A stretch of DNA of 64,000 bases from Sulfurovum indicum. GTDB lineage: Bacteria > Campylobacterota > Campylobacteria > Campylobacterales > Sulfurovaceae. Position 1 is the stretch's first letter, and every line of letters begins with the position of its first letter. Location of the stretch: contig NZ_CP063164.1 in the NCBI RefSeq assembly GCF_014931715.1, positions 1-64,000 of the forward strand. The letters run 5' to 3'. The position numbers were made by a program, and so were the translations under genes. Of the stretch, positions 1 to 64,000 are shown one piece after another. The notes beneath the pieces are model-generated. The model saw only the letters and a program-made list of their open reading frames with translations. It was not told where the DNA came from and searched no databases.

Positions 1-78
1 TTGCATAAGTTATTCACATTAAGGTTTCACACTTTATGAACAATGTGAAAATCTATGACAGCAGGCAGGCAGTAAAAG
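1..78. other. oriC: Candidate oriC segment upstream of dnaA
   Basis: This is the part of the dnaA upstream region that lies inside the window. TTATTCACA at 10-18 is a good DnaA box (TTATNCACA type). Looser matches are GTTTCACAC near 24-32 and, on the other strand, the complement of ATGTGAAAA at 43-51. Campylobacterota origins are known either upstream of dnaA, between dnaA and dnaN, or split between both, so this may be one half of a bipartite origin. The sequence further upstream is outside the window, so an unwinding element cannot be judged. Confidence 0.45.
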
Positions 79-1413
79 ATGAACATCGGACAGAAAGTAC
101 TCTTTGAACTCAAAAAAGAGATCTCTGAAACAGAGTATGAACGTTATATCAAAAAACTGGTATATGATACCAAGCGTTCACGCAGCAACATCGCCTACTT
201 CAATGCTCCGAATATGCTCGTTGCAAAATGGGTTAAAACAAAATATGCTGATAAACTTGCCCATCTTTTTGAACTTCAAAATGAGCTTAAGCCTGAGATC
301 GAGATCACAGTTGGCAAACAGAAAAGTAAACAGAGCAGCAGTGTCATACCCAAACAGAGCAGTGAAAAAAGCCATTCAAAAAGTACTTATCTCAATCCTT
401 CACTCACATTTGAGAGCTTCATCGTGGGAGAGTCCAACCAATTCGCCTATACTACAGCCAAAGCCGTTGCAGAAAAGCCCGGAAGGCTTTATAATCCGCT
501 CTTTATCTATGGAGGTGTAGGATTGGGGAAAACCCACCTGCTCCAGGCAATCGGGAACTACCATGTAGCTCTTGGAAATACCGTCATATATACCACACTC
601 GAGCAGTTTATGAACTCCTTTACTTCCCATCTTCGTTCACAGACAATGGACCGTTTCAGAGACAAATTCAGAGATTGTGATCTCCTTTTGATCGATGATA
701 TACAGTTCCTTTCCAGAAAAGAGCAGACGCAGGAGGAGTTCTTTCATACCTTCAACGAACTTCACAATGCCAACAAACAGATCGTCATGACAGCAGACAG
801 ACCTCCAAACAAAATTGCAGGACTGGTTGACAGACTGCGTACCCGTTTTGAATGGGGAATGATGGCGGACATTCAACCACCGGGACTTGAAACCAAAATA
901 GCCATTATCCAGAAAAAGTGTGAACTCGACGGTATCAGACTCTCCAATGAAGTTGTCAATTTCATTGCCACCAATATGGGTGACAATATCCGTGAAATCG
1001 AAGGTACCATCATACGTATCAATGCCCTTGCTTCTATGCTGAACCAGGAGATCAATCTTGATTTTGCACAAAATGCCATCAAAGACCAGCTTAAAGAGAA
1101 AAAAGAGAGTGTGACCATAGATGATATTGTCAAGATCGTCTCACGTGAACTCAATATCAAGCCCTCTGATATCAAATCGAAAAAACGCACCAGCAGTGTT
1201 GTCAATGCCAGACGTACGGCCATCTATCTTGCACGTAACCTTACACCCAATTCTATGCCGCAGATCGCTCTCTATTTCGGTATGAAAGACCACAGTGCGA
1301 TTTCACATGCAATGAAAAAAATCGATGAAATCATCGAAAACGACGAGAACTTCAAAGTACTTTTGGAAGAACTCTCCAATAAAATCCATACCGATACCCA
1401 GCAAAGTGAATAA
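79..1413 (+). CDS. dnaA: Chromosomal replication initiator protein DnaA
   Basis: DnaA binds DnaA boxes at oriC, opens the duplex and loads the replicative helicase. The protein is 444 residues, normal for the family. An N-terminal domain I and a Ser/Lys-rich linker (about 80-105) precede the AAA+ domain, with Walker A GGVGLGKT at 145-152 and Walker B LLLIDD at 202-207. Domain IV carries the DNA-binding signature DHSAISHAM starting near residue 404. The ATG at 79 has only a weak ribosome site but starts a typical domain I. A DnaA box at 10-18 lies upstream and suggests autoregulation, as is usual. dnaN follows after 187 bp. Confidence 0.98.
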   Translation: MNIGQKVLFELKKEISETEYERYIKKLVYDTKRSRSNIAYFNAPNMLVAKWVKTKYADKLAHLFELQNELKPEIEITVGKQKSKQSSSVIPKQSSEKSHSKSTYLNPSLTFESFIVGESNQFAYTTAKAVAEKPGRLYNPLFIYGGVGLGKTHLLQAIGNYHVALGNTVIYTTLEQFMNSFTSHLRSQTMDRFRDKFRDCDLLLIDDIQFLSRKEQTQEEFFHTFNELHNANKQIVMTADRPPNKIAGLVDRLRTRFEWGMMADIQPPGLETKIAIIQKKCELDGIRLSNEVVNFIATNMGDNIREIEGTIIRINALASMLNQEINLDFAQNAIKDQLKEKKESVTIDDIVKIVSRELNIKPSDIKSKKRTSSVVNARRTAIYLARNLTPNSMPQIALYFGMKDHSAISHAMKKIDEIIENDENFKVLLEELSNKIHTDTQQSE

Positions 1414-1600
1414 AAGTTAAAAAACTGTACTAAAAACTTGAATAAAAAAAAGATATAATTATACACAGTGAACAGATGTGAAGATCCCAAGTTTCAAAAA
1501 AGAGGCAAAAACATCGGTAATTCGGTCATTTGCAGCGTTTTTCACAATTTCATGTTGAACTACTGCTATATACTAAATTATTAAAAAATAAGGAGAGTCA
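1414..1600. other. dnaA-dnaN intergenic region, candidate oriC segment
   Basis: This AT-rich spacer contains TTATACACA at 1459-1467, an exact TTATNCACA-type DnaA box. TTTTTCACA at 1538-1546 and the complement of GATGTGAAG near 1474-1482 are weaker matches. The dnaA-dnaN gap is where the Campylobacter jejuni origin lies, so the region is a plausible origin or second half of a bipartite origin. It must also hold the dnaN promoter. The call is from motif matches only. Confidence 0.45.
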
Positions 1601-2668
1601 ATGAAGATTAAAGCACAAAAGCAGATTATTGAATCTATTCTCATTAATCTACAGCCTTTTTTAGAAAAGAAAGATGCCAGTCAGATCACCTCACATATTC
1701 TTTTTCAGTCACAGGGAGAAAAGTGCATTGTTAAAGCAACAGACAGTGAGATTGGTCTGAGTATCACAACAGATCAGATTTTTATTGAATCAGAGGGTAC
1801 TTTTACAGCCAACGGTAAAAAACTGCTGGATATCATTCGTATTCTCAAAGATGATGAAATTGTACTTGAACTTCTTGATGATACTTTAGTAATCAAACAA
1901 AAGCACTCTAAATTCAAATTACCGACGTTTGATCCCAACAGCTATCCTTCATTTCCAACTGTTGATGAAAAACCCCGTATCACACTTGACTCTCTCAGTC
2001 TAATCCAAAATCTAAAAAAGATCTCTCCGGCTATTGATACCAACAATCCCAAATTTGAACTTAACGGTGCTTTGATCAATATTAAAAATGATTCAACAGA
2101 TCTTGTAGGTACAGATACAAGAAGATTGGCTATCGCCACTATTGAAAGTTCAAACAGTGAAACCCTCTCTTTAATTGTTCCTAAAAAAGCGATTCTTGAG
2201 ATACAAAAGCTTTTCCTTGACCAAATTGATATCTTTTTTGACGAAACCAATTTGATCATTGCCAATGACAACAATTTTTTCTATACCCGTTTAATTAACG
2301 GAAAATTCCCTGACTACCAGAGAATTGTTCCTTCCAGTATCAAACACAGTGTCAAACTTCCTAAAAAAGAGATGATTGATGCCATTAAAATGATCACTAC
2401 TATTTCCCAGGAAATAAAAATGACCCTGCTTTCAGATGTAATTATTTTCAATTCACTGAGTGCAGATAATGTTGAAGCAAAAACAGAAATAGAACTCTCT
2501 ACGGGACTCAATGAAAAATTTGAGATCTCTTTCAACAGCAGATATATTCTTGATTTTCTCTCTCAGGTTGACAAGAACGAATTTTTGATGGAGTTTAATG
2601 AACCAAGTCTTCCGTTCATTGTCAAAGATGAGAATTTCATTACAATTATTATGCCGATCGTTGCATAA
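1601..2668 (+). CDS. dnaN: DNA polymerase III beta sliding clamp
   Basis: The beta clamp is a ring-shaped dimer that tethers DNA polymerase III and repair factors to DNA. The 355-residue product has the three-domain clamp length and typical blocks such as TFDPNSYPSFP, TDTRRLAIA and the C-terminal PFIVKDENFITIIMPI, the usual clamp ending. The ATG at 1601 follows a clear AAGGAGAG ribosome site. It lies 187 bp after dnaA and 18 bp before pyrG, so it probably shares a transcript with pyrG. In several Campylobacterota gyrB follows dnaN; here it does not. Confidence 0.97.
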   Translation: MKIKAQKQIIESILINLQPFLEKKDASQITSHILFQSQGEKCIVKATDSEIGLSITTDQIFIESEGTFTANGKKLLDIIRILKDDEIVLELLDDTLVIKQKHSKFKLPTFDPNSYPSFPTVDEKPRITLDSLSLIQNLKKISPAIDTNNPKFELNGALINIKNDSTDLVGTDTRRLAIATIESSNSETLSLIVPKKAILEIQKLFLDQIDIFFDETNLIIANDNNFFYTRLINGKFPDYQRIVPSSIKHSVKLPKKEMIDAIKMITTISQEIKMTLLSDVIIFNSLSADNVEAKTEIELSTGLNEKFEISFNSRYILDFLSQVDKNEFLMEFNEPSLPFIVKDENFITIIMPIVA

Positions 2669-2686
2669 ATTAGGGGATAAAGTTAA

Positions 2687-4324
2687 ATGAGTGAAATAAT
2701 GACAAAATATATTTTTGTTACCGGAGGTGTACTCAGCTCTCTTGGAAAAGGGATTACAGCTGCAAGTATCGGAACTTTGTTAAAACATACAGGACTTAGA
2801 ATAGGTGTACTAAAACTCGATCCGTATATCAACGTTGATCCCGGAACAATGTCACCGCTTGAACATGGAGAAGTATTCGTTACCAAAGATGGTGCAGAAA
2901 CGGATCTTGACCTGGGACACTATGAGCGCTTTTTGGATACTTCTTTGACACATAACAACAACTTTACTACAGGACAGGTTTACAAAACTGTTATTGAAAA
3001 TGAACGTAAAGGACAGTATCTGGGGAAAACGATTCAAGTGGTCCCGCATATTGTAAATGAGATCAAAGAACGTATTATCCGTGCAGGTATAGGAAAAGAT
3101 ATTCTTATTGTGGAACTTGGTGGGACTACAGGAGATATTGAAGGACTTCCGTTTCTTGAAACAATCCGCCAGATGAAGCATGAACTGGGTAAGACCAATG
3201 TTATGAATATCCATGTAACACTGCTTCCGTACATTAAAGCTGCCGGAGAGCTCAAAACCAAACCGACGCAACACTCCGTACAGGAGCTTAGACGTATCGG
3301 TATCGCACCGCATATGCTGGTTCTTCGTGCAGAAGTACCTGTCGATTCTGAAGTTAAAAGAAAGATCGCCTACAGTTGTGATGTGGATGAAGATTCTGTT
3401 ATCGTAGCAGAAGATGCAAAAACAATTTATGAAGTGCCGTTAAATTTTCTGAAGCAGGATATTCTTACACCGATATGCAAACAGTTGGAACTTGAAAACT
3501 GTAAACCGCAAATGGATGAATGGACCTCCTTGGTACACAAGATCATTATGCCTGAGAATGAAATGAAGATAGCATTTGTCGGTAAATATCTTGACCTTAA
3601 AGAATCATACAAATCTCTAACCGAAGCGTTGATACATGCCGGGGCAAATTTGGACACCAAAGTAAACATTAAATGGGTTGACAGTGAAAAAATCGAAGAA
3701 GAAAGTGTAGATAAGTTTTTACAGAATGTAGACGGTATCCTTGTAGCCGGAGGATTTGGTGAACGCGGAGTTGAGGGTAAGATCGAAGCGATCCGATATG
3801 CCAGAGAGAACAAAGTACCTTTCCTTGGTATCTGCCTAGGGATGCAGCTGAGCATGATAGAATTTGCCAGAAATGTTCTGGGACTCGAAGATGCAAACTC
3901 TGTTGAATTCGATAAAAAAACTACTAATCCGATCATTTATCTGATCGATGAATTTATTGATGCAAGCGGTTCAAAACAGGTACGTACCACAACGTCACCA
4001 ATGGGTGGTACCCTCAGACTCGGTGAATATGAATGCGAGACCAAAGAGAACAGCAGACTCAGAGAAGCCTATGACAGTTCTGTGATCTATGAAAGACACA
4101 GGCACCGTTATGAGGCAAACCCTAAATACCGTGAAGCATTGGAAGCAAACGGTATGGAGATCACAGGTGAGTCACACGGACTGATCGAAGCAGTTGAGGT
4201 AAAAAACCATCCATGGTTCCTTGGTGTACAGTTCCATCCGGAATTTACTTCACGCCTGCAAAATCCAAATCCTGCTATTTTGGCATTTGTCAAAGCAGCA
4301 ATGAATTCTGAAGTAGATGCCTGA
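2687..4324 (+). CDS. pyrG: CTP synthase
   Basis: CTP synthase makes CTP from UTP, ATP and glutamine. The protein is 545 residues, full length. The N-terminal synthetase half has the P-loop [10 protein letters not shown] at about 13-22. The C-terminal class I glutamine amidotransferase half has the nucleophile in GICLGMQ (Cys383) and the late catalytic block GVQFHPEF. An alternative ATG lies four codons downstream (2699), directly before the conserved TKYIFVTGG. The 3' end overlaps recJ by 8 bp, so the two are probably translationally coupled, as in the pyrG-recJ pair of Campylobacter. Confidence 0.97.
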
Positions 4325-5906
4325 AACATTAACGCCGGATGCGTTAGAAAGACTTCTAAGATCACGCTTTAAAGAGGGGTTCCTCTCTTTAAAAGATCTT
4401 CCCCATCCCCATACTTTCAAAGATATGCAAAAAGCGACGGATCGCATTACAGATGCGATCGGGAAAAAAGAGAAGATTGTGATCATCGGGGATTACGATG
4501 TTGATGGGGTTACTTCGACTACCTTGATGAAGCTCTTCTTTGAGGAGGTTGATTATTCTGTAGAATGGATCATTCCCAATCGCTTCAGGGATGGATACGG
4601 ACTCTCACCAACAATGATTCCCCGTATTGAAGGATTTGATCTTGTCATTACAGTAGATAATGGTATCTCTGCAGTTGAAGCAGGAAAGATGTGCAAAGAA
4701 AAGGGAATCGATCTGATCATTACCGATCACCATCTGCTTCCCCCTGAAATTCCTGAAGCTTATGCTATTATCAATCAGAAACAGCCAGACTGTGCTTTTC
4801 CCTATGAAGAGATATGCGGAGCACAGATCACATGGTATCTTATTGCTTCATTGAAGAATGCTCTGGATGTGAAGATCAATATGATGGTCTATATGGAACT
4901 GGTCGCTATTGCGATCATTGCAGATATGATGCCTTTGAAACACATCAACCGTGCAATGGTCATTTCAGGGCTTAAAGCACTTTCCAAAAGTCAAAGGCCA
5001 TCTATCAGAGCTTATAGAGAATATGTACAAAAAGAGTGGTTAAGTGCCGAAGATATCGGTTTTTTTCTCGCACCACTGCTGAATAGTGCAGGAAGAATGG
5101 AGGATGCCTCTTTTGCCGTAGAGTTTCTTCTATCGAGCAATATTTATGATGCGAGAGTACGTCTGCAGCGGCTGATCGATCTCAATGACTCCAGAAAAGA
5201 GACTGAAGAGACCATTACCAAAGAGGCACTATGCAGTGTGAATGAAAGTGAATCAGTAGTGGTAGTATCGGGAGAGAAATGGCATGAAGGCGTCGTGGGT
5301 ATCGTAGCGGCACGTATAGCACGTGAATGTAAAAAACCCTGCATTGTACTGAGTGACAACGGTGAAGGTATGCTCAAAGGAAGTGGACGAAGTTTTGGAA
5401 ATTGTGACCTTTTTGCAGTGGTAAGCAGGACACGACCTCTGCTTGAAAAGTTCGGCGGCCACTTTGCTGCTGTCGGACTAAGTCTTTCGCAAACGCAGTT
5501 TACACTATTCAGGGAGCAGTTGCAACACCATTTTAAAGAGGGTGATTTCACGACTGATATGATTGATCCTGAGATTGTCGGAGAACTTCTCTTTCGTGAT
5601 ATTTCATTTACTTTGACCCGGCTCATAAAGCAGTTCGAACCTTACGGTCAGGGAAACCCTGTACCTAAATTCATAAGTAAAAACGTACGTATACGACAGG
5701 CTTCTCCTATGGGAAAAAAGGGAAACCATCTTCGTTTTTTACTTGAGCAGGATGGTATTATGCATCATGCAGTACAGTTTAAAACAGAAGAGAGGTATGA
5801 AGTGGATACAATGGTAGATGTTGTATATACAGTCAATGAAAACCATTTCAGAGGCAATACAACACTGCAGCTGTTGGTAGATGAGATCAATATTTTTGAA
5901 CAATAA
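4317..5906 (+). CDS. recJ: Single-stranded-DNA-specific exonuclease RecJ
   Basis: RecJ is a 5'-to-3' single-strand exonuclease acting in recombination and mismatch or base-excision repair. The 529-residue protein has the DHH phosphoesterase motifs: DYDVDG at 59-64 and DHH at 137-139. The DHHA1 part has the SGRS and FGGHFAAVG motifs. The C-terminal OB-like domain is short, typical of Campylobacterota RecJ. The start codon lies inside the last codons of pyrG (8 bp overlap). Confidence 0.95.
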
Positions 5907-6035
5907 ATAATATTTTGATTAGTTATAATTAAATATATTTTAATGATAATAAAATCAATTTTTTTTATAAGAAAATTTATTTTTTATCTTATTTATTGTA
6001 TTATCGTGTGTTAACCATATAAAAAAGGAGCTATT
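5907..6035 (+). promoter_or_regulatory. AT-rich promoter region of the SQR gene
   Basis: This 129-bp spacer is extremely AT-rich, with runs of T at 5958-5967 and 5983-5992. It presumably carries the recJ end and the promoter of the flavoprotein gene. Several TATAAT-like hexamers occur, so no single -10 can be assigned. AAAAGGAG at 6023-6030 is the ribosome site that decides the TTG start at 6036. Confidence 0.4.
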
Positions 6036-7499
6036 TTGGATAATAAAATATTAAAAGAGGGTATGGAGATTATTGATGCCCATATGAAGAGTGAGGGTAT
6101 TTCACGAAGGGATGCTATCAAGCTATTTGGAACAGGTGGTGCAGCGATGCTTCTCGCAAGCGGTGCAACAACACAGGCAAGTGCCAGCAGCAGTGCGGCT
6201 AAAGCAAAAATAGTCATTATTGGCGGTGGATTGGCAGGTATGTCAACAGCAGCAAGATTGACAAATTCTTTGGATAATCCGGATATTACGGTAATCGAAC
6301 CGGGAGATATTGCAACATCCTATCAGCCGGGACAGACACTGGTAGGTGCCGGTATCTGGGATGTATCGGAAGTGGTATATAAAACAGATGATTTTGTTCC
6401 TGACGGTGTGACGATTATCAAGGAAAAAGCAGTTGAGTTCGATCCGAAAAATAATATGGTAAAGACAAGCGGCGGGAAAACAGTAAAATATGATTATATG
6501 GTTATTGCTGCCGGTCTCAAACTTGATTATGCACGTATCGAAGGCCTTGGTATTGAGGGTACGATCACTTCGACCGGTGACCATTCACCTGTAAGCAAAG
6601 TTATCGGAAAGAACGGAATTGCTTCTATCTATTTCCAGAAAGGTTCGGCAGATACCTGGACTCAGATGCAGAAATTTATTGCAGAAGCAAAAAGCGGTAA
6701 AAAAGTAAAAGGTATCTTCACTCATCCCAATACACCGATAAAATGTGGCGGTGCTCCTAAAAAGATTATGTACTTGACAGATGCAAGACTGAGAGAAGCA
6801 GGTGCAAGAGAGAATGCTGAACTGACTTTCTATCCTAACGGCAGTAAAATGTTCGGTGTAAAAGAGTACCATGATGCGATTGTCAATCAGTTTGAAGCAA
6901 GAGATATGAAATGGAACTACAGACACAATCTTGTTGCTGTAGATCCGGTGAAGAAGATTGCTACATTTAACAGACACTGGAAAGAGAAAGGTGAATGGGA
7001 TCCGGATCTTGAAGAGTATTCGATCGTTCCAAGAAGTGAAAAAGTAGAAAAAGAGTTTGATTTTATTCATATCACACCACCGATGATAGCACCTGAAGAG
7101 ATCGCTGATTCACCTGTAGGTTCAGGTAAAGGCTGGGTTCCTGTACATAAAGAGACACTTCAGCATGTAAAATATCCTAATGTATTTGCACTGGGTGATA
7201 TTGCAGCAGTTCCAATGGGTAAAACAGGAGGATCAGCAAGAAAACAGTATAAAGTAGTTGTTGACAATATTATCTCTATGATGGAAGGGAAAGAACCAAC
7301 AGCCAAGTATGGAGGATATACGGTTTGTCCGTTGATCACAAGTATCGGTACAGTTATGCTTGCAGAGTTTGACTGGTCTAAAAAACCGACACCTTCATTC
7401 CCTCTTGATCCAACACAGGAAAGATATATCTGGTGGCTGCTTAAAGTCTATGCACTCAAGCCTATGACACAGTACGGTATGCTTTCAGGTAGAGCTTAA
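6036..7499 (+). CDS. Tat-exported sulfide:quinone oxidoreductase-like flavoprotein
   Basis: This is an FAD disulfide oxidoreductase of the SQR/flavocytochrome c sulfide dehydrogenase superfamily and probably oxidises sulfide. A Tat signal (SRRDAIKLF, about 23-31) predicts export to the periplasm. The FAD fold follows with IIGGGLAGM. Two cysteines in the places used by SQR are Cys237 (KCGGAPKKIMYL) and Cys431 (TVCPLIT). The C-terminal half resembles the eukaryotic SQOR/type II SQR group more than classical FccB. The start is TTG at 6036, with AAGGAG five bases upstream; an ATG at 6063 would shorten the leader. A lipoprotein cytochrome c follows after 19 bp, so the acceptor may be a cytochrome or quinone. 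The acceptor is inferred. Confidence 0.85.
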   Translation: MDNKILKEGMEIIDAHMKSEGISRRDAIKLFGTGGAAMLLASGATTQASASSSAAKAKIVIIGGGLAGMSTAARLTNSLDNPDITVIEPGDIATSYQPGQTLVGAGIWDVSEVVYKTDDFVPDGVTIIKEKAVEFDPKNNMVKTSGGKTVKYDYMVIAAGLKLDYARIEGLGIEGTITSTGDHSPVSKVIGKNGIASIYFQKGSADTWTQMQKFIAEAKSGKKVKGIFTHPNTPIKCGGAPKKIMYLTDARLREAGARENAELTFYPNGSKMFGVKEYHDAIVNQFEARDMKWNYRHNLVAVDPVKKIATFNRHWKEKGEWDPDLEEYSIVPRSEKVEKEFDFIHITPPMIAPEEIADSPVGSGKGWVPVHKETLQHVKYPNVFALGDIAAVPMGKTGGSARKQYKVVVDNIISMMEGKEPTAKYGGYTVCPLITSIGTVMLAEFDWSKKPTPSFPLDPTQERYIWWLLKVYALKPMTQYGMLSGRA

Positions 7500-7518
7500 A
7501 GAAGAGAAGGAGAATGAT

Positions 7519-7914
7519 ATGAAAAAAACAACAATAGCACTTTTATCAGCAGCAGTAATTTTCGGATTGAACGGATGTGGTAACGATACACCGAGTTCAT
7601 CAGCACCTAAAACATACAGTAAAACACCGGCAGAGGTTTATGCACAGTCTTGTAAAAAATGCCATGGTGAGCATGCAGAAGGGAATCCTAAGAAAAAAGG
7701 ACCGGCATTGAATGACAGACAGGCAGGAGAACTTGAACTTGATCTGTATGATGTGAAAAACGGTGGTACAAACCAGTCCTCCGGAACGGAGCATGATATT
7801 ATGGAGCACAATATGCAAAAGCTCATGGAAAAAGGGTATGACTATGACCCTAAAGCTATGGCAGAGTATATTGAGAAGAGTTTCTATAAGAGAGAAGTTT
7901 CAGAAGCACATTAA
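7519..7914 (+). CDS. Lipoprotein monohaem cytochrome c
   Basis: The 131-residue protein starts with a lipoprotein signal ending in the lipobox LNGC (Cys at about 20), so it is probably anchored on the periplasmic face of a membrane. One haem c site, CKKCH, lies near residues 45-49, and a Met-rich helix follows (HNMQKLMEKGYD) that could give the sixth ligand. It is 19 bp behind the SQR-like flavoprotein and probably cotranscribed with it, which suggests it accepts electrons from that enzyme as FccA does for FccB. It lacks the size and second haem of classical FccA. A hairpin follows the stop codon. Confidence 0.88.
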   Translation: MKKTTIALLSAAVIFGLNGCGNDTPSSSAPKTYSKTPAEVYAQSCKKCHGEHAEGNPKKKGPALNDRQAGELELDLYDVKNGGTNQSSGTEHDIMEHNMQKLMEKGYDYDPKAMAEYIEKSFYKREVSEAH

Positions 7915-7923
7915 ACCAATCTC

Positions 7924-7949
7924 CCAGAGAAGAAATCTCTCTTCTCTGG
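7924..7949 (+). terminator. Hairpin after the cytochrome c gene
   Basis: A perfect 10-bp stem (CCAGAGAAGA against TCTTCTCTGG) with a 6-base loop lies 10 bp after the stop codon. It has no clear T-run behind it (a C-rich stretch follows), so it is either a weak terminator or an mRNA-stabilising hairpin between the SQR-cytochrome pair and the cytochrome b gene. Confidence 0.55.
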
Positions 7950-8055
7950 TCACCCCCCCTCTAAAAAATCTATCAAATTTTTCAAATACAACTGGCTTTA
8001 TATAAAGTTATGATATTTTTATAAAAATTATAACAATAGTTTATGGGATGGTGTA

Positions 8056-9186
8056 ATGAATAAAAAGCCGGGGTATGTATTTGTTTGGCCTATCGGTACC
8101 AGAATCATCCATTGGATGATGGCTCTCTCTTTTACGGCAGCATTTATTACCTCTTTTCATAAAAATCAGTTACATAGTCATGTGGCATTTGGTTTTATTT
8201 TCCTTATTATCCTTGTTTACAGGATCATTTGGGGTATTGTCGGTCCCCGATACGCAACTTTCAAGACCTTTAAACTGAGACTGTCAGAGTTAAAAGGTTA
8301 TTTTGTAGAAAAAGTACGGAACAGATGGAGAAAGATACCTGCTGGACATAATCCTGCATCAAGCTGGTTTACAGTGTGGGCACTAATAGTAGGAACAGTT
8401 ATTGTAATCTCCGGTCTGCTGCTCTATGGTGTAGAGGAAGCAAAAGGGTGTTTTCGGTTTTTAAATGAAGATTATTACCAGTATATGGATACTCTTACCA
8501 TGTTGCACAAGTATGCTTCCTACCTTTTTGCTACATGGGTCATCATTCATATTACAGGTGTTTTGATAGAACAGTTCTGGCACCGTACCGGCATGGCTTT
8601 TGCAATGATAACCGGATATAAAAAAACAGAAGGGGAAGATACAAAAGTAAAAAGAAGTCTCTCTATTTTTGCCTATTTGATGATTTTGCTGGCGATAGTC
8701 ACCTATTTTTTTATTGTCAGCAGCAATTATAATTACCTGACGTTACAAAAATACACCAATGTTGATTATGAAGAGGAACATCCTGACTACTATCATGAAT
8801 GTGGGGAGTGTCATGTTGCATATCCCCCTTATCTTCTTCCACGAAGATCGTGGGAACGTATTATGGGAGCACTCGACAACCACTTTGGAGAAGAGATAAC
8901 TGAAGCCAATATTACAAAACTGCAACAAGCTTCGATACTTGAATATCTGATACAACATGCGGCAGAGACAAGTAAGCGGGAAGCAGCGGTTAAAACTATG
9001 AAGTCCCTCGGGGAAAGACGACCCAAGGCGATTACCAAAACACCTTATTGGAGAGAAACGCATAAGCATATTCCAAAATATGTGTATAGACAGAAAAAGA
9101 TAAAAGACAAGTCAAACTGTGCTGCATGTCATAGAGACTTTAAATACGGGAATCTGGAAGATATGAATATTTTGTACGATTTCTGA
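8056..9186 (+). CDS. Cytochrome b561-type membrane protein fused to dihaem cytochrome c
   Basis: The N-terminal 220 residues form a multi-span cytochrome b domain (HWMMALSFTAAF, later HKYASYLFATWVIIHI) with paired histidines fit for b-haems. A further membrane helix lies near 200-220. The C-terminal part is a periplasmic dihaem cytochrome c domain with CGECH at 249-253 and CAACH at 355-359. Such proteins pass electrons between the quinone pool and periplasmic cytochromes. Its place 141 bp behind the SQR-cytochrome pair suggests it links sulfide oxidation to the membrane chain. The 376-residue ORF starts with ATG after GGATGGTGTA, a poor ribosome site. Confidence 0.85.
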   Translation: MNKKPGYVFVWPIGTRIIHWMMALSFTAAFITSFHKNQLHSHVAFGFIFLIILVYRIIWGIVGPRYATFKTFKLRLSELKGYFVEKVRNRWRKIPAGHNPASSWFTVWALIVGTVIVISGLLLYGVEEAKGCFRFLNEDYYQYMDTLTMLHKYASYLFATWVIIHITGVLIEQFWHRTGMAFAMITGYKKTEGEDTKVKRSLSIFAYLMILLAIVTYFFIVSSNYNYLTLQKYTNVDYEEEHPDYYHECGECHVAYPPYLLPRRSWERIMGALDNHFGEEITEANITKLQQASILEYLIQHAAETSKREAAVKTMKSLGERRPKAITKTPYWRETHKHIPKYVYRQKKIKDKSNCAACHRDFKYGNLEDMNILYDF

Positions 9187-9245
9187 AATCACATTCCGTT
9201 TGTTTAGCACATATGGTTCAGCAATACTTTCTATTGAATAGGTAA

Positions 9246-9269
9246 ACAGCCTAAAAAACGGTAGGCTGT
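9246..9269. terminator. Shared hairpin between convergent genes
   Basis: An 8-bp stem (ACAGCCTA against TAGGCTGT) with an 8-base loop lies between the cytochrome b gene and the convergent Mrp gene. It overlaps the Mrp stop codon at 9251-9253. It can fold in both transcripts and is placed as a bidirectional terminator, though the T-runs are short. Confidence 0.5.
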
Positions 9270-10336
9270 ATCGCTTCATTATTGACACCACCTGATTCAT
9301 TGACTTCAAGCAGTTTTTTCCAGAGTTTACGGGCCATTGCCTGATAACGTTTTGATGTTTCACAGTTTGGAGCCAATACAGTGATAGGCAGACCGCTGTC
9401 TCCACCTTCTCTAATGGCAGGCTCTATCGGTATCTCTCCCAAAACTTCTGTTTGATATGCATCTGCAAGGGGTTGGGTTGTTCCTTTGCCGAAGATATCA
9501 TACTCTTTTCCACTGTCTGGACAGATGAAACCGCTCATATTCTCTACAATACCGGCAATAGGTATATGCAACTGTGTGAACATATCCATACTTCGGATAG
9601 TATCATCCAGTGCTACTTTCTGAGGGGTAGTGACACATATACCGGAAGTGACCGGCAGGTTTTGTGCAAGAGCAAGTTGGGCATCGCCTGTACCGGGAGG
9701 CATATCAAAAAGAAGTACATCCAGATTTCCCCATGAAATATCTTCAAGCATTTGCTCGATCGCCTGTGTGACCATAGCCCCTTTCCAGATGAGAGAAGCC
9801 CCCTGTTCGACTAAAGAACCGATGGACATTACTTTTAGGTCATGTGCCAAAATAGGTTTAATGGTTTTTCCAAGAAAAATCGGCTGTTCTCCTTCAATGC
9901 CCATCATTCTTGGAATGTTCGGACCGTAAATATCTGCATCAAGCAGCCCTACGCGTTTTCCCTGCTGTGCCAGTGCAATAGCAAGATTGACAGTAGTGGT
10001 TGATTTTCCAACCCCGCCTTTTCCAGAGCTTACCATAACGAAGTTTTGAATATTGGGGAGAACATTTTTACCGTGTGAACTCGTCTCTCTGGGCATTTTC
10101 GGTTTCGTGATGGTAATATCTATCTGGAAATCTCCCAGAAAAGAGACTCTTTTAGTGATCTCTTCACGGAGTTGTGCTTCAATCTCCGGTGCAGAAGAAG
10201 GAATATCGAGCAGGATAGATACGCGTTCTTCCGAAACCGAAACCTCTTTGGTAAAACCAAAATCGACGATACTTTTCGTAAATCCGGGGTAAATGACTTG
10301 TGCCAGCTTCTTTTGAATATGCTCTTTGTTTATCAT
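9251..10336 (-). CDS. mrp: Mrp/NBP35-family iron-sulfur cluster carrier ATPase
   Basis: Mrp (ApbC) is a P-loop ATPase that binds and transfers Fe-S clusters. The 361-residue protein has an N-terminal MIP18/DUF59 domain (about 1-80), then the deviant Walker A GKGGVGKST at 105-113, the LLDADIYGPNIPRM switch region and DMPPGTGDAQL. The usual CxxC bridging-cluster site is only half present: the expected second cysteine in GFICPDSGKE is replaced, so cluster binding may differ from the standard form. The gene stands alone, convergent with the cytochrome b gene and divergent from a small membrane protein. Confidence 0.93.
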   Translation of the reverse strand: MINKEHIQKKLAQVIYPGFTKSIVDFGFTKEVSVSEERVSILLDIPSSAPEIEAQLREEITKRVSFLGDFQIDITITKPKMPRETSSHGKNVLPNIQNFVMVSSGKGGVGKSTTTVNLAIALAQQGKRVGLLDADIYGPNIPRMMGIEGEQPIFLGKTIKPILAHDLKVMSIGSLVEQGASLIWKGAMVTQAIEQMLEDISWGNLDVLLFDMPPGTGDAQLALAQNLPVTSGICVTTPQKVALDDTIRSMDMFTQLHIPIAGIVENMSGFICPDSGKEYDIFGKGTTQPLADAYQTEVLGEIPIEPAIREGGDSGLPITVLAPNCETSKRYQAMARKLWKKLLEVNESGGVNNEAIQPTVF

Positions 10337-10432
10337 AAATATCCAACCTTTTAAAAATACTGGTAAACATTATATCTTTTATAAGTATATATTTTGCTAT
10401 GATTACAGCATTAATTGGCAAGGGATGTTACG

Positions 10433-10648
10433 ATGAAAAAAGAACTTTTGATATTTACAGCTATTTTCCTCTTTTTAACGATCGGTATGCATTTTAAAGA
10501 ATGGACCTCTTATCCTGTAGAACACCTGATGGGGCTTGCAGATGCAGGAGCCTATGGCATAGGTCCCATCCACCCGCTGGTCTTCACGCTGGCTGTTTAT
10601 ATTGTTTTTGTATTGTTAAGAGGTATTGTCAGAATATTCAGGAGATAA
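10433..10648 (+). CDS. Small two-helix membrane protein, unknown function
   Basis: A 71-residue protein with a hydrophobic helix at each end (about 4-20 and 47-65) and a short loop GLADAGAYGIGPIHP. The ATG at 10433 is preferred over the upstream in-frame TTG at 10415 because AAGGGA lies seven bases before it. It stands between divergent Mrp and a convergent flavoprotein gene, so the neighbours give no clue to its role. I do not recognise a family. Confidence 0.65.
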   Translation: MKKELLIFTAIFLFLTIGMHFKEWTSYPVEHLMGLADAGAYGIGPIHPLVFTLAVYIVFVLLRGIVRIFRR

Positions 10649-10691
10649 CTCTTCTGTATATGCAAAAAGGTTCATTTTGAACTAAGATGTA

Positions 10692-11924
10692 CTACAGTTT
10701 TTGGTTTTTGGTTTTTGGTTTGGCCATTGCCTTTCCCGCTCTCATACCGCTGACCCAGGCAAAGTGAAAGTTGAATCCTCCCCTGTCTCCGTCAACATCA
10801 AGTATCTCTCCTGCAAAGTATAGACCGGGGATAATTTTTGATTCCATTGTTTCGGGGTCTATTTCTGTGGTATCTACACCGCCGGCAACTACTTCAGCTC
10901 CCTTGAATCCCCTGGTATCACTGATGCTCAGTTTGAGGTTTTTTATTGTGTAAACAAGCTTTCCTATCTCTTTTCGGTTCAGATCTTGTTCTGTCAGCGC
11001 TTTGCATTTGGACTGTTCAAGTATAATAAAGAGAAGTTTTTTGTTGAGTATACCCTGAAGCCAGAGGGCTATTGGTTTTTCACTTTGCTGTTGTACTCTT
11101 TTCATCAGGAGATTGGTAAGTTTCTCTTTGCTGAGTCCTGGCATCAGGTCGAGACTGAGTTCACAGTAGTCAAACTGTGCCAGCCGTAAGCTGACTTCAC
11201 GGCTGATATCCAGGATGGCAAGTCCACTGATACCGTAGCTGGTAAAGAGCAGGTCACCTTTCCTCTCTGTAATATATTGTCCGTTGGCATAAAGTTTGGC
11301 TATACCTGCTATTTTGACACCTGCACATCTTTTGACCCACCCGTCATCTGAACAGAGCTGTACCAGTGAAGGGTGATGTGCAATGAGGCTGTGCCCCATT
11401 TTGGCTGCAAAGGCATAGCCTGCATTGGAGCCTCCCAGTTGCGGTGCGGCAGGAGAACCGGAGGCAATGAGCAGTTTTTGGCATCTTTTTGTCCCCTGGG
11501 TAGTTTCCAGAACAAAGAGATCCTTTTCTTTGCCAATACTGGTCACTGCACAGTCACAGTATATCTCCACGCCTGCTTTTTCTGCTTCATATGTTAAAAG
11601 ATCGACCACACTGCCTGCCTGCAGTGACATTGGAAATATCTGGCCCTCTTTCCCTTCCGTAAGCTCAAGCCCTATGGAGGTGAAGAACTTTTCTACTACC
11701 GGGAAGTCATTTTCCTTGAGTACAGTTTCTACAAACTCAGGATTTTGTGAGTGAAAGCGGTTAGCGCTGATGCAGCGGTTTGAAATATTACACTTTCCAT
11801 TCCCTGAAATGAGAATTTTTTTTCCTATTTTACTGTTTTGTTCAAGCAGGGTAACATTCATACCTTCTCTTGCACACAATATGGCTGCGGTGAGTCCGCT
11901 TGCCCCTCCCCCGACAACGATCAT
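10692..11924 (-). CDS. HI0933/BaiN-family NAD(P)/FAD-dependent oxidoreductase
   Basis: A flavoprotein of the HI0933 (YhiN) family, whose substrates are mostly unknown. The FAD motif VVGGGASGLTAA lies at the very N terminus, and the family end GFNFHFAWVSGMRAGKA is present. I chose the ATG at 11924 (410 residues); the in-frame TTG at 11931 has no room for a ribosome site. The last codons are formed by a heptanucleotide repeat (10697-10717). A small lipoprotein gene ends 15 bp upstream and is probably in the same transcript. Confidence 0.88.
   Translation of the reverse strand: MIVVGGGASGLTAAILCAREGMNVTLLEQNSKIGKKILISGNGKCNISNRCISANRFHSQNPEFVETVLKENDFPVVEKFFTSIGLELTEGKEGQIFPMSLQAGSVVDLLTYEAEKAGVEIYCDCAVTSIGKEKDLFVLETTQGTKRCQKLLIASGSPAAPQLGGSNAGYAFAAKMGHSLIAHHPSLVQLCSDDGWVKRCAGVKIAGIAKLYANGQYITERKGDLLFTSYGISGLAILDISREVSLRLAQFDYCELSLDLMPGLSKEKLTNLLMKRVQQQSEKPIALWLQGILNKKLLFIILEQSKCKALTEQDLNRKEIGKLVYTIKNLKLSISDTRGFKGAEVVAGGVDTTEIDPETMESKIIPGLYFAGEILDVDGDRGGFNFHFAWVSGMRAGKAMAKPKTKNQKL
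10697..10717. repeat. Heptanucleotide tandem repeat in a coding end
   Basis: Three exact copies of GTTTTTG plus part of a fourth. They encode the Lys/Asn/Gln/Thr-rich tail of the HI0933-family protein. Since seven is not a multiple of three, a change in copy number would alter the reading frame of the last residues and the stop codon only. Confidence 0.7.
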
Positions 11925-11939
11925 CTTGTGCAATCCTTT

Positions 11940-12155
11940 TTAGAAACTCTTTTCAACAACAAAGTTGGACTCTTTAAAACGGAGATTTGTATCAGTGACC
12001 ACTCCTACGGGCATAATGAGTTTTCCTGTTGTTCTATTTACCTCTTCACTTGTTTTGTGAATAGGCATCAGTATGCTATCGGCCTCTTTACAGCCTGAAG
12101 TCAAAAACAGAAACCATAGACAGACTAGAGAGAGTAGACTTTTCTTTTTCATCAT
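11940..12155 (-). CDS. Small lipoprotein, unknown function
   Basis: A 71-residue protein with a textbook lipoprotein signal (MMKKKSLLSLVCL, lipobox LTSGC). The mature part is about 50 residues without a family I recognise; it contains TGKLIMPVGVVTDTNLRFKE. The two ATGs at 12155 and 12152 follow AAAGAGAA; the longer in-frame ORF from 12215 has no signal-like start. The gene precedes the HI0933-family gene by 15 bp and is divergent from the thiamine-binding protein gene. Confidence 0.7.
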   Translation of the reverse strand: MMKKKSLLSLVCLWFLFLTSGCKEADSILMPIHKTSEEVNRTTGKLIMPVGVVTDTNLRFKESNFVVEKSF

Positions 12156-12263
12156 TTCTCTTTTTCTAAAAGAAGGAATACTCTTTTTTGGATGATTATA
12201 GCATACAATTAACATATCTATAGGTATTTATCTGCTATCATCAACGAAAAAAGAGGAGTGATT

Positions 12264-12578
12264 ATGAGTGCATTGGTAGAGTTCAGCATGTTCCCGACAG
12301 AAAAGACACAAAGTAAGAGTGTGTTTGTAGCCAGAGTTCTGGATATCGTGGACAGAAGTGGTTTGGCGTACCAGTTGACACCGATGGGTACCATTATAGA
12401 AGCAGAAACAGTGCAGGAAGCACTGGATGTGATCAATGCTGCCTATGAGGAGCTTCAGAAAGAGTGCGGAAGGGTTTACAGCTCCATCAAGATTGACTGG
12501 AGAGAGGGACCTGTAGGCAGGTTGAATAAAAAAGTTGCATCTGTGGAAGAAAAACTTGGACGCAAGCTCAAAGCTTAG
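12264..12578 (+). CDS. MTH1187/YkoF-family thiamine-binding protein
   Basis: A 104-residue member of the MTH1187 (DUF77) family, small ferredoxin-fold proteins that bind thiamine or a related ligand. The characteristic start SALVEFSMFPTEK and the block YQLTPMGTIIEA are present. ATG at 12264 is used because AAGAGGAG ends five bases before it; the GTG two codons upstream overlaps that site. The enzyme partner, if any, is unknown. Confidence 0.88.
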   Translation: MSALVEFSMFPTEKTQSKSVFVARVLDIVDRSGLAYQLTPMGTIIEAETVQEALDVINAAYEELQKECGRVYSSIKIDWREGPVGRLNKKVASVEEKLGRKLKA

Positions 12579-12680
12579 AAGAACAAATTGTAACTGTCTG
12601 CTGTGAAGCGCTTACAGTGGCAGTACAGCAAATATTATCTTTGCCGGTATTGCGTTTAGCGTTAAACAGCTAAAATTCGA

Positions 12681-12686
12681 TATAAT
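12681..12686 (+). promoter_or_regulatory. -10 element before the DUF2892-purM pair
   Basis: TATAAT lies 27 bp before the ATG at 12714. No -35 is clear, which is normal for vegetative promoters of Campylobacterota. Confidence 0.5.
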
Positions 12687-12713
12687 CATGCTAAATTTTC
12701 ACAAGGATTTCAG

Positions 12714-12932
12714 ATGTTATGTGCTGAAAGAATGCAGCGTATTGTACAGGCAATCATATTAGGGCTCATCATGGGGCTGGCAGGTTCAAAGATGTTCGCT
12801 GCTGCGTTCATACTGACCTTTGCTATGATGCTTATGCTCTTTATAGCCGGAGTTACGGGCTTCTGCCCGGGACTGATGATCCTGAAAAAAATATTCCCGC
12901 CGTGTGAGTGCGGAGAGACGAAGGAACAGTAA
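12714..12932 (+). CDS. DUF2892-type small inner-membrane protein
   Basis: A 72-residue protein with two hydrophobic helices (about 9-25 and 28-47) and the Cys-containing end GFCPGLMILKKIFPP then CECG, typical of the DUF2892 (YgaP transmembrane-like) family. Its stop codon shares one base with the purM start (TAATG), so the two are translationally coupled. Function in this context is not known. Confidence 0.8.
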   Translation: MLCAERMQRIVQAIILGLIMGLAGSKMFAAAFILTFAMMLMLFIAGVTGFCPGLMILKKIFPPCECGETKEQ

Positions 12933-13927
12933 TGTCAAATATATCCTATAAAGATGCCGGTGTCGATATTGATGCGGGAAATGAGTTCGTAGAAGCGATC
13001 AAAGCCGATGTCAAATCGACCTTTGACAGTAACGTTATAGGGGGTATCGGTTCGTTTGCCGGGGCATATGCTCTTCCAAGCGGCTATAAAGAGCCTGTGA
13101 TCCTCTCTGCAACAGACGGGGTGGGAACCAAGCTTAAGATCGCTATAGAAAGCGGTAAGCTCAACACAGTAGGTATTGACCTGGTTGCAATGTGTGTGAA
13201 TGACCTAATCTGTAATAATGGAGTACCGATGTTCTTCCTGGACTACTATGCGACAGGAAAACTGTTACCTGAGAATGCAAAAGATGTGGTTGCCGGTATT
13301 GCAGAGGGATGCCGTAGAGCAGAGTGTGCACTTGTTGGCGGAGAAACAGCAGAGATGCCGGGGATGTATTCGGAAAATGATTTTGATCTGGCAGGTTTTG
13401 CTGTTGGGATAGCAGAGCGAAGTGAGATGGATACTGTTGCCAATGTCAAACCGGGGCAGGTGCTTATTGCCATGCCAAGTTCCGGGGTGCACTCCAACGG
13501 CTATTCACTGGTAAGAAAACTTTTCTTTGATAAACTCGGTATGAGTCTTGAAACAGAGTTTGAAGGCAAGATGCTGCTTGAGACACTGTTGGAGCCGACA
13601 CGTATTTATGTGAAAGAGTACAAATCCAACAAACAGCATATTAAAGCACTGGCACATATCACGGGAGGAGGGATTGTGGAAAATCTTCCAAGAGTACTTC
13701 CCGAAGGTATTAAAGCGGTTGTAAAAAAAGAGGATATCAGAATACTGCCCATCTTTGAATTTATGAGTCAGTATGTTGATGAAGAGGAGATGTACCGTGC
13801 CTTCAATATGGGTGTAGGGATGGTCTGGGTTGTCGAGCCTGAAAGTGTAGATGCAGTACTTGCCAATACGGATGGTTATGTCATCGGAGAGCTTGTTTCC
13901 GGAGACAGAGGTGTTGAACTGATTTAA
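12932..13927 (+). CDS. purM: Phosphoribosylformylglycinamidine cyclo-ligase
   Basis: PurM (AIR synthetase) closes the imidazole ring in purine synthesis, making aminoimidazole ribotide with ATP use. The 331-residue protein starts SNISYKDAGVDIDAGNEFV, with the ATP-binding block SATDGVGTKLKIA and the signature HITGGGIVENLPR. The ATG at 12932 overlaps the preceding stop and has AAGGA six bases upstream; the longer ORF from 12908 lacks this. Confidence 0.96.
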   Translation: MSNISYKDAGVDIDAGNEFVEAIKADVKSTFDSNVIGGIGSFAGAYALPSGYKEPVILSATDGVGTKLKIAIESGKLNTVGIDLVAMCVNDLICNNGVPMFFLDYYATGKLLPENAKDVVAGIAEGCRRAECALVGGETAEMPGMYSENDFDLAGFAVGIAERSEMDTVANVKPGQVLIAMPSSGVHSNGYSLVRKLFFDKLGMSLETEFEGKMLLETLLEPTRIYVKEYKSNKQHIKALAHITGGGIVENLPRVLPEGIKAVVKKEDIRILPIFEFMSQYVDEEEMYRAFNMGVGMVWVVEPESVDAVLANTDGYVIGELVSGDRGVELI

Positions 13928-14363
13928 CTTTTTTAATTTCTCTCCAATATGAATGGCGGCACAACTTCGCCGTCACTTATGTTCATCTATTACAACTTTT
14001 TATTGTCTTGGATATGCTTCTTTGGAACCATCTATTTTCAGTGCAAGGTTTTAGACCCTGCATATGTGCTAAAATGTGTGTATGAGAAGGAGTGTATTCA
14101 GTAAGTCAGATACAATCCCATAGGGTAAGGATTACAAACAACGGTAGTATATACGTATGATGTAATCGTGTAAATGGTGGTGAATATCCGGTGCATTATA
14201 GCAGTCCATTCAATAAATATTTTGGAAAAATAATCCTTGAAAGAAAAAAGAGTCATTTTATGTTCTGTGGTATTATCAGAGTGTTAACACACTCTATGTT
14301 AGTATATGTATATTGAATAAATATTGTTTACTGCAATGAATCTATGAAAAAGGTAGATATTTT
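13928..14363. other. 436-bp gap without a convincing gene
   Basis: No ORF with a ribosome site was found on either strand; the longest open stretches are under 20 codons behind weak starts. A weak hairpin (GGCG/CGCC) near 13953-13970 may end the purM transcript. A 7-bp stem with 4-base loop (AGAGTGT, TAAC, ACACTCT) lies at 14278-14295, about 70 bp before the response regulator ATG, and could be an operator. The region presumably carries the promoter of the two-component operon. Confidence 0.5.
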
Positions 14364-14990
14364 ATGAAACTGCTTTTGCTTGAAGATGATCAGATACTGG
14401 GTGAAACGCTTCAGCACTTTCTTGTACGCGAAGGATATGAGGTTGATCTTGCTTTAAGTGAGGAGGAAGCGGAAGAACTGACGTTTCATATAAAGTATGA
14501 CCTTTATCTTTTTGATATCAACCTCCCTTCCGGTAACGGTTTGGACTTTTTAAAGTCCCTACGCCATGCACAAGATGAGACTCCTACGATATTTATTACA
14601 GCGCTGACTGACATGGATTCTATGGCACAAGGCTTTGAACTTGATGCGATGGACTATATTAAAAAACCTTTTGAACCAGAGGAGCTTTTGATCCGGCTTA
14701 AAGCGAAGTTCCGGGATGATGTGCTCTACTATGATAAGATACAATATGATCCCAAAAACAATATTCTGCGTAAAGAGGGTGAAATTGTGCATATAGGAAA
14801 TGTACCTTGCTGTATTTTCAGCAAACTTCTGATGCGTAGAGGAAATGTGGTAACACAGGATGTACTCCTTGAGTGTCTTGAACAGCCTTCGGGAAATGCA
14901 CTGAGGGTAGCAATTGCGAAGATCAAACAGAAACTGGGTATAGAGATAATCAATATCCGCGGAGAAGGGTATATGCTTGAAGCGTTATGA
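14364..14990 (+). CDS. OmpR-family response regulator
   Basis: A 208-residue two-domain regulator. The receiver domain has the phosphorylation site Asp51 (FDINLPSGNG) and a later Lys in DYIKKPFEPEEL. The C-terminal winged helix ends with INIRGEGYMLEAL, the OmpR-family hairpin. It overlaps the kinase gene by 14 bp, so both form one unit, followed by two exported proteins. The target genes are likely this operon or the neighbouring pumps, but this is a guess from position. Confidence 0.92.
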   Translation: MKLLLLEDDQILGETLQHFLVREGYEVDLALSEEEAEELTFHIKYDLYLFDINLPSGNGLDFLKSLRHAQDETPTIFITALTDMDSMAQGFELDAMDYIKKPFEPEELLIRLKAKFRDDVLYYDKIQYDPKNNILRKEGEIVHIGNVPCCIFSKLLMRRGNVVTQDVLLECLEQPSGNALRVAIAKIKQKLGIEIINIRGEGYMLEAL

Positions 14991-16032
14991 AAAAGAGTCA
15001 CTGTTAAAAAACTTCTCTGTTTTTTTCTTTATGTTGGAAATATTGTTGATACTTCTTTTTATCGAGTTGTACCATACAGAAAAAAGAGAATACAGGCAGA
15101 CTCTGTTTCAAACTATGCAAGTGTGCAGTTATACTTTGGAGTGTGAAGATTTTAGTTTTGATTTTGTCTCTAAAGATAAAGGAAAGGCCAATACGCTGTA
15201 CGGAACAGATGAGCTGTACAGTTACTTCAGCATACCGAAATCTGACAAGTTTTATATTAAGATTGCCTACCCGTCCGCATCTCTGAAAAAAGATATGCAG
15301 AAGATCGTATCTGATCTTCTGCTAAAATTCATTTTGGCGACACTGCTGCTTTTGGGGACAGCACTTTTTTTTACTTTTTACAGTCTGAGACCGATCAGAA
15401 AAGCATTGCAACTGAATGACGAGTTCGTTAAAGATATTTTGCATGACTTCAATACGCCTATTACTTCCATGGTGCTTAATCTTAAAATGTTCAGAGCAGA
15501 ACACGGAGAGAATCTTTTTGCCAAAAGGATCTCTCACAGTATCGATACACTGCTTTTTTTGCAGAATAACCTCAAAAGTTTTCTTTTTCATACCCCTTCG
15601 CAGAAGAGAGAAATAGATATTGCCGCTTTTGCCAAAGAGCGTATGGATCTGACGGCAAATGCCTATCCAAAGATCATTTTCTCTTTTTCCCAGGAGAATA
15701 CGCTTGTCAAAATAACACATCCTGAGCTGCTGGCACGTATTTTTGACAATCTCTTAAGCAATGCGGCAAAGTACAACAAAAGCAATGGAAGTGTCAGTGT
15801 AAGCGTAAAGAGAACAAAAGTCTTTATTGAAGATACCGGAAAAGGTATTGAAAATGTGGATAAAGTGATGCAACGCTACTATAAGGAACAGGAGCGTGGG
15901 ATGGGACTGGGTCTGCATATTGTGAAAAAGCTGGTCTCGGAACTTGAGATAGAGATGCAGATGCGCTCTCAAAAGGGTAAGGGTACAACAATAGAACTGG
16001 ATTTTAAAAATCTTCCGGAGAAGTATGAATGA
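14977..16032 (+). CDS. Membrane sensor histidine kinase
   Basis: A 351-residue kinase with two membrane helices (about 14-30 and 110-130) flanking a short periplasmic sensor of about 80 residues. His156 in LHDFNTPITSM is the phosphorylation site; the ATP-binding domain has NLLSNAAKYNK, DTGKGI and GMGLGL. The start is a TTG at 14977 with GGAGAAGG six bases upstream; no in-frame ATG precedes the first helix. It is coupled to the response regulator on one side and to a small exported protein on the other (4-bp overlap). Confidence 0.9.
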   Translation: MKRYEKESLLKNFSVFFFMLEILLILLFIELYHTEKREYRQTLFQTMQVCSYTLECEDFSFDFVSKDKGKANTLYGTDELYSYFSIPKSDKFYIKIAYPSASLKKDMQKIVSDLLLKFILATLLLLGTALFFTFYSLRPIRKALQLNDEFVKDILHDFNTPITSMVLNLKMFRAEHGENLFAKRISHSIDTLLFLQNNLKSFLFHTPSQKREIDIAAFAKERMDLTANAYPKIIFSFSQENTLVKITHPELLARIFDNLLSNAAKYNKSNGSVSVSVKRTKVFIEDTGKGIENVDKVMQRYYKEQERGMGLGLHIVKKLVSELEIEMQMRSQKGKGTTIELDFKNLPEKYE

Positions 16033-16391
16033 AAGTGGTGCTGATCACTTTTTTTATACTGCTGCATAGTGTGTTGATCCAGGCGGAGAATATTGATATG
16101 CAGATAGAAGCCATACAGAAGGCACCGGTGGCAGAGCGTTTTAAATTGATGAACGCACTGAAAAAGCGTCTGGTCAAGATGAAAGAGAAGGAACGGCTTA
16201 AAGCACTTTCAAAACTGCGACTGAGCACGAAGAGCAAACATGCAAAAAAGGTCATCGACAAGGTGGAAAAGGATACAAAACGTATTTTCAAACAGCATTT
16301 GGAGAATGAAATGGAGAGTCATATAGAAAATGAAGTAGAGAATCAGGTTCAGGGGTATAATGAAGATCATGAAGGAGGCGATGATGATTAA
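16029..16391 (+). CDS. Exported Lys/Glu-rich protein of unknown function
   Basis: A 120-residue protein with a signal peptide (VVLITFFILLHSVLIQA), then a highly charged helical region (about 40-95, alternating Lys/Arg and Glu) and an acidic tail ending EGGDDD. It could be a periplasmic stress or metal-binding partner of the kinase, since it overlaps the kinase gene by 4 bp. I do not recognise a family, and the acidic tail as a metal site is a guess. Confidence 0.7.
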   Translation: MKVVLITFFILLHSVLIQAENIDMQIEAIQKAPVAERFKLMNALKKRLVKMKEKERLKALSKLRLSTKSKHAKKVIDKVEKDTKRIFKQHLENEMESHIENEVENQVQGYNEDHEGGDDD

Positions 16392-17193
16392 ACCGTTTTA
16401 TGTACTCCTGTTATTAACAGGAGGATTGTGTGCTAAAGAGATTTCCGATAAGGATTTTGATGGTGTACCGGACAGTTTGGATGAGTGTCCGAATACCCCT
16501 TTTCTTAATCAGGTGGATGCCAAAGGCTGTACTACGGTCGAGCTCCGTCTTCCTGATGAGACAGACTTTGACAGTTTGACTGTGACACTGACAAACGGCT
16601 ATGAGAACAATGATGATATGCCAAGCAGGAATAAACAGTACCGAACCAAAATACAGATCAACTATTACCATAATGACTGGGGTTATTCCCTCCGTACTTC
16701 CTACTGCACAGAGGAAGAGAATATGGATCTCGGGGATACGACACTAAAGGTGAGAAAACGTTTCAGACTGAGTCCGGAACTTCGTCTGAATCTTGGTGCA
16801 GGTGTCAAGCTGCCGACGTATAGCTTTACAGGAAACAGAACAGATTATAAACTCTACAGTTCTCTCTATTACTATCCCTCAGAAGGGCTTTCTCTTTTTG
16901 GAGGATTGAACTATACATTTATCCGGGATGAAGAGCTCATGGGAGAATTGCAGAACAGAAGCAGTCTCTTTGTTGGAACAGGGTATTTCTTTACGCAACG
17001 CCTGTATGCCAACTTTAGCTATGCTTATGAAGAGAGTAAATACAGGGATGAACATGCAGAGCATTCTCTCTCCGGAACACTCTTTTATCAGGTGACAGAT
17101 AAATGGTTTGCTACACTTTACTATAAACAGGATATCCTGGATGAGGATCTGCATGATGAACTCTATTTTGGTATAGGTTACAAGTTTTGGTAG
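16384..17193 (+). CDS. Outer-membrane barrel-like protein with calcium-binding repeat
   Basis: A 269-residue exported protein. After the signal (MIKPFYVLLLLTGGLCA) comes one thrombospondin type 3-like calcium repeat (DKDFDGVPDSLDECPNTP). The rest is rich in alternating aromatic strands and ends in GIGYKFW, a typical outer-membrane beta-barrel C terminus. The ATG at 16384 is five bases after AGGAGG; the ATG at 16381 is also possible. It overlaps the preceding gene by 8 bp and closes the two-component operon. Confidence 0.7.
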   Translation: MIKPFYVLLLLTGGLCAKEISDKDFDGVPDSLDECPNTPFLNQVDAKGCTTVELRLPDETDFDSLTVTLTNGYENNDDMPSRNKQYRTKIQINYYHNDWGYSLRTSYCTEEENMDLGDTTLKVRKRFRLSPELRLNLGAGVKLPTYSFTGNRTDYKLYSSLYYYPSEGLSLFGGLNYTFIRDEELMGELQNRSSLFVGTGYFFTQRLYANFSYAYEESKYRDEHAEHSLSGTLFYQVTDKWFATLYYKQDILDEDLHDELYFGIGYKFW

Positions 17194-17224
17194 GTTTTCA
17201 GAAAATAGATGAGAGGTATGAAGA

Positions 17225-17248
17225 GAAGGCAAAGTTCACTTTGCCTTC
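17225..17248. terminator. Bidirectional terminator hairpin
   Basis: A perfect 10-bp stem (GAAGGCAAAG against CTTTGCCTTC) with loop TTCA lies between the barrel-like gene and the convergent cytochrome gene. The stem can form in both transcripts, fitting a shared terminator. Confidence 0.7.
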
Positions 17249-17266
17249 ATGGTAGAGAGAGGAGTA

Positions 17267-18931
17267 TCAGTCACCATTTGGTCCGTTGTGACAGTCATAA
17301 CAGCTTACTTTATGTCCTTTTGCAAAGTTTTTCTGTCCCCACTCGGTAGAGAATGAACGGTCGGTCCATGCAGCGGAGAGTACAGAACCTTTATAGTCCT
17401 GACCATGGCATACTGTACATTGTGCAGTATTGTTCTCTGCGGCACCTTCATGGCCTTCGACCCAGCTCTGGCCTACAGGGTGCATACCGTGCGGGCCGCC
17501 TGTAACAGTCTTGGGTACACTGTTGTGACACGCACTGCACTCACCGATCGTTCCGGCATGGCCCTGGATCTGATCACTCAGGATATTATCCGCATTGTGT
17601 GCAGGATAAATGGCATGTGTCGCTCCATGGCAGGCTTCACACTGCAGGCTGCCATGTCCTTTGCTGAAACGGTAAAGGCTAAGACCTGCTGCCGGTGTAT
17701 CGATATTTGTCGCGAATTTTGTATCGATGACATTTCTGAGTGTATTGGTCGCAGGGTCGATAGCTGAGAGTTCTCTTTTCCCGTCATGGTGGCAGGCTTG
17801 ACAGTTTGGTTCATGGAGCCATCCTTCCCTGTTGGTACTTCCTACTGCCGACATATTACCGTGGCAGCTTTGACACTGCATAGTATTATTGCCACTGGTA
17901 TCCTTTGCATCTCCCATGGCGCCTCTTAGACATTTGGTTTCAGCACCCGGGTGACAGGTATAGCAGGCATTTCGGTTATTGATGTCATCCAGAGGCAGTC
18001 CGTTAAGCGGATCGATCACTGCAGCATGTTTGCCGTGTATGGATGCAGTGAAAGCTTTTATATTGTTGACCCCGGTATTTGGAAGAGCATTACTTCTGTG
18101 ACATGCAGCACAAAGAATGGCTGTTCCGCCATTGGCTGTTGCTTCAAGTCCTTGCGGATCATAGGTGTATCCTTTTGCCTGAAGTGCAGCAGTATTGTCT
18201 GTTACGGCAGAAGGGTGCTTCTCATCATGCAGACGCAGAATATTGAACTTGTAGTCTTTTTCAGGGTCAGCATTGTTCACCCAGCCGGCATTTGGTTTTG
18301 CATCATTGCTTGGTGCATTACTCTGGTGGCAGCGTTTACAGTCCATCTCGTCACTGACCGGCAGAACAGTAGTTGCCTCTGCAAGAATATTCCCCTGGCT
18401 GTCTTTTGCAACGACTTTGACAAGCGGATAGTAGTTCTTGCTTCCGTCATCATTGTACGGGGTAATAGGAATACCTTCTGCTTCCCACCATTGGTGCACA
18501 GTATTGAAGGTCAGCTGCTGAGGTGTTTTGCTTGGTGTTTTGACACCGGTAAGCCCGGTATCCTGTGCCAGAACAACACCAAAAAGCTGTTTGCTGTGAT
18601 CCCAGAAATTTGTTTTGTCCGTACTTGAAGTATTCCATTTGCCATCGGTACCCTGTTCTGCTTCATAGGTGAGAATGATTCCTGAAGTGACAAGGTCTCC
18701 GTTTTTGTCTTTGATCTGGGCATGCAGATTATTGTAGGGAGGCAGTACAGAGAATACGGAAAAGTCGTTTCCATCCATACAGTGCATGCCCAGGTCATTC
18801 CATGCAGTCAGTACATAGCTGAAACCGGAAGAAGAATTACTGGTCTCCTGCACATCAGTGCTCCCCCCTCCTCCGCATGCCATAAAAACAGGTGCACTCA
18901 GCAGCAGTAACCATAGATTTTTTTGTTTCAT
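17267..18931 (-). CDS. Nine-haem lipoprotein cytochrome c
   Basis: A 554-residue multihaem cytochrome. The signal ends in the lipobox FMAC, so it is membrane-anchored. A haem-free N-terminal domain (about 35-190) begins with TAWNDLGMHCMDGND. Then follow nine CxxCH sites: CKRCH, CAACH, CYTCH, CQSCH, CQACH, CEACH, CSACH, CTVCH and CYDCH. Most have no distal His motif alike, so several haems may use His from the loops. Likely roles are periplasmic or outer-surface electron storage or transfer; the substrate is unknown. It is monocistronic and divergent from the RND operon. Confidence 0.9.
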   Translation of the reverse strand: MKQKNLWLLLLSAPVFMACGGGGSTDVQETSNSSSGFSYVLTAWNDLGMHCMDGNDFSVFSVLPPYNNLHAQIKDKNGDLVTSGIILTYEAEQGTDGKWNTSSTDKTNFWDHSKQLFGVVLAQDTGLTGVKTPSKTPQQLTFNTVHQWWEAEGIPITPYNDDGSKNYYPLVKVVAKDSQGNILAEATTVLPVSDEMDCKRCHQSNAPSNDAKPNAGWVNNADPEKDYKFNILRLHDEKHPSAVTDNTAALQAKGYTYDPQGLEATANGGTAILCAACHRSNALPNTGVNNIKAFTASIHGKHAAVIDPLNGLPLDDINNRNACYTCHPGAETKCLRGAMGDAKDTSGNNTMQCQSCHGNMSAVGSTNREGWLHEPNCQACHHDGKRELSAIDPATNTLRNVIDTKFATNIDTPAAGLSLYRFSKGHGSLQCEACHGATHAIYPAHNADNILSDQIQGHAGTIGECSACHNSVPKTVTGGPHGMHPVGQSWVEGHEGAAENNTAQCTVCHGQDYKGSVLSAAWTDRSFSTEWGQKNFAKGHKVSCYDCHNGPNGD

Positions 18932-19182
18932 TTTTCGCCCCTTGTAATTATAAGTATTTCAAATTCTAACAAAAGAAGTGTTAGCGGTTTATGTCCGGAG
19001 TCAGAGTGATATTTGAGGCTGGAAATATGGTTGGGTATCTCATATTCGGCTTTTTCTGGCACGATATAGGTTTTTTGTGTTAACATTTGGAAGAACTGTT
19101 TTATTGTTCGAAAGAGTGCAGTTCATATTCAATTCATAAGAATTGGCTACTCTGTTACTCTGATTTTCAAAGGAATACAACA

Positions 19183-20526
19183 ATGAAAAGAATTTTTTTG
19201 CTAAATGTATTAGCCTTTTCACTTTTTTCAATAAGTGTCCGGGCTGATACATTTGCACTGGATGAGCTTATACGGTACGGCTTAAAGCATAGTACAGCAG
19301 TAAAACAGAGCAAAGCGAAAATGGAGCTGGCTCAGGCACAACGTAAGGAGAGCAGATCGGCCCGATTTGGGAATATCGATCTGGTTGGGAGCTATACACA
19401 CTATAACCTGCCAAGAACACTTGCACCGCTTACACCTGCGAGTATCTTAACGGATCCTACTGCTGTGCCCACAACAACCAATCTTTTTGGAACAGGAGTT
19501 ATGTATTCTGTCCCTCTCTTTACCGGTTTTGCCCAGACCAGGCAGGTAGAGATGGATGCTATTGCCATGGAGCTGTCAAAAAGCAGACTCTCTTTGACAA
19601 AAGAGCAGCTTGCATACAATATAGCATCTCTTTACCTCTCTATTCTTGCGCTGCAGGATATGTCCTATGCACAGCAAAAACATGTTGAAGTATTGAAAAA
19701 ACTGAGAAATACCATCAAACACGAGGTTGATCTTGGTAAAAAGGCCCAGATCGATCTGTTGAAGGCGGAAAAAGATCTGTATGGAAACCTTTCATATCTG
19801 GAGGTACTCAAAGGTAATGTTGCGATAACAAAAGCTTCTTTGGCAAGTCTTGCCGGTTTGGATGATCTTGGAGAGATAGAACCGGTAAGGATTTCAGTGA
19901 CAAAGCCGAACTATTCACTAAACAGGCTGCTTGGTGAAGCCGCTTCTTTAGATAAAGTGCATATTGCCGAACTGAATATCCAGAAAGCTGACACAGGTGT
20001 GAAGAAGAGTAAAGCAGGTCGTTATCCCCAGGTTTCATTCAACTCCTACTACGGATATAATTACGGTGAAAATGACAGCTCCAATAAATACCCCGGAGAG
20101 TTTAACTACGAAAAGAACTGGCAGATCGGAGTGAATGCCAAATGGACACTTTTTGATTTCGGAAAAAGCGATGCAGCTACGCAAAAAGCAAAGATAGCAA
20201 AAATGCAGGCGACTTTAGAGAAGCAGCAGGTACTGCTGGATCTTCGAAAATCACTGGTGGAAGCCTATGAGAAGATAAAGCAGGCTTATGCAAATTACAG
20301 AGGCAACAACAGGCAGTATATATTGGCCAAAAAAAGTGAGAAGATAGAGCGTGTACGTTACAGGAACGGTGTCTCAACGATCAATGATCTTCTTTATGCC
20401 ATAAGCCAGACACAACTTGCAAAAGCAAAACTGATCGAGAGTCAGTACAATTACCAAAAAGGAAAGTTCTATATGGATTATCTGCTGGAGAGAGGCGTTA
20501 AGCCGAACGACACTTACCAAAGGTAA
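19183..20526 (+). CDS. TolC-family outer-membrane efflux protein (RND operon)
   Basis: A 447-residue outer-membrane channel of the TolC family with signal peptide (RIFLLNVLAFSLFSISVRA) and two repeats of long coiled-coil helices. It would give the exit duct for the adaptor and RND pump that follow. The ATG at 19183 has AAAGGA eight bases upstream; the longer ORF from 19087 has no signal-like start. Its last 13 codons are contained in the first unit of a 92-bp tandem duplication that continues into the spacer. Confidence 0.9.
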   Translation: MKRIFLLNVLAFSLFSISVRADTFALDELIRYGLKHSTAVKQSKAKMELAQAQRKESRSARFGNIDLVGSYTHYNLPRTLAPLTPASILTDPTAVPTTTNLFGTGVMYSVPLFTGFAQTRQVEMDAIAMELSKSRLSLTKEQLAYNIASLYLSILALQDMSYAQQKHVEVLKKLRNTIKHEVDLGKKAQIDLLKAEKDLYGNLSYLEVLKGNVAITKASLASLAGLDDLGEIEPVRISVTKPNYSLNRLLGEAASLDKVHIAELNIQKADTGVKKSKAGRYPQVSFNSYYGYNYGENDSSNKYPGEFNYEKNWQIGVNAKWTLFDFGKSDAATQKAKIAKMQATLEKQQVLLDLRKSLVEAYEKIKQAYANYRGNNRQYILAKKSEKIERVRYRNGVSTINDLLYAISQTQLAKAKLIESQYNYQKGKFYMDYLLERGVKPNDTYQR

Positions 20527-20660
20527 GCTTTAGTGAGATGAATTGCAAAGGGGCTTTGCTCCTTGGCAAGAAGAGAGGATAGAGAGGCGTTAAGCCGAAC
20601 GACACTTACCAAAGGTAAGCTTTAGTGAGATGAATTGCAAAGGGGCTCTGCTCCTTGGCA
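20489..20660. repeat. 92-bp-period tandem duplication at a gene end
   Basis: Two direct copies of 80 bp, 20489-20568 and 20581-20660, differ at one position and repeat with a 92-bp period. The first copy contains the end of the TolC gene; the second is a non-coding remnant of that end. Each holds a hairpin-forming segment (AAGGGGC, then GCTCCTT). The near identity indicates a recent duplication. Confidence 0.9.
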
Positions 20661-20692
20661 GGAAAAAACAATGAAAAAAGAGGGGTCAAGCA

Positions 20693-21772
20693 ATGTCAAA
20701 AAAAAGAATTATCATCATCATATTTGTGATCTTGGCAGCAGTACTGCTGATCAAGGGGAAAGGATTACTGGAGAAGAGACGGGCTGCGATTGAACATGAG
20801 GCACTTCCCTCTACATCTATGTTGAATGTTACGTTGGTAAAAGCGGAACAGGACAGTTTGCAGAACAGGGTGACTTTTCTGGCACAGGTTCTTTCGGACA
20901 AGAGTATCACCCTTTCGACCAAACTGGCCGGATTTGTCGAAAAGATTTTTGTAGAGGAGTCCCAAAAGGTACACAAAGGAGATCTCCTGGTAAGTATAGA
21001 TGCATTTGAAGTACGTTCAAATATAGATACACAAAAGAGTGTATTGAAGGCACAGGAGAGTGATCTGGCACTGGCCAGGGGTATTTATGAACGCAATAAA
21101 AAGCTTTATGCCATCGGCGGACTCTCCAAAGAACAGCTTGCCTCCTCCAAAGTAGTATTGGAGTTGAAGGCTTCAGCAGTGGAGGGAACAAAACAGAAGA
21201 TAGAACAGCTTCAGCATCAGCTCTCCTATCTGAAGATCGTTGCACCGTTTGATGGAGAGATCGATGCGGTATTGCTGCATGAGGGTGATTTGGCAGCAGC
21301 GGGGAAACCGATCTTGAAAATGAGTGATATGAAGAAGAAACTTGTTTTCTCCTACAGCCCGGGGAAAAAAGAGTGGATAAAAAAAGAGCAGGATGTCTTT
21401 TTGGATGGGGTCCGTGCCGGGTATGTCAGAACACTCTATACGACTGCACAGAATGGTTTGACTTCGGTTGAGGTGGCATTGAACCGGGAGATCACTGCAC
21501 CGGTAGAGAGTTCCGTGACAATAGAGGTGTTGACTGATGAGAAAAAGGGGTGTACCCTTCCGGATAATACGCTGCTGCACAAAAAAGAGGGTATCTACGT
21601 GATGCTGTATGAACAAGGCAGATTCACGCCGTTGAAAGTCAATGTGGAGATGCAGGATAAAAACAGAGTCTTGATCTCTCCTTGTCCCAAGGAACCGGTA
21701 GCACAGGCTTCTGAAGTGAAGCTGGCACAGCTTCCCGGTTATGGTAGTGTAACTATCTCCGGAGTGAAGTAA
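20693..21772 (+). CDS. RND efflux periplasmic adaptor (MFP)
   Basis: A 359-residue membrane-fusion protein with an N-terminal signal-anchor helix (IIIIIFVILAAVLLI). It has lipoyl-like halves around a coiled coil (KIFVEESQKVHKGDLLVSI and VAPFDGEIDAVLLHEGDLAAAGKPIL) and a beta-barrel part. It links the RND pump to the TolC channel. The stop overlaps the pump start (TAATG). The N-terminal anchor has no lipobox cysteine. Confidence 0.9.
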   Translation: MSKKRIIIIIFVILAAVLLIKGKGLLEKRRAAIEHEALPSTSMLNVTLVKAEQDSLQNRVTFLAQVLSDKSITLSTKLAGFVEKIFVEESQKVHKGDLLVSIDAFEVRSNIDTQKSVLKAQESDLALARGIYERNKKLYAIGGLSKEQLASSKVVLELKASAVEGTKQKIEQLQHQLSYLKIVAPFDGEIDAVLLHEGDLAAAGKPILKMSDMKKKLVFSYSPGKKEWIKKEQDVFLDGVRAGYVRTLYTTAQNGLTSVEVALNREITAPVESSVTIEVLTDEKKGCTLPDNTLLHKKEGIYVMLYEQGRFTPLKVNVEMQDKNRVLISPCPKEPVAQASEVKLAQLPGYGSVTISGVK

Positions 21773-24700
21773 TGGAGAATAACAGTACAACCTGGGTAGA
21801 GAAGGTTCTGCGAAAGCCGCATGTGATCATCGCTTTTCTGGCACTTTTTGTGATGGCAGGGATCTTTGGATATAACAAGATCCATCGTAATCTTTTTCCA
21901 AACTCCAACTACCCTGAAGTAGCAGTGGTTATTGTAGAACCCGGTTCTTCAGCAAAAACGATAGCAAGCAATATTGCCGTACCGGTGGAAGAGGAGCTCT
22001 ATGCTCTCGACCAGATCCGCCGCGCCTATTCTACTACAATCGATGAGGTCACGGTGATACGTGCAGAGTTCGAGTATACCAAAGATATTGATACGGCGGT
22101 CAACGATGTTACCAATGCTCTTTCAAAGGTCCGCTCAAAACTTCCCAAAGATATCCGTGAACCGCAGATTATCAAGATCACCGAAGCAACGGCACCGATA
22201 CTTGTGGTAGCAATGTCTCCCAAAAAGGGCTCTTCTCTTTCACTTGAAGATATACGTGATCTGGCCGGTACGGAGATAAAACACAAACTTTTAAAGACCA
22301 AGGGAGTCGCCAATGTTGATATTTTCGGCGGTTATGAAAAAGAGCTGCAGATCATTATTGACAAGAACAGACTGGATACCCTGCATCTGAGTTTGGGTCA
22401 GGTCATTGCAACGATCCAGAAGAATGACAGCGAGTATGCTGTCGGATTTGTAAGTAATGAGGAGCATCGTTATTTGCTGAAGGCGCAGGGTAAACGGGAG
22501 AAGATTGATGCCCTGAGAAATCTTCCGATCACTCCGGAAGTGAAGCTTTCTGATGTAGCAGAGGTCTATTTTGGACATTATGAGAACAGTGCCGCCTATT
22601 TTGGTAACGGCAAAGAGGCGATCGCACTTTCTATTCAACGTTCAATTACCGCAGATGTGATCAAGACGATCGATAAAGTTGAAGCGATCATCACGGATTT
22701 TAGAGAGAAGTATCCGAATATTGATTTTGAAGTGAGCGATACCCAGAAAGAGACTATTGAACAGAGTACCATGAATATGTTCGAGTCACTGAGAGATGCA
22801 ATCGTGATGTCGACCATTGTGGTTTTTCTGTTCCTTGCCAGTTTCCGTCAGATCCTGGTTGTCCTGGTGACCATTCCGCTGGTGTATGCTTCGACTATTG
22901 CACTGATGTGGCTGGTAGGTATCGATTTTAATGTCGTGACCCTGACAGCGATCATTCTGGCACTGGGACTCCTGTTGGATGATACCGTGGTGGTCATGGA
23001 GAATATAGAGCGGCATTACAGGGAGCTTGGGAAAAAGATTCATGCGGCAGTCTTTGACGGAACCAAAGAGATTATGTTTGCTGACTTCTCCGGAACGGTG
23101 ACAACGATGATCGCACTCTCTCCGATGCTTTTTATCGGCGGGTATCCCCAGACGGTCTTTGCCCCGCTGGTCGGGACACTGCTTTTGGCGCTGATAGCCT
23201 CCTATATCATTTCAATTATTGCGGTACCGCTGCTTTCTCTGCATATTCTGGCAATACAGCATCCGCTGCTTTTGAAGGTGGAGAATGGTTTCCATAAAGT
23301 GATAGGAGGCGCCAATGACTATATTCAGAGTTTTTTTGCCAATATTGTACGCGCTATTACCGCTTCCAAAGTCTTGGGGTTTGCATCTCTCTTTGTTCTG
23401 ATCGCACTCTTTGTGACATCGGTTAAGTTTGTGATGCCGACAGTTGGTCAGGAGTTGATGCCCCCTATGGATACAGGAGGAGTCAACATCAATATCACAA
23501 CAGATGCAAACCTGCCCATAGAGAAGAGTGAAGCGCTTATGAAAAAGGTCAATAAGATCATCAAAGCACAGGGAGAACTGCTGCGAATTTCGGGAAGCAT
23601 CGGCTCAGAGGCCGGAGTACTCAGTATTGGATCAGGGTCCGGAATAGACCATTTGCAGATCGTGGCAACTTATGTGGACAGACATCATAGAAAAGAGGAT
23701 ATCTGGCAGATTGCCAAAGCACTGAGAGAAGAGATCGCCAGGTTGGAAAATGTGAAATATCTTGAAGTTACACCGTATGGAGCGACTGCTCTGGCGAGTA
23801 TCAGGGCAACGGTCGATGCCAAACTGAGTGCTTCGAATATAGAGCTGCTTCAGGATGCAGGTGCCAAAGTGAAAAATGCTTTGGCACATACAAAAGGGGT
23901 TGTCTCCGCTTCAACAACCTGGGATGCGGACAAAGTTGTCTATAACCTCAATATAGATGAGGCAGAGGCACTGCATTACGGGTTGAAGCGTTCAGATATT
24001 GTAACTCAGCTTCAGTTGGCACTGCGTGGTGCACCGGTGGCAAGTTTTGCCAAAACAAACAGTATGGACTATACTGTCAGAGTATGGTTGCCGAAAAAAC
24101 AGATCAACCATTTTGAGACGATCATGCAGATGCTGATAGATACGAACAAAGGCAAGATCCCGCTCAGCAAGATTGCGACACTGACCTCAGACAGAGAGCC
24201 GAGTCTCATTACCAGAGAAGGGCTGCAGTATACACTCGAAGTGTATGGAGACAGAGAGAAAGCTGCTGTTTCACACATTATGGCAAGTTTTGAAGAGCAG
24301 CTGGCGGAGGTTAAACTTCCAAAAGGGGTGGAGTTGGAGCAGATAGGGGATATTAAACAGTTCAAGGCATCTGCAGAGCGTATGGTGGGGGCGATCATCA
24401 CAGCGGTGATTCTCATCTTTTTGACACTTATTGTGATGTTCGGGAATTTCAAGATCTCATTGATGATCCTCTTTTCGATCCCATTGACGATCATTGGTGC
24501 ATCCTGGACCATGCTTGCTGTTGACTACCATGTCTCTATGCCTGCGATGATGGGCTTTATGCTCCTCTCCGGGGTCATTGTGAATAATGCCATTTTGCTG
24601 ATACACTTTGCACTGGAGCAGATCAATGCAGGTATCAATAAAAGAGATGCGATGCTCGAAGCGATCAAGATCCGTACCCGTCCGGTACTGATGACCGCTT

Positions 24701-24888
24701 TTGCCGTCTCCGTAGGTATGCTTCCTGTCGCACAGGGGGCTGCGATCGGGCTTGAACGTCTGGCACCGCTTGGTGCAGTCGCTATCGGAGGGTTGATAGT
24801 CGGGACATTCATGACGCTGGTATTTATCCCTGTAATGTTCATATGGACAGTCAAAGAACAGAGTGTCAGAGAAGATATGGCTGTATAG
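21772..24888 (+). CDS. RND-family efflux pump (AcrB/HAE1 type)
   Basis: A 1038-residue inner-membrane proton-driven pump. It has the RND pattern of one helix, a large periplasmic loop and six helices, repeated twice. The proton-relay acidic pair is seen in LGLLLDDTVVVMENI (about residue 400). The second half shows MGFMLLSGVIVNNAILLIHF. The periplasmic part has the loose sequence of HAE1-type pumps exporting hydrophobic compounds; the substrate cannot be told. It is the last gene of a TolC-adaptor-pump operon closed by a terminator. Confidence 0.93.
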   Translation: MENNSTTWVEKVLRKPHVIIAFLALFVMAGIFGYNKIHRNLFPNSNYPEVAVVIVEPGSSAKTIASNIAVPVEEELYALDQIRRAYSTTIDEVTVIRAEFEYTKDIDTAVNDVTNALSKVRSKLPKDIREPQIIKITEATAPILVVAMSPKKGSSLSLEDIRDLAGTEIKHKLLKTKGVANVDIFGGYEKELQIIIDKNRLDTLHLSLGQVIATIQKNDSEYAVGFVSNEEHRYLLKAQGKREKIDALRNLPITPEVKLSDVAEVYFGHYENSAAYFGNGKEAIALSIQRSITADVIKTIDKVEAIITDFREKYPNIDFEVSDTQKETIEQSTMNMFESLRDAIVMSTIVVFLFLASFRQILVVLVTIPLVYASTIALMWLVGIDFNVVTLTAIILALGLLLDDTVVVMENIERHYRELGKKIHAAVFDGTKEIMFADFSGTVTTMIALSPMLFIGGYPQTVFAPLVGTLLLALIASYIISIIAVPLLSLHILAIQHPLLLKVENGFHKVIGGANDYIQSFFANIVRAITASKVLGFASLFVLIALFVTSVKFVMPTVGQELMPPMDTGGVNINITTDANLPIEKSEALMKKVNKIIKAQGELLRISGSIGSEAGVLSIGSGSGIDHLQIVATYVDRHHRKEDIWQIAKALREEIARLENVKYLEVTPYGATALASIRATVDAKLSASNIELLQDAGAKVKNALAHTKGVVSASTTWDADKVVYNLNIDEAEALHYGLKRSDIVTQLQLALRGAPVASFAKTNSMDYTVRVWLPKKQINHFETIMQMLIDTNKGKIPLSKIATLTSDREPSLITREGLQYTLEVYGDREKAAVSHIMASFEEQLAEVKLPKGVELEQIGDIKQFKASAERMVGAIITAVILIFLTLIVMFGNFKISLMILFSIPLTIIGASWTMLAVDYHVSMPAMMGFMLLSGVIVNNAILLIHFALEQINAGINKRDAMLEAIKIRTRPVLMTAFAVSVGMLPVAQGAAIGLERLAPLGAVAIGGLIVGTFMTLVFIPVMFIWTVKEQSVREDMAV

Positions 24889-24889
24889 T

Positions 24890-24919
24890 TATATTGGAAA
24901 GATCAATATAGACTTTTTT
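24890..24919 (+). terminator. Rho-independent terminator of the RND operon
   Basis: Stem TATATTG/CAATATA (7 bp, 7-base loop) at 24890-24910 is followed by GAC and six T. It starts 2 bp after the RND stop codon and separates the two export operons. Confidence 0.7.
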
Positions 24920-24960
24920 AAAAAAATAGAGGATTGGCAGTTTTGGGAACAGGAGTATAT

Positions 24961-26211
24961 ATGAGGTTTTTTTTAGGGTTTCTTTTGCTGTTTGGTGTAC
25001 AGGGTATCTTTGCCCAAAGTTTGACATTGAAAGAGGCTATAGCCAAAACTTTTGCAAACCATCCGGATATAAAAACGTTTATGCTGCGCATACAGCAGGC
25101 GGAGCAGGGGTACAATGCCGCCTATGCAGACTATCTGCCGCAGATCGATCTTTCAGCTGCCTATGCACCCGTACAAACCTTTTCTCTGCCGGTTAACGGC
25201 ACTTTTCATACTGTTGATGACAGAAGCTGGAATGTTGGGGTAAGTCTGCGTCAGAAAGTATGGGATTTCAAAAAGACAAGTTCTCTGGTCGCTGCATCGA
25301 AGATCGATGAGGATATCTCTAAACTCTCTTTGAAAGAGGTTAAATCGCTGCTTGCCTATAAGGTCAAGACTCTTTATGCTCTTTTGGTTGTGCAGAAGGA
25401 GGCGGTTGCTGTCAGACGCAAAGACCTGGAGACCAAAAAGATTTTTTATGAACAGTCCAAAGCGTTGGTCAGACAGGGGCTCAAAAACCATGCCGATGCC
25501 AGCCGTTTTCTCTCTTCTGTCTATATTGCCGAAGATGCGCTTGCCGGTGCCAAGGCTGCGTATGAAAAGGCGAAAACCTCTCTTTCCCTCTATATGGGGG
25601 TTCCGCTTCCAAAGCGTTTGAGTCTGCAGTCAGGTGTCGTCAAAAAAGGAGCAGGGATTGGAAAGAGTGTGGAACGGGAAGTAGTTGCAAACAATTACAA
25701 ACTGAGAATGAATGACCGCACAGTAGAGAAGAACAGGATGCTGCAGCGTGCAAGTGAAGCGGCACATTTTGGATCAATTGATCTTGTTGTATCACATAGC
25801 AGGGTTGATACTCTCAACGCATACAATACCGAATATATCGGTGTCAGCTACAATCTGCCGCTCTATCACGGCGGCAGGTTGAATGCACAGGAGCAGCAGG
25901 CGAAGATAGGCTACCAGATTGCGCAGGAGCAGCGTGCGTCCGAAGCGCTTGCTCTAAAAGAGGAGCTGCGGTCACTGATCATAGATATCAGACGGTTTGA
26001 AAAGACGATCAAAGCCAAAAAAGCACAGCTTCTCTCTGCCAGAGAGACCCAGAAAGTAATTAAAGCGCGTTACAAGGAGGGGCTGGCAACCTATATTGAA
26101 GTACTTGACAGTACCTCTGTAGTACTTAATGCGGAACTGGGAGTTCTTGAGGCTTACTATTCCCAAAGTCTCGCATTGGACAGAATTGAATATTTAAAAG
26201 GAAAGATCTGA
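24961..26211 (+). CDS. TolC-family outer-membrane efflux protein (ABC operon)
   Basis: A 416-residue TolC-family channel with a signal peptide (MRFFLGFLLLFGVQGIFA) and two helical repeats, ending GLATYIEVLDSTSVVLNAELG in the second repeat. ATG at 24961 has AGGAG five bases upstream; the in-frame TTG at 24934 is not needed. It overlaps the next adaptor gene (TGATG). Together with the adaptor and ABC proteins it builds a second, ATP-driven tripartite exporter. Confidence 0.9.
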   Translation: MRFFLGFLLLFGVQGIFAQSLTLKEAIAKTFANHPDIKTFMLRIQQAEQGYNAAYADYLPQIDLSAAYAPVQTFSLPVNGTFHTVDDRSWNVGVSLRQKVWDFKKTSSLVAASKIDEDISKLSLKEVKSLLAYKVKTLYALLVVQKEAVAVRRKDLETKKIFYEQSKALVRQGLKNHADASRFLSSVYIAEDALAGAKAAYEKAKTSLSLYMGVPLPKRLSLQSGVVKKGAGIGKSVEREVVANNYKLRMNDRTVEKNRMLQRASEAAHFGSIDLVVSHSRVDTLNAYNTEYIGVSYNLPLYHGGRLNAQEQQAKIGYQIAQEQRASEALALKEELRSLIIDIRRFEKTIKAKKAQLLSARETQKVIKARYKEGLATYIEVLDSTSVVLNAELGVLEAYYSQSLALDRIEYLKGKI

Positions 26212-27350
26212 TGCATAGATATGTCAAGAATGGGCTGATTATCCTTGCCGTTTCGGCAGGTACAGTACTTTTTTATAACAAGGTGTATATTCCTAAAAGC
26301 ACATATGAGAGAGTTGTTTCCTCCAAAGGAGACCTTGCTGTCGAGACATACGGCATCGGTAATGTAGGAGCCAAATATACCTACAGCATCACTGCCCAGA
26401 CAGGAGGAAAGATCCTCTCTATCACTACGGATGAGGGCAGATGGGTCAAGAAAGACGATCTTCTTGTAACCATCGACAGTGTTGATGTACCGCAGATGCT
26501 CGAGGAGGCGGAGATTGCTGCAAAGAAAGCCGCTTCAGAGCTGGTGGCGACTCAAAAAGAGCTGCTGAGTCTGCAGGCGCAGAGAGAACTTGCACAGATC
26601 ACTTATGTACGCTATGCCAAACTCAAAGAGCAGTCCTTTGCTTCCAAATCGGAGTATGATAAAGCCAAAGCCGACCGTGACGTCATTGAAGCACAGATAG
26701 AGGCGACCAGAGCACATATTGCATCGGCCACCATGGAGGTAAGCAGGGCTCAGAAAGCCGTAGAGGCGCTCAAGGAGAAACTGGCACGATATATGGTTTA
26801 TGCGCCGGTAGACGGCTATGTTATCTCACGGGATGCCGAAGTAGCGCAGACCGTACTTCCTTCACAGGCTATTTTGCAGATTGTCAATCCTGAAGATGTC
26901 TGGGTAAAAGCCTATATTGATGAGAAGGTAAGCGGCAGAGTCAAGGTGGGACAGAAAGCAGAGATTACCCTTCGTTCACAGTACGAGAAGCGTTTTGAAG
27001 GGACGGTAGCGCGTATTGTTCCCAAGAGCGATCCTGTGACACTGGAGCGTGAAGTCGATGTGGTATTCAAGAGGCTGCCTAAACCTTTCTATATCAATGA
27101 ACAGGCAGAGGTGAGCATCTCATCAAAAACATATAAAGATGTGGTCAAAGTACCCCTGAAGGCACTGAGTTACTACAAGAAGAAGGTGGGAGTCTGGACT
27201 GAAAAAGAGGAAAAAGCACACTTTATAGCGGTAAAAGTACTTGTACGGGGAGACAAGGAAGCGGCAGTAACAGGTATAGAGGATAATATGACACTTCTTA
27301 TAGAATCCGAAAAGAAAAAACCTCTTAAAGAGGGCTCAAGTGTACATTGA
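26211..27350 (+). CDS. Periplasmic adaptor of an ABC exporter (HlyD/DevB-like)
   Basis: A 379-residue membrane-fusion protein with an N-terminal anchor helix (GLIILAVSAGTVLFY), lipoyl-like segments (ILSITTDEGRWVKKDDLLVTID and VYAPVDGYVISRDAEV), and a long coiled coil between about 95 and 190. It overlaps both neighbours by one to three bases, so the operon is tightly coupled. Typical partner of MacB/DevC-type transporters. Confidence 0.9.
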   Translation: MHRYVKNGLIILAVSAGTVLFYNKVYIPKSTYERVVSSKGDLAVETYGIGNVGAKYTYSITAQTGGKILSITTDEGRWVKKDDLLVTIDSVDVPQMLEEAEIAAKKAASELVATQKELLSLQAQRELAQITYVRYAKLKEQSFASKSEYDKAKADRDVIEAQIEATRAHIASATMEVSRAQKAVEALKEKLARYMVYAPVDGYVISRDAEVAQTVLPSQAILQIVNPEDVWVKAYIDEKVSGRVKVGQKAEITLRSQYEKRFEGTVARIVPKSDPVTLEREVDVVFKRLPKPFYINEQAEVSISSKTYKDVVKVPLKALSYYKKKVGVWTEKEEKAHFIAVKVLVRGDKEAAVTGIEDNMTLLIESEKKKPLKEGSSVH

Positions 27351-28501
27351 TGATTAATCTGGCCAAAAGAGATATTAAACATACCCTTGGGAAGTTTATC
27401 GTCACCGCAATGGGGGTAGGGATGCTTCTGGGGATCGTACTGATCATGATCGGTGTCTACCGTGGTATGATGGTTGATGCCGAAGTACTTCTTGATGATC
27501 TTGATGTCGATATATGGGTGGTTCAGGAGGATACACTCGGTCCTTTTGCAGAGTCTTCAAGAGTTCATGAAGACCTTAAAAACAGTGTTTATGTTATAGA
27601 CGGTATTGATAAAACAGCAGCATTGACCTTTCAAAATCTGCAGCTTGACAATAAGCAGAGAGCTGTACGTGTGGTGGCTGTGGGATTCGATCCGTACGGC
27701 AGGATGGATCCTGTCAATCCCAAAAGGATAGTTGAGGGAAGAGGAATTCGGCGTAACCACTATGAAATCGTTGTATCTGACAACATCGGCTTCAAGATGG
27801 GCGAGAAGATCCCTATCGGTCGAAATATCTATAGGGTAGTGGGTATAACGCACGGTACAGTCTCCTCCGGCGGTGATCCACTGGTGTATATTTCACTCAA
27901 AGATGCTCAGGAGCTTCAGTTTTCCTACTCCAACAACCGTATCAGAAGTGACAGGGCAAGAGGTATCAGTGATGCATCTGCCGCCATTCCGATGGTGAAT
28001 GCCGTTGTTGCTACTGTCAGAGAGGGGTATGCTATTGATGAGGTGGCAAATCATATCAGAGAGGGACTTCATAAAAGTATCTATACCAGAAAAGAACAGA
28101 AAGATATTCTGACTAAGAACCTTATTGAGCGTGCATCCAAACAAATAGGACTTTTTACCGCCATTTTGGTAGCAGTATCCACCATTATTATCTCTTTGAT
28201 CATCTATACGATGACATTGGAAAAGATGAAGGAGATCTCTATTATGAAGCTTATTGGACTCCCCAACAGTATGATCATCAAAATGATCATACAGGAGACG
28301 CTGCTTCTGGGATTTCTGGCATTTATTTTCGGTAATTTATTTGCCCATTTTATCTACGACAAGTTCCCCAAGAGGGTCGTACTGGAACTTCCCGATGCGT
28401 GGCTTCTATTTGTGGTAGTGCTTATTGCATCCATCTTGGCTTCGTTCATCGGGGTCAAAAAAGTCATCTCTGCCGATCCGGCAGCAGCTATAGGAGGATA
28501 A
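27350..28501 (+). CDS. ABC exporter permease, FtsX/DevC type
   Basis: A 383-residue permease of the MacB/FtsX superfamily: one N-terminal helix (LGKFIVTAMGVGMLLGIVLIMIG), a large periplasmic domain (about 45-260) and three C-terminal helices. These proteins drive the periplasmic adaptor mechanically instead of carrying substrate through the membrane. The ATG at 27350 overlaps the adaptor stop; a TTG one codon earlier is also in frame. The ATPase is a separate gene, as in DevBCA and unlike MacB. Confidence 0.9.
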   Translation: MINLAKRDIKHTLGKFIVTAMGVGMLLGIVLIMIGVYRGMMVDAEVLLDDLDVDIWVVQEDTLGPFAESSRVHEDLKNSVYVIDGIDKTAALTFQNLQLDNKQRAVRVVAVGFDPYGRMDPVNPKRIVEGRGIRRNHYEIVVSDNIGFKMGEKIPIGRNIYRVVGITHGTVSSGGDPLVYISLKDAQELQFSYSNNRIRSDRARGISDASAAIPMVNAVVATVREGYAIDEVANHIREGLHKSIYTRKEQKDILTKNLIERASKQIGLFTAILVAVSTIIISLIIYTMTLEKMKEISIMKLIGLPNSMIIKMIIQETLLLGFLAFIFGNLFAHFIYDKFPKRVVLELPDAWLLFVVVLIASILASFIGVKKVISADPAAAIGG

Positions 28502-28502
28502 G

Positions 28503-29219
28503 ATGGGACAGCAGGCGATCAAAGTTGAAGACCTTGTTAAACATTTTGGTAAAGGGGAGAACCTTGTTCGTGTGATCGAAGGTGCCGAATTTCAGGTGAA
28601 CAAGGGGGAACTGGTCGCTCTTATTGCTCCCAGTGGTGCTGGAAAGACCACTTTACTGATGATGATAGGGTGTGTAGAAGAGCCTACCAGCGGAAGGATG
28701 TGGCTGGGGGATGAGAAAGTCTATGATAATCGTTGGCTGACCAAAGAGCAGCGTAAGATCCGCCGTGAAAAGATTGGGTTTATCTTTCAGGCGCACTATC
28801 TTATCCCTTTTTTGAATGTTATAGAGAATGTGACACTGGTCCCGCAGACCAATGGTGTTCCCGCCAAAGAGGCGGAGAAGTTCGCTATGGAGCTGCTGAA
28901 GTACTTTGATATAGCCGACAAAGCATACAATATGCCCTCTGAACTCTCCGGAGGGCAGAATCAGCGAGTTGCCATTGCCCGGGCACTGGCGAACAAACCT
29001 CAGATCATCCTTGCAGATGAACCAACGGCAGCTTTAGATCTGGACCGTTCTGTCAGTGTAGTGAAGATGCTTAAAAAGATTGCAATCGATCAGAATGTCG
29101 CTGTCATCATGGTTACACACGATGAGGCAATGCTGCCGTTGTGTGACAGAATACTCAAGATCGAGAATAAAAAGGTTGTTTCAGAGGCTGTACCTGAGGG
29201 TAGTAGACATATGATTTAA
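28503..29219 (+). CDS. ABC exporter ATPase, LolD/DevA type
   Basis: A 238-residue ATPase with Walker A APSGAGKTT at 42-50, signature LSGGQNQRVA, Walker B IILADEP and the switch His in MVTHDE. It powers the FtsX-like permease encoded 1 bp upstream, with AGGAGG inside the permease end as ribosome site. The stop codon TAA is the first part of a 6-bp target duplication: a mobile foldback element is inserted directly behind it. Confidence 0.95.
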   Translation: MGQQAIKVEDLVKHFGKGENLVRVIEGAEFQVNKGELVALIAPSGAGKTTLLMMIGCVEEPTSGRMWLGDEKVYDNRWLTKEQRKIRREKIGFIFQAHYLIPFLNVIENVTLVPQTNGVPAKEAEKFAMELLKYFDIADKAYNMPSELSGGQNQRVAIARALANKPQIILADEPTAALDLDRSVSVVKMLKKIAIDQNVAVIMVTHDEAMLPLCDRILKIENKKVVSEAVPEGSRHMI

Positions 29220-29222
29220 ATA

Positions 29223-29487
29223 GGGCACCTCAAATAACCCCATATGCTCATAACATTGCCGGCTTTGTTCTAGGCAAGGCACACTTTACAGACCTAGCCG
29301 TAGCTAAGTCGAAAAAGTGTAACGCCGCATAGGGCAAAGCCGGCATTGCCCAAAGGGTGGGCTTTGCAGACGCGATCTTTCACAAGATGCTTCCATCGTC
29401 TTAGCTTTGGCTAGGACTTGAAAGCCTCTTGCAAAATCTCACATCTGCAAAACCCATTATGGGCGTATGGGGTTATTAGAGGTGCCC
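29223..29487. mobile_element. 265-bp foldback (MITE-like) element, complete copy
   Basis: The element has terminal inverted repeats of about 25 bp (GGGCACCTC, A or T, AATAACCCCATA) and is flanked by a perfect 6-bp direct repeat TAAATA at 29217-29222 and 29488-29493. Inside are two hairpin arms: GCCGGCTTTG (29258-29267) with CAAAGCCGGC (29335-29344), and TGGGCTTTGCAGA (29358-29370) with TCTGCAAAACCCA (29444-29456). The second arm also contains a degenerate inverted copy of the first arm. There is no ORF of note, so movement would need a transposase elsewhere. A near-identical copy starts at 63774. Confidence 0.85.
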
Positions 29488-29494
29488 TAAATAC

Positions 29495-29560
29495 TTAGAT
29501 GGCTGCAAACTTGGGAGGGAGGAGAGAATGATTAAACAATTTGCAGCCGTCTAAATTTTT
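29495..29560 (+). terminator. Probable terminator of the ABC operon, displaced by the element
   Basis: TTAGATGGCTGCAAA (29495-29509) pairs with TTTGCAGCCGTCTAA (29540-29554), with one G-T wobble and a 30-base loop, followed by ATTTTT. It faces the ABC operon and begins two bases after the right target duplication of the foldback element. Without the element it would start only about 10 bp after the ATPase stop codon. Confidence 0.6.
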
Positions 29561-29591
29561 GCAAGAGAAGGTTAAAAAAAGGAGAGAAGAC

Positions 29592-29840
29592 TTAATGTCT
29601 TCCTCTTCCCATTCCGCCGCTACCTCTTCTTTGCATTTGACTGCTCTGTCCCTGAACTTCGCTGTTATGTTCATACCGGTACTGATGCTGGTATTTGTAT
29701 TGGTACTTGTTTTGATATGTTTTTCCATCAGTATCTGTATTTGTCTGCTGCTTCATATAGCGGTATTGTTTCGCTTCTGTATTATTCGCTGCCATTGCTG
29801 TAGCTATTGTAAGCGTAAAAAGAAACAGTGTTTTTTTCAT
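29592..29840 (-). CDS. Small exported Gln/Tyr-rich protein, unknown
   Basis: An 82-residue protein with a clear signal peptide (MKKTLFLFTLTIATAMA). The mature part is low-complexity, rich in Tyr, Gln, Lys and Asn, and ends in a Gly/Arg-rich tail RRGSGGMGRGRH. No family is recognised. It is the last of a minus-strand series behind a two-component system and two small cytochromes. The Gly/Arg tail resembles the GGQGQG tail of the cytochrome before it. Confidence 0.6.
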   Translation of the reverse strand: MKKTLFLFTLTIATAMAANNTEAKQYRYMKQQTNTDTDGKTYQNKYQYKYQHQYRYEHNSEVQGQSSQMQRRGSGGMGRGRH

Positions 29841-29933
29841 GATGTATCCTTTTTTTGTGATTTGCCATGAGTATTTCTGTTTTACTCAGCAGAATAGTTG
29901 AATTATAAAAAACAATTGTTACCAAAGTGTTAG

Positions 29934-30350
29934 TTAGAATGTTCGCATTCCTTGTCCCTGACCGCCACGGAATCCTGCTGGCGGAAAGTTATCATACATC
30001 CATTCGGAAATTGTTTTTAGTTCACTTTGTGTTACATTCCCTTTTTGCGAAGGCATCAGTCCGAAACGTTGTATTTTTTGGGGCATACATACGGCTTTTG
30101 TGCTGCTTGGATCGAGTGCATAGTCAGATATGAATGCAACAGCCTTCTTTTTGTCAGGATAACGCATTTTGACATGGCGCATGATCCCCATGAGAGGAGG
30201 CGCTGTAAGAGTTGATATATCTGCCGGTCTTGTTTTGATGTGGCACATGGCGCATTTGGCATCAAATAGTGCTTCTGCATCTTGTGCCGAAGCAGTGGAG
30301 ACGCTCAGGAACAGCATAGCTGCCAGTAGTAGTATTTTGTTCTGTTTCAT
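29934..30350 (-). CDS. Periplasmic monohaem cytochrome c
   Basis: A 138-residue exported protein (signal KILLLAAMLFLSVSTASA) with one haem site CAMCH near residue 33 and a possible Met ligand in GLMPSQKG. It ends in a Gly-rich tail. It lies 85 bp behind a second small haem protein gene, downstream of a kinase and response regulator. Its partner is not apparent. Confidence 0.85.
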   Translation of the reverse strand: MKQNKILLLAAMLFLSVSTASAQDAEALFDAKCAMCHIKTRPADISTLTAPPLMGIMRHVKMRYPDKKKAVAFISDYALDPSSTKAVCMPQKIQRFGLMPSQKGNVTQSELKTISEWMYDNFPPAGFRGGQGQGMRTF

Positions 30351-30435
30351 AAATAGATCCTTTTGATTTGGTTATCGGAATTATAAGAGCTATGTATGAA
30401 CTGAATATCAACTGAAATTGTATGTCGGTGTAAAC

Positions 30436-30807
30436 TCAGTCAGTTTTTTCCGGAATAATATAGATCTTTTTATCAACATCAAATTTTCTGATATAGGCAT
30501 CGATCAGCTCTTTCAAGGTTTGATCATCCAAGCTTGATCTCTTTTTAATGGGGAACTTTTTAAAAAACGGAGCCGGCATGATCGATACTTCAGGAGAGGG
30601 TGCTTTGAAGTATGCAAAGATCTTTTTTCTGATCAGTGCTTTGGAGGAGTACTTCAGAAGATAGCGGCGATAGATCATCTCGGAAGGAATCTGCTGCTGA
30701 GTATGACACTGAAGGCACTCTTTTTGGAGAGATTGGTCAAGTATTGTATTCTCTCTCCCCCATAAAGAGAAGAGTGCCGCAAAGAGAATGAATATTATTT
30801 TTTCCAT
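30436..30807 (-). CDS. Small exported haem c-binding protein
   Basis: A 123-residue protein with a short signal (KIIFILFAALFSLWG) and one CxxCH site (CLQCH near residue 34). The rest is basic and helical, with MPAPFFKKFPIKKRSSLDDQTL. It overlaps the sensor kinase gene by 13 bp, which suggests a link to the kinase signal, for example as a redox or haem sensor partner. That link is an inference from gene order. Confidence 0.78.
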   Translation of the reverse strand: MEKIIFILFAALFSLWGRENTILDQSLQKECLQCHTQQQIPSEMIYRRYLLKYSSKALIRKKIFAYFKAPSPEVSIMPAPFFKKFPIKKRSSLDDQTLKELIDAYIRKFDVDKKIYIIPEKTD

Positions 30808-31958
30808 GTGATGGTAACCTCCGTTCCCTGATCGGTTTGTGAATCTATTTGTATCTCAAAGCAGTAAGCTTTTACCACCTGGTAGACAATATCCAGCCCT
30901 ATACCAAACCCGCCTTCGCTGCTGTTGGCACGCTTAAAGCGTTTATGGATCGTAGCAAGTTCCTCTTTTGCTATGCCGATGCCGCTGTCTTTGATACAAA
31001 ACTGCATACAGGTTAAGTATACTGCAATAGTACCGTCGGTTTTATTGTATTTGATGGCATTTGAAATGAGGTTGTCAAGGAGACGTATGGCATCATCCTG
31101 ATCGATATGAAGTACTATATCCGGTTCTATAGCGGTATGCAGGGTGATCTTTTTGGCTTTGATAGCAACAGAAAAATATTCCAGCCTTTCTTTAAGAAGA
31201 TGTGAAATATTAACGGCTTGGATATTACGATGATATTGGTGATTGAGTTTCAGGTAAGTCAGATCATCATAGATACGGCTCAGTGTTTTGGAAGCGATCT
31301 CTATGCGCCGCATCTCCTCTTTGGCATCACATTTGTGCAGGGTTTGGATAAGTTCAAGATTGGTCAGGATGGTACTGACGGGTGTGTTGAGTTCATGGGT
31401 TGTATCCTGAATGAAACGGTTCATGGTTTCGATTGATTCATGCATTGGGGCAATGAAGAGACGACCCAGAAAATAGCCTAATATAAGGAAAAATACTCCG
31501 GCTCCCAGCATAAAAAGAATGATCATCTTTTGCAGATTGGCAATGCCTGCCTGGTCAACTGCTGTCCAAAGCAGAAGATAAGCAACACCAAGATGATAGG
31601 GATCGACTGGTTTGATGTAGAGTATATGTCCGTCAACAAGATGATACTCCTGAGTAAATCCGGTATTCTTTGGAGGAGTAAAGTTGGAAAAAATCGGGTT
31701 CAACTCCTTGTCAAGCAGAGCGATTTTGTATATCTCTTTTACATGGATGGGCAGTTTTGATTCAAATGTTTTATGAAGGCGGATGAGTTGATGCTGTATC
31801 TTCTCCCCTTCCTGTTTCATCTCTATGCGTTGTTTGTCGATCAGGTGGTGTTTTTCAAGGGTATAGAAAATAGCGCTCCCTATGGTAAAGAGTATAAATG
31901 TTGAAATAAGGTAGATCGCCAGAAACCTGAAAAGGCTTCTTTTTTCACTGCGGTACAA
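30795..31958 (-). CDS. Membrane sensor histidine kinase
   Basis: A 387-residue kinase with helices at about 11-33 and 145-167 and a periplasmic sensor of about 110 residues between them. His188 in THELNTPVSTI is the phosphorylation site. The ATPase domain has NLISNAIKYNK, DSGIGI and GFGIGL. It overlaps the response regulator by 14 bp and a haem protein gene by 13 bp. The architecture and order (regulator, kinase, small exported protein) repeat those at 14364-16391. Confidence 0.92.
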   Translation of the reverse strand: MYRSEKRSLFRFLAIYLISTFILFTIGSAIFYTLEKHHLIDKQRIEMKQEGEKIQHQLIRLHKTFESKLPIHVKEIYKIALLDKELNPIFSNFTPPKNTGFTQEYHLVDGHILYIKPVDPYHLGVAYLLLWTAVDQAGIANLQKMIILFMLGAGVFFLILGYFLGRLFIAPMHESIETMNRFIQDTTHELNTPVSTILTNLELIQTLHKCDAKEEMRRIEIASKTLSRIYDDLTYLKLNHQYHRNIQAVNISHLLKERLEYFSVAIKAKKITLHTAIEPDIVLHIDQDDAIRLLDNLISNAIKYNKTDGTIAVYLTCMQFCIKDSGIGIAKEELATIHKRFKRANSSEGGFGIGLDIVYQVVKAYCFEIQIDSQTDQGTEVTITWKK

Positions 31959-32613
31959 AACGGTATCCTACATTTTTGACTGTTTCAATATGCTCTTTTC
32001 CAAGATGGGAACGCAGAGTTTTGATGTATGTACGCAGCGAACCGGAACTTGGTTCTTCATCAAAGTCCCAAAGAGTATCATAGATTTTCTCATAGGAGAC
32101 AAGAAGGTCAGGGTGTTCGAGCAGAAGTGCGAGCAGTTTGGCCTCTTTGTTTTTTAAAGGAATGGTTTTGCCGTTTTGGGTCAACCGAAACTCTTTGGGA
32201 TAATAGTGCAGTCCCTTTCCAAGATCAAGATACTCTTCTCTGCTGCCATAACGTTTTCTAAGTTGTGCTTCGATCCTGACGAGGAGTTCTTTCAGTGCAA
32301 AGGGCTTCCTGATGTAGTCATCACATCCTGCATCGAATCCTTTGCTCACATCATCGACACCATGGAGAGACGTGATAAAAATAGCCGGAGTATCGCTGCC
32401 CTCTTTACGCAGTTGTGAGAGCAGGTCAAATCCACTTTGGTGAGGTACTTTGATATCCAGCAGCATCAGGTCGATATCGGTTTCATACAGTATATCTCTG
32501 GCCTGATGGCTGTCATAGGAGGGCAGGACTGTATAGTGATGGTGCTCAAGGAACTGTTTGATTGTATCATTCAGCTGCAGATCATCCTCAAGCAGCAGTA
32601 TTTTTCGTTGCAT
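31945..32613 (-). CDS. OmpR-family response regulator
   Basis: A 222-residue regulator. The receiver has Asp53 (LLDIKVPHQSG) and the Lys in DYIRKPFALKEL; the C-terminal winged helix ends ETVKNVGYRFVPQ. The start is the ATG at 32613, giving the usual N terminus QRKILLLEDD; the longer ORF adds 18 residues without family match. It is the first gene of the minus-strand two-component/cytochrome unit and borders the EPS locus. Confidence 0.92.
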   Translation of the reverse strand: MQRKILLLEDDLQLNDTIKQFLEHHHYTVLPSYDSHQARDILYETDIDLMLLDIKVPHQSGFDLLSQLRKEGSDTPAIFITSLHGVDDVSKGFDAGCDDYIRKPFALKELLVRIEAQLRKRYGSREEYLDLGKGLHYYPKEFRLTQNGKTIPLKNKEAKLLALLLEHPDLLVSYEKIYDTLWDFDEEPSSGSLRTYIKTLRSHLGKEHIETVKNVGYRFVPQ

Positions 32614-32810
32614 CTCTGACCTTTTTGGGTTGTCTGTTTGGTATTGTATCTTTTTAACATCAATCAAATATCAATTTAAATCTTGAGTGTTAAACTCTCA
32701 TATAGAGCAGCTATCATTATAGGCAGATCAAGATGTGTGACAGTCTGAAAAGAGAGGGTACCCAAAAACAGGGATTATCCCATATATGACCTGGAAATTG
32801 CAGACTTGAT

Positions 32811-33683
32811 CTACTGGTAGTTTCCAAATGTTATCTGGTTTTCGTTTCTGTTTCTGCTGGCATGTTTGAATCCTTTATAGTAGTGCCATGCATATACTAT
32901 ACGATTAAGCAGCAGATAGGGAATACCAAATATCTTTTTATTGGCAATATAGTAGAGGGATTCCCTCAGGGATGAACCTGCAAGAGAACGCAGTGTACTG
33001 AAAAATGATACTGACTTTTCCGGGTAGATATAGACATCTGCTTCTCCTTCAATGCGTCTTCTGGAAGCAAGCTGTTTTAGCGTATAGTTGTGTGAATGCA
33101 TCGCTATGGCCTCTTTGACATAAGCTATTTTATATCCTTTCTTCTTGATCTGTACAGCCCAGTGTGTATCTTCCGAACCCCATGCATCCGTATAGAACGG
33201 CTGTAGTTCCCACACAGATTTTTTCATAGCGGCTATGGGAAGGGAGTAGTGCATCCATTCGGGTTTCTCTCCGGTATCCGGGAAAGCTCTTGCGTAGTCA
33301 TGCCTTACCCATAGATCAGCCTCCGGACGTACGATCTGTCTTCCAAATGAGGCTGCTGTTTTGGGATCCTCAAGCGGTTCAATAAGCCTTTTTATCGCAT
33401 ATTCGTCAAGCAGAACGACATCAGAGTTAACAAATACCACAATGTCCGTTTTTGCTTCGTTTACAGCTTGGTTGAGTACTTTTCCGGGGAAGTAGGTACC
33501 GGGCTCTATAGCAATGAAGGTATGAGGATAGGGGGCTATCATCTCAAGGGTCGCATCGGTAGAACCGGAGTCTACGATCATCAGTTCAATATCGACACCT
33601 TTTTGCGCCATCAGTGCTGCAAGTGCCTGATCAATCACCCACTCAACATTGAATGTACGTACGATTACTGTTACTTTTTTCAT
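32811..33683 (-). CDS. Family 2 glycosyltransferase
   Basis: A 290-residue GT-A fold enzyme. The start VTVIVRTFNVEWVIDQAL and the block LMIVDSGSTDATLEMI are the nucleotide-sugar binding parts; NSDVVLL near residue 95 takes the place of the DxD metal site. It probably adds one sugar to the lipid-linked EPS repeat unit in the cytoplasm. It overlaps the deacetylase-like gene by 4 bp and is the last gene of the unit behind box 1. Confidence 0.88.
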   Translation of the reverse strand: MKKVTVIVRTFNVEWVIDQALAALMAQKGVDIELMIVDSGSTDATLEMIAPYPHTFIAIEPGTYFPGKVLNQAVNEAKTDIVVFVNSDVVLLDEYAIKRLIEPLEDPKTAASFGRQIVRPEADLWVRHDYARAFPDTGEKPEWMHYSLPIAAMKKSVWELQPFYTDAWGSEDTHWAVQIKKKGYKIAYVKEAIAMHSHNYTLKQLASRRRIEGEADVYIYPEKSVSFFSTLRSLAGSSLRESLYYIANKKIFGIPYLLLNRIVYAWHYYKGFKHASRNRNENQITFGNYQ

Positions 33684-34504
33684 GCTGCAGCCTTTGTCTC
33701 TTTTGGCAACAGGTCACCCATAAAGATGGTTTCCCTGGTTTGAATGTAGTCCAAAATTTTTTGAACAGCTTTGAATCCGTCTGCCAGATACATGGTAATG
33801 GGGTGGATGATCATAACGGAGAGTCTGCCCTTGGCTTCATTCTCTTTTAGCTGATCGAGTACCATTTCAGCCCACGTATCGATGTAGTATGAGTCAGGTC
33901 CGAAATCATCAGACCAGTTATAACGTTTCTGCCACTGTGCGATCCACTCAGGGGTACGTTCGGCATGGATGATATGTTCATGGTCCGGAATAATGTTGAT
34001 AGGAAGGTTATAGAGTCCGGTATCATCTTTTTGCAGAGTAAAGTTCTCTTTTTTTACACCGTCAGAACAGATATCTATACCCAGGCTTTTAAGGATCTTT
34101 TCGGTATTTGGGCCATGCATATACATATGGTTTCTCCAGATATTGATACGTTTACCGGTCTTTTTATATATGATATCGATGGTCTTTTTCGTATCATAGT
34201 ACTGGTAGGCGTACGGACCGTTATAGTTTTTTGTAAGCTTGTTCCAGACCCTGTGCAGAAGCTCCGGTTTGAATGCTTCGTAGGTATGCCCGCCAACTTC
34301 GATATTGGGACTCTCTACGATCGGCTTGACCTCATCCCACTCCTCTTCAAAAGATCGTCCTGTGATAAAGAATGAGCCCTTTATGTCTCTTGCTTCCATC
34401 ATTTTTACAAACTCTCCTGCCAGAGACATCTCTGTTCTGTCACTGTGCAACTGGTTTCCTGTTTTAAGACTCATATGGTGCAGGTCGGCTGTTAAACAGA
34501 TCAT
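33680..34504 (-). CDS. Polysaccharide deacetylase-like protein
   Basis: A 274-residue protein related to the NodB/polysaccharide deacetylase superfamily. The N terminus MICLTADLHHM gives the family Asp, HTYEAF stands in the place of the His-x-x-x-His metal motif (only one His), and IHPITMYLAD matches the late catalytic His block. Because the metal motif is incomplete, deacetylase activity is uncertain. It lacks a signal peptide, so it acts in the cytoplasm, perhaps on an intermediate. Overlaps both neighbours. Confidence 0.65.
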   Translation of the reverse strand: MICLTADLHHMSLKTGNQLHSDRTEMSLAGEFVKMMEARDIKGSFFITGRSFEEEWDEVKPIVESPNIEVGGHTYEAFKPELLHRVWNKLTKNYNGPYAYQYYDTKKTIDIIYKKTGKRINIWRNHMYMHGPNTEKILKSLGIDICSDGVKKENFTLQKDDTGLYNLPINIIPDHEHIIHAERTPEWIAQWQKRYNWSDDFGPDSYYIDTWAEMVLDQLKENEAKGRLSVMIIHPITMYLADGFKAVQKILDYIQTRETIFMGDLLPKETKAAA

Positions 34505-35709
34505 AATCTCTCCAATTCAATATTATATGTACGGAGCACATTGATGAAGTTTGTGTCTCCCCATTTTGACCAAAGTGTCAAAAATCCTTTTAAAAATCCG
34601 TGTGTATCATTCTCTTTTGTGTGCAGAGCAGCTTTGAACAGAGACCGGTAATGTTCGGGATAGGTTTCATAAGCGATATAGGGGAACAGAAGAGAAAGTA
34701 CTCCTCTGGCACCAAGCTGCATGAAGCTGACTTTTTCGTCTGTGGAGTCAAGCTCTTTGAGAACAGGCAGGTTTTTTATGCCGTATAGACATGATTTGAC
34801 CTTTTGGCGTAAACTTTGATGAGAATAACTCTTATATTCAAGTGCTTTTTTGAAGTAGTTCTCCCAATTGAGATCATTTTCTGAAAGGTTGATCTTTTCA
34901 CACTCCAGATGAATGGATGAGAGTGTTCTGATCAATGTATCATTCCATGCTTTCAGATCCTTTGTCAAATATGAATCGTAATCGGGCATAAACCGAAAGA
35001 GTATGGCCTGTGAATAGAGATCTTTGATAGATTTGTCAATATTTTTGAGTTCAGACATATTGACCTGTTTTTGTGCATAGCTCCAGTGGTAAGCGTTATT
35101 GAAATAAAGCAGGGCATCACCGTATCCGATGATAGCTTTGATAGCATGCTTGATGATCAGTTTTTTTTCATTCTTTGTAAGCAGCGGTTTGCTAAGCAAA
35201 ACTCTGTTTATGAGCAGAAGCGTACCTCTGTTCACCAACAGCTGTCTTACATCTGCCGGGTCGATACTGTAAAGAGAAAATGCCTCATGCTCTTTTAGAA
35301 AAGTCGAGTCACCAAGCAGTGTTCTGTGTCCGAATCTCATATCATAACTGACAACAAGTCCGTTGAGTCTCATCAGTTTTTGTTTGCTGATCGCTGACAT
35401 ATCTATCCCGATATCATACTTTTTGGAGATATCCTGCAGTTTGCTGTTGGCCAGTTCAACGGTCTCTGTACTGATATTTCCGTTATGAATATAAAGAAGA
35501 TCAAGGTTGTTGTGCGGTCGGTATTTACCGTTTTCAAGTACAATACCACCTTCACCTCTCCCGTATCCTCCTATCAGTATAAGAGCAGCTGTCTGATTTT
35601 TTGTAAAGAGTTCTTTGAATACAAGTGAGGCTTCACTCAGAACCTCTTTCAGAAATATTTCGACATCTTTGTTGTTGTAGTAGGTCAATTGTTGGTTTTC
35701 AAGCAGCAT
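34501..35709 (-). CDS. Nucleotidyltransferase-fold protein of the EPS unit
   Basis: A 402-residue protein. Residues 40-80 show a polymerase-beta-like nucleotidyltransferase pattern: GGYGRGEGG followed by NNLDLLYI, where the usual DxD is NLD. The rest is helical without a family I recognise. It sits between a GT4 and a deacetylase-like gene with overlaps on both sides, so a role in EPS synthesis is likely. The exact reaction cannot be given. Confidence 0.55.
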   Translation of the reverse strand: MLLENQQLTYYNNKDVEIFLKEVLSEASLVFKELFTKNQTAALILIGGYGRGEGGIVLENGKYRPHNNLDLLYIHNGNISTETVELANSKLQDISKKYDIGIDMSAISKQKLMRLNGLVVSYDMRFGHRTLLGDSTFLKEHEAFSLYSIDPADVRQLLVNRGTLLLINRVLLSKPLLTKNEKKLIIKHAIKAIIGYGDALLYFNNAYHWSYAQKQVNMSELKNIDKSIKDLYSQAILFRFMPDYDSYLTKDLKAWNDTLIRTLSSIHLECEKINLSENDLNWENYFKKALEYKSYSHQSLRQKVKSCLYGIKNLPVLKELDSTDEKVSFMQLGARGVLSLLFPYIAYETYPEHYRSLFKAALHTKENDTHGFLKGFLTLWSKWGDTNFINVLRTYNIELERL

Positions 35710-36877
35710 AGCTTTCCTTTGTCAAGAGTGTTTCAAACAGTTCATATATCTTTTTGCAATGAATTTCTGCTATGAATTTTCTGTTATAGTGATCAAGCCC
35801 TGTCTCGCCCATTTTTTTTACCATTTGCGGGTTGTCAATGGCTTTTTGCAGAACTCTGCTCAACTCTTTTTCATCATTGGAAGAGAAAGAGAGACCGTTT
35901 TCTTCATTTTTCAGCCATTCGCTGATTCCACCGACATTTGAAGCAAGAACGGCTTTGCCGTGTTTCATCGCCTCAATGCCGACAAGGTTGAATGTTTCGG
36001 GAGCTCGGCTTGGAATGACTACAGCATAGGCATTGGCATAGTAGTTTCCAAGTGCTTCGGAATCTATTTTTCCGTGAAATACTACTCTGCTGGATATGCC
36101 AAGTTTTTGAGACTGTTCTTCAAGCTCTTTTCTTTGTTTTCCGTCTCCGCAGATATCCAGAACAATGTTTCTGTTTTTCAGTGTTGCAAAAGCATTCAGC
36201 AGCGTATCGACCCCCTTCCCTCTGACAAGTTGGCCCACAAATAAAAAACGCTTTTCATGTGCAATGGCATTTTTGGCGATTGTGCTTCCCTCCGACTGTG
36301 AAAAGAGTGGGATCTTGGTTATTTTTTTCTCTTTAAATCCATGAAGGCCCAAGTGGTTCTTCATATAGTCGGAGGCTACAACCATATGGTCAAACTTTTT
36401 AAGAAGTGTTTGAACTTCTCTGATACCTGAAAGGGTCTTGAGTGAAATGTAAGGGAAGGAGCTCTTTTTGTTGATAAACCCAAGACATCCGTAACATCCG
36501 ATCCCGACCGGTTTTGTACAGGTTTCATGGGTAATAGTCGTATATTTATGTTCACGCAGACAGAAGTGTTTATGGTCATGTACAAAACCGATTACCGGTA
36601 TTTTGGTTTCTGCAAGTGCCCTGATGACCTCGATACTCTCCACCTGGTGTACATAAATTAGGTCCGGTTTTAGCAGTTTGAGCTGCTGTTTGATATTGGC
36701 TATAACAGTTGTGAACGAGAAAACTTGAGCGTAGTTGTGATCGATACGGCTTTTGGTACTGTAGAGAAGTATATTCTCGATATCGTATCTCTGTGAAAGT
36801 TCATGTACACTTTGGTAGATGTAAGTTTCTGCACCTCCCGTGAATCCCGCATGATCATTTACCCAAGCAATTTTCAT
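35699..36877 (-). CDS. Family 4 glycosyltransferase
   Basis: A 392-residue GT-B fold enzyme. The N-terminal block HAGFTGGAETYIYQSV and the C-terminal nucleotide-sugar site RAPETFNLVGIEAMKHGKAV (E-x7-E type) identify family GT4. It overlaps the preceding small ORF (36855-37034) by 23 bp and the following gene by 11 bp. Donor sugar unknown. Confidence 0.9.
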   Translation of the reverse strand: MKIAWVNDHAGFTGGAETYIYQSVHELSQRYDIENILLYSTKSRIDHNYAQVFSFTTVIANIKQQLKLLKPDLIYVHQVESIEVIRALAETKIPVIGFVHDHKHFCLREHKYTTITHETCTKPVGIGCYGCLGFINKKSSFPYISLKTLSGIREVQTLLKKFDHMVVASDYMKNHLGLHGFKEKKITKIPLFSQSEGSTIAKNAIAHEKRFLFVGQLVRGKGVDTLLNAFATLKNRNIVLDICGDGKQRKELEEQSQKLGISSRVVFHGKIDSEALGNYYANAYAVVIPSRAPETFNLVGIEAMKHGKAVLASNVGGISEWLKNEENGLSFSSNDEKELSRVLQKAIDNPQMVKKMGETGLDHYNRKFIAEIHCKKIYELFETLLTKESYAA

Positions 36878-37034
36878 TGTTTATCCTTTGTCTGGTTAAA
36901 AGGTCCGTGACCTTCTCTATAAGCATCGAATGATATTTTTTTGATTTTATATGATTGTCCTGAACTGATTTTCCGGTATAGGTAATATTGTTCAAGGGTA
37001 TCATGTAGATATTTTTGCAGATTAATGGAAACAT
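36855..37034 (-). CDS. Small 59-residue ORF, first gene behind EPS box 1
   Basis: An ORF of 59 codons starting MFPLICKNIYMIPL and ending NNENCLGK. AAAAGGAG lies six bases before its ATG, the best ribosome site in the area. With the -10 at 37066-37071 the leader would be about 25 bases, like the other EPS units, whereas the GT4 behind it would have a leader of about 180. It overlaps the GT4 start by 23 bp. No family recognised; it could be a leader peptide or a small protein. Confidence 0.5.
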   Translation of the reverse strand: MFPLICKNIYMIPLNNITYTGKSVQDNHIKSKKYHSMLIEKVTDLLTRQRINNENCLGK

Positions 37035-37065
37035 GTCAAACTCCTTTTCTTGTTTTTCTGGAATT

Positions 37066-37097
37066 ATTATAGAAAAGGAGAGTGCAGAAAGGTTGCA
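37066..37097 (-). promoter_or_regulatory. EPS box 1 with -10
   Basis: Read on the minus strand: TGCAACCTTTCTGCA (37083-37097), 11 bp, then a perfect TATAAT (37066-37071). It drives the small ORF, GT4, nucleotidyltransferase-like, deacetylase-like and GT2 genes. Confidence 0.75.
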
Positions 37098-37111
37098 ATG
37101 AGGGGAGAATT

Positions 37112-37144
37112 GTTAAAAAACCTGCGAAGATCTTTCACAGGTTT
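37112..37144 (-). terminator. Rho-independent terminator of manC
   Basis: On the minus strand AAACCTG (37138-37144) pairs with CAGGTTT (37118-37124), followed by TTTTTT. It lies 7 bp behind the manC stop and 15 bp before EPS box 1, so it insulates the two units. Confidence 0.75.
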
Positions 37145-37150
37145 GCTCTT

Positions 37151-38533
37151 TTAGGCTACACGGTTGAAGTCATCTTCGTAGCGTACAATATCATCCTCTT
37201 CGAGATACTCTCCTACCTGTGCTTCGATCATGACAAGGTCAATGACCCCGGGATTCTCCAGACGGTGTTTTTCTCCGGCAGGAATATATGTCGATTCGTT
37301 TGCCTGCAGCAGTTTTACTTCATCTCCAACTGTTACTCTGGCCGTACCGCTGACGACGATCCAGTGCTCATTGCGATGGAAATGTGACTGAAGGGATAGA
37401 CGCTTTCCTGGACGGACAACGATCTTTTTAGTCTTGTATGCTTTGTTGTTCTCAAGAACAGTATAGTTCCCCCATGGTCTGGCAACAGTAGAAGGTGTTG
37501 TCACAAGATCGCTATTGCGTTTTTTAAGCTCTTTGACAACCTCTTTGACATCTTGGGAAGAGCCTTTTTTGGTGATTAGAAGCGCATCAGGTGTATCAAC
37601 AATGATCAGGTCATTCACATCGACTGTTGCGATCATTCTTTCAGATGATATGATACAGTTGTTTTTTGATCGTATGGAGATCGTATTTTCATTATTGTTG
37701 ACATTGATATAATCTGTATTTTCACATATATCATCAATGGCATCAAATGATCCCATATCACTCCATTTTGCAGATAAAGGAACCACCTTGAAATTGGATG
37801 AGAGTTTTTCCATCAGTGCATCATCGATACTGACAGACTCGAGATTCTCGACACTTTGGGCGGTAATGTGGCATTCATTGTCTGTAACGACAGCCGCATT
37901 AAAAGCCTGTACTACTTTTTCAAAAAGCTCAGGGATTACTCTTTTGCATTCATTTATGAAATGTGATGCTTTAAAGCAGTAGATACCGCCGTTCCAAAGA
38001 TAGTTCCCCTGCTCCAGGAAAGATCTTGCAGTATCCTCTTCCGGTTTTTCGGTAAAGGAGATCACATCTTCCCCGTCATGACATATATATCCGTATCCTG
38101 TTGCCGGGAAGGTGGCTTCGATACCTACGGCAACAATATTATTCTCTTTTGCCAGCGCTTCAGCTTTACGGATGGTTTTTTCATATTCGGACTGATCTTT
38201 GATAAGATGATCGGAAGGAACAATACAGAGAATCTCGTCCTCATCGCTGTTCAAGGCAGCCATAATAATGGCAGCGGCACTGTTTTTGCCGATACTTTCC
38301 CAAATATAACTGCTGTTTACGTTGCCAAAGCCGTAGAGCTGGTCGAGCACTAAGAACTTCTGTGCATCATTGGATACGATCATAATTTTGTCACTGAGGG
38401 GGAGATTGCGAAGTACTGTTCTTTGAAACAGAGAACGGTTATTGTCAAACCTTACGAACTGTTTTGGCATCAGGGTTCTGCTGATTGGCCACATTCTTGT
38501 TCCGTTTCCGCCGCTTAGTATTACTGTTGTCAT
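37151..38533 (-). CDS. manC: Mannose-1-phosphate guanylyltransferase/mannose-6-phosphate isomerase
   Basis: A 460-residue bifunctional enzyme giving GDP-mannose for EPS. The N-terminal nucleotidyltransferase has GGNGTRMWPISR followed by PKQF. The C-terminal cupin isomerase has the metal site block QSHFHRNEHWIVVSGTA. ATG at 38533 follows AAAGGAC; the longer ORF has no family match. Its own EPS box (38612-38626) and terminator make it a single-gene unit with a leader of about 55 bases containing a hairpin (38550-38578). The symbol is by family; cpsB and algA are synonyms. Confidence 0.93.
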   Translation of the reverse strand: MTTVILSGGNGTRMWPISRTLMPKQFVRFDNNRSLFQRTVLRNLPLSDKIMIVSNDAQKFLVLDQLYGFGNVNSSYIWESIGKNSAAAIIMAALNSDEDEILCIVPSDHLIKDQSEYEKTIRKAEALAKENNIVAVGIEATFPATGYGYICHDGEDVISFTEKPEEDTARSFLEQGNYLWNGGIYCFKASHFINECKRVIPELFEKVVQAFNAAVVTDNECHITAQSVENLESVSIDDALMEKLSSNFKVVPLSAKWSDMGSFDAIDDICENTDYINVNNNENTISIRSKNNCIISSERMIATVDVNDLIIVDTPDALLITKKGSSQDVKEVVKELKKRNSDLVTTPSTVARPWGNYTVLENNKAYKTKKIVVRPGKRLSLQSHFHRNEHWIVVSGTARVTVGDEVKLLQANESTYIPAGEKHRLENPGVIDLVMIEAQVGEYLEEDDIVRYEDDFNRVA

Positions 38534-38549
38534 TGTTATGTCCTTTATC

Positions 38550-38578
38550 AAAAGATGCTCCCAGAAGGAGTATCTTTT
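38550..38578 (-). promoter_or_regulatory. Hairpin in the manC leader
   Basis: In the minus-strand RNA AAAAGAU and CUCC pair with GGAG and AUCUUUU around loop UUCUG, with one A-C mismatch. It lies between the -10 and the manC ribosome site. It could end read-through from the upstream gene or affect manC translation. Confidence 0.4.
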
Positions 38579-38594
38579 AGTTTTTATAGGGGGT

Positions 38595-38626
38595 AGTATA
38601 GGGAATGAATATGCAGATAGTTTGCA
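38595..38626 (-). promoter_or_regulatory. EPS box 3 with -10
   Basis: Minus strand: TGCAAACTATCTGCA (38612-38626), 11 bp, then TATACT (38595-38600). It drives manC. Confidence 0.75.
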
Positions 38627-38676
38627 TAAATATGAATGTAAACTGTATCGCATCACTTCAGTGCATCTTTTCCTAT

Positions 38677-38793
38677 TCAAATAAACGGGATCGCTGCCAA
38701 TGCAGAAGAGAGAATGATGGAAATAATAATGATCTTTATTTTTCCTACCTCATAGCCGGACCTTTCAAGCTCATAGTTGTTGTAAACCATCAT
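38677..38793 (-). CDS. Small 38-residue membrane ORF coupled to a nucleotidyltransferase
   Basis: A 38-codon ORF starting with two ATGs one base after the stop of the nucleotidyltransferase gene; AGGAT overlaps that stop as ribosome site. After NNYELERSGYEVGK comes a single hydrophobic helix (IKIIIISIILSSALAAIPFI), so it could be a small single-pass membrane protein with the N terminus in the cytoplasm. No family recognised. Too short for ordinary ORF lists. Confidence 0.45.
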   Translation of the reverse strand: MMVYNNYELERSGYEVGKIKIIIISIILSSALAAIPFI

Positions 38794-38794
38794 A

Positions 38795-39688
38795 CTATCC
38801 TGCATATTTCATTCTTCTGCTGTAGTGACTTTCATTGACCTGCGGTATATCCTGAATGAGAGGTGTATGAGGCATCTCTTCAGAAGATACAGCATCGTAA
38901 TTGACGATAAGCCCTGCTTTGGAAAATTCGATCTGGTTGATCTCATTCTTCAGTGCCATCAGATTTGCACGGTAGTAGTCCTCTATTGTACCGATATCTA
39001 TCCACTGGAAAGGAAGGTTGATCCCGTATATCGGGGTATCACTGCTGACAAGTTTTGGAAACAGTTCTCCGCCGATGTCATAGTTCCCCTCTGCAGGAAT
39101 ATGGGAGAATATCTCAGGTTCAAAGATATAAATACCTGTATTTACAAGATTTGAACGTGCCTCTTCGATTTTCGGTTTCTCCTGAAACGATACGACCCTG
39201 TCTGAATCATCAAGCTCTACTACACCGTACTTGTCAACACTCTCCATTGGTACTTCTTTCAGAAGCATGGAAGAGATACCTCCATGCTGTTTGTGCATCT
39301 TGACGGCTTTGGAAAGGTCCGCATCTATGATCGCATCTCCGCAAATGACAAGGAATGTATCATCGAAAAATGCTTTCTCATTCTGGATCTTTCTCATGCC
39401 TGCTGCAGAACCGATGGCATTTCCGTGACGTACTCCGTCAATGATCTCTCCTTCGAATGAGTAACGGATGGAGACGCCAAACTGTGAACCGTCTTTGAAG
39501 TAGTTCTCTATCTCTTCTGAGAGGTAGCTTGTGTTGATAACGATCTCATTGAATCCGTCAGCTTTCAGTTTTTTGATGATCAGTTCCATGACCGGTACGT
39601 CCAGGATGGGTAGCATCGGCTTTGGTGTCGTATTTGTTAAAGGCTGTACTCTTGTTCCTTTTCCTGCTGCTAAAATCATTGCTTTCAT
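38795..39688 (-). CDS. Sugar-1-phosphate nucleotidyltransferase
   Basis: A 297-residue NTP-transferase with the signature AAGKGTRVQPLT then PKPMLPI and the metal/sugar part LVICGDAIIDADLS. It is closest in style to mannose- or glucose-1-phosphate nucleotidyltransferases without the long hexapeptide tail, and makes an activated sugar for EPS. The donor base is not clear from sequence. ATG at 39688 follows AAGGATTACATA; the longer ORF is spurious. Box 2 lies 45 bp upstream. Confidence 0.88.
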   Translation of the reverse strand: MKAMILAAGKGTRVQPLTNTTPKPMLPILDVPVMELIIKKLKADGFNEIVINTSYLSEEIENYFKDGSQFGVSIRYSFEGEIIDGVRHGNAIGSAAGMRKIQNEKAFFDDTFLVICGDAIIDADLSKAVKMHKQHGGISSMLLKEVPMESVDKYGVVELDDSDRVVSFQEKPKIEEARSNLVNTGIYIFEPEIFSHIPAEGNYDIGGELFPKLVSSDTPIYGINLPFQWIDIGTIEDYYRANLMALKNEINQIEFSKAGLIVNYDAVSSEEMPHTPLIQDIPQVNESHYSRRMKYAG

Positions 39689-39716
39689 TATGTAATCCTT
39701 TTTGACTGTTTGTGTT

Positions 39717-39748
39717 ATTGTAAAGGAAGAGAATGCAGGTAGATTGCA
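39717..39748 (-). promoter_or_regulatory. EPS box 2 with -10
   Basis: Minus strand: TGCAATCTACCTGCA (39734-39748), 11 bp, then TACAAT (39717-39722). It drives the sugar nucleotidyltransferase and the 38-residue ORF. Confidence 0.75.
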
Positions 39749-39808
39749 AGCATAATTTTTTTTAAAATTAAAAATTTTTCTACAAAAGTATGTATATACG
39801 GGGTTTGA

Positions 39809-39829
39809 GAAGAGCCATTCAGGCTCTTC
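39809..39829 (-). terminator. Hairpin overlapping the flippase stop
   Basis: GAAGAGCC pairs with GGCTCTTC (8 bp, 5-base loop); the flippase stop codon lies in the loop. There is no T-run behind it on the minus strand, so termination is not certain. Confidence 0.4.
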
Positions 39830-41330
39830 GGATCTTTTTGTACAGAAGTTCAGCCTCTTTGGGAAAGGTGAAGATACCATATACCAAAGAGAATACAAGC
39901 ATGACCAAAACAGCATCAAATCCCAGCTTGATGATAGCATCCGGCACGATAAGACCTTTGAGCAGATATCCCAGGTAAAGTGTACCTGCAAATACAGCAG
40001 CAAAAGGGAAAAGATAACCTCTTAGATATTCACCAATATTTACACCGGAGTATTTCAGGGTCGCAGGGATATTGTAAAACAGGGCCAGAATGACATTGGG
40101 CAGAAGTGTTCCTATGGCAGCTCCGACCATACCGTACTGTTTAACCAGTATGATGCTGAGTATTACATTAACGGTTGCTTCCAGTAAGCCTATTTTCATC
40201 AATTCTATATGTTTGTTGTTCATTAAAAGTACCTGTACCATCGAGCTCCTAAAAACTACCAGCACATACATGGAGACCAGCAGTATTCTGGCTACAAGAA
40301 TAGTCTGTGCATCATTGATGTGAAGCCATAGCATCAAAAGCTCCTCAATGAACAGGAACATAGGAATAAAAAGAGCAGTCGCTACCGCAGATACGATCTT
40401 GTTGGAGTGCATCAGGAGGCTTGAAAGAGCCTCTTTGTCACTGCGGGCATTGAGCATGGCGGCTTTGGTTCCCAAACTTTCATGAAACTGTGTGGCAAAC
40501 TGGCGAAAGAGTTCTGCAACCCTCGCTGCGATCTGGTAAAGTCCTACAAATGTGACACCGGCAACTGCCGAGATGATGATCTGATCTGTTCTGAAAATAA
40601 TAATATTACTGAACATGATAAGATAGGCACTTAAAGAGAACTGCATAGATCTTCTGACATCACCAAAGTCGATCAGCTTCCATGAGAACTTCAGTTCCCG
40701 AACATGATGTTTTGCTACGAACAAAAAGAGCAGATTGTTCAAAAACTGTGTTGCTACCGCAACGGCAGCAAAGATATGAAGAGGCTGGTCCCATACCACA
40801 CACTGCCACAATAAAACGGCATTGAGTATGACAAAGAGCGTATTGACAAGGTTCCTTGCTTTAAGAAGATGAAGTCCTACAAGTATCTCTGCACTGAATC
40901 CGAGTGAAAACGCTGCTGCACTGCCAAGTCCGAAGACAAGCAGTGCAAGCATATACTCATGCACTTTTTCTGTGTCGGAAAGGACAAAGAGAGACTCTAT
41001 ATTGAAACTCAATACAATCGTACTCAAGGCAATCATGACGGCGATGATGAAGTAGACTGCAAGATAGGTGGAGAAAAGTTTGCTCAGCTGATGTATTCGG
41101 TTGTGTTCCATAAGCTCGGCACTCTTTTTCTGGATGGTCACCCCAAGTCCAAATTCAAGCAGTACGGCATATCCGAAGATACTCCACATAAGTGCCCAGA
41201 AGCCATAATCCTCCTGCTGCATCCCCATAAACATAATACGTACAAGGAACAAAGATACAACGATCTTGATCATTAGATGGATATAGTTTGACAAGGTTGC
41301 GCTTAGCATAGTTTTTTTATTGACGCTCAC
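39819..41330 (-). CDS. Oligosaccharide flippase (Wzx-type)
   Basis: A 503-residue integral membrane protein with about 12-14 helices of the MOP flippase superfamily (start SVNKKTMLSATLSNYIHLMI, typical polysaccharide-export start). It would flip the undecaprenyl-linked repeat unit to the periplasmic side. It overlaps the GT4 gene upstream by 4 bp (ATGA) and so lies in the box 6 unit. A role in EPS is strongly supported by context. Confidence 0.88.
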   Translation of the reverse strand: MSVNKKTMLSATLSNYIHLMIKIVVSLFLVRIMFMGMQQEDYGFWALMWSIFGYAVLLEFGLGVTIQKKSAELMEHNRIHQLSKLFSTYLAVYFIIAVMIALSTIVLSFNIESLFVLSDTEKVHEYMLALLVFGLGSAAAFSLGFSAEILVGLHLLKARNLVNTLFVILNAVLLWQCVVWDQPLHIFAAVAVATQFLNNLLFLFVAKHHVRELKFSWKLIDFGDVRRSMQFSLSAYLIMFSNIIIFRTDQIIISAVAGVTFVGLYQIAARVAELFRQFATQFHESLGTKAAMLNARSDKEALSSLLMHSNKIVSAVATALFIPMFLFIEELLMLWLHINDAQTILVARILLVSMYVLVVFRSSMVQVLLMNNKHIELMKIGLLEATVNVILSIILVKQYGMVGAAIGTLLPNVILALFYNIPATLKYSGVNIGEYLRGYLFPFAAVFAGTLYLGYLLKGLIVPDAIIKLGFDAVLVMLVFSLVYGIFTFPKEAELLYKKIRRA

Positions 41331-42463
41331 GGGTGGACTCCTGCTATCTCTTTAAGAAGTACCTCTATCTTGCTTTTTACTTTTTGTATATTATAATGAT
41401 TTCGGACATGTTCGTATCCGTTCTCCTGAAGTTTTTTAAGACACTCTTTGTCAAAGTAGACTTTTTCTATTTGCGATAACAGGTCATTGATATTGTTTGT
41501 TTCGAAGAGAAGACCGTTTTGTCCATGATCTATGATCTCTGCCGGTCCGTAGTCATCAGAGGCAATGACCGCGCATCCGTGAGCCATTGCCTCTATGATC
41601 ACCAGGCCGAAAGGCTCACGCATTCTCGTAGGCATCAGCAGTGCGGATGCTCCGGTATAGATCTCTTCTCTTGATGTGACCTTTCCTTTAAAATTTACAC
41701 TGGAGGCTATTGGTTCTGCCATATCCTTGCACTTTGCAATATAGTCCGGATCACCGTTTCCGTAAATATCCAGAATGAATTTGCTTTCGGGATGTCGTAA
41801 GGCGAATCTTTTGAGTGCCTCTATAGCAAGGTCAAGCCCTTTTTCCTCTTCTATTCTTCCGGCAAAGACAAATTTTATTTCCGTATGTTCTGATATCTTT
41901 TTCTCGGGGATCTTTGTTGCATTTGGATATACATATGTCGTTTCAGATCCGTATTTCTCCCGCATCTCCCTTGCCACCCATTCGGATACACAGATAGCCG
42001 GAGAGATAGAGGTGTTGCCGTAACCCAGAAAAGGAAGCAGTGATTTGATCTTCTGCTTTAAAGGAGAGCCCTTTTGCATATAGCCGTACATCCAGAAATC
42101 TCCGATCTCAAATACATAGGGAATATTTTGCTGTTGTGCGGCCTTGATAACAAGGAGTCCTATGCCCCGAAGAGACCAGAAGTAGACCAGGTCCGGTTTG
42201 AAATGTCTGATGGTTTCCAGTACAGTTTTATAGTTATGGTATTCGTCTTGTTTTTTTGATATTCGGGAACTTTTGGCATAATCTGTCAGGTGCATATCCC
42301 TCAGTATGCCTTCTTCTTTCCGGGATGTTTTTTGATAGTCGGATGTCACGACCATGATCTCATGGCCTCTGTTTTTGAGAAAATCCATCGTCTCTTTACA
42401 GGCGATCTCATAGCCGCCTATAAAGTGGGGCGGATAGTAGTTGGTTACGGTTAAAATACGCAT
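41327..42463 (-). CDS. Family 4 glycosyltransferase
   Basis: A 378-residue GT-B enzyme. Its start RILTVTNYYPPHFIGGYEIACKE is truncated here to the motif PPHFIGG; the nucleotide site is REPFGLVIIEAMAHGCAVIA (E-x7-E). ATG at 42463 follows AGGAAGATAAT; the longer ORF runs through the promoter and is spurious. First gene behind box 6, coupled to the flippase. Confidence 0.9.
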   Translation of the reverse strand: MRILTVTNYYPPHFIGGYEIACKETMDFLKNRGHEIMVVTSDYQKTSRKEEGILRDMHLTDYAKSSRISKKQDEYHNYKTVLETIRHFKPDLVYFWSLRGIGLLVIKAAQQQNIPYVFEIGDFWMYGYMQKGSPLKQKIKSLLPFLGYGNTSISPAICVSEWVAREMREKYGSETTYVYPNATKIPEKKISEHTEIKFVFAGRIEEEKGLDLAIEALKRFALRHPESKFILDIYGNGDPDYIAKCKDMAEPIASSVNFKGKVTSREEIYTGASALLMPTRMREPFGLVIIEAMAHGCAVIASDDYGPAEIIDHGQNGLLFETNNINDLLSQIEKVYFDKECLKKLQENGYEHVRNHYNIQKVKSKIEVLLKEIAGVHP

Positions 42464-42527
42464 ATTATCTTCCTGGGTAAAATGTTTTTTAGTGTGCTCC
42501 CCGACAGAGAGTACTTTTATGGTGACA

Positions 42528-42559
42528 ATATTACATGTCAAAAAGGCAAAAAGATTGCA
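42528..42559 (-). promoter_or_regulatory. EPS box 6 with -10
   Basis: Minus strand: TGCAATCTTTTTGCC (42545-42559, last base off consensus), 11 bp, then TAATAT (42528-42533). It drives the GT4 and flippase genes. The leader is about 58 bases and contains a CTC/GAG hairpin like that of manC. Confidence 0.7.
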
Positions 42560-42581
42560 AAAGACGGCATGAAGATCTATT

Positions 42582-43895
42582 TTATCTTTTTTTCTTTTTT
42601 GTCTCCTCGTCCAACATCCTTGAGACTGCGGCGATGAGAGCAAAAACAAACATCATCTGGTAGTAGTTGTTAGTCTGTTTGAGCACCCACTCCAGTGTTG
42701 ACTGGATATACCATGCGGTCAGTCCTCCGGCAATCCCGATAGGAATGAAACGGTAAGGATGCCCTTTCATCCGGAAATAGTTACGCAGATTCTTTCCGTA
42801 AAAATATAAGATAAAGATGAAGAATACTACAAGATTGTGCCAGCCGGTCTCTGCAGCGATCATCAGGTAGATCGTTTCGACAAGGCCTCCTTTTTCATAA
42901 GGGTCATTTCTGGGGATATGTGCACCGTACGGATAGGGGTCGTTGATCTTGAGACCGAAATTGTTCAGTCCGATACCCAGTATTTTGTCATCAGCCATCT
43001 TCCGGGCAGCGATTGCCAGACGTATTCTTGTGTTTGCCGACTCCTCAGGAGCGGTCTGAACCCTTTCAATGATACTGTCCATCGCTTTATACATGACAAT
43101 GGAGCCCAAAAGAAGGAAGAGGAAAGTAACACCGACTTTTCTCAGGGAGAAGTGGCTTCGGTAGGAGAAATAAAATATCATTATGATGGACATGGCATAC
43201 ATTGCAAGTCCCGCACGTGAAAGTGTAGAGACGATATCTATGCTTGCCATACCGAAGACGGGGAGCCAATAGTAGAGCTTTATATCTTCCTTGTTGAGCA
43301 GAAGGCTCAGAAGCATCGATCCGTACATGATCATATAGAGCACCAGTGAGTTCTGGTGAGGAAAAGGACCGTATGTCTGAAAGATACCCATAAGGTACTT
43401 TTGTTTGAGTACGATATAGGTAATATAGATCGTAATAATGGAGATACTTACCATCATGTCGGTAATATCTTCAAACTGCCGTATCATATTATAAACGACA
43501 TAAAAGAAGATGTACATCCGTATCATTTTCCATAGCTCGAAAAATGAATAGAGATAGACATCACTGTTGACCAGGGAAAGGAGAGAGAAGAAAAAGTAGG
43601 TAAAGTATAAAAAGGTGCCAGGAGGTCTTTTAATGGGGTACTCTTTTCTTCTGCCGATTATGACGGCCAATAGAGAAAAGGTGAGAATATCGACCATACC
43701 GATCTCAAATCCTCTTGAAGTACCCCTGTAGTGTTCGTGGGAAAAAAAGTTGATATCGACCATATTACAGGTAAAAAAGAGCAGCAGGAACCAGAGTACC
43801 TTTTCATACTTTGGAAATTTTCTTGCCATGATATAATTAAAAGGTACTCCAAACAGAAGGACCAGAAAAAAGATGACATATTTAAGTTCGGACAT
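42582..43895 (-). CDS. O-antigen ligase/polymerase family membrane protein (Wzy-like)
   Basis: A 437-residue protein with about ten to twelve helices and a long periplasmic loop (LGIGLNNFGLKINDPYPYGAHIP, AETGWHNLVVF) typical of the Wzy/WaaL (O-antigen ligase) superfamily. In an EPS locus it most likely polymerises the repeat unit at the periplasmic face. It is the last gene of the long unit behind box 4, 11 bp after the acyltransferase. Confidence 0.85.
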   Translation of the reverse strand: MSELKYVIFFLVLLFGVPFNYIMARKFPKYEKVLWFLLLFFTCNMVDINFFSHEHYRGTSRGFEIGMVDILTFSLLAVIIGRRKEYPIKRPPGTFLYFTYFFFSLLSLVNSDVYLYSFFELWKMIRMYIFFYVVYNMIRQFEDITDMMVSISIITIYITYIVLKQKYLMGIFQTYGPFPHQNSLVLYMIMYGSMLLSLLLNKEDIKLYYWLPVFGMASIDIVSTLSRAGLAMYAMSIIMIFYFSYRSHFSLRKVGVTFLFLLLGSIVMYKAMDSIIERVQTAPEESANTRIRLAIAARKMADDKILGIGLNNFGLKINDPYPYGAHIPRNDPYEKGGLVETIYLMIAAETGWHNLVVFFIFILYFYGKNLRNYFRMKGHPYRFIPIGIAGGLTAWYIQSTLEWVLKQTNNYYQMMFVFALIAAVSRMLDEETKKKKR

Positions 43896-43906
43896 GGTTT
43901 GTCTTT

Positions 43907-44449
43907 TTATTTGTCTGGCAGAGGTTTATCCTCTCTTATTTTGATCAGTTTTGCCGGGATACCCGCTACTACACCATAGGGTTCCACATCATTCAGCACG
44001 ACGGCATTGGCTCCGACACGCGCATAGTCACCCAAGTGCACAGCACCCAGTATTTTGGCACCTGTACCCACTTCAATATAGTCTCCCAGTACCGGGTCGC
44101 TTCCTTCATGGCATTCACCTCTGTCACCAAGTGTAACCCCCTGATGCAGGATGCAGTTTCTTCCTATAATAGCATTTTCTCCTACGACAACGCCGCTGGG
44201 ATGGGGCAGGTAAAGCCCTCCCCCGATCCTGGCACCTCTGGCGATGTCACAAGAAAAAAGTATTTGGTTCAGAAGCGAAAAGAGTTTGCCTATGATACCA
44301 AGCCGACAGCGTGTGAACAGAGATGAAAGTCTGAAAAGAACGACCGGCCACATACGCGGATGTATGACATAGAGCAGATCAGTACTTCTGTTTTGGGAAG
44401 TACCCCGTACCATATGGATGTCAAGTCGCAAAGTTTGTAGAAAATGCAT
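43907..44449 (-). CDS. Hexapeptide-repeat acyltransferase (serine acetyltransferase-like)
   Basis: A 180-residue protein with left-handed beta-helix repeats and the CysE-like active block LPHPSGVVVGENAIIG then GVTLGD. It lacks the long N-terminal domain of housekeeping CysE, so it probably acetylates an EPS sugar. It overlaps the Wza-like gene by one base. Confidence 0.82.
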   Translation of the reverse strand: MHFLQTLRLDIHMVRGTSQNRSTDLLYVIHPRMWPVVLFRLSSLFTRCRLGIIGKLFSLLNQILFSCDIARGARIGGGLYLPHPSGVVVGENAIIGRNCILHQGVTLGDRGECHEGSDPVLGDYIEVGTGAKILGAVHLGDYARVGANAVVLNDVEPYGVVAGIPAKLIKIREDKPLPDK

Positions 44450-45525
44450 CAGTTGCTCTCCCCTGAAAAAAGCTGATAGCTAATATAGCCGCTTGTCAAT
44501 ACCTGTAAACTCGGAGTCAGCATATCCAGAAGTGTGTTCCAGTCCCCAAAAGTACTTTTGGGGACAAAAACAATATCATAAGGCTTAAGTCTGAAATCAG
44601 CTGCTTTCCCTTCCAGAACCTTTTCCAGGTCTACAAGATAGACCGTAGGATCGTTTAGATATCCGCGGATGACCGCTATCTTGTTGATGTTGGCTGTATC
44701 TTTGTATCCGCCGGTATATACGATAGCCTGGCTGAGTGTCATATTCTCTTTGTATCCGTAATAGCCGCTTGTTTTGAGTTCTCCAAGCAAATATATCTCC
44801 GTATTCAGTGCAGACGGTATATAGATATAGTCTTTGTCTTTCAGCGGTATGTTGTGTAGCGGATTTCCTTTACGGACAAGTTCGATGAAGTTGACCGGCA
44901 GCACCTTGTCCCCTCTGCGGATAAAAGCGTGCTCCAGATCAGCCAGTTCAATGGTGTTGTCCCTGAAAACACCGATGGAAAGTCCGCCGGCTTCTGCTAT
45001 CGTATCAAGTACTCTGGAGTTCTCATGAAGCATATAGTTGCCCGGTTTGTTTATCTTCCCAAGGATCGTATAGGTTTGTGCCCTGAATTGTGAAGGGATA
45101 AGAGATACGATCGGTTTCTTCATGTATTGTTGCATTTTTTGGGATATTTTTTTCATAGCATGGTTGATGCTCAACCCGGAGACCTTTACATCCCCTACCA
45201 TCGGAGCGGTCAGTGTACCGTCTGGTTTAACGACACCATTTTTTATTGTAAGCTCAGGTTCTCCGTAAATAGAGATGTCAAACCTGTCTCCCGAACCGAT
45301 CCTGTAAGGAGTAACATTGTTTGCTTGAAGTTTTTTCAGTTCACGTTCTATCTCTTTTTTGTTTTTGCTTTTGCGCAACAGAGTGTGTTGCGTTAAGACA
45401 GTTTTGGAAATGGTTGTATTGGCGTCATGTATAACCGGGCTGGGTGAAGGGTGCGATATGCAGCCCTGTAAAACGATAAGCATCAATGCCAAAGAGCTAA
45501 TAAATATAATATTTGCGGGTTTCAC
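44449..45525 (-). CDS. Outer-membrane polysaccharide export lipoprotein (Wza-type)
   Basis: A 358-residue protein with lipobox (VLQGC, Cys near 22), then the polysaccharide export domain (RIGSGDRFDISIYGEPEL and TVKPDGTL-like block) and two SLBB domains (ILGKINKPGNYML and LLGELKTSGYYGY). It forms the outer-membrane exit channel for the polymer. It overlaps the chain-length gene by 29 bp. Confidence 0.93.
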   Translation of the reverse strand: MKPANIIFISSLALMLIVLQGCISHPSPSPVIHDANTTISKTVLTQHTLLRKSKNKKEIERELKKLQANNVTPYRIGSGDRFDISIYGEPELTIKNGVVKPDGTLTAPMVGDVKVSGLSINHAMKKISQKMQQYMKKPIVSLIPSQFRAQTYTILGKINKPGNYMLHENSRVLDTIAEAGGLSIGVFRDNTIELADLEHAFIRRGDKVLPVNFIELVRKGNPLHNIPLKDKDYIYIPSALNTEIYLLGELKTSGYYGYKENMTLSQAIVYTGGYKDTANINKIAVIRGYLNDPTVYLVDLEKVLEGKAADFRLKPYDIVFVPKSTFGDWNTLLDMLTPSLQVLTSGYISYQLFSGESN

Positions 45526-47476
45526 TTATCACTCCTTTTATTTTATCAAGACTCTCCTCTTTAAGCTGGAGCAGGAACTCATGGATCACTTTTCGTTTTG
45601 AGGTCTTAAACTCCGTACAGAGCAAAAAGGTATCTGCCTGTTCAACGAACATAGGGACAAGGTGCTTGGCGTCATAATATGAAGGCAGGTCGATAATGAT
45701 GTAGTCATAATCAAACTCTCTTAATGCTTTAAAGACCTTCTCAATATGCTCTTTGTTCGGAATGAATATGGAATAGTTGTCCTTAAGATACCAGCATAAG
45801 GCATATACGTTTGTTTTTTCCTTGTGCGGTTTGAAGGTCTGGGGCTCCAGTGGAGAGATAAGGTCTATTTCATTGATGCCGTTCTTTGTACAAGGGACAT
45901 AGGAGGCGGAGATATGGAGCACTTTATGTTTTTGATAGATAAGGTGTTCCATAAGCATATCGGTAATATGCCCTGGATGTTTTGGTGTAGTATCTGCTCC
46001 GACTGTGATGATGTGCGGACGGTCTGTATCTTTGTTGATGATATTGTTCGCCAAAAATGAAAACACCTGTCTACTTTCACTTGAGAGGAGCTTTTCTTTT
46101 GGCAGTTGAACCACGTCTGTGATACCGAACCTTGTTTCAAGGTCAAATTTTGTTTTTATTCCGTTGTGTAAAAGCTCTCTTACAGTAATGATAAGAACAG
46201 AAAGGAATCCCCCAAGAAAAGCGAAAAGGATCACGATAACCTTTTTGTAGCTTGGTTTAGGGAACTTCGGAACCTTTGCAGGCTCGAAAAGTTTAAAGTC
46301 CTCCTTGCTTGACCCTATAGAGATCTTAAGATCGTACAGACGCTTTGAGATCAGATCAAGCTGTGAATGCGCTTCATCTTTGGCTCTTTTGAGTTTCAGG
46401 AACTCTTTATTCAGTGTTGTCAGGTATTCCAGCTTTTGTTTGACACCTTCGATCTGTCCTTTCAGTGCTTTTTGTATGTTCAGTGCCGTGGTATATTCGA
46501 TTTTTGTTTTTCCAAGTACTACACGCAGTTCGCTTTTTATCGGATTTGTTCCGTAGGTCACTTCATCGGGTTCGGCAGTCTTGTTTTCTTTAATGGTCTT
46601 CCTTATCTGCCTAAGCTCACTTTCAAGCATCTGGACCTTTGGATGTTCATCCGTGTAGACCTCTTTAAGCCTTTGCAGCTCTTTTTCTTTAAGCTCCAGC
46701 GTTTTTTTGTTGGCTGAACGGATCGCATAGCGGAGTTTTACTTCCTCCGGAATACCATGAAGCGAGTCTTCAATGGCTTTAATGGAAGTCTTATATGCGG
46801 TAATGTCGGTCTGGATCTGCAGTTTTTTTTGTTCCAGTTTGTTTAAAAGAGTATAGTTAATGGATATTTCACTTTCCAAAGAGGTGAGATTGTGTTCTTT
46901 CAGAAAAGCATTCATGGCCTCTTTTGTTTTATAGAACTCCTGCTCTTTTTTGATTTTGTTCTGGTTATAGTATTCATAGATACGTTCGATCGCAGCATTT
47001 TGCACCCTGTAGAAGTTGTCAATGAAGATCTGGCTTAAGGTATTCGCTCCCTTGGCAGCCAGCTTTTGATCGGGACTGGTAAAGATGATCTCGATGATAT
47101 CGGAGTTCCTCCCCCGTTTGATCTCAAACTGTGAATAGAGCTCTTCGGGAGTAGTACCGTTGAGATCAAGTCTTCGAATGAGTTCGATCAGGTTGGAGCG
47201 TGTACGTATAGTCTCTAAAGCCGTTTCGTAGTTAAAGTTCTGAAACTGGTAGGGGACATCGCTTGACTGGGATATCTGTTTGCTGTAACGTATGATCTTG
47301 CTTGTGGCACTCCATGATTTGGACTCTTTTTTGATGGCGATATAGGCACCAAGGGCAGCAAACAGGATGACAGTGACCAGGATATATAACAGCTTTTCAC
47401 GCAGTGCCGCAACAATACGCAGCGGCTCTATAAGAAAAAAATTCTCTTTGATACGTTTAGGCGTTTCTGTTTCCAC
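45497..47476 (-). CDS. Wzz/Wzc-like chain-length protein with degenerate kinase domain
   Basis: A 659-residue protein: N-terminal Wzz domain with helices near 30-47 and 400-420, periplasmic coiled coils between them, then a BY-kinase-like domain (about 450-650). The kinase domain has a Walker B-like block (YIIIDLPSYYD) but no Walker A: at the expected place stands VGADTTPKHPGHIT without GK(S/T). There is no C-terminal Tyr cluster beyond YYIY. So it probably sets chain length and joins Wza but cannot autophosphorylate as Wzc does. Confidence 0.85.
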   Translation of the reverse strand: METETPKRIKENFFLIEPLRIVAALREKLLYILVTVILFAALGAYIAIKKESKSWSATSKIIRYSKQISQSSDVPYQFQNFNYETALETIRTRSNLIELIRRLDLNGTTPEELYSQFEIKRGRNSDIIEIIFTSPDQKLAAKGANTLSQIFIDNFYRVQNAAIERIYEYYNQNKIKKEQEFYKTKEAMNAFLKEHNLTSLESEISINYTLLNKLEQKKLQIQTDITAYKTSIKAIEDSLHGIPEEVKLRYAIRSANKKTLELKEKELQRLKEVYTDEHPKVQMLESELRQIRKTIKENKTAEPDEVTYGTNPIKSELRVVLGKTKIEYTTALNIQKALKGQIEGVKQKLEYLTTLNKEFLKLKRAKDEAHSQLDLISKRLYDLKISIGSSKEDFKLFEPAKVPKFPKPSYKKVIVILFAFLGGFLSVLIITVRELLHNGIKTKFDLETRFGITDVVQLPKEKLLSSESRQVFSFLANNIINKDTDRPHIITVGADTTPKHPGHITDMLMEHLIYQKHKVLHISASYVPCTKNGINEIDLISPLEPQTFKPHKEKTNVYALCWYLKDNYSIFIPNKEHIEKVFKALREFDYDYIIIDLPSYYDAKHLVPMFVEQADTFLLCTEFKTSKRKVIHEFLLQLKEESLDKIKGVISETRKYYIY

Positions 47477-48606
47477 TATTGAGCAAGTTCCTTTTCCATG
47501 GTTTTTCGAATATCGGTGATGCTTGTGATCTCTTCACCGATCTTCTTGTTGCTTATCAGAAGAGCCTTGGAGGAGGGAGTATCCGGATGGTAGCCGTGCA
47601 TACCTGCGATCAGGTCTTTACCGAAGTAACTGGGATTGATCATAATGCCCGGATTCATCATAAAGAAAAGATCACCGAACTTTCCGTCCTCGAAAAAGGT
47701 TTTGAGCCTTCTGAGCTCTTCTTCGTCCAGGATGGAGCCGTTGTCGATCTCGTGAAGTTTACGTGTGATCATCTCTCGTGCCTTGTTATTTTTAAACCAG
47801 AAACGTGCCATACTTGAGTCGTACATCGCAATATAGTCTTTGCCGTATTCAAGGCCGAGTGCGTCGATATCGGCAATCAGGTCATATCCCTCTGTTACAT
47901 CTTCCATACCGTGGTCACTGAAGACATAGAGTGCTACATCATCATACTTCTTTCTGGCTTTGTCATAGACATTTCGGATCTCCCGATCAAGCCAGCGGAT
48001 CTTCTCTTCTACCTTTGGGCTTTGCGTACCATATTTGTGCAGTATTCCGTCAAGACTTGGAAGGTAAAGCCATGCAAATGCTGTATCACCCTCTTCTATA
48101 CTTTCGGTAACTGCCTGAAGGTTTCGCTCTTCAGGTTCCCTCCAGTCTGAAGCATGGTAGGGGATACTGTTCTGTACACAGTAGTCAAAGATCGTATCAA
48201 AAGGTGCACCCGGTACGAAGTAGTCTCTCTTTTCCGTAAAGTCAAAATAGCCGAGTTTGTCGAACGGAATGGAATAGAGCTGGAAATAGCCTGTATATCC
48301 GTAAGCTTTTTTAAGTGCTCTGCTTAATATGTTCCTTACTCTGAAACGGTCAAAGAAGGAGGGAAGGAAAGAAAGTACCTTCATCCACTTGAACGGAGAA
48401 TGGTCTGAGTAGTAAAAAAGTGAGGCCTGGCCATGTTCCTGCGGATATTTTCCTGAGAGGATAGAGGGCAGGCAGGTATTGGTAAATCCCAGTACTGACT
48501 GCAGCGGTTTTGCATCTGTCGCGATATCTTTCAGAAAGTAGGGGTGCTGTTTGTAGATCTCGTATCCGAATGCATCAATGAATACATATAGTGCAAGTTT
48601 TTTCAT
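47476..48606 (-). CDS. Alkaline phosphatase-superfamily phosphodiesterase/nucleotide pyrophosphatase-like
   Basis: A 376-residue protein of the type I phosphodiesterase/nucleotide pyrophosphatase group. The metal-binding Asp lies in VFIDAFGYE, the nucleophile Thr in FTNTCLPSILSGKYP, and the late metal sites in FSDHGMEDV and HGYHPDTPS. No signal peptide, so it works in the cytoplasm; its job in EPS synthesis (for example turnover of a nucleotide sugar or modification with a phospho-group) is unknown. First gene of the unit behind box 4; stop overlaps the Wzz-like start. Confidence 0.82.
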   Translation of the reverse strand: MKKLALYVFIDAFGYEIYKQHPYFLKDIATDAKPLQSVLGFTNTCLPSILSGKYPQEHGQASLFYYSDHSPFKWMKVLSFLPSFFDRFRVRNILSRALKKAYGYTGYFQLYSIPFDKLGYFDFTEKRDYFVPGAPFDTIFDYCVQNSIPYHASDWREPEERNLQAVTESIEEGDTAFAWLYLPSLDGILHKYGTQSPKVEEKIRWLDREIRNVYDKARKKYDDVALYVFSDHGMEDVTEGYDLIADIDALGLEYGKDYIAMYDSSMARFWFKNNKAREMITRKLHEIDNGSILDEEELRRLKTFFEDGKFGDLFFMMNPGIMINPSYFGKDLIAGMHGYHPDTPSSKALLISNKKIGEEITSITDIRKTMEKELAQ

Positions 48607-48628
48607 ATGCAGGCCTTTTTTTAACAGC

Positions 48629-48660
48629 AGTATAAAAGATATGATTGCAGATACTTTGCA
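48629..48660 (-). promoter_or_regulatory. EPS box 4 with -10
   Basis: Minus strand: TGCAAAGTATCTGCA (48646-48660), 11 bp, then TATACT (48629-48634). It drives the phosphodiesterase, Wzz-like, Wza, acyltransferase and Wzy genes. Its 15-bp box is identical to box 5 of the divergent unit. Confidence 0.8.
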
Positions 48661-48771
48661 TCTAGTTTATGTATCATATCATATTCTCCTTGCAATAGAG
48701 ACACTTTATGCAGAGCAAACCCTGAAAAACCCTTCCTGGACGGGAAGCATTTCCGTGATCTTCCGTAAATG

Positions 48772-48803
48772 TGCAAAGTATCTGCAACAATCTTATGTAC
48801 AAT
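48772..48803 (+). promoter_or_regulatory. EPS box 5 with -10
   Basis: Plus strand: TGCAAAGTATCTGCA (48772-48786), 11 bp, then TACAAT (48798-48803). It drives the double glycosyltransferase and phosphomannomutase genes. Box 4, on the other strand, begins 111 bp upstream. Confidence 0.8.
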
Positions 48804-48833
48804 ACGTCAAAATCAGAGAGAAAAAGGCATAAG

Positions 48834-51194
48834 ATGAAAAATCTATTATATATAGATAGAGCATTTGTCGATGCAATAGGCGGAGACAAGAACAGAAGCA
48901 GGTATCTGTACCGGACATTGCAGAAATATACCAATGTCTATACCTGTATTATCAAGGAGGCTTCCGAATGTAAAGAAGAGAATGCTTCGCTGGAGCTGCC
49001 TGTAGCTCAAAAGGGAAGCCGGTTGCTGCCGGATGCGATTGCAGGATTCTCGGAAGAGTCGAAAGAGAGATTTGTTTCATTTATCAGGAAGCACGGTATC
49101 AGTGTACTCTTCTTCCGTACGATCGCTTTTAGTCCGCTTGCTCTTTATGCACAAAAGAAGATCCCCGGTCTGGATATCATTATAGATGCCGACCTGATAT
49201 TGTCAAGACTGATGGATCAGGCATGGAAAAAGAACAGATCTTTCGCAGGCAGATATTATCTTATCGAGAAGATGAAGCTCTCACTGTTTGAAAAAAAACT
49301 CTATAAACACAAGTTTACTTTTCTGTTCTCCAATGAAGAGGAGTGCCGAAATATCAAAGACCGGAATACCGGATGTCAGGTCAAATATCTGCCAAATACA
49401 ACACATCTGCGCCCCAAACAGCCTGATTGTCCGGACAGCAGGGTCATTCTCTTTTACGGTGCAATGGATTCAACGGCCAACAGAGATGCCTACGCATATA
49501 TTCACGATACACTGTATGATGCGATAAAAGATGATCTGGAACAGAATGACTATGAGATACATGTTGTCGGAAAGGGGTGCGATGCCCTTGCACCTTCCCG
49601 ACACGAACGTATCAAGATACTCGGAAAGGTAGATTCGATAGAAGAGGTTATTTTGAAGAGTTCATTTGTACTTCTTCCTATCTACATCGCTTCAGGAACA
49701 AATACCCGTGTTATAGAAACGGCAATGGCCGGACGTGCACTGCTTACGACCCCTCTGGGTATGGAGGGGCTTTCAGGCCCCAAAGAGAGAGAGTATGTGG
49801 CATCAGATATGAATGATATGGCCGCAAAGATAAAAAGATTGATGCAGGATAGGGAGTATCGTATGGGAAATGCCCAAAAGCTTCAGGACTCCATCGTTTC
49901 TTCATTCTCCTATGAGAACTTTGAGAACAGGTTAAAAGAGATAGTGCAGGAACCAAACGGCAAAAAGGTATCTCTTGTGCATATTCCAAGACGTTTTACC
50001 CAAAAATCGTGGGGCGGTACAGAAACAGTTGTGATGAACAGTGCACACTACCTGAAGCCTATGGGATACGAGTCGGCTATCTATACCTCAAAAGCACTGG
50101 ACGGCAATGCCAAAGAAGAGATGGATCAGGTTCCAATCAGGCGTTTTGACTATTTCTATCCGTTTTTTGGTCTGAGTGAACAGCAAAAGAGAGCTTTTGA
50201 TGCCATCGGGGGCAATCTTTTCAGTTTTTCTCTTCTTTTTGCGCTTCTGCGTAAAAAGAAGATGGATATCATCCATCTTCATACGCTAAAACGAATGGGA
50301 GCCATAGCAAGAACTGTTGCAAAATGGAGGAATATCCCTTATGTGATCACACTTCACGGCGGCTATTTCAATATCGATACCGAAGAGACAAATCATCGTC
50401 AAGAACAGCTTCAGAACGGTTTTGAGTGGGGCAGGATACTTGGCTGGATATTTGGTTCACGCAAGGTCATGGATGATGCTGCCGCGATTATAACGCTTTC
50501 TCAGGAGGAGTATGACCGGGCGTATAAAAAATACGGCAGCAAGGTTCACTATCTTTCAAACGGTGTAAATGTTGAAAAGTTTTCAAAAGGTGACAAAACA
50601 GCTTTTAAAAAAGCATACAATATTCCTGAATCAAAAAAGATGGTACTTTGCAGTGCAAGGATCGATACACAAAAGAACCAGATGCTTCTTATGGAAGCAT
50701 TCAACAGGCTGGGAAAAGAGATGGATGATCTTCATCTTGTGTTTTTGGGGGCAGTGTCCGATGATGCATATTTTGAAACCCTGCAAGCCTATATAGAGGC
50801 AAACGGACTGGGTTCCAAAGTGACTTTTGTCAAAGATCTTACTCCAAAGGATCAGCTTCTTGTCGATGCATACAGAGGAGCCGAGATGCTTGTACTCCCT
50901 TCACGTCATGAACCGTTCGGCATGGTTATACTTGAAGCATGGTCTGCGGGAACCCCTGTTGTTGCTTCCCGTACCGGGGGAATTGCAAAGATCATTACGC
51001 ACGGTAGAAACGGTCTTCTCTTTGAGAACGGAAATGACGATGACCTGTATCTGCAGATGAAGACTCTGCTTGGAGATAAAACACTAAGAGAGGCACTGGT
51101 AAAGAGTGCCTGTGAAGATGTGGAACAGTATGACTGGAAAAGTGTTGCCGAAAACCTGGATTCAATATATGCAGATGTATTGAAAAATGGCTGA
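48834..51194 (+). CDS. Tandem (two-domain) glycosyltransferase fusion
   Basis: A 786-residue protein made of two GT-B glycosyltransferases. The first half (about 1-375) ends in a degenerate nucleotide site GTNTRVIETAMAGRALLTTPLG. The second half (about 385-786) starts LVHIPRRFTQKSWGGTE and has the GT4 site RHEPFGMVILEAWSAGTPVV. ATG at 48834 follows AAAAAGG. One protein thus probably adds two sugars. Its end overlaps the region before the phosphomannomutase start by design of the operon (22-bp gap). Confidence 0.88.
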   Translation: MKNLLYIDRAFVDAIGGDKNRSRYLYRTLQKYTNVYTCIIKEASECKEENASLELPVAQKGSRLLPDAIAGFSEESKERFVSFIRKHGISVLFFRTIAFSPLALYAQKKIPGLDIIIDADLILSRLMDQAWKKNRSFAGRYYLIEKMKLSLFEKKLYKHKFTFLFSNEEECRNIKDRNTGCQVKYLPNTTHLRPKQPDCPDSRVILFYGAMDSTANRDAYAYIHDTLYDAIKDDLEQNDYEIHVVGKGCDALAPSRHERIKILGKVDSIEEVILKSSFVLLPIYIASGTNTRVIETAMAGRALLTTPLGMEGLSGPKEREYVASDMNDMAAKIKRLMQDREYRMGNAQKLQDSIVSSFSYENFENRLKEIVQEPNGKKVSLVHIPRRFTQKSWGGTETVVMNSAHYLKPMGYESAIYTSKALDGNAKEEMDQVPIRRFDYFYPFFGLSEQQKRAFDAIGGNLFSFSLLFALLRKKKMDIIHLHTLKRMGAIARTVAKWRNIPYVITLHGGYFNIDTEETNHRQEQLQNGFEWGRILGWIFGSRKVMDDAAAIITLSQEEYDRAYKKYGSKVHYLSNGVNVEKFSKGDKTAFKKAYNIPESKKMVLCSARIDTQKNQMLLMEAFNRLGKEMDDLHLVFLGAVSDDAYFETLQAYIEANGLGSKVTFVKDLTPKDQLLVDAYRGAEMLVLPSRHEPFGMVILEAWSAGTPVVASRTGGIAKIITHGRNGLLFENGNDDDLYLQMKTLLGDKTLREALVKSACEDVEQYDWKSVAENLDSIYADVLKNG

Positions 51195-51216
51195 AAATAA
51201 TAAAAGGGAAAAGATA

Positions 51217-52599
51217 ATGAGAACGATTTTTAGAGAGTATGATATTCGTGGTGTTTTTGAAGAAGAACTGAATGAAAAAAGCGTTAAGCTGATCGGATAT
51301 TTCCTTGGTCGGAAGATCAGAAAACTGGGAGGTACAGTTGCTGTCGGTTATGATGCAAGAATACACTCTCCGGTATTAAGAGACTATTTAACCTCCGGTC
51401 TTAATCATGCAGGCTGTACAGTACTTGACATGGGCATGGTGGCAACGCCGGTGAATTACTTTTCAAACTATGTATCTCCTGTCAATGTTAAAATGCCTGT
51501 CAATGCTTCAATTATGATCACCGGGTCACACAATCCTGCAGAGTATAACGGTTTCAAGATAACACTTGACAAAAGTCCGTTCTTCGGTGAAGAGATCTAT
51601 GCTTTGGGTGATGAGGTCATCGCCAATGAAACAATAGATATTCCGGATAATACAGCACGGATACCCATAGATACAAGAACACAATATATAAACTATATGG
51701 TTGATTCGTTTTCACATCTGAAAGGCTTTTCGAAAAAGATCATTCTTGATGGAGGAAACGGTGTAGCGGGTACAGTTATCGGTGATATTTTTGATGCCCT
51801 GGAGTTTGATTATGAAGGGTTGTATCTCGAACCGGACGGAAACTTTCCCAATCATCATCCGGACCCTTCTGTCGAGGAGAACCTTCTGGATATCAGGCAG
51901 CTTCTGAACAGGAGGGGTGATATTGCCTTTGCCTATGACGGAGATGCAGACAGGATCGCTGTTTTGACCCGAAAATACAATATTAAAGGTGATCAGATGG
52001 CACTTTTGTATGCAATGAAGATGGAAAGCCCCACGGTCATTGGTGAAGTAAAGTGTTCGCAGGTCATGTATGATGAGCTTGAACGTCGCGGTGCCAAAGC
52101 CATTATGTATAAAACGGGGCACTCCAACCTCAAGGTAAAGATGAAGGAGACAGATGCGGACCTGGCATGTGAAGTAAGTGGACACATCTTCTTTAAACAC
52201 CGTTATTTTGGATATGATGATGCGATCTACGCTACACTTAGAATGATAGAACTTATCGCTGATGGAATTGACATCGATAAAGAGATAGAGGCTTTACCAC
52301 ATCTCTTCTCAACAGAAGAGATCAAAGTGGAGACAACAGAGAAAGAAAAATTTGCTGTCATTGACAGAATAAAAGAGTTACTTCAAAACCCACCTGCTGA
52401 TTTTCCGGCTATTGAAAATATCATTGATGTAGATGGTGTGCGTATAAATTTTGAAAAGGGATGGGGGCTGGTACGTGCCAGCAATACAACACCTGTACTG
52501 GTAACCAGGTTTGAAGCTTCGGATGAAACCTCGGTAGAAATATATAAAGAGAAGGTCAATGCACTGATTTCAGAGGCAAAAAGGAGCAGTTCCTCCTAA
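51217..52599 (+). CDS. Phosphomannomutase/phosphoglucomutase
   Basis: A 460-residue alpha-D-phosphohexomutase interconverting sugar-6- and sugar-1-phosphates, feeding ManC and the second nucleotidyltransferase. The start RTIFREYDIRG, the phosphoserine loop ITGSHNPAEYNGFK, the metal loop DGDADRIAV, the sugar loop (CEVSGH) and the phosphate-binding end RASNTTP are present. ATG at 51217 follows AAAAGGGAAAAG; the upstream start at 51187 overlaps the glycosyltransferase. manB/algC type. Confidence 0.94.
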   Translation: MRTIFREYDIRGVFEEELNEKSVKLIGYFLGRKIRKLGGTVAVGYDARIHSPVLRDYLTSGLNHAGCTVLDMGMVATPVNYFSNYVSPVNVKMPVNASIMITGSHNPAEYNGFKITLDKSPFFGEEIYALGDEVIANETIDIPDNTARIPIDTRTQYINYMVDSFSHLKGFSKKIILDGGNGVAGTVIGDIFDALEFDYEGLYLEPDGNFPNHHPDPSVEENLLDIRQLLNRRGDIAFAYDGDADRIAVLTRKYNIKGDQMALLYAMKMESPTVIGEVKCSQVMYDELERRGAKAIMYKTGHSNLKVKMKETDADLACEVSGHIFFKHRYFGYDDAIYATLRMIELIADGIDIDKEIEALPHLFSTEEIKVETTEKEKFAVIDRIKELLQNPPADFPAIENIIDVDGVRINFEKGWGLVRASNTTPVLVTRFEASDETSVEIYKEKVNALISEAKRSSSS

Positions 52600-52647
52600 A
52601 GAAGGAAGAAGGTGTTTCCTCCTCCCCTTTGTATGTTTCATGTTAAG

Positions 52648-55539
52648 CTAGTCGAGCTCTGCCAGTTTTGCCAGGATGCTGTTTTTGATATTGTAGATAT
52701 CCATTATCTTCTCTTTTAGTTCCATTGCAAGGGAGAGATAGTCGATCTTCTGCTCTATCTTTTCTCCGAATTCCAAAAGACGGCACATCTCTCCGATCTC
52801 GGTGAAGTTCAACGACATGGCACTGCCTCTGATCCCGTGTGCTTTTATTTTAATGAGAGCAATATCGTTTTTTTCCGCGGCAGCTACGAGATCCTCCACG
52901 TCAGTATAAGCACTGGTTAAAAAGCTTTCAAAAAGTCTTCGCATGATAGAAACGGAAAAGTGCATGCGTTCTTTGGATTCCATGATAGCATGGATGATCT
53001 CTTCCTGCTGCTGCTCTATTTTATCTTCCTGCTGTTCTTGTTTCTTCTCTTCTATGGTTTTCAGATCAGTGATATTCTTTTTCCCTGCAAACTCTTCGAG
53101 TATCGCATAAAGCTCTTCAATATCGATAGGCTTGCTGATGTATCCGTTCATACCTTGTGAAAGATAATACTCTTTGTCTCCCTCAAGTGCATTGGCAGTC
53201 AGTGCAATGACCGGTGTATCGATGTTACGCTCACGTATATTCCTTGTTGCATCAACCCCGTTCATTACGGGCATATTGATATCCATGAAGATAATGTCGT
53301 AGGTTTTGTGAAGCGTCTTTTCTACTGCTTCAAAGCCGTTAAGTGCGAAGTCTGCAGCAATACCGTAATTTTGAAGCATCTCTTCAATAAGTATACGGTT
53401 TGTTTCATAATCTTCTGCCACAAGTACGGAAAGGTCAAACTGTATTTTATTCGTATTTTCCACATTGACATGGCGCATGAGATTCTGTTCCAAAATTGCA
53501 TTATAGAGTTCGGAAGGGCACTCTTCAAATGAGCTTATATGGAAAATATCAAGTTCTTTTTTGGCTAACTCCTGTGCCTCCGGAGAGTCATCGATCAATA
53601 TGATTTTTTTGGCTATTGTGGATAGAGGTTTGTATTGCCTGTAATTAAATGAGATGACCAGGTGATCTTCGTCATCCACTTCTGAAATAAGTTCTTCAAA
53701 CGTCAATGCTCTGTAGATCACGCCGAAGTTGTTAAGTTGGTGTATGACATCATGAAAGATCTTTTTCTCATGGCGCAGGACAAAAATAGGCGGATTCTGA
53801 ACCTGTTTGGCCAGTGTTTTGATCGAATCGCATACTTCTGCTTCAAGCTTGAAGAAAAAGCGGCTTCCTTTTCCTTCGACACTTTCAACCTCAAGTTTGG
53901 TTCCCATCAGGTCACACAGTGAGGCACTGATGCTTAGTCCCAGACCCGTACCTCCGAAATTACGGGTTGTACTGGTATCTGCCTGGATGAATGAGTGGAA
54001 TATCTTATCGATTCTATCAGCGGGGATACCGATACCGGTATCACTGACACTGAACAGGATAACCTCTTTGTCACCAACCATCGAGTGATGGGAGAGGTCA
54101 ACGCTGATCACACCGCCTTCGGGAGTGAACTTGATGGCATTGCTGATGAGATTCCCAAGTATTTGTGTTATTCTGAGTTTGTCTACCTTGATGCACTCCT
54201 TGATTGATGAGTCTATATTGACCTGGAACGAGATGTTCTTTTCTCTTGCCTTTGAAGAGAAGATCGTAATTGCATTTCGAAGCTCAATAAACGGATTGAT
54301 ATCCAGCAGATCCAGTACCAAATGACCGCTTTTGATCTTTGAGAAATCAAGAACATCATTGATGATCTCCAGTAATGTATGTGTTGAGTTCTCGATAATA
54401 TCGACATATTGTCTCTGTTTGGTGTTCAGTTTTGTATTGAGAAGAAGTTTTGTAAAACCGACGATTCCGTTCATAGGAGTACGTATCTCGTGACTGACAT
54501 TTGCCATGAACTGTGTTTTTGCCTTTTCGGAATCTTCGGCAAGCTTGCGTGCAAGTTCCAGTTCGCTGATGTCGGTAAAGCTTGCAATGATCAGGTCATT
54601 TTCGTCAAAATTGATCTGTTTGACCCTGACGGTATAGATACGGTCCTCACCATTTTTATTGGTCATGATGGCTTTATGCTGTTTTTCAGGGTGTTCAAGT
54701 ACTTCTCGTGTCCAGTGACGGGAGGTTTTCGGATGAAGGTAACCCTCTTTTTCTACAAAAAGTTCACATACGCAGTGGTGTCTTTTTTTGTAGTCATCAA
54801 GTGATGTGTATCCCTGTATCTCCAGGAAATTCCGGTTGGCATTGAGTACACCTTTGTGTTCATCAATGATGAGGACGATATTCTCCTGTTCATTAAAAAG
54901 ATACTGGCTGTATCTGTGCTCTCTTTCAAGTTTTTTTTCGGTCAGGATACGTGCAGTGATGTCGTGCCTGATGGCAATATACTCCAGTATTTCGCCTTTG
55001 GTACTTACCAGAGGGAAGATCGTCGCATCCACATAGTAAGACTCTCCGTTCTTGGCCCGGTTCTTTATAATGCCGTGCCATATCTTTTTCTGTTGGATGG
55101 TCTCCCACATATCTGTAAAAAACTCTGCTTTCATATCCGGAGAACGAATGATGCTGTGGGAGTGTCCGAGAAGTTCTTCTCTGCTGTATCCGCTTAATTT
55201 GCAGAAGATGTCGTTTACATAGGTGATAATACCCTTTGGATCTGTTTTGGAGACGATGAGTGTTGCATCGATAGCATCTTTATACTGCTGCAGAAGCATA
55301 TTTTTTTCATAGACCTCGTCCTTCAGTGAGATATTATGTTCTTCAATTGTCGTGTAGGCTTGCATCAACTCTTCTGAGTTTAGTTGGATAATGTGGTCCA
55401 ACCGACGTTTTTCTTTATCATTCTCTTCATAAGCCTCATCAATGCGTTGAAGCAGTTGACGCATTTTTTCATCAAACATATTGATGTCAAACTCTTTGCC
55501 GTATACATGTTTCAGTTGACGTTTCAAAAGACGGTTCAT
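52648..55539 (-). CDS. Hybrid sensor histidine kinase (PAS-PAS-HK-REC-Hpt)
   Basis: A 963-residue soluble hybrid kinase. Order: N-terminal coiled coil, PAS (about 85-200), PAS (about 210-325), phosphoacceptor His350 (SHEIRTPMNG), ATPase domain (N-box near 467), a degenerate receiver-like region (about 580-685), a full receiver with Asp753 (FMDINMPVMNG), then an Hpt domain with His901 (KAHGIRGSAM). It is a phosphorelay in one protein. ATG at 55539 follows AGGGG; it lies 4 bp after the FIST gene. It probably takes its input from the FIST protein. Confidence 0.92.
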   Translation of the reverse strand: MNRLLKRQLKHVYGKEFDINMFDEKMRQLLQRIDEAYEENDKEKRRLDHIIQLNSEELMQAYTTIEEHNISLKDEVYEKNMLLQQYKDAIDATLIVSKTDPKGIITYVNDIFCKLSGYSREELLGHSHSIIRSPDMKAEFFTDMWETIQQKKIWHGIIKNRAKNGESYYVDATIFPLVSTKGEILEYIAIRHDITARILTEKKLEREHRYSQYLFNEQENIVLIIDEHKGVLNANRNFLEIQGYTSLDDYKKRHHCVCELFVEKEGYLHPKTSRHWTREVLEHPEKQHKAIMTNKNGEDRIYTVRVKQINFDENDLIIASFTDISELELARKLAEDSEKAKTQFMANVSHEIRTPMNGIVGFTKLLLNTKLNTKQRQYVDIIENSTHTLLEIINDVLDFSKIKSGHLVLDLLDINPFIELRNAITIFSSKAREKNISFQVNIDSSIKECIKVDKLRITQILGNLISNAIKFTPEGGVISVDLSHHSMVGDKEVILFSVSDTGIGIPADRIDKIFHSFIQADTSTTRNFGGTGLGLSISASLCDLMGTKLEVESVEGKGSRFFFKLEAEVCDSIKTLAKQVQNPPIFVLRHEKKIFHDVIHQLNNFGVIYRALTFEELISEVDDEDHLVISFNYRQYKPLSTIAKKIILIDDSPEAQELAKKELDIFHISSFEECPSELYNAILEQNLMRHVNVENTNKIQFDLSVLVAEDYETNRILIEEMLQNYGIAADFALNGFEAVEKTLHKTYDIIFMDINMPVMNGVDATRNIRERNIDTPVIALTANALEGDKEYYLSQGMNGYISKPIDIEELYAILEEFAGKKNITDLKTIEEKKQEQQEDKIEQQQEEIIHAIMESKERMHFSVSIMRRLFESFLTSAYTDVEDLVAAAEKNDIALIKIKAHGIRGSAMSLNFTEIGEMCRLLEFGEKIEQKIDYLSLAMELKEKIMDIYNIKNSILAKLAELD

Positions 55540-55543
55540 ACTC

Positions 55544-56680
55544 TTACCCCTCATAGATCACAGTCAGTGTCATTGTCTGGTTGTGTAGCTGACAGGACAT
55601 CAGTTTGTCTGAAAATGGTGCAAGTTCACCGTAAGAGTAGAACCCTACCAGCTGTACATTCTCTCCCAGTGTGTCAGCAATGCTTTCAAGCTCCTCATCA
55701 GTAAGCTGTTTGAGTACAAGCCGTCTTCCGACACAGCTGATGACAAGTCCCAGGGCACTCTTGGTATTGGTTTTGTCTATGCGTTTTGCCGCACTTTCAG
55801 CACCATCTATCAGTCCGTCAGTATCTGTTTTCATAAGACGGGCCAGGTATCCTTCCGGAACGTCACCTGCAAAAACAAGTGACTGCGTCTCCTCATCTAC
55901 TGCAAGTATAGTACGGATCACAGGGTTTGAGTCTGCATCTTTTTTGATGCTGAAGGGAAAGCGAAGTCCGCTTCCTGGCAGTTCATCTGCATATTCACCA
56001 AGGTATTTCTTATAGAGCTCCAGTGCCGGCAGTCCGTCTATTTCATAAACGATATTGTTTTTGGAACGGGTGATCTTTCTGAGTATTCCAAATTCATCCC
56101 AGCCGGCAAAACATCCACTCTCAACCGAGACAGTCTCTCCGTAGAAACCTACTGCTACTACCCTGTTCTGTTTTGCTGCTTCATCGGCAATGACCCATGT
56201 CTCCTCAAAAGCTGTTCCGTCACCCGCAAGACCACCGGTGATGGAAATGTTGTTGTCTGCAGCTTCATTGGCACCTTCTGCCAAAAATGAACCATTCATA
56301 CTCAAACCGTCAGAGAGGATGAAAATATGCTTCAGCCCTTCTTTGGGTAACTTTGATACGATACGGTGACTCAACTCCTTCAGGTCGTCTTTGTCACTAA
56401 AGTCCTCTACCGATATCTTTACACTTCCTGAATCAAAAGAGACTGCGGTTGCCACCATGGGTGCATCACTGACACTGTCATTGAGCACATTGCCGCTGGA
56501 GCTGCATCCGATAATGTGTGCATTGGGATAAAGAGATCTCAGTTTGCTATAGGACTCGGGATCTTTGAACTCTTCTCTCTCGCCAAATGTAAAGACAATA
56601 TCCGCATCTTTTGAGAGAGAAGGGCCTTCTGTCTTTATTTTCCAGTTTCCATTGATGAACTTAAGTGTCTCTGTATGCAT
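55544..56680 (-). CDS. FIST-domain sensor protein
   Basis: A 378-residue protein with FIST N and FIST C domains (FGEREEFKDPES, IIGCSSSGNVLNDS, GLAGDGTAFEETWV, late SCVGRRLVLKQ and QLVGFYSYGELAPF). FIST proteins are small-ligand sensors; some (NosP) bind haem/NO and act with a hybrid kinase encoded beside them to control biofilm. Here the kinase follows directly, inside an EPS locus. No obvious haem-binding motif can be claimed. A TATAAT (minus strand, complement at about 56712-56717) precedes it; no EPS box. Confidence 0.88.
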   Translation of the reverse strand: MHTETLKFINGNWKIKTEGPSLSKDADIVFTFGEREEFKDPESYSKLRSLYPNAHIIGCSSSGNVLNDSVSDAPMVATAVSFDSGSVKISVEDFSDKDDLKELSHRIVSKLPKEGLKHIFILSDGLSMNGSFLAEGANEAADNNISITGGLAGDGTAFEETWVIADEAAKQNRVVAVGFYGETVSVESGCFAGWDEFGILRKITRSKNNIVYEIDGLPALELYKKYLGEYADELPGSGLRFPFSIKKDADSNPVIRTILAVDEETQSLVFAGDVPEGYLARLMKTDTDGLIDGAESAAKRIDKTNTKSALGLVISCVGRRLVLKQLTDEELESIADTLGENVQLVGFYSYGELAPFSDKLMSCQLHNQTMTLTVIYEG

Positions 56681-56735
56681 TGCTCTCCCTTAAAATATAT
56701 AATATCCCAGGATTATACCATCAAACATAGAGCTC

Positions 56736-56767
56736 TGCAAACAAAATGCATACTTTTATTTTACAAT
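56736..56767 (+). promoter_or_regulatory. EPS box 7 with -10
   Basis: Plus strand: TGCAAACAAAATGCA (56736-56750), 11 bp, then TACAAT (56762-56767). It drives the GT4 gene at 56794. Confidence 0.75.
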
Positions 56768-56793
56768 AGCGGTGAATTTAATAAGGAAACAGT

Positions 56794-57909
56794 ATGAAAA
56801 AGATATTGATAAGTGCATTGGCATATGATCAAGGGAAGTCCGGTATCGCTAACTATATAGAAAATGTTGTTAAAGCATTAGGTAAAACCATGAATATCGA
56901 GCTTATCGTTAATGAGGATGAAGTGGACTTTTTCAAGGGGATTTCTGACAATATCACTTTCAGAGTAGTCCCCCGCTACTTGAAAAAGCCTCTCTTCAAT
57001 ATGCTGTGGCATCTTTTGATACTGCCGTTCACGATCAATAAGAATGCTTATGAATGGATGCTTCTTCCGGCAGGGAACCGCCGTCTGATGGCTTTTTATC
57101 CCGTTAAAACGCTGGTAACTATGCATGATCTGTCCCAGTTCAATGTTACAAAGAAGTATGATATGTTCCGTATGTTCTATATCAAACATGTCATTCCTTT
57201 TTTTCTGAAAAGGGCAGACAGGATATTCACGGTAAGTGAGAATACAGCAAATGATATGGTTCTGCATTACGGGATGAACAAGAATGAACTTGTTGTAAAC
57301 TATAATGGTGTAAACACAGAAAATTTTTCACCCGATCTGAAAAGAGACGAAACAGTATTAAGGCTAAAAAAGCCATATATGCTTTATGTAGCGAGAATAG
57401 AACATCCCGGCAAAAACCATCTTAATCTTATCAAGGCATATGAAAAACTGCCTGAACGCTATAAGGAAGAGTATGATCTGTGTCTTATAGGCAGTGACTG
57501 GAACGGTGCGGAAATCGTACATGCCTATGCAGAGAACTCTCCTGACCGGGATCGTATAAAGTTTCTGGGGTATGTTCCGAATGATGAACTGCCGATGTAT
57601 TACAGTCAGGCATCACTTTTTGTATTCCCTTCATTTTATGAAGGGTTCGGTATTCCTGTAGTTGAAGCGATGGCAAGCGGTACACCAGTTGCAGCATCAT
57701 TTACATCTTCTCTTCCGGAGGTAGGCGGAGAGGCAGCAGCCTATTTTGATCCGAACTCGCCTGAGAGTATTGCCCAGGTGCTTCAAACTGTTCTCAAAAG
57801 CACTGCTCTCAGAAACAGAATGCGTGAGCTCGGATTTGAACAGGTAAAAAAGTTCAATTGGGATGAACATGCAAGGATCATTCAAAAAAGTGCAGATTCT
57901 GCAAACTAA
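56794..57909 (+). CDS. Family 4 glycosyltransferase
   Basis: A 371-residue GT4 enzyme. The N-terminal part (SALAYDQGKSGIANYIENV) and the nucleotide-sugar site FYEGFGIPVVEAMASGTPVA (E-x7-E) are typical of family members such as mannosyl- or glucosyltransferases. ATG at 56794 follows AAGGAAAC. Single-gene unit under box 7; box 8 for the next gene overlaps its stop codon. Confidence 0.9.
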   Translation: MKKILISALAYDQGKSGIANYIENVVKALGKTMNIELIVNEDEVDFFKGISDNITFRVVPRYLKKPLFNMLWHLLILPFTINKNAYEWMLLPAGNRRLMAFYPVKTLVTMHDLSQFNVTKKYDMFRMFYIKHVIPFFLKRADRIFTVSENTANDMVLHYGMNKNELVVNYNGVNTENFSPDLKRDETVLRLKKPYMLYVARIEHPGKNHLNLIKAYEKLPERYKEEYDLCLIGSDWNGAEIVHAYAENSPDRDRIKFLGYVPNDELPMYYSQASLFVFPSFYEGFGIPVVEAMASGTPVAASFTSSLPEVGGEAAAYFDPNSPESIAQVLQTVLKSTALRNRMRELGFEQVKKFNWDEHARIIQKSADSAN

Positions 57910-57931
57910 ATGCAACATGCTGTGCGATACT
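57900..57931 (+). promoter_or_regulatory. EPS box 8 with -10
   Basis: Plus strand: TGCAAACTAAATGCA (57900-57914), 11 bp, then GATACT (57926-57931). The box overlaps the stop of the preceding glycosyltransferase and drives the triple-domain initiating transferase. Confidence 0.72.
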
Positions 57932-57953
57932 GTCAAAAATAAGGAGAACAATT

Positions 57954-59840
57954 ATGAAAGAATTTTGCAATACAGTAAAGAATAATCCCGGGAAATCAGC
58001 TATGGATATGTCGTTTGGCATACTGCTCTATCTGCTTTACCTGTGTATTCTCCCTTTTATGGTACTGATATCGGTACTGAAAAAAACAGAGCTTTATGCT
58101 CCTTTGAAAAACAGTCACGGAATGGAACTGTTGGTTTTCAATACCGACTTCAAACCTGTCCGATATTTGCCTCTGGGAAGATCGATACTGCAAAGAAAGA
58201 TATCTCTTGCAGGAACAGACCTTTATGAGGGCAAACCGCATGAAGGTACTCTGCCCGGACTTATTTCTCTGCATGGACTTCGTACTCTGAGCGGTATCGA
58301 TCATCTTGGTGTTGATAAGACAGATATGGAATACCTTCAGCACAGCAGTGTGATGTATGATATCAAGTTGATCGTACGTTATGCAGCAGCACTGCTGCTT
58401 TCATCCGGCAGAAGCGTATATCTGCCTCGTCTAAACCTGATGGGTGTAAGATTTATGAACACCACTATGAGTGATGCGGTTGCGATTATAGAGGCAAAAG
58501 CCAAAAGCAGAGAAAAGAGCAATATCTATTTTATCAATGCAGATACGTTGAATAAAACGTATGAACATGCGGCTTTAAAAAACATATTGAATAGAACACC
58601 TTATGTTTTTCCTGACGGCAGCGGTATCAAGATAGCCTGTAATATGATGAATATGCCGATCAGACAGAATATAAACGGTACAGATATGTTCCCGTTTATC
58701 TGCAAAATGGCGGAAAAAGAGGGCTTGAAGATATTTCTTTACGGTGCAAAGGAAGGTGTAGCAGACCAGATGAAAGAAAAAGTACTGAAAAGATTCCCTG
58801 GTTTACAGATCGTAGGTACTGCGAACGGTTATGATCTTCATGACAATGAAGTGATCAATATGATCAACCATTCTAAAGCGGACATAGTACTTGTAGCCAA
58901 GGGTGCACCGTTACAGGAGGAGTGGATCGATACTCATTCAGATAAGCTCTGTGCACCTGTTGTTATGGGAGTTGGAGGACTGTTTGACTTCTATTCGGAG
59001 AGTGTTTCCAGAGCACCGATATGGATGAGAGAGATCGGGCTGGAATGGATATACCGTCTTCTTCAGGAGCCTAAAAGGATGTGGAGACGTTATCTTGTGG
59101 GCAACCCACTCTTTTTGGTACGTACCTACCTATGGCATAAAAAACAAAAACGTGAAAGAATGAGAAGATACTATGAGACGGTAGCCGGAGAAAAAAGACT
59201 AACGTTCATTCCTGATCTCTCTTTGGTGACACACCGTGTCTATCCCTATTTCAAACGGGCGGTAGATATTATTGTAGCATCAATAGCGATACTTCTGCTT
59301 TCGCCGGTCATGTTAACTGTAGCAATGCTTATCAAGGCTGAGAGCAGAGGACCTGTCCTGTTCTCCCAAAAAAGGGTAGGAAGGGATGGAAAAGTATTCT
59401 CTATGTATAAATTCCGTTCGATGGTCCAGAATGCAGAAGCACTGAAAAAAGAGCTTGCAGCAGCAAACGAATCCAAAGACGGTGTGATCTTCAAGATGAA
59501 AGATGACCCGCGTATTACAAAAGTAGGCAAGTTTATACGCAAGTGGAGTATCGACGAGCTGCCGCAGCTGTTTAATGTGCTGAAGGGAGATATGAGCCTG
59601 GTAGGACCACGTCCACCGGTACCTTCGGAGGTAGCAGAGTACAGCAGTGAAGATCTTAAACGACTCCATATCGTTCCGGGGATCACCTGTTACTGGCAGG
59701 TATCAGGGCGAAGCGAGATACCATTTAAGCAGCAGGTAGATTTGGATAAAAAGTATATCTCTACCCGTTCGTTATGGACCGATATCAAGATTTTGTTCGC
59801 AACGATTCCTGCAGTACTTGCACAAAAGGGTGCCTATTGA
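57954..59840 (+). CDS. Initiating sugar transferase fused to WecG/TagA-type glycosyltransferase
   Basis: A 628-residue protein with three parts. Residues 18-150 look like a worn-out polyprenyl-phosphate sugar transferase: helix (FGILLYLLYLCILPFM), LPLGRSILQRKISLAG in place of the active block, and PGLISLHGLRTLSG like the family end. Residues 155-400 are a WecG/TagA/CpsF (GT26) domain (YVFPDGSGI, DIVLVAKGAP). Residues 428-628 are a complete sugar transferase with SQKRVGRDGKVFSMYKFRSM, DDPRITKVG, the catalytic pair Asp534-Glu535 (SIDELPQLFN) and GPRP. It starts the EPS repeat unit and probably adds the second sugar. ATG follows AAGGAG. Confidence 0.88.
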   Translation: MKEFCNTVKNNPGKSAMDMSFGILLYLLYLCILPFMVLISVLKKTELYAPLKNSHGMELLVFNTDFKPVRYLPLGRSILQRKISLAGTDLYEGKPHEGTLPGLISLHGLRTLSGIDHLGVDKTDMEYLQHSSVMYDIKLIVRYAAALLLSSGRSVYLPRLNLMGVRFMNTTMSDAVAIIEAKAKSREKSNIYFINADTLNKTYEHAALKNILNRTPYVFPDGSGIKIACNMMNMPIRQNINGTDMFPFICKMAEKEGLKIFLYGAKEGVADQMKEKVLKRFPGLQIVGTANGYDLHDNEVINMINHSKADIVLVAKGAPLQEEWIDTHSDKLCAPVVMGVGGLFDFYSESVSRAPIWMREIGLEWIYRLLQEPKRMWRRYLVGNPLFLVRTYLWHKKQKRERMRRYYETVAGEKRLTFIPDLSLVTHRVYPYFKRAVDIIVASIAILLLSPVMLTVAMLIKAESRGPVLFSQKRVGRDGKVFSMYKFRSMVQNAEALKKELAAANESKDGVIFKMKDDPRITKVGKFIRKWSIDELPQLFNVLKGDMSLVGPRPPVPSEVAEYSSEDLKRLHIVPGITCYWQVSGRSEIPFKQQVDLDKKYISTRSLWTDIKILFATIPAVLAQKGAY

Positions 59841-59857
59841 TCAAGTGAGCAGATTTT

Positions 59858-59889
59858 TACAATCTTTCTGCAAACATCTTGTATAGAAT
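59858..59889 (+). promoter_or_regulatory. EPS box 9 with -10
   Basis: Plus strand: TACAATCTTTCTGCA (59858-59872, one base off TGCA in the first half), 11 bp, then TAGAAT (59884-59889). It drives the STAS gene and, through close spacing, the genes up to the response regulator at 63251. Confidence 0.7.
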
Positions 59890-59916
59890 ACAAAAAAACA
59901 TATAAGGATAACAAAG

Positions 59917-60270
59917 ATGTTGAAGATATTAAGAGAGTATAAAGACGGACATGTGGAATACCACTTTATCGGTTCAATGGAGGGTAGTGATCTTGAGCTG
60001 CTGAAAAAAATGATGAAAGAAGATATGAACCGTACATATAGATTTACATTTAATTTCAGAGAGACAACACATATCGATGCGAATACGGTCAAGATACTCA
60101 AAGAAGTATATGTTATGAGTGTTGAGTATGCATGTGAGATCAACCTGACAGGTCTTCATGCTCAGCCGGCGATCATGCTTGAAATCTTTCAGGCAGACAA
60201 ACTCTACAATATAATGGAACCTGTCAACAATGTATATGGAGGCGAAAATGAACCTTTGTATTATGCTTGA
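59917..60270 (+). CDS. STAS-domain (anti-sigma antagonist-like) protein
   Basis: A 117-residue protein with the STAS fold pattern: FIGSMEGSDLELLKKMM, RFTFNFRETTHIDANTVKILKEV and LTGLHAQPAIMLEIFQADKLYNI. The phosphorylatable Ser/Thr of SpoIIAA-type STAS is replaced by IDANT (Asn-Thr), so regulation by phosphorylation is open. First gene behind box 9; it overlaps the next gene by 23 bp. It may tune the EPS regulators encoded downstream. Confidence 0.7.
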   Translation: MLKILREYKDGHVEYHFIGSMEGSDLELLKKMMKEDMNRTYRFTFNFRETTHIDANTVKILKEVYVMSVEYACEINLTGLHAQPAIMLEIFQADKLYNIMEPVNNVYGGENEPLYYA

Positions 60271-60943
60271 TAAAACAGACTATGAGTCAATTTGGACAGA
60301 GCCGGTACTTCATCCCGAAGCGATGAGTATTGCAGGCAAGGAGATCATACAGTACTGGCTGGAGTGGGCAAGGTTCAAAGGGATTGAAAAACTTTATATC
60401 TATACAGAGTCGGAAGGAGTAGCGAGTGAAAAGATCGATATGCTTGAGACCCTTTACGGTGTTGCAGTAGTCTACCTGCATCCTTCCAAAAACATAGAGT
60501 ATACAGAGAATACCTATAGGGGGCTTGGTGTATTCCTTGACAGCGGTGAATACAGGACTATCAAAGATCTTGACAGCTTCCTGAAGTTGGAACGGGCATT
60601 GATTCAGGAACCGTTAAAGTACAGCTCTACTGTAGGGTATGGCAAGTTTAAGCATATACAGATAGGGAAAAACGTCTATATCCACAAATCTGCAAAACTG
60701 TCAGGGGCTGTGGTGATCGGAGATAACTGTATTATTGAAAAAGATGTTGAGATCAGGGACAGTGTCATTAACAGCGGTTCTCTTCTTAAGAGAGGTTCTG
60801 TTATCGATAACAGTCACATCGGCAAAAATATACACTTGGCGACGAACGTATATCTGAAAGAGAAAGCACTCTTTGAATCAACCATTTATGACATGGTCAA
60901 AAGAGAGAGTGTTGTACATGAGGGTATTTGTCTGAAAAGTTGA
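60248..60943 (+). CDS. Nucleotidyltransferase-like protein with left-handed beta-helix
   Basis: A 231-residue protein. The first half has a nucleotidyltransferase-like fold pattern (HPEAMSIAGKEIIQYWLEWARFKGIEKLYIYTES) but lacks the GxGTR...PK active signature at the N terminus. The second half has hexapeptide repeats (HIQIGKNVYIHKSAKLSGAV, VIGDNCIIEKDVEIRD). It may be a catalytically dead relative of sugar nucleotidyltransferases or a scaffold. ATG at 60248 has GGAGG upstream, inside the STAS gene end. Confidence 0.65.
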   Translation: MNLCIMLDKTDYESIWTEPVLHPEAMSIAGKEIIQYWLEWARFKGIEKLYIYTESEGVASEKIDMLETLYGVAVVYLHPSKNIEYTENTYRGLGVFLDSGEYRTIKDLDSFLKLERALIQEPLKYSSTVGYGKFKHIQIGKNVYIHKSAKLSGAVVIGDNCIIEKDVEIRDSVINSGSLLKRGSVIDNSHIGKNIHLATNVYLKEKALFESTIYDMVKRESVVHEGICLKS

Positions 60944-60963
60944 TTTTTTATGAAGGATAATAG

Positions 60964-61524
60964 ATGATTATAGCCGTTGCAGGCGGAAGCGGATCGGGGA
61001 AAACTACCGTATCCAGAGCAATGAAACATTCATATAGTCAGCGTTTTGATATAAATGTTGAAGTTGTCTCTATGGATGACTACTACAAAAATGAGAATGA
61101 AGAGAGGTTTGACAACTATGATCATCCTGATGCATTCGATACAGATCTACTGTACGGGGATATACAGGAGTTCCTGGACACAGGAAGCATTGTAAAACGC
61201 TCCTATGACTATGTTACCAAGAAGAGCAGTATCATTCATGACAGATCCAATGTCAAACTTCTGATCATTGAAGGATTATATGCCTTTTATGAAAAAAAAA
61301 TAAGAGATATGTGCAGTTTGAAAGTATATCTTGATACAGAGGAAGAGATAAGGCTTCAAAGAAGGATATTGCGTGATCTGAGAGAGCGGAGTATCACAGT
61401 AGAAGAAAATATGAAAATGATAAAAAGGTTTGTCAGGCAGATGCATGGAAGATATGTGGAAAGGCAAAAAAGGCTGGCAGACAGAGTATTTGTAGACAGT
61501 GAAGAGGTGTTAATGCTTTTATAG
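60964..61524 (+). CDS. Uridine kinase-like P-loop phosphotransferase
   Basis: A 186-residue P-loop kinase of the uridine kinase/phosphoribulokinase group: GGSGSGKTT at 7-15, SMDDYYKN, EGLYAFYE and RRILRDLRERS. It is shorter than uridine kinase (about 210 residues), missing part of the C terminus, so another substrate is possible. It sits between the beta-helix protein and the REC-kinase in the box 9 unit. Confidence 0.78.
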   Translation: MIIAVAGGSGSGKTTVSRAMKHSYSQRFDINVEVVSMDDYYKNENEERFDNYDHPDAFDTDLLYGDIQEFLDTGSIVKRSYDYVTKKSSIIHDRSNVKLLIIEGLYAFYEKKIRDMCSLKVYLDTEEEIRLQRRILRDLRERSITVEENMKMIKRFVRQMHGRYVERQKRLADRVFVDSEEVLMLL

Positions 61525-61560
61525 CGGATATTTATGGTATAGTAATATTCAAGGAAAAAG

Positions 61561-62601
61561 ATGTTAGAGGATGAGAATGTGGAAAAGAAACCCTATATCA
61601 TGGCTATCGATGACACTCCTTACAATCTTGAAGTATTGAGAGTGATACTGATGGATACAGATGCTGAGGTAGCGTGTGTCGAATCGGGCCGTGAGGCGAT
61701 CGGGATGATCAGGGAAAGGGTACCTGATCTGATACTGCTTGATATCATGATGCCGGAGATGGATGGTTTTGAAGTCTGCGAGATCCTGAAGAGATCACCT
61801 GAGACCAACAGTACCCCGATTATTTTTCTGTCCGCACTTGATGATATCAACAGCAAAGTCAAAGCTTTTGAGGTAGGAGGGGTCGACTATATTACGAAAC
61901 CGTTCAATACCCTGGAGGTTGTAGCAAGGGTCAAGACCCATCTGAAGCTTCACTATATGCTTGAAGAGATGAATACTCTGCTCAGAGAATCGTTTCATGA
62001 AATATATACACCGCTGGGGCTCATTAAAAGCTCGCTTTCTCTTTTAGAGCTTGAACAGGGTGACAACGAGCATCTTCAGAATATAAAATCTTCCGTACAG
62101 TCACTTCACTCAATCTATGAAGACATATACTATGCCATTAAAAAAGAGGTACGGTCATACCCTCCCGAGTGGATAGACCTGGAAGCCTTCCTGAACAAAA
62201 GAATTGAACTGTTCAAACCCCAGATGAAGTATAAAAGACTCAAGTGTGAGATCACATCTGAAATAGAATCTCCTATGATAAGGATAAACCTTACCGAACT
62301 TGAAAGGCTGATGGACAATCTGTTGTCCAATGCCATTAAGTATGCAAATGAAGAGAGTATTGTAAAGATAGAGATCACTCTTTCGGGGGAAAAGATCAGG
62401 CTGGCTGTTTCGAACAGTTCCAAAAAGATCAAAGATCCCAAAAAGCTTTTTGAAAAGCTGTACCGTGAAGACCATTCGGTTATGGGGCTTGGTATAGGTT
62501 TGAGCATCGTAAGAAAGATATGTGACAAATATGACATAGACATTGATGTGGAATCAAACGAGCATATTACAAGTTTCATACTTTATTATGAGGAGAAATG
62601 A
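61561..62601 (+). CDS. Receiver-fused histidine kinase
   Basis: A 346-residue soluble protein with an N-terminal receiver (Asp61 in LLDIMMPEMDG), then a dimerisation helix with His146 (FHEIYTPLGLIKSS, a variant of SHELRTPL) and an ATPase domain (NLLSNAIKY, GLGIGLSIV). The domain order is inverted compared with classical hybrids. It overlaps the OmpR-type regulator (TGATG), which is its likely partner. The spacer to the upstream gene is 36 bp. Confidence 0.88.
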   Translation: MLEDENVEKKPYIMAIDDTPYNLEVLRVILMDTDAEVACVESGREAIGMIRERVPDLILLDIMMPEMDGFEVCEILKRSPETNSTPIIFLSALDDINSKVKAFEVGGVDYITKPFNTLEVVARVKTHLKLHYMLEEMNTLLRESFHEIYTPLGLIKSSLSLLELEQGDNEHLQNIKSSVQSLHSIYEDIYYAIKKEVRSYPPEWIDLEAFLNKRIELFKPQMKYKRLKCEITSEIESPMIRINLTELERLMDNLLSNAIKYANEESIVKIEITLSGEKIRLAVSNSSKKIKDPKKLFEKLYREDHSVMGLGIGLSIVRKICDKYDIDIDVESNEHITSFILYYEEK

Positions 62602-63251
62602 TGAAGATCTTACTTTTGGAAGATGAAGAGGTTCTTTGCAGGAATATAGAAAAGTTTTTAACTATCAAGGGGCATCAGGTTGACAGTTATGGAGACGGTG
62701 GAGTGCTTCTGGACGAAGCCAACCTCTTTGAATATGATTTTTTTATATTTGATATCAATGTTCCGGATGTTGACGGCTTTGAGCTTCTTACCTATATTAA
62801 AGACAAAAAGATCGAAACTCCTTTGATCTTTATCAGTGCCATGGTCGGTATTGAGGAGATAAGCAAAGGGTTTAAGCTGGGGTGCAGTGATTATCTGAAA
62901 AAACCTTTTGAGCTTGAAGAACTTGAACTGAGAATCAATAATATCAAAAACAGCTTCAGTGCCCATGAACGGATCGAACTGCCCGGAGGCCTGGTCTATG
63001 ATTTTGATACCAAATCCGTATATAAAGACGGAGAGCCGTTGGAGCTGTCCAAAAAACAGAGTGAGATCCTCTATATCATTATGAAGTATAATGGACAGGT
63101 AGTCAGTTTTGATACTATTGCCGACTATGCCTATGAAGATGATTTTCGCGATATGCATACCATATCAAGCCATATCAGGGATATACGGAAGGTTATAGGT
63201 TCGGAAACTATTAAAAATGTAAGAGGTGTAGGATACAAACTGGCTTTGTGA
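62601..63251 (+). CDS. OmpR-family response regulator, candidate EPS regulator
   Basis: A 216-residue regulator: receiver with Asp51 (FIFDINVPDVDG) and the Lys of DYLKKPFELEEL, then a winged helix ending ETIKNVRGVGYKLAL. The ATG at 62601 has AGGAG five bases upstream; the ATG one codon before is too close. It lies in the EPS locus, at the end of the unit behind box 9. OmpR-type proteins bind 11-bp-spaced direct repeats, as found in all EPS boxes, so it is the prime candidate to activate them. That role is inferred. Confidence 0.9.
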   Translation: MKILLLEDEEVLCRNIEKFLTIKGHQVDSYGDGGVLLDEANLFEYDFFIFDINVPDVDGFELLTYIKDKKIETPLIFISAMVGIEEISKGFKLGCSDYLKKPFELEELELRINNIKNSFSAHERIELPGGLVYDFDTKSVYKDGEPLELSKKQSEILYIIMKYNGQVVSFDTIADYAYEDDFRDMHTISSHIRDIRKVIGSETIKNVRGVGYKLAL

Positions 63252-63457
63252 TACTTTAGACTTGAACTCAGTAGGCAAGCACCTGCTATTGTGATCCAAA
63301 AGAGAAAAAGGAGGAGATATTTTTTCAAAGTGTTTATACATCTGTAAGAAGAGAGCATACACGGTAATAAAAAAGTATACTAAATAATAATTTTTTTCAT
63401 TTAGATTTAAGATAATTTAGTATAAAGTTCTTCATTCTTAAAAAGAAAGGAGTATAA

Positions 63458-63760
63458 ATGCGATCTAAAATAGTATTTCTTGTTGTATTTATGCTCTCTT
63501 TTGTTATCGTACACGATACAGTACTCACAATGATCGATCAGAACAAGAAGATCGGTGTGACCTCCTCTTTGGAGAGTTATACTGTATCAGAGAAAAGTCC
63601 GAATATCCATCAAATACATAATATGTTCCACTTTGTTGCACTTGTCTGTACAGAGCTTCCCTCCGTGGATGTTCATGCTGAGAAGAAAACCATTGCATAT
63701 TACATACCACAATACACTTTATCCTGCAAAGAGAGCATCATCAAACCCCCGATAGCCTAA
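63458..63760 (+). CDS. Exported protein of unknown function
   Basis: A 100-residue protein with a signal-like N terminus (SKIVFLVVFMLSFVIVHDTVL). The mature part has two cysteines (VALVCTELP and TLSCKES) and no family I recognise. ATG follows AAAGGAG at a proper distance. It stands alone after the EPS locus, and a foldback element is inserted 13 bp behind its stop codon. Confidence 0.6.
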   Translation: MRSKIVFLVVFMLSFVIVHDTVLTMIDQNKKIGVTSSLESYTVSEKSPNIHQIHNMFHFVALVCTELPSVDVHAEKKTIAYYIPQYTLSCKESIIKPPIA

Positions 63761-63773
63761 CTTTTTTACTATA

Positions 63774-64000
63774 GGGCACCTCTAATAACCCCATATGCTC
63801 ATAACATTGCCGGCTTTGTTCTAGGCAAGGCACACTTTACAGACCTAGCCGTAGCTAAGTCGAAAAAGTGTAACGCCGCATAGGGCAAAGCCGGCATTGC
63901 CCAAAGGGTGGGCTTTGCAGACGCGATCTTTCACAAGATGCTTCCCATCGTCTTAGCTTTGGCTAGGACTTGAAAGCCTCTTGCAAAATCTCACATCTGC
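63774..64000. mobile_element. Foldback (MITE-like) element, second copy cut by the window end
   Basis: The visible 227 bp match the copy at 29223 in the same orientation, differing by one base in the terminal repeat (A/T) and one inserted C in the second arm. The right end and target duplication are outside the window; the left flank reads TTTACTATA. Confidence 0.85.

Follow-up and report, generated by a model that had tools for sequence, protein, structure and literature searches.

The DNA analyzed here, referred to as the window, is a 64,000-nucleotide stretch of the Sulfurovum indicum genome (contig NZ_CP063164.1). It contains an uninterrupted reading frame for a 628-amino-acid protein in which a GT26 domain lies between two domains of the monotopic phosphoglycosyl transferase (PGT) type. 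The C-terminal PGT domain has the features of an active enzyme, and the N-terminal one is degenerate; we use the name psiPGT for such a catalytically dead (pseudo) monotopic PGT domain. Only two segments of the protein are strongly hydrophobic, residues 15 to 45 and 432 to 464, one in each PGT-type domain. The genes directly 3' of the triple gene overlap each other (59917-60270 and 60230-60943). The features of the locus are as follows.

56794..57909, + strand: GT4 glycosyltransferase gene of the same cassette, upstream of the triple gene with a gap of 44 bp (E 4e-107 to L254 and 2e-105 to L255)
57941..57946, + strand: ribosome-binding site AAGGAG, 7 nt 5' of the ATG, read directly
57954..59840, + strand: whole gene, psiPGT - GT26 - PGT, 628 aa, uninterrupted frame with ATG at 57954
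57954..58427, + strand: psiPGT domain, residues 1-158, a degenerate monotopic PGT (hhalign, HMM of relatives, PDB profile search)
58008..58088, + strand: predicted re-entrant membrane helix of psiPGT, residues 19-45, with the conserved Pro34 (hydropathy maximum 2.67)
58161..58166, + strand: position of the lost Asp-Glu dyad, now Arg70-Tyr71 (alignments)
58194..58223, + strand: RKISLAGTDL, residues 81-90, counterpart of KGDMSLVGPRP (alignments)
58254..58403, + strand: PGL(I)S motif and C-terminal helices of psiPGT, residues 101-150, its best-conserved part (PF02397 130-176)
58428..59153, + strand: GT26 (WecG/TagA/CpsF) domain, residues 159-400 (Pfam, alignment to TagA)
59229..59837, + strand: active PGT domain, residues 426-628 (Pfam, NCBIfam, dyad and helix)
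59553-59558, + strand: catalytic D534-E535 of the active PGT (alignment)
59917..60270, + strand: STAS-like small protein, a weak match (Pfam STAS E 0.0024, under cut-off)
60230..60943, + strand: NTase-like/LbH protein with hexapeptide repeats (E 4.7e-13 to the cassette NTase-LbH model)

The middle and C-terminal domains were readily assigned to enzyme families. Pfam placed Glyco_tran_WecG (PF03808) at residues 217 to 380 (E 9.4e-62; 208 bits versus a cut-off of 27.4) and Bac_transf (PF02397) at residues 434 to 622 (E 8.5e-73; profile positions 1 to 178 of 179), and NCBIfam gave matches to exopolysaccharide PGTs at the C terminus and to TagA/WecG in the middle. A preliminary description of the locus had placed a WecG/TagA-type GT26 domain ahead of a complete PGT with the dyad Asp534-Glu535, and both elements were found where it had put them. 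The re-entrant helix of the C-terminal PGT keeps Ser450-Pro451. This domain (426 to 628) is a full member of the PF02397 PGTs and, on the basis of its family, would transfer a sugar phosphate to polyprenyl phosphate.

The GT26 domain was aligned throughout its length with TagA (7mpk/5wb4) of the WecG/TagA/CpsF family (E 2.7e-41). The general base of TagA, D65, corresponds to D221, and TagA N39 corresponds to N195 (TagA residues from PMC6493773); arginines 214, 221, and 224 of the TagA appendage correspond to R368, R375, and R378. Thr37 of TagA, which is thought to position ManNAc, is replaced by F193 (58530-58532), and this position is an invariant Phe across 12 aligned psiPGT-associated GT26 domains. 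The loss of Thr37 leaves membership in GT26 intact and lowers the claim of ManNAc transfer, suggesting that the donor sugar may be other than ManNAc.

The preliminary description had also proposed that the N terminus is a degenerate sugar transferase. Residues 101 to 146 matched the PF02397 profile at positions 130 to 176 with an E value of 0.007, which is under the curated cut-off. Pairwise alignment of the protein's two PGT-type halves was not significant (local score of 41 versus a shuffle maximum of 56), and relatives were therefore needed to settle homology. A profile made without the window, from 11 related N-terminal domains of other bacteria, found window residues 22 to 153 at E 1.3e-14, while the best of 1000 shuffles reached E 0.02. 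When 12 psiPGT domains were compared with 9 active partner PGTs by hhalign, the score was 99.5% and the E value 1.1e-22 over 160 columns. The psiPGT profile, searched against all PDB sequences, returned WbaP (4e-17) and PglC (4e-15), with the next match at E 0.96. Individually, 10 of the 12 psiPGT domains matched PF02397 at E <= 0.01. These data indicate, at the level of sequence profiles, that residues 1 to 158 share common descent with PGTs and that the proposed degenerate copy is a true homologue. The end alignment given for it was borne out as well, since PGLISLHGLRTLSGI matches the PGT family end PGITCYWQVSGRSEI. An AlphaFold model of residues 1 to 158, made with 36 active PGT sequences as the only companions, had a pLDDT of 69.9 and a pTM of 0.46 and gave no Foldseek/VIA match. 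Full-length models made with 8 relatives as companions were weak outside GT26; because the genuine PGT domain was poor too, the low score says little about psiPGT.

In three alignments of different make-up, V69-RYLPLGRSILQRKISLAG aligned with IDELPQLFNVLKGDMSLVG, so that RKISLAGTDL corresponds to KGDMSLVGPRP. The same three alignments ruled out the register of the preliminary description, in which RKISLAGTDL stood at RKWSIDELPQ. The statement that the N-terminal Asp-Glu pair is gone was correct, as the dyad columns hold Arg70-Tyr71. None of 27 psiPGTs (window included) has the dyad, versus all 9 partner PGTs. Likewise, the FRSM-to-IRK substrate segment measures 37 residues in 9/9 partner PGTs and 0 residues in 27/27 psiPGTs. 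Without the dyad and this segment, the known PGT chemistry is impossible for psiPGT, and because the losses are common to all 27 psiPGTs, the dead state predates the window protein. Other features have been kept. The membrane-helix proline is present in 24 of 27 psiPGTs, the Gly at window residue 87 in every one, and the PG(I/L/V) motif has its Pro (P101) in 27/27 and G102 in 96%; the C-terminal helices are also retained among psiPGTs.

A GT26 protein encoded on an Azospirillum argentinense plasmid has an N-terminal Bac_transf domain that scores past the Pfam cut-off (40.5 bits) and has no Asp-Glu; an active PGT is encoded by a separate gene nearby. Joint-alignment searches extended the psiPGT-GT26 pairing to the Gammaproteobacteria sample and to the phylum of a Kiritimatiellia genome, giving 26 loci outside the window (Alphaproteobacteria, Gammaproteobacteria, and the Verrucomicrobiota/Kiritimatiellota sample). 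These loci are not independent, since 10 come from the G736 family, to which a genome listed as Competibacteraceae (L055/G379) belongs as well; the other 16 comprise 8 from a second gammaproteobacterial family, 2 from other Gammaproteobacteria, that of Azospirillum, and 5 from Verrucomicrobiota/Kiritimatiellota. No relatives with psiPGT were found in the viral contigs searched. The N-terminal extension of the L093 GT26 was considered as a psiPGT and dropped, as the psiPGT model had no match to it and it reads as a HAD-type phosphatase; the gene (L093:2590-3915), from a Bacteroidetes genome, thus has GT26 behind an apparent HAD-type phosphatase domain.

The psiPGT domain evolves faster than the GT26 enzyme, yet under purifying selection. 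Median dN/dS was 0.31 for psiPGT versus 0.13 for GT26 (Nei-Gojobori; 45 pairs with finite estimates, from 18 distinct sequences of two families of Gammaproteobacteria); these are rough values, since dS was often ~1 and the pairs share history.

Within Sulfurovum, psiPGT was absent from the 60 genomes of the same genus that were searched, and a family-profile search of a phylum-wide sample found it in none of 346 other genomes. In quick trees, the window PGT grouped with the partner PGTs and Kiritimatiellota PGTs (support 86), apart from PGTs of its own order, and the window GT26 grouped with L220 and L221 of the Verrucomicrobiota/Kiritimatiellota search (support 89). On the simplest reading, the cassette would have been gained horizontally and the PGT then fused.

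The neighbors of psiPGT-GT26 recur between loci. At 23 of the 26 loci an active PGT lies next to psiPGT-GT26 or is fused to it, and at 22 an NTase-like/LbH protein is next in line. A second psiPGT, at the C terminus, was detected in 11 of these 22 proteins, and in three of those tested with Pfam it scored at or above the PF02397 cut-off. The cassette NTase domains are without the GxGTR...PK signature that is present in a real nucleotidyltransferase of the window. The window NTase-LbH protein (60230-60943) has no C-terminal psiPGT, and its NTase signature is lost. LbH domains usually trimerize, and the NTase-LbH proteins of the psiPGT cassette are therefore possibly a trimeric scaffold. The NTase-LbH genes L249:8360-9820, L251:3876-5333, L257:8673-10061, and L293-L301 encode proteins of 460 to 490 aa, most of them ending in the second psiPGT.

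The joints between the parts vary. The order psiPGT-GT26-PGT forms one chain in the window and in L250; in L257 and L258 a single GT4-psiPGT-GT26 protein is followed by the PGT and then by NTase-LbH; elsewhere the genes are separate. Such varied fusion joints are as expected for parts that work together. Wzc- and Wza-like genes lie near the L257 and L258 cassettes, with a Wzy-like gene near L257. In the window cluster, Wzy_C, Poly_export (Wza-type), and a weak Wzz-type match occur at 42 to 47 kb, and the cluster is, from these matches, predicted to be of the Wzx/Wzy kind. The same cluster encodes, at 48771-51194, a protein of 807 aa whose two halves are both GT4-type glycosyltransferases. Other combinations of these domains were seen in the genomes searched. 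An alphaproteobacterial genome has the reversed order, with an active long PGT before GT26 (L173:295-2631; 779 aa). L226-L240 and L139, from the Verrucomicrobiota/Kiritimatiellota sample, are GT4-GT26 fusions of ~600 aa, and the GT4 half in L226-L240 is close to the window GT4 gene (E about 1e-90).

Taken together, psiPGT is a conserved pseudo-PGT module of a predicted exopolysaccharide-initiation cassette, with the window protein as a triple-fused member, and a scaffold role is plausible. Pfam and profile homology support the architecture of the preliminary description, that of an initiating PGT, a GT26 for the second sugar, and a dead PGT copy, as the predicted content of one protein. The finding is larger than the one described there: the dead copy is a conserved module, in the relatives mostly unfused to the active PGT and found also on a second cassette protein.

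We consider it probable that the catalytically dead monotopic PGT at the N terminus has been retained as a module for membrane docking. psiPGT would anchor GT26 in the membrane next to the PGT, the active PGT would move sugar-1-phosphate onto undecaprenyl phosphate, and the GT26 domain would add the second sugar to the PGT product before that product diffuses off; the upstream GT4 enzyme would probably add a further sugar. We infer the membrane seating, the co-localization, the sugar order, and any contact between dead and live PGT domains. Pro24 of PglC interrupts the helix, giving the re-entrant fold, and has been implicated in polyprenol binding (PMC6133551). psiPGT retains the PglC determinants of membrane seating, the helix and the Pro, and the membrane seating put forward in the preliminary description is well supported by the hydrophobic, re-entrant-type helix predicted at residues 19 to 45 with P34. 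Also in favor of docking, TagA is active only when membrane associated, and GT26 enzymes need membrane association (PMC6493773). The weak AlphaFold model of residues 1 to 158, with no match in the PDB, counts against docking, as do three further observations. A TagA-type GT26 already has its own C-terminal membrane appendage, whose arginines are kept here, so that the need for a further anchor is not obvious. Relatives without psiPGT exist (GT26-PGT in Ruegeria and Sulfitobacter; GT4-GT26 in the Kiritimatiellota/Verrucomicrobiota sample), so the module is dispensable. Finally, GT26 in the window protein and in L250 is already tethered to an active PGT, and psiPGT is still retained.

Other roles for the dead domain can be weighed against the same data. 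psiPGT might mainly be a partner of the active PGT, in the same chain or in another, and the resulting dead-live pseudo-heterodimer would activate or regulate initiation. Large PGTs such as WbaP are functional dimers, the Myxococcus PGT EpsZ has been proposed to be switched on by a dimer-promoting partner, and psiPGT and active PGT co-occur at most of the loci. PglC, the small-PGT prototype, nevertheless works as a monomer, WbaP dimerizes via other domains, and 3 psiPGT-GT26 loci have no nearby PGT; we regard this role as unlikely. The retained membrane and C-terminal helices, with the catalytic segment gone, could instead mean that psiPGT still binds lipid and is no structural anchor but a holder of the polyprenyl-diphosphate-sugar, from which GT26 would receive the PGT product. 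The helix proline kept in most psiPGTs is the one implicated in polyprenol binding by PglC, but it may simply kink the helix, and the protein that carries the second psiPGT is NTase-like and has no need of a lipid substrate; we regard a holder role as quite unlikely.

Least of all do the data favor the view that the N-terminal domain is a relic left without function after gene duplication and fusion. The window psiPGT is among the most degenerate seen, as its Pfam E value indicates, and its horizontal acquisition is probable. Domains of this kind, with identical losses, nonetheless occur at the 26 loci in several phyla and are under purifying selection where close relatives exist, and the window copy is still part of one open frame. 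Decay was rejected on the conservation and the dN/dS values, and we judge a relic to be highly improbable. Returning to membrane docking, a broader version, which we put forward tentatively, is that dead PGT domains serve generally as recruitment tags, through which at least two different proteins, GT26 and the NTase-like/LbH protein, gather round one active PGT. The physical assembly line so formed at the membrane would initiate the polysaccharide, and the window protein would be its covalent version. The conservation of a dead copy in multiple phyla suggests a use for worn-out enzymes in bacteria, as parts that keep a membrane assembly line from coming apart.

Research on glycoconjugate biosynthesis has long aimed to study membrane complexes and membrane-bound metabolons (PMC10942596), and the present findings bear on whether the early enzymes of surface polysaccharides form a physical complex. 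The dead PGT occurs on two different proteins and here in one tractable 628-residue chain, and it provides a defined part to delete, move, or swap. No report of pseudo-PGT domains was found in the literature searched, which left out most subscription journals and is thus weak evidence for novelty.

Among known systems, psiPGT is closest to the PF02397 PGTs (PglC type; the catalytic domain of WbaP and WcaJ), with which it shares the membrane helix, a KGDMSLVGPRP-like stretch, PG(I/L), and the C-terminal helices, whereas the Asp-Glu dyad and the FRSM-to-IRK segment of that family are both missing from it. Unlike TagA, the window GT26 is fused between two PGT-type domains. The same single-chain order, psiPGT - GT26 - active PGT, is found in a 742-aa gammaproteobacterial protein of G845 (L250), which differs from the window protein in its longer linker, its phylum, and the lack of a detected NTase-LbH gene alongside. 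The Roseobacter fusions (Ruegeria L032/L033; Sulfitobacter WP_322329976.1 in L126) have GT26 before an active PGT, as in the window, and their GT26 domains fall in the same part of the tree as the window GT26, but unlike the window protein they are without psiPGT. Proteins of the Bi-PGT class (O'Toole et al. 2021, per PMC10942596) resemble the window protein in joining an active PGT to a further functional domain; the descriptions consulted mention neither a dead second PGT nor a module shared with a neighbor protein. With an intact PGT core and a further enzyme domain in a single chain, the 628-aa protein would, by its predicted domains, be a Bi-PGT.
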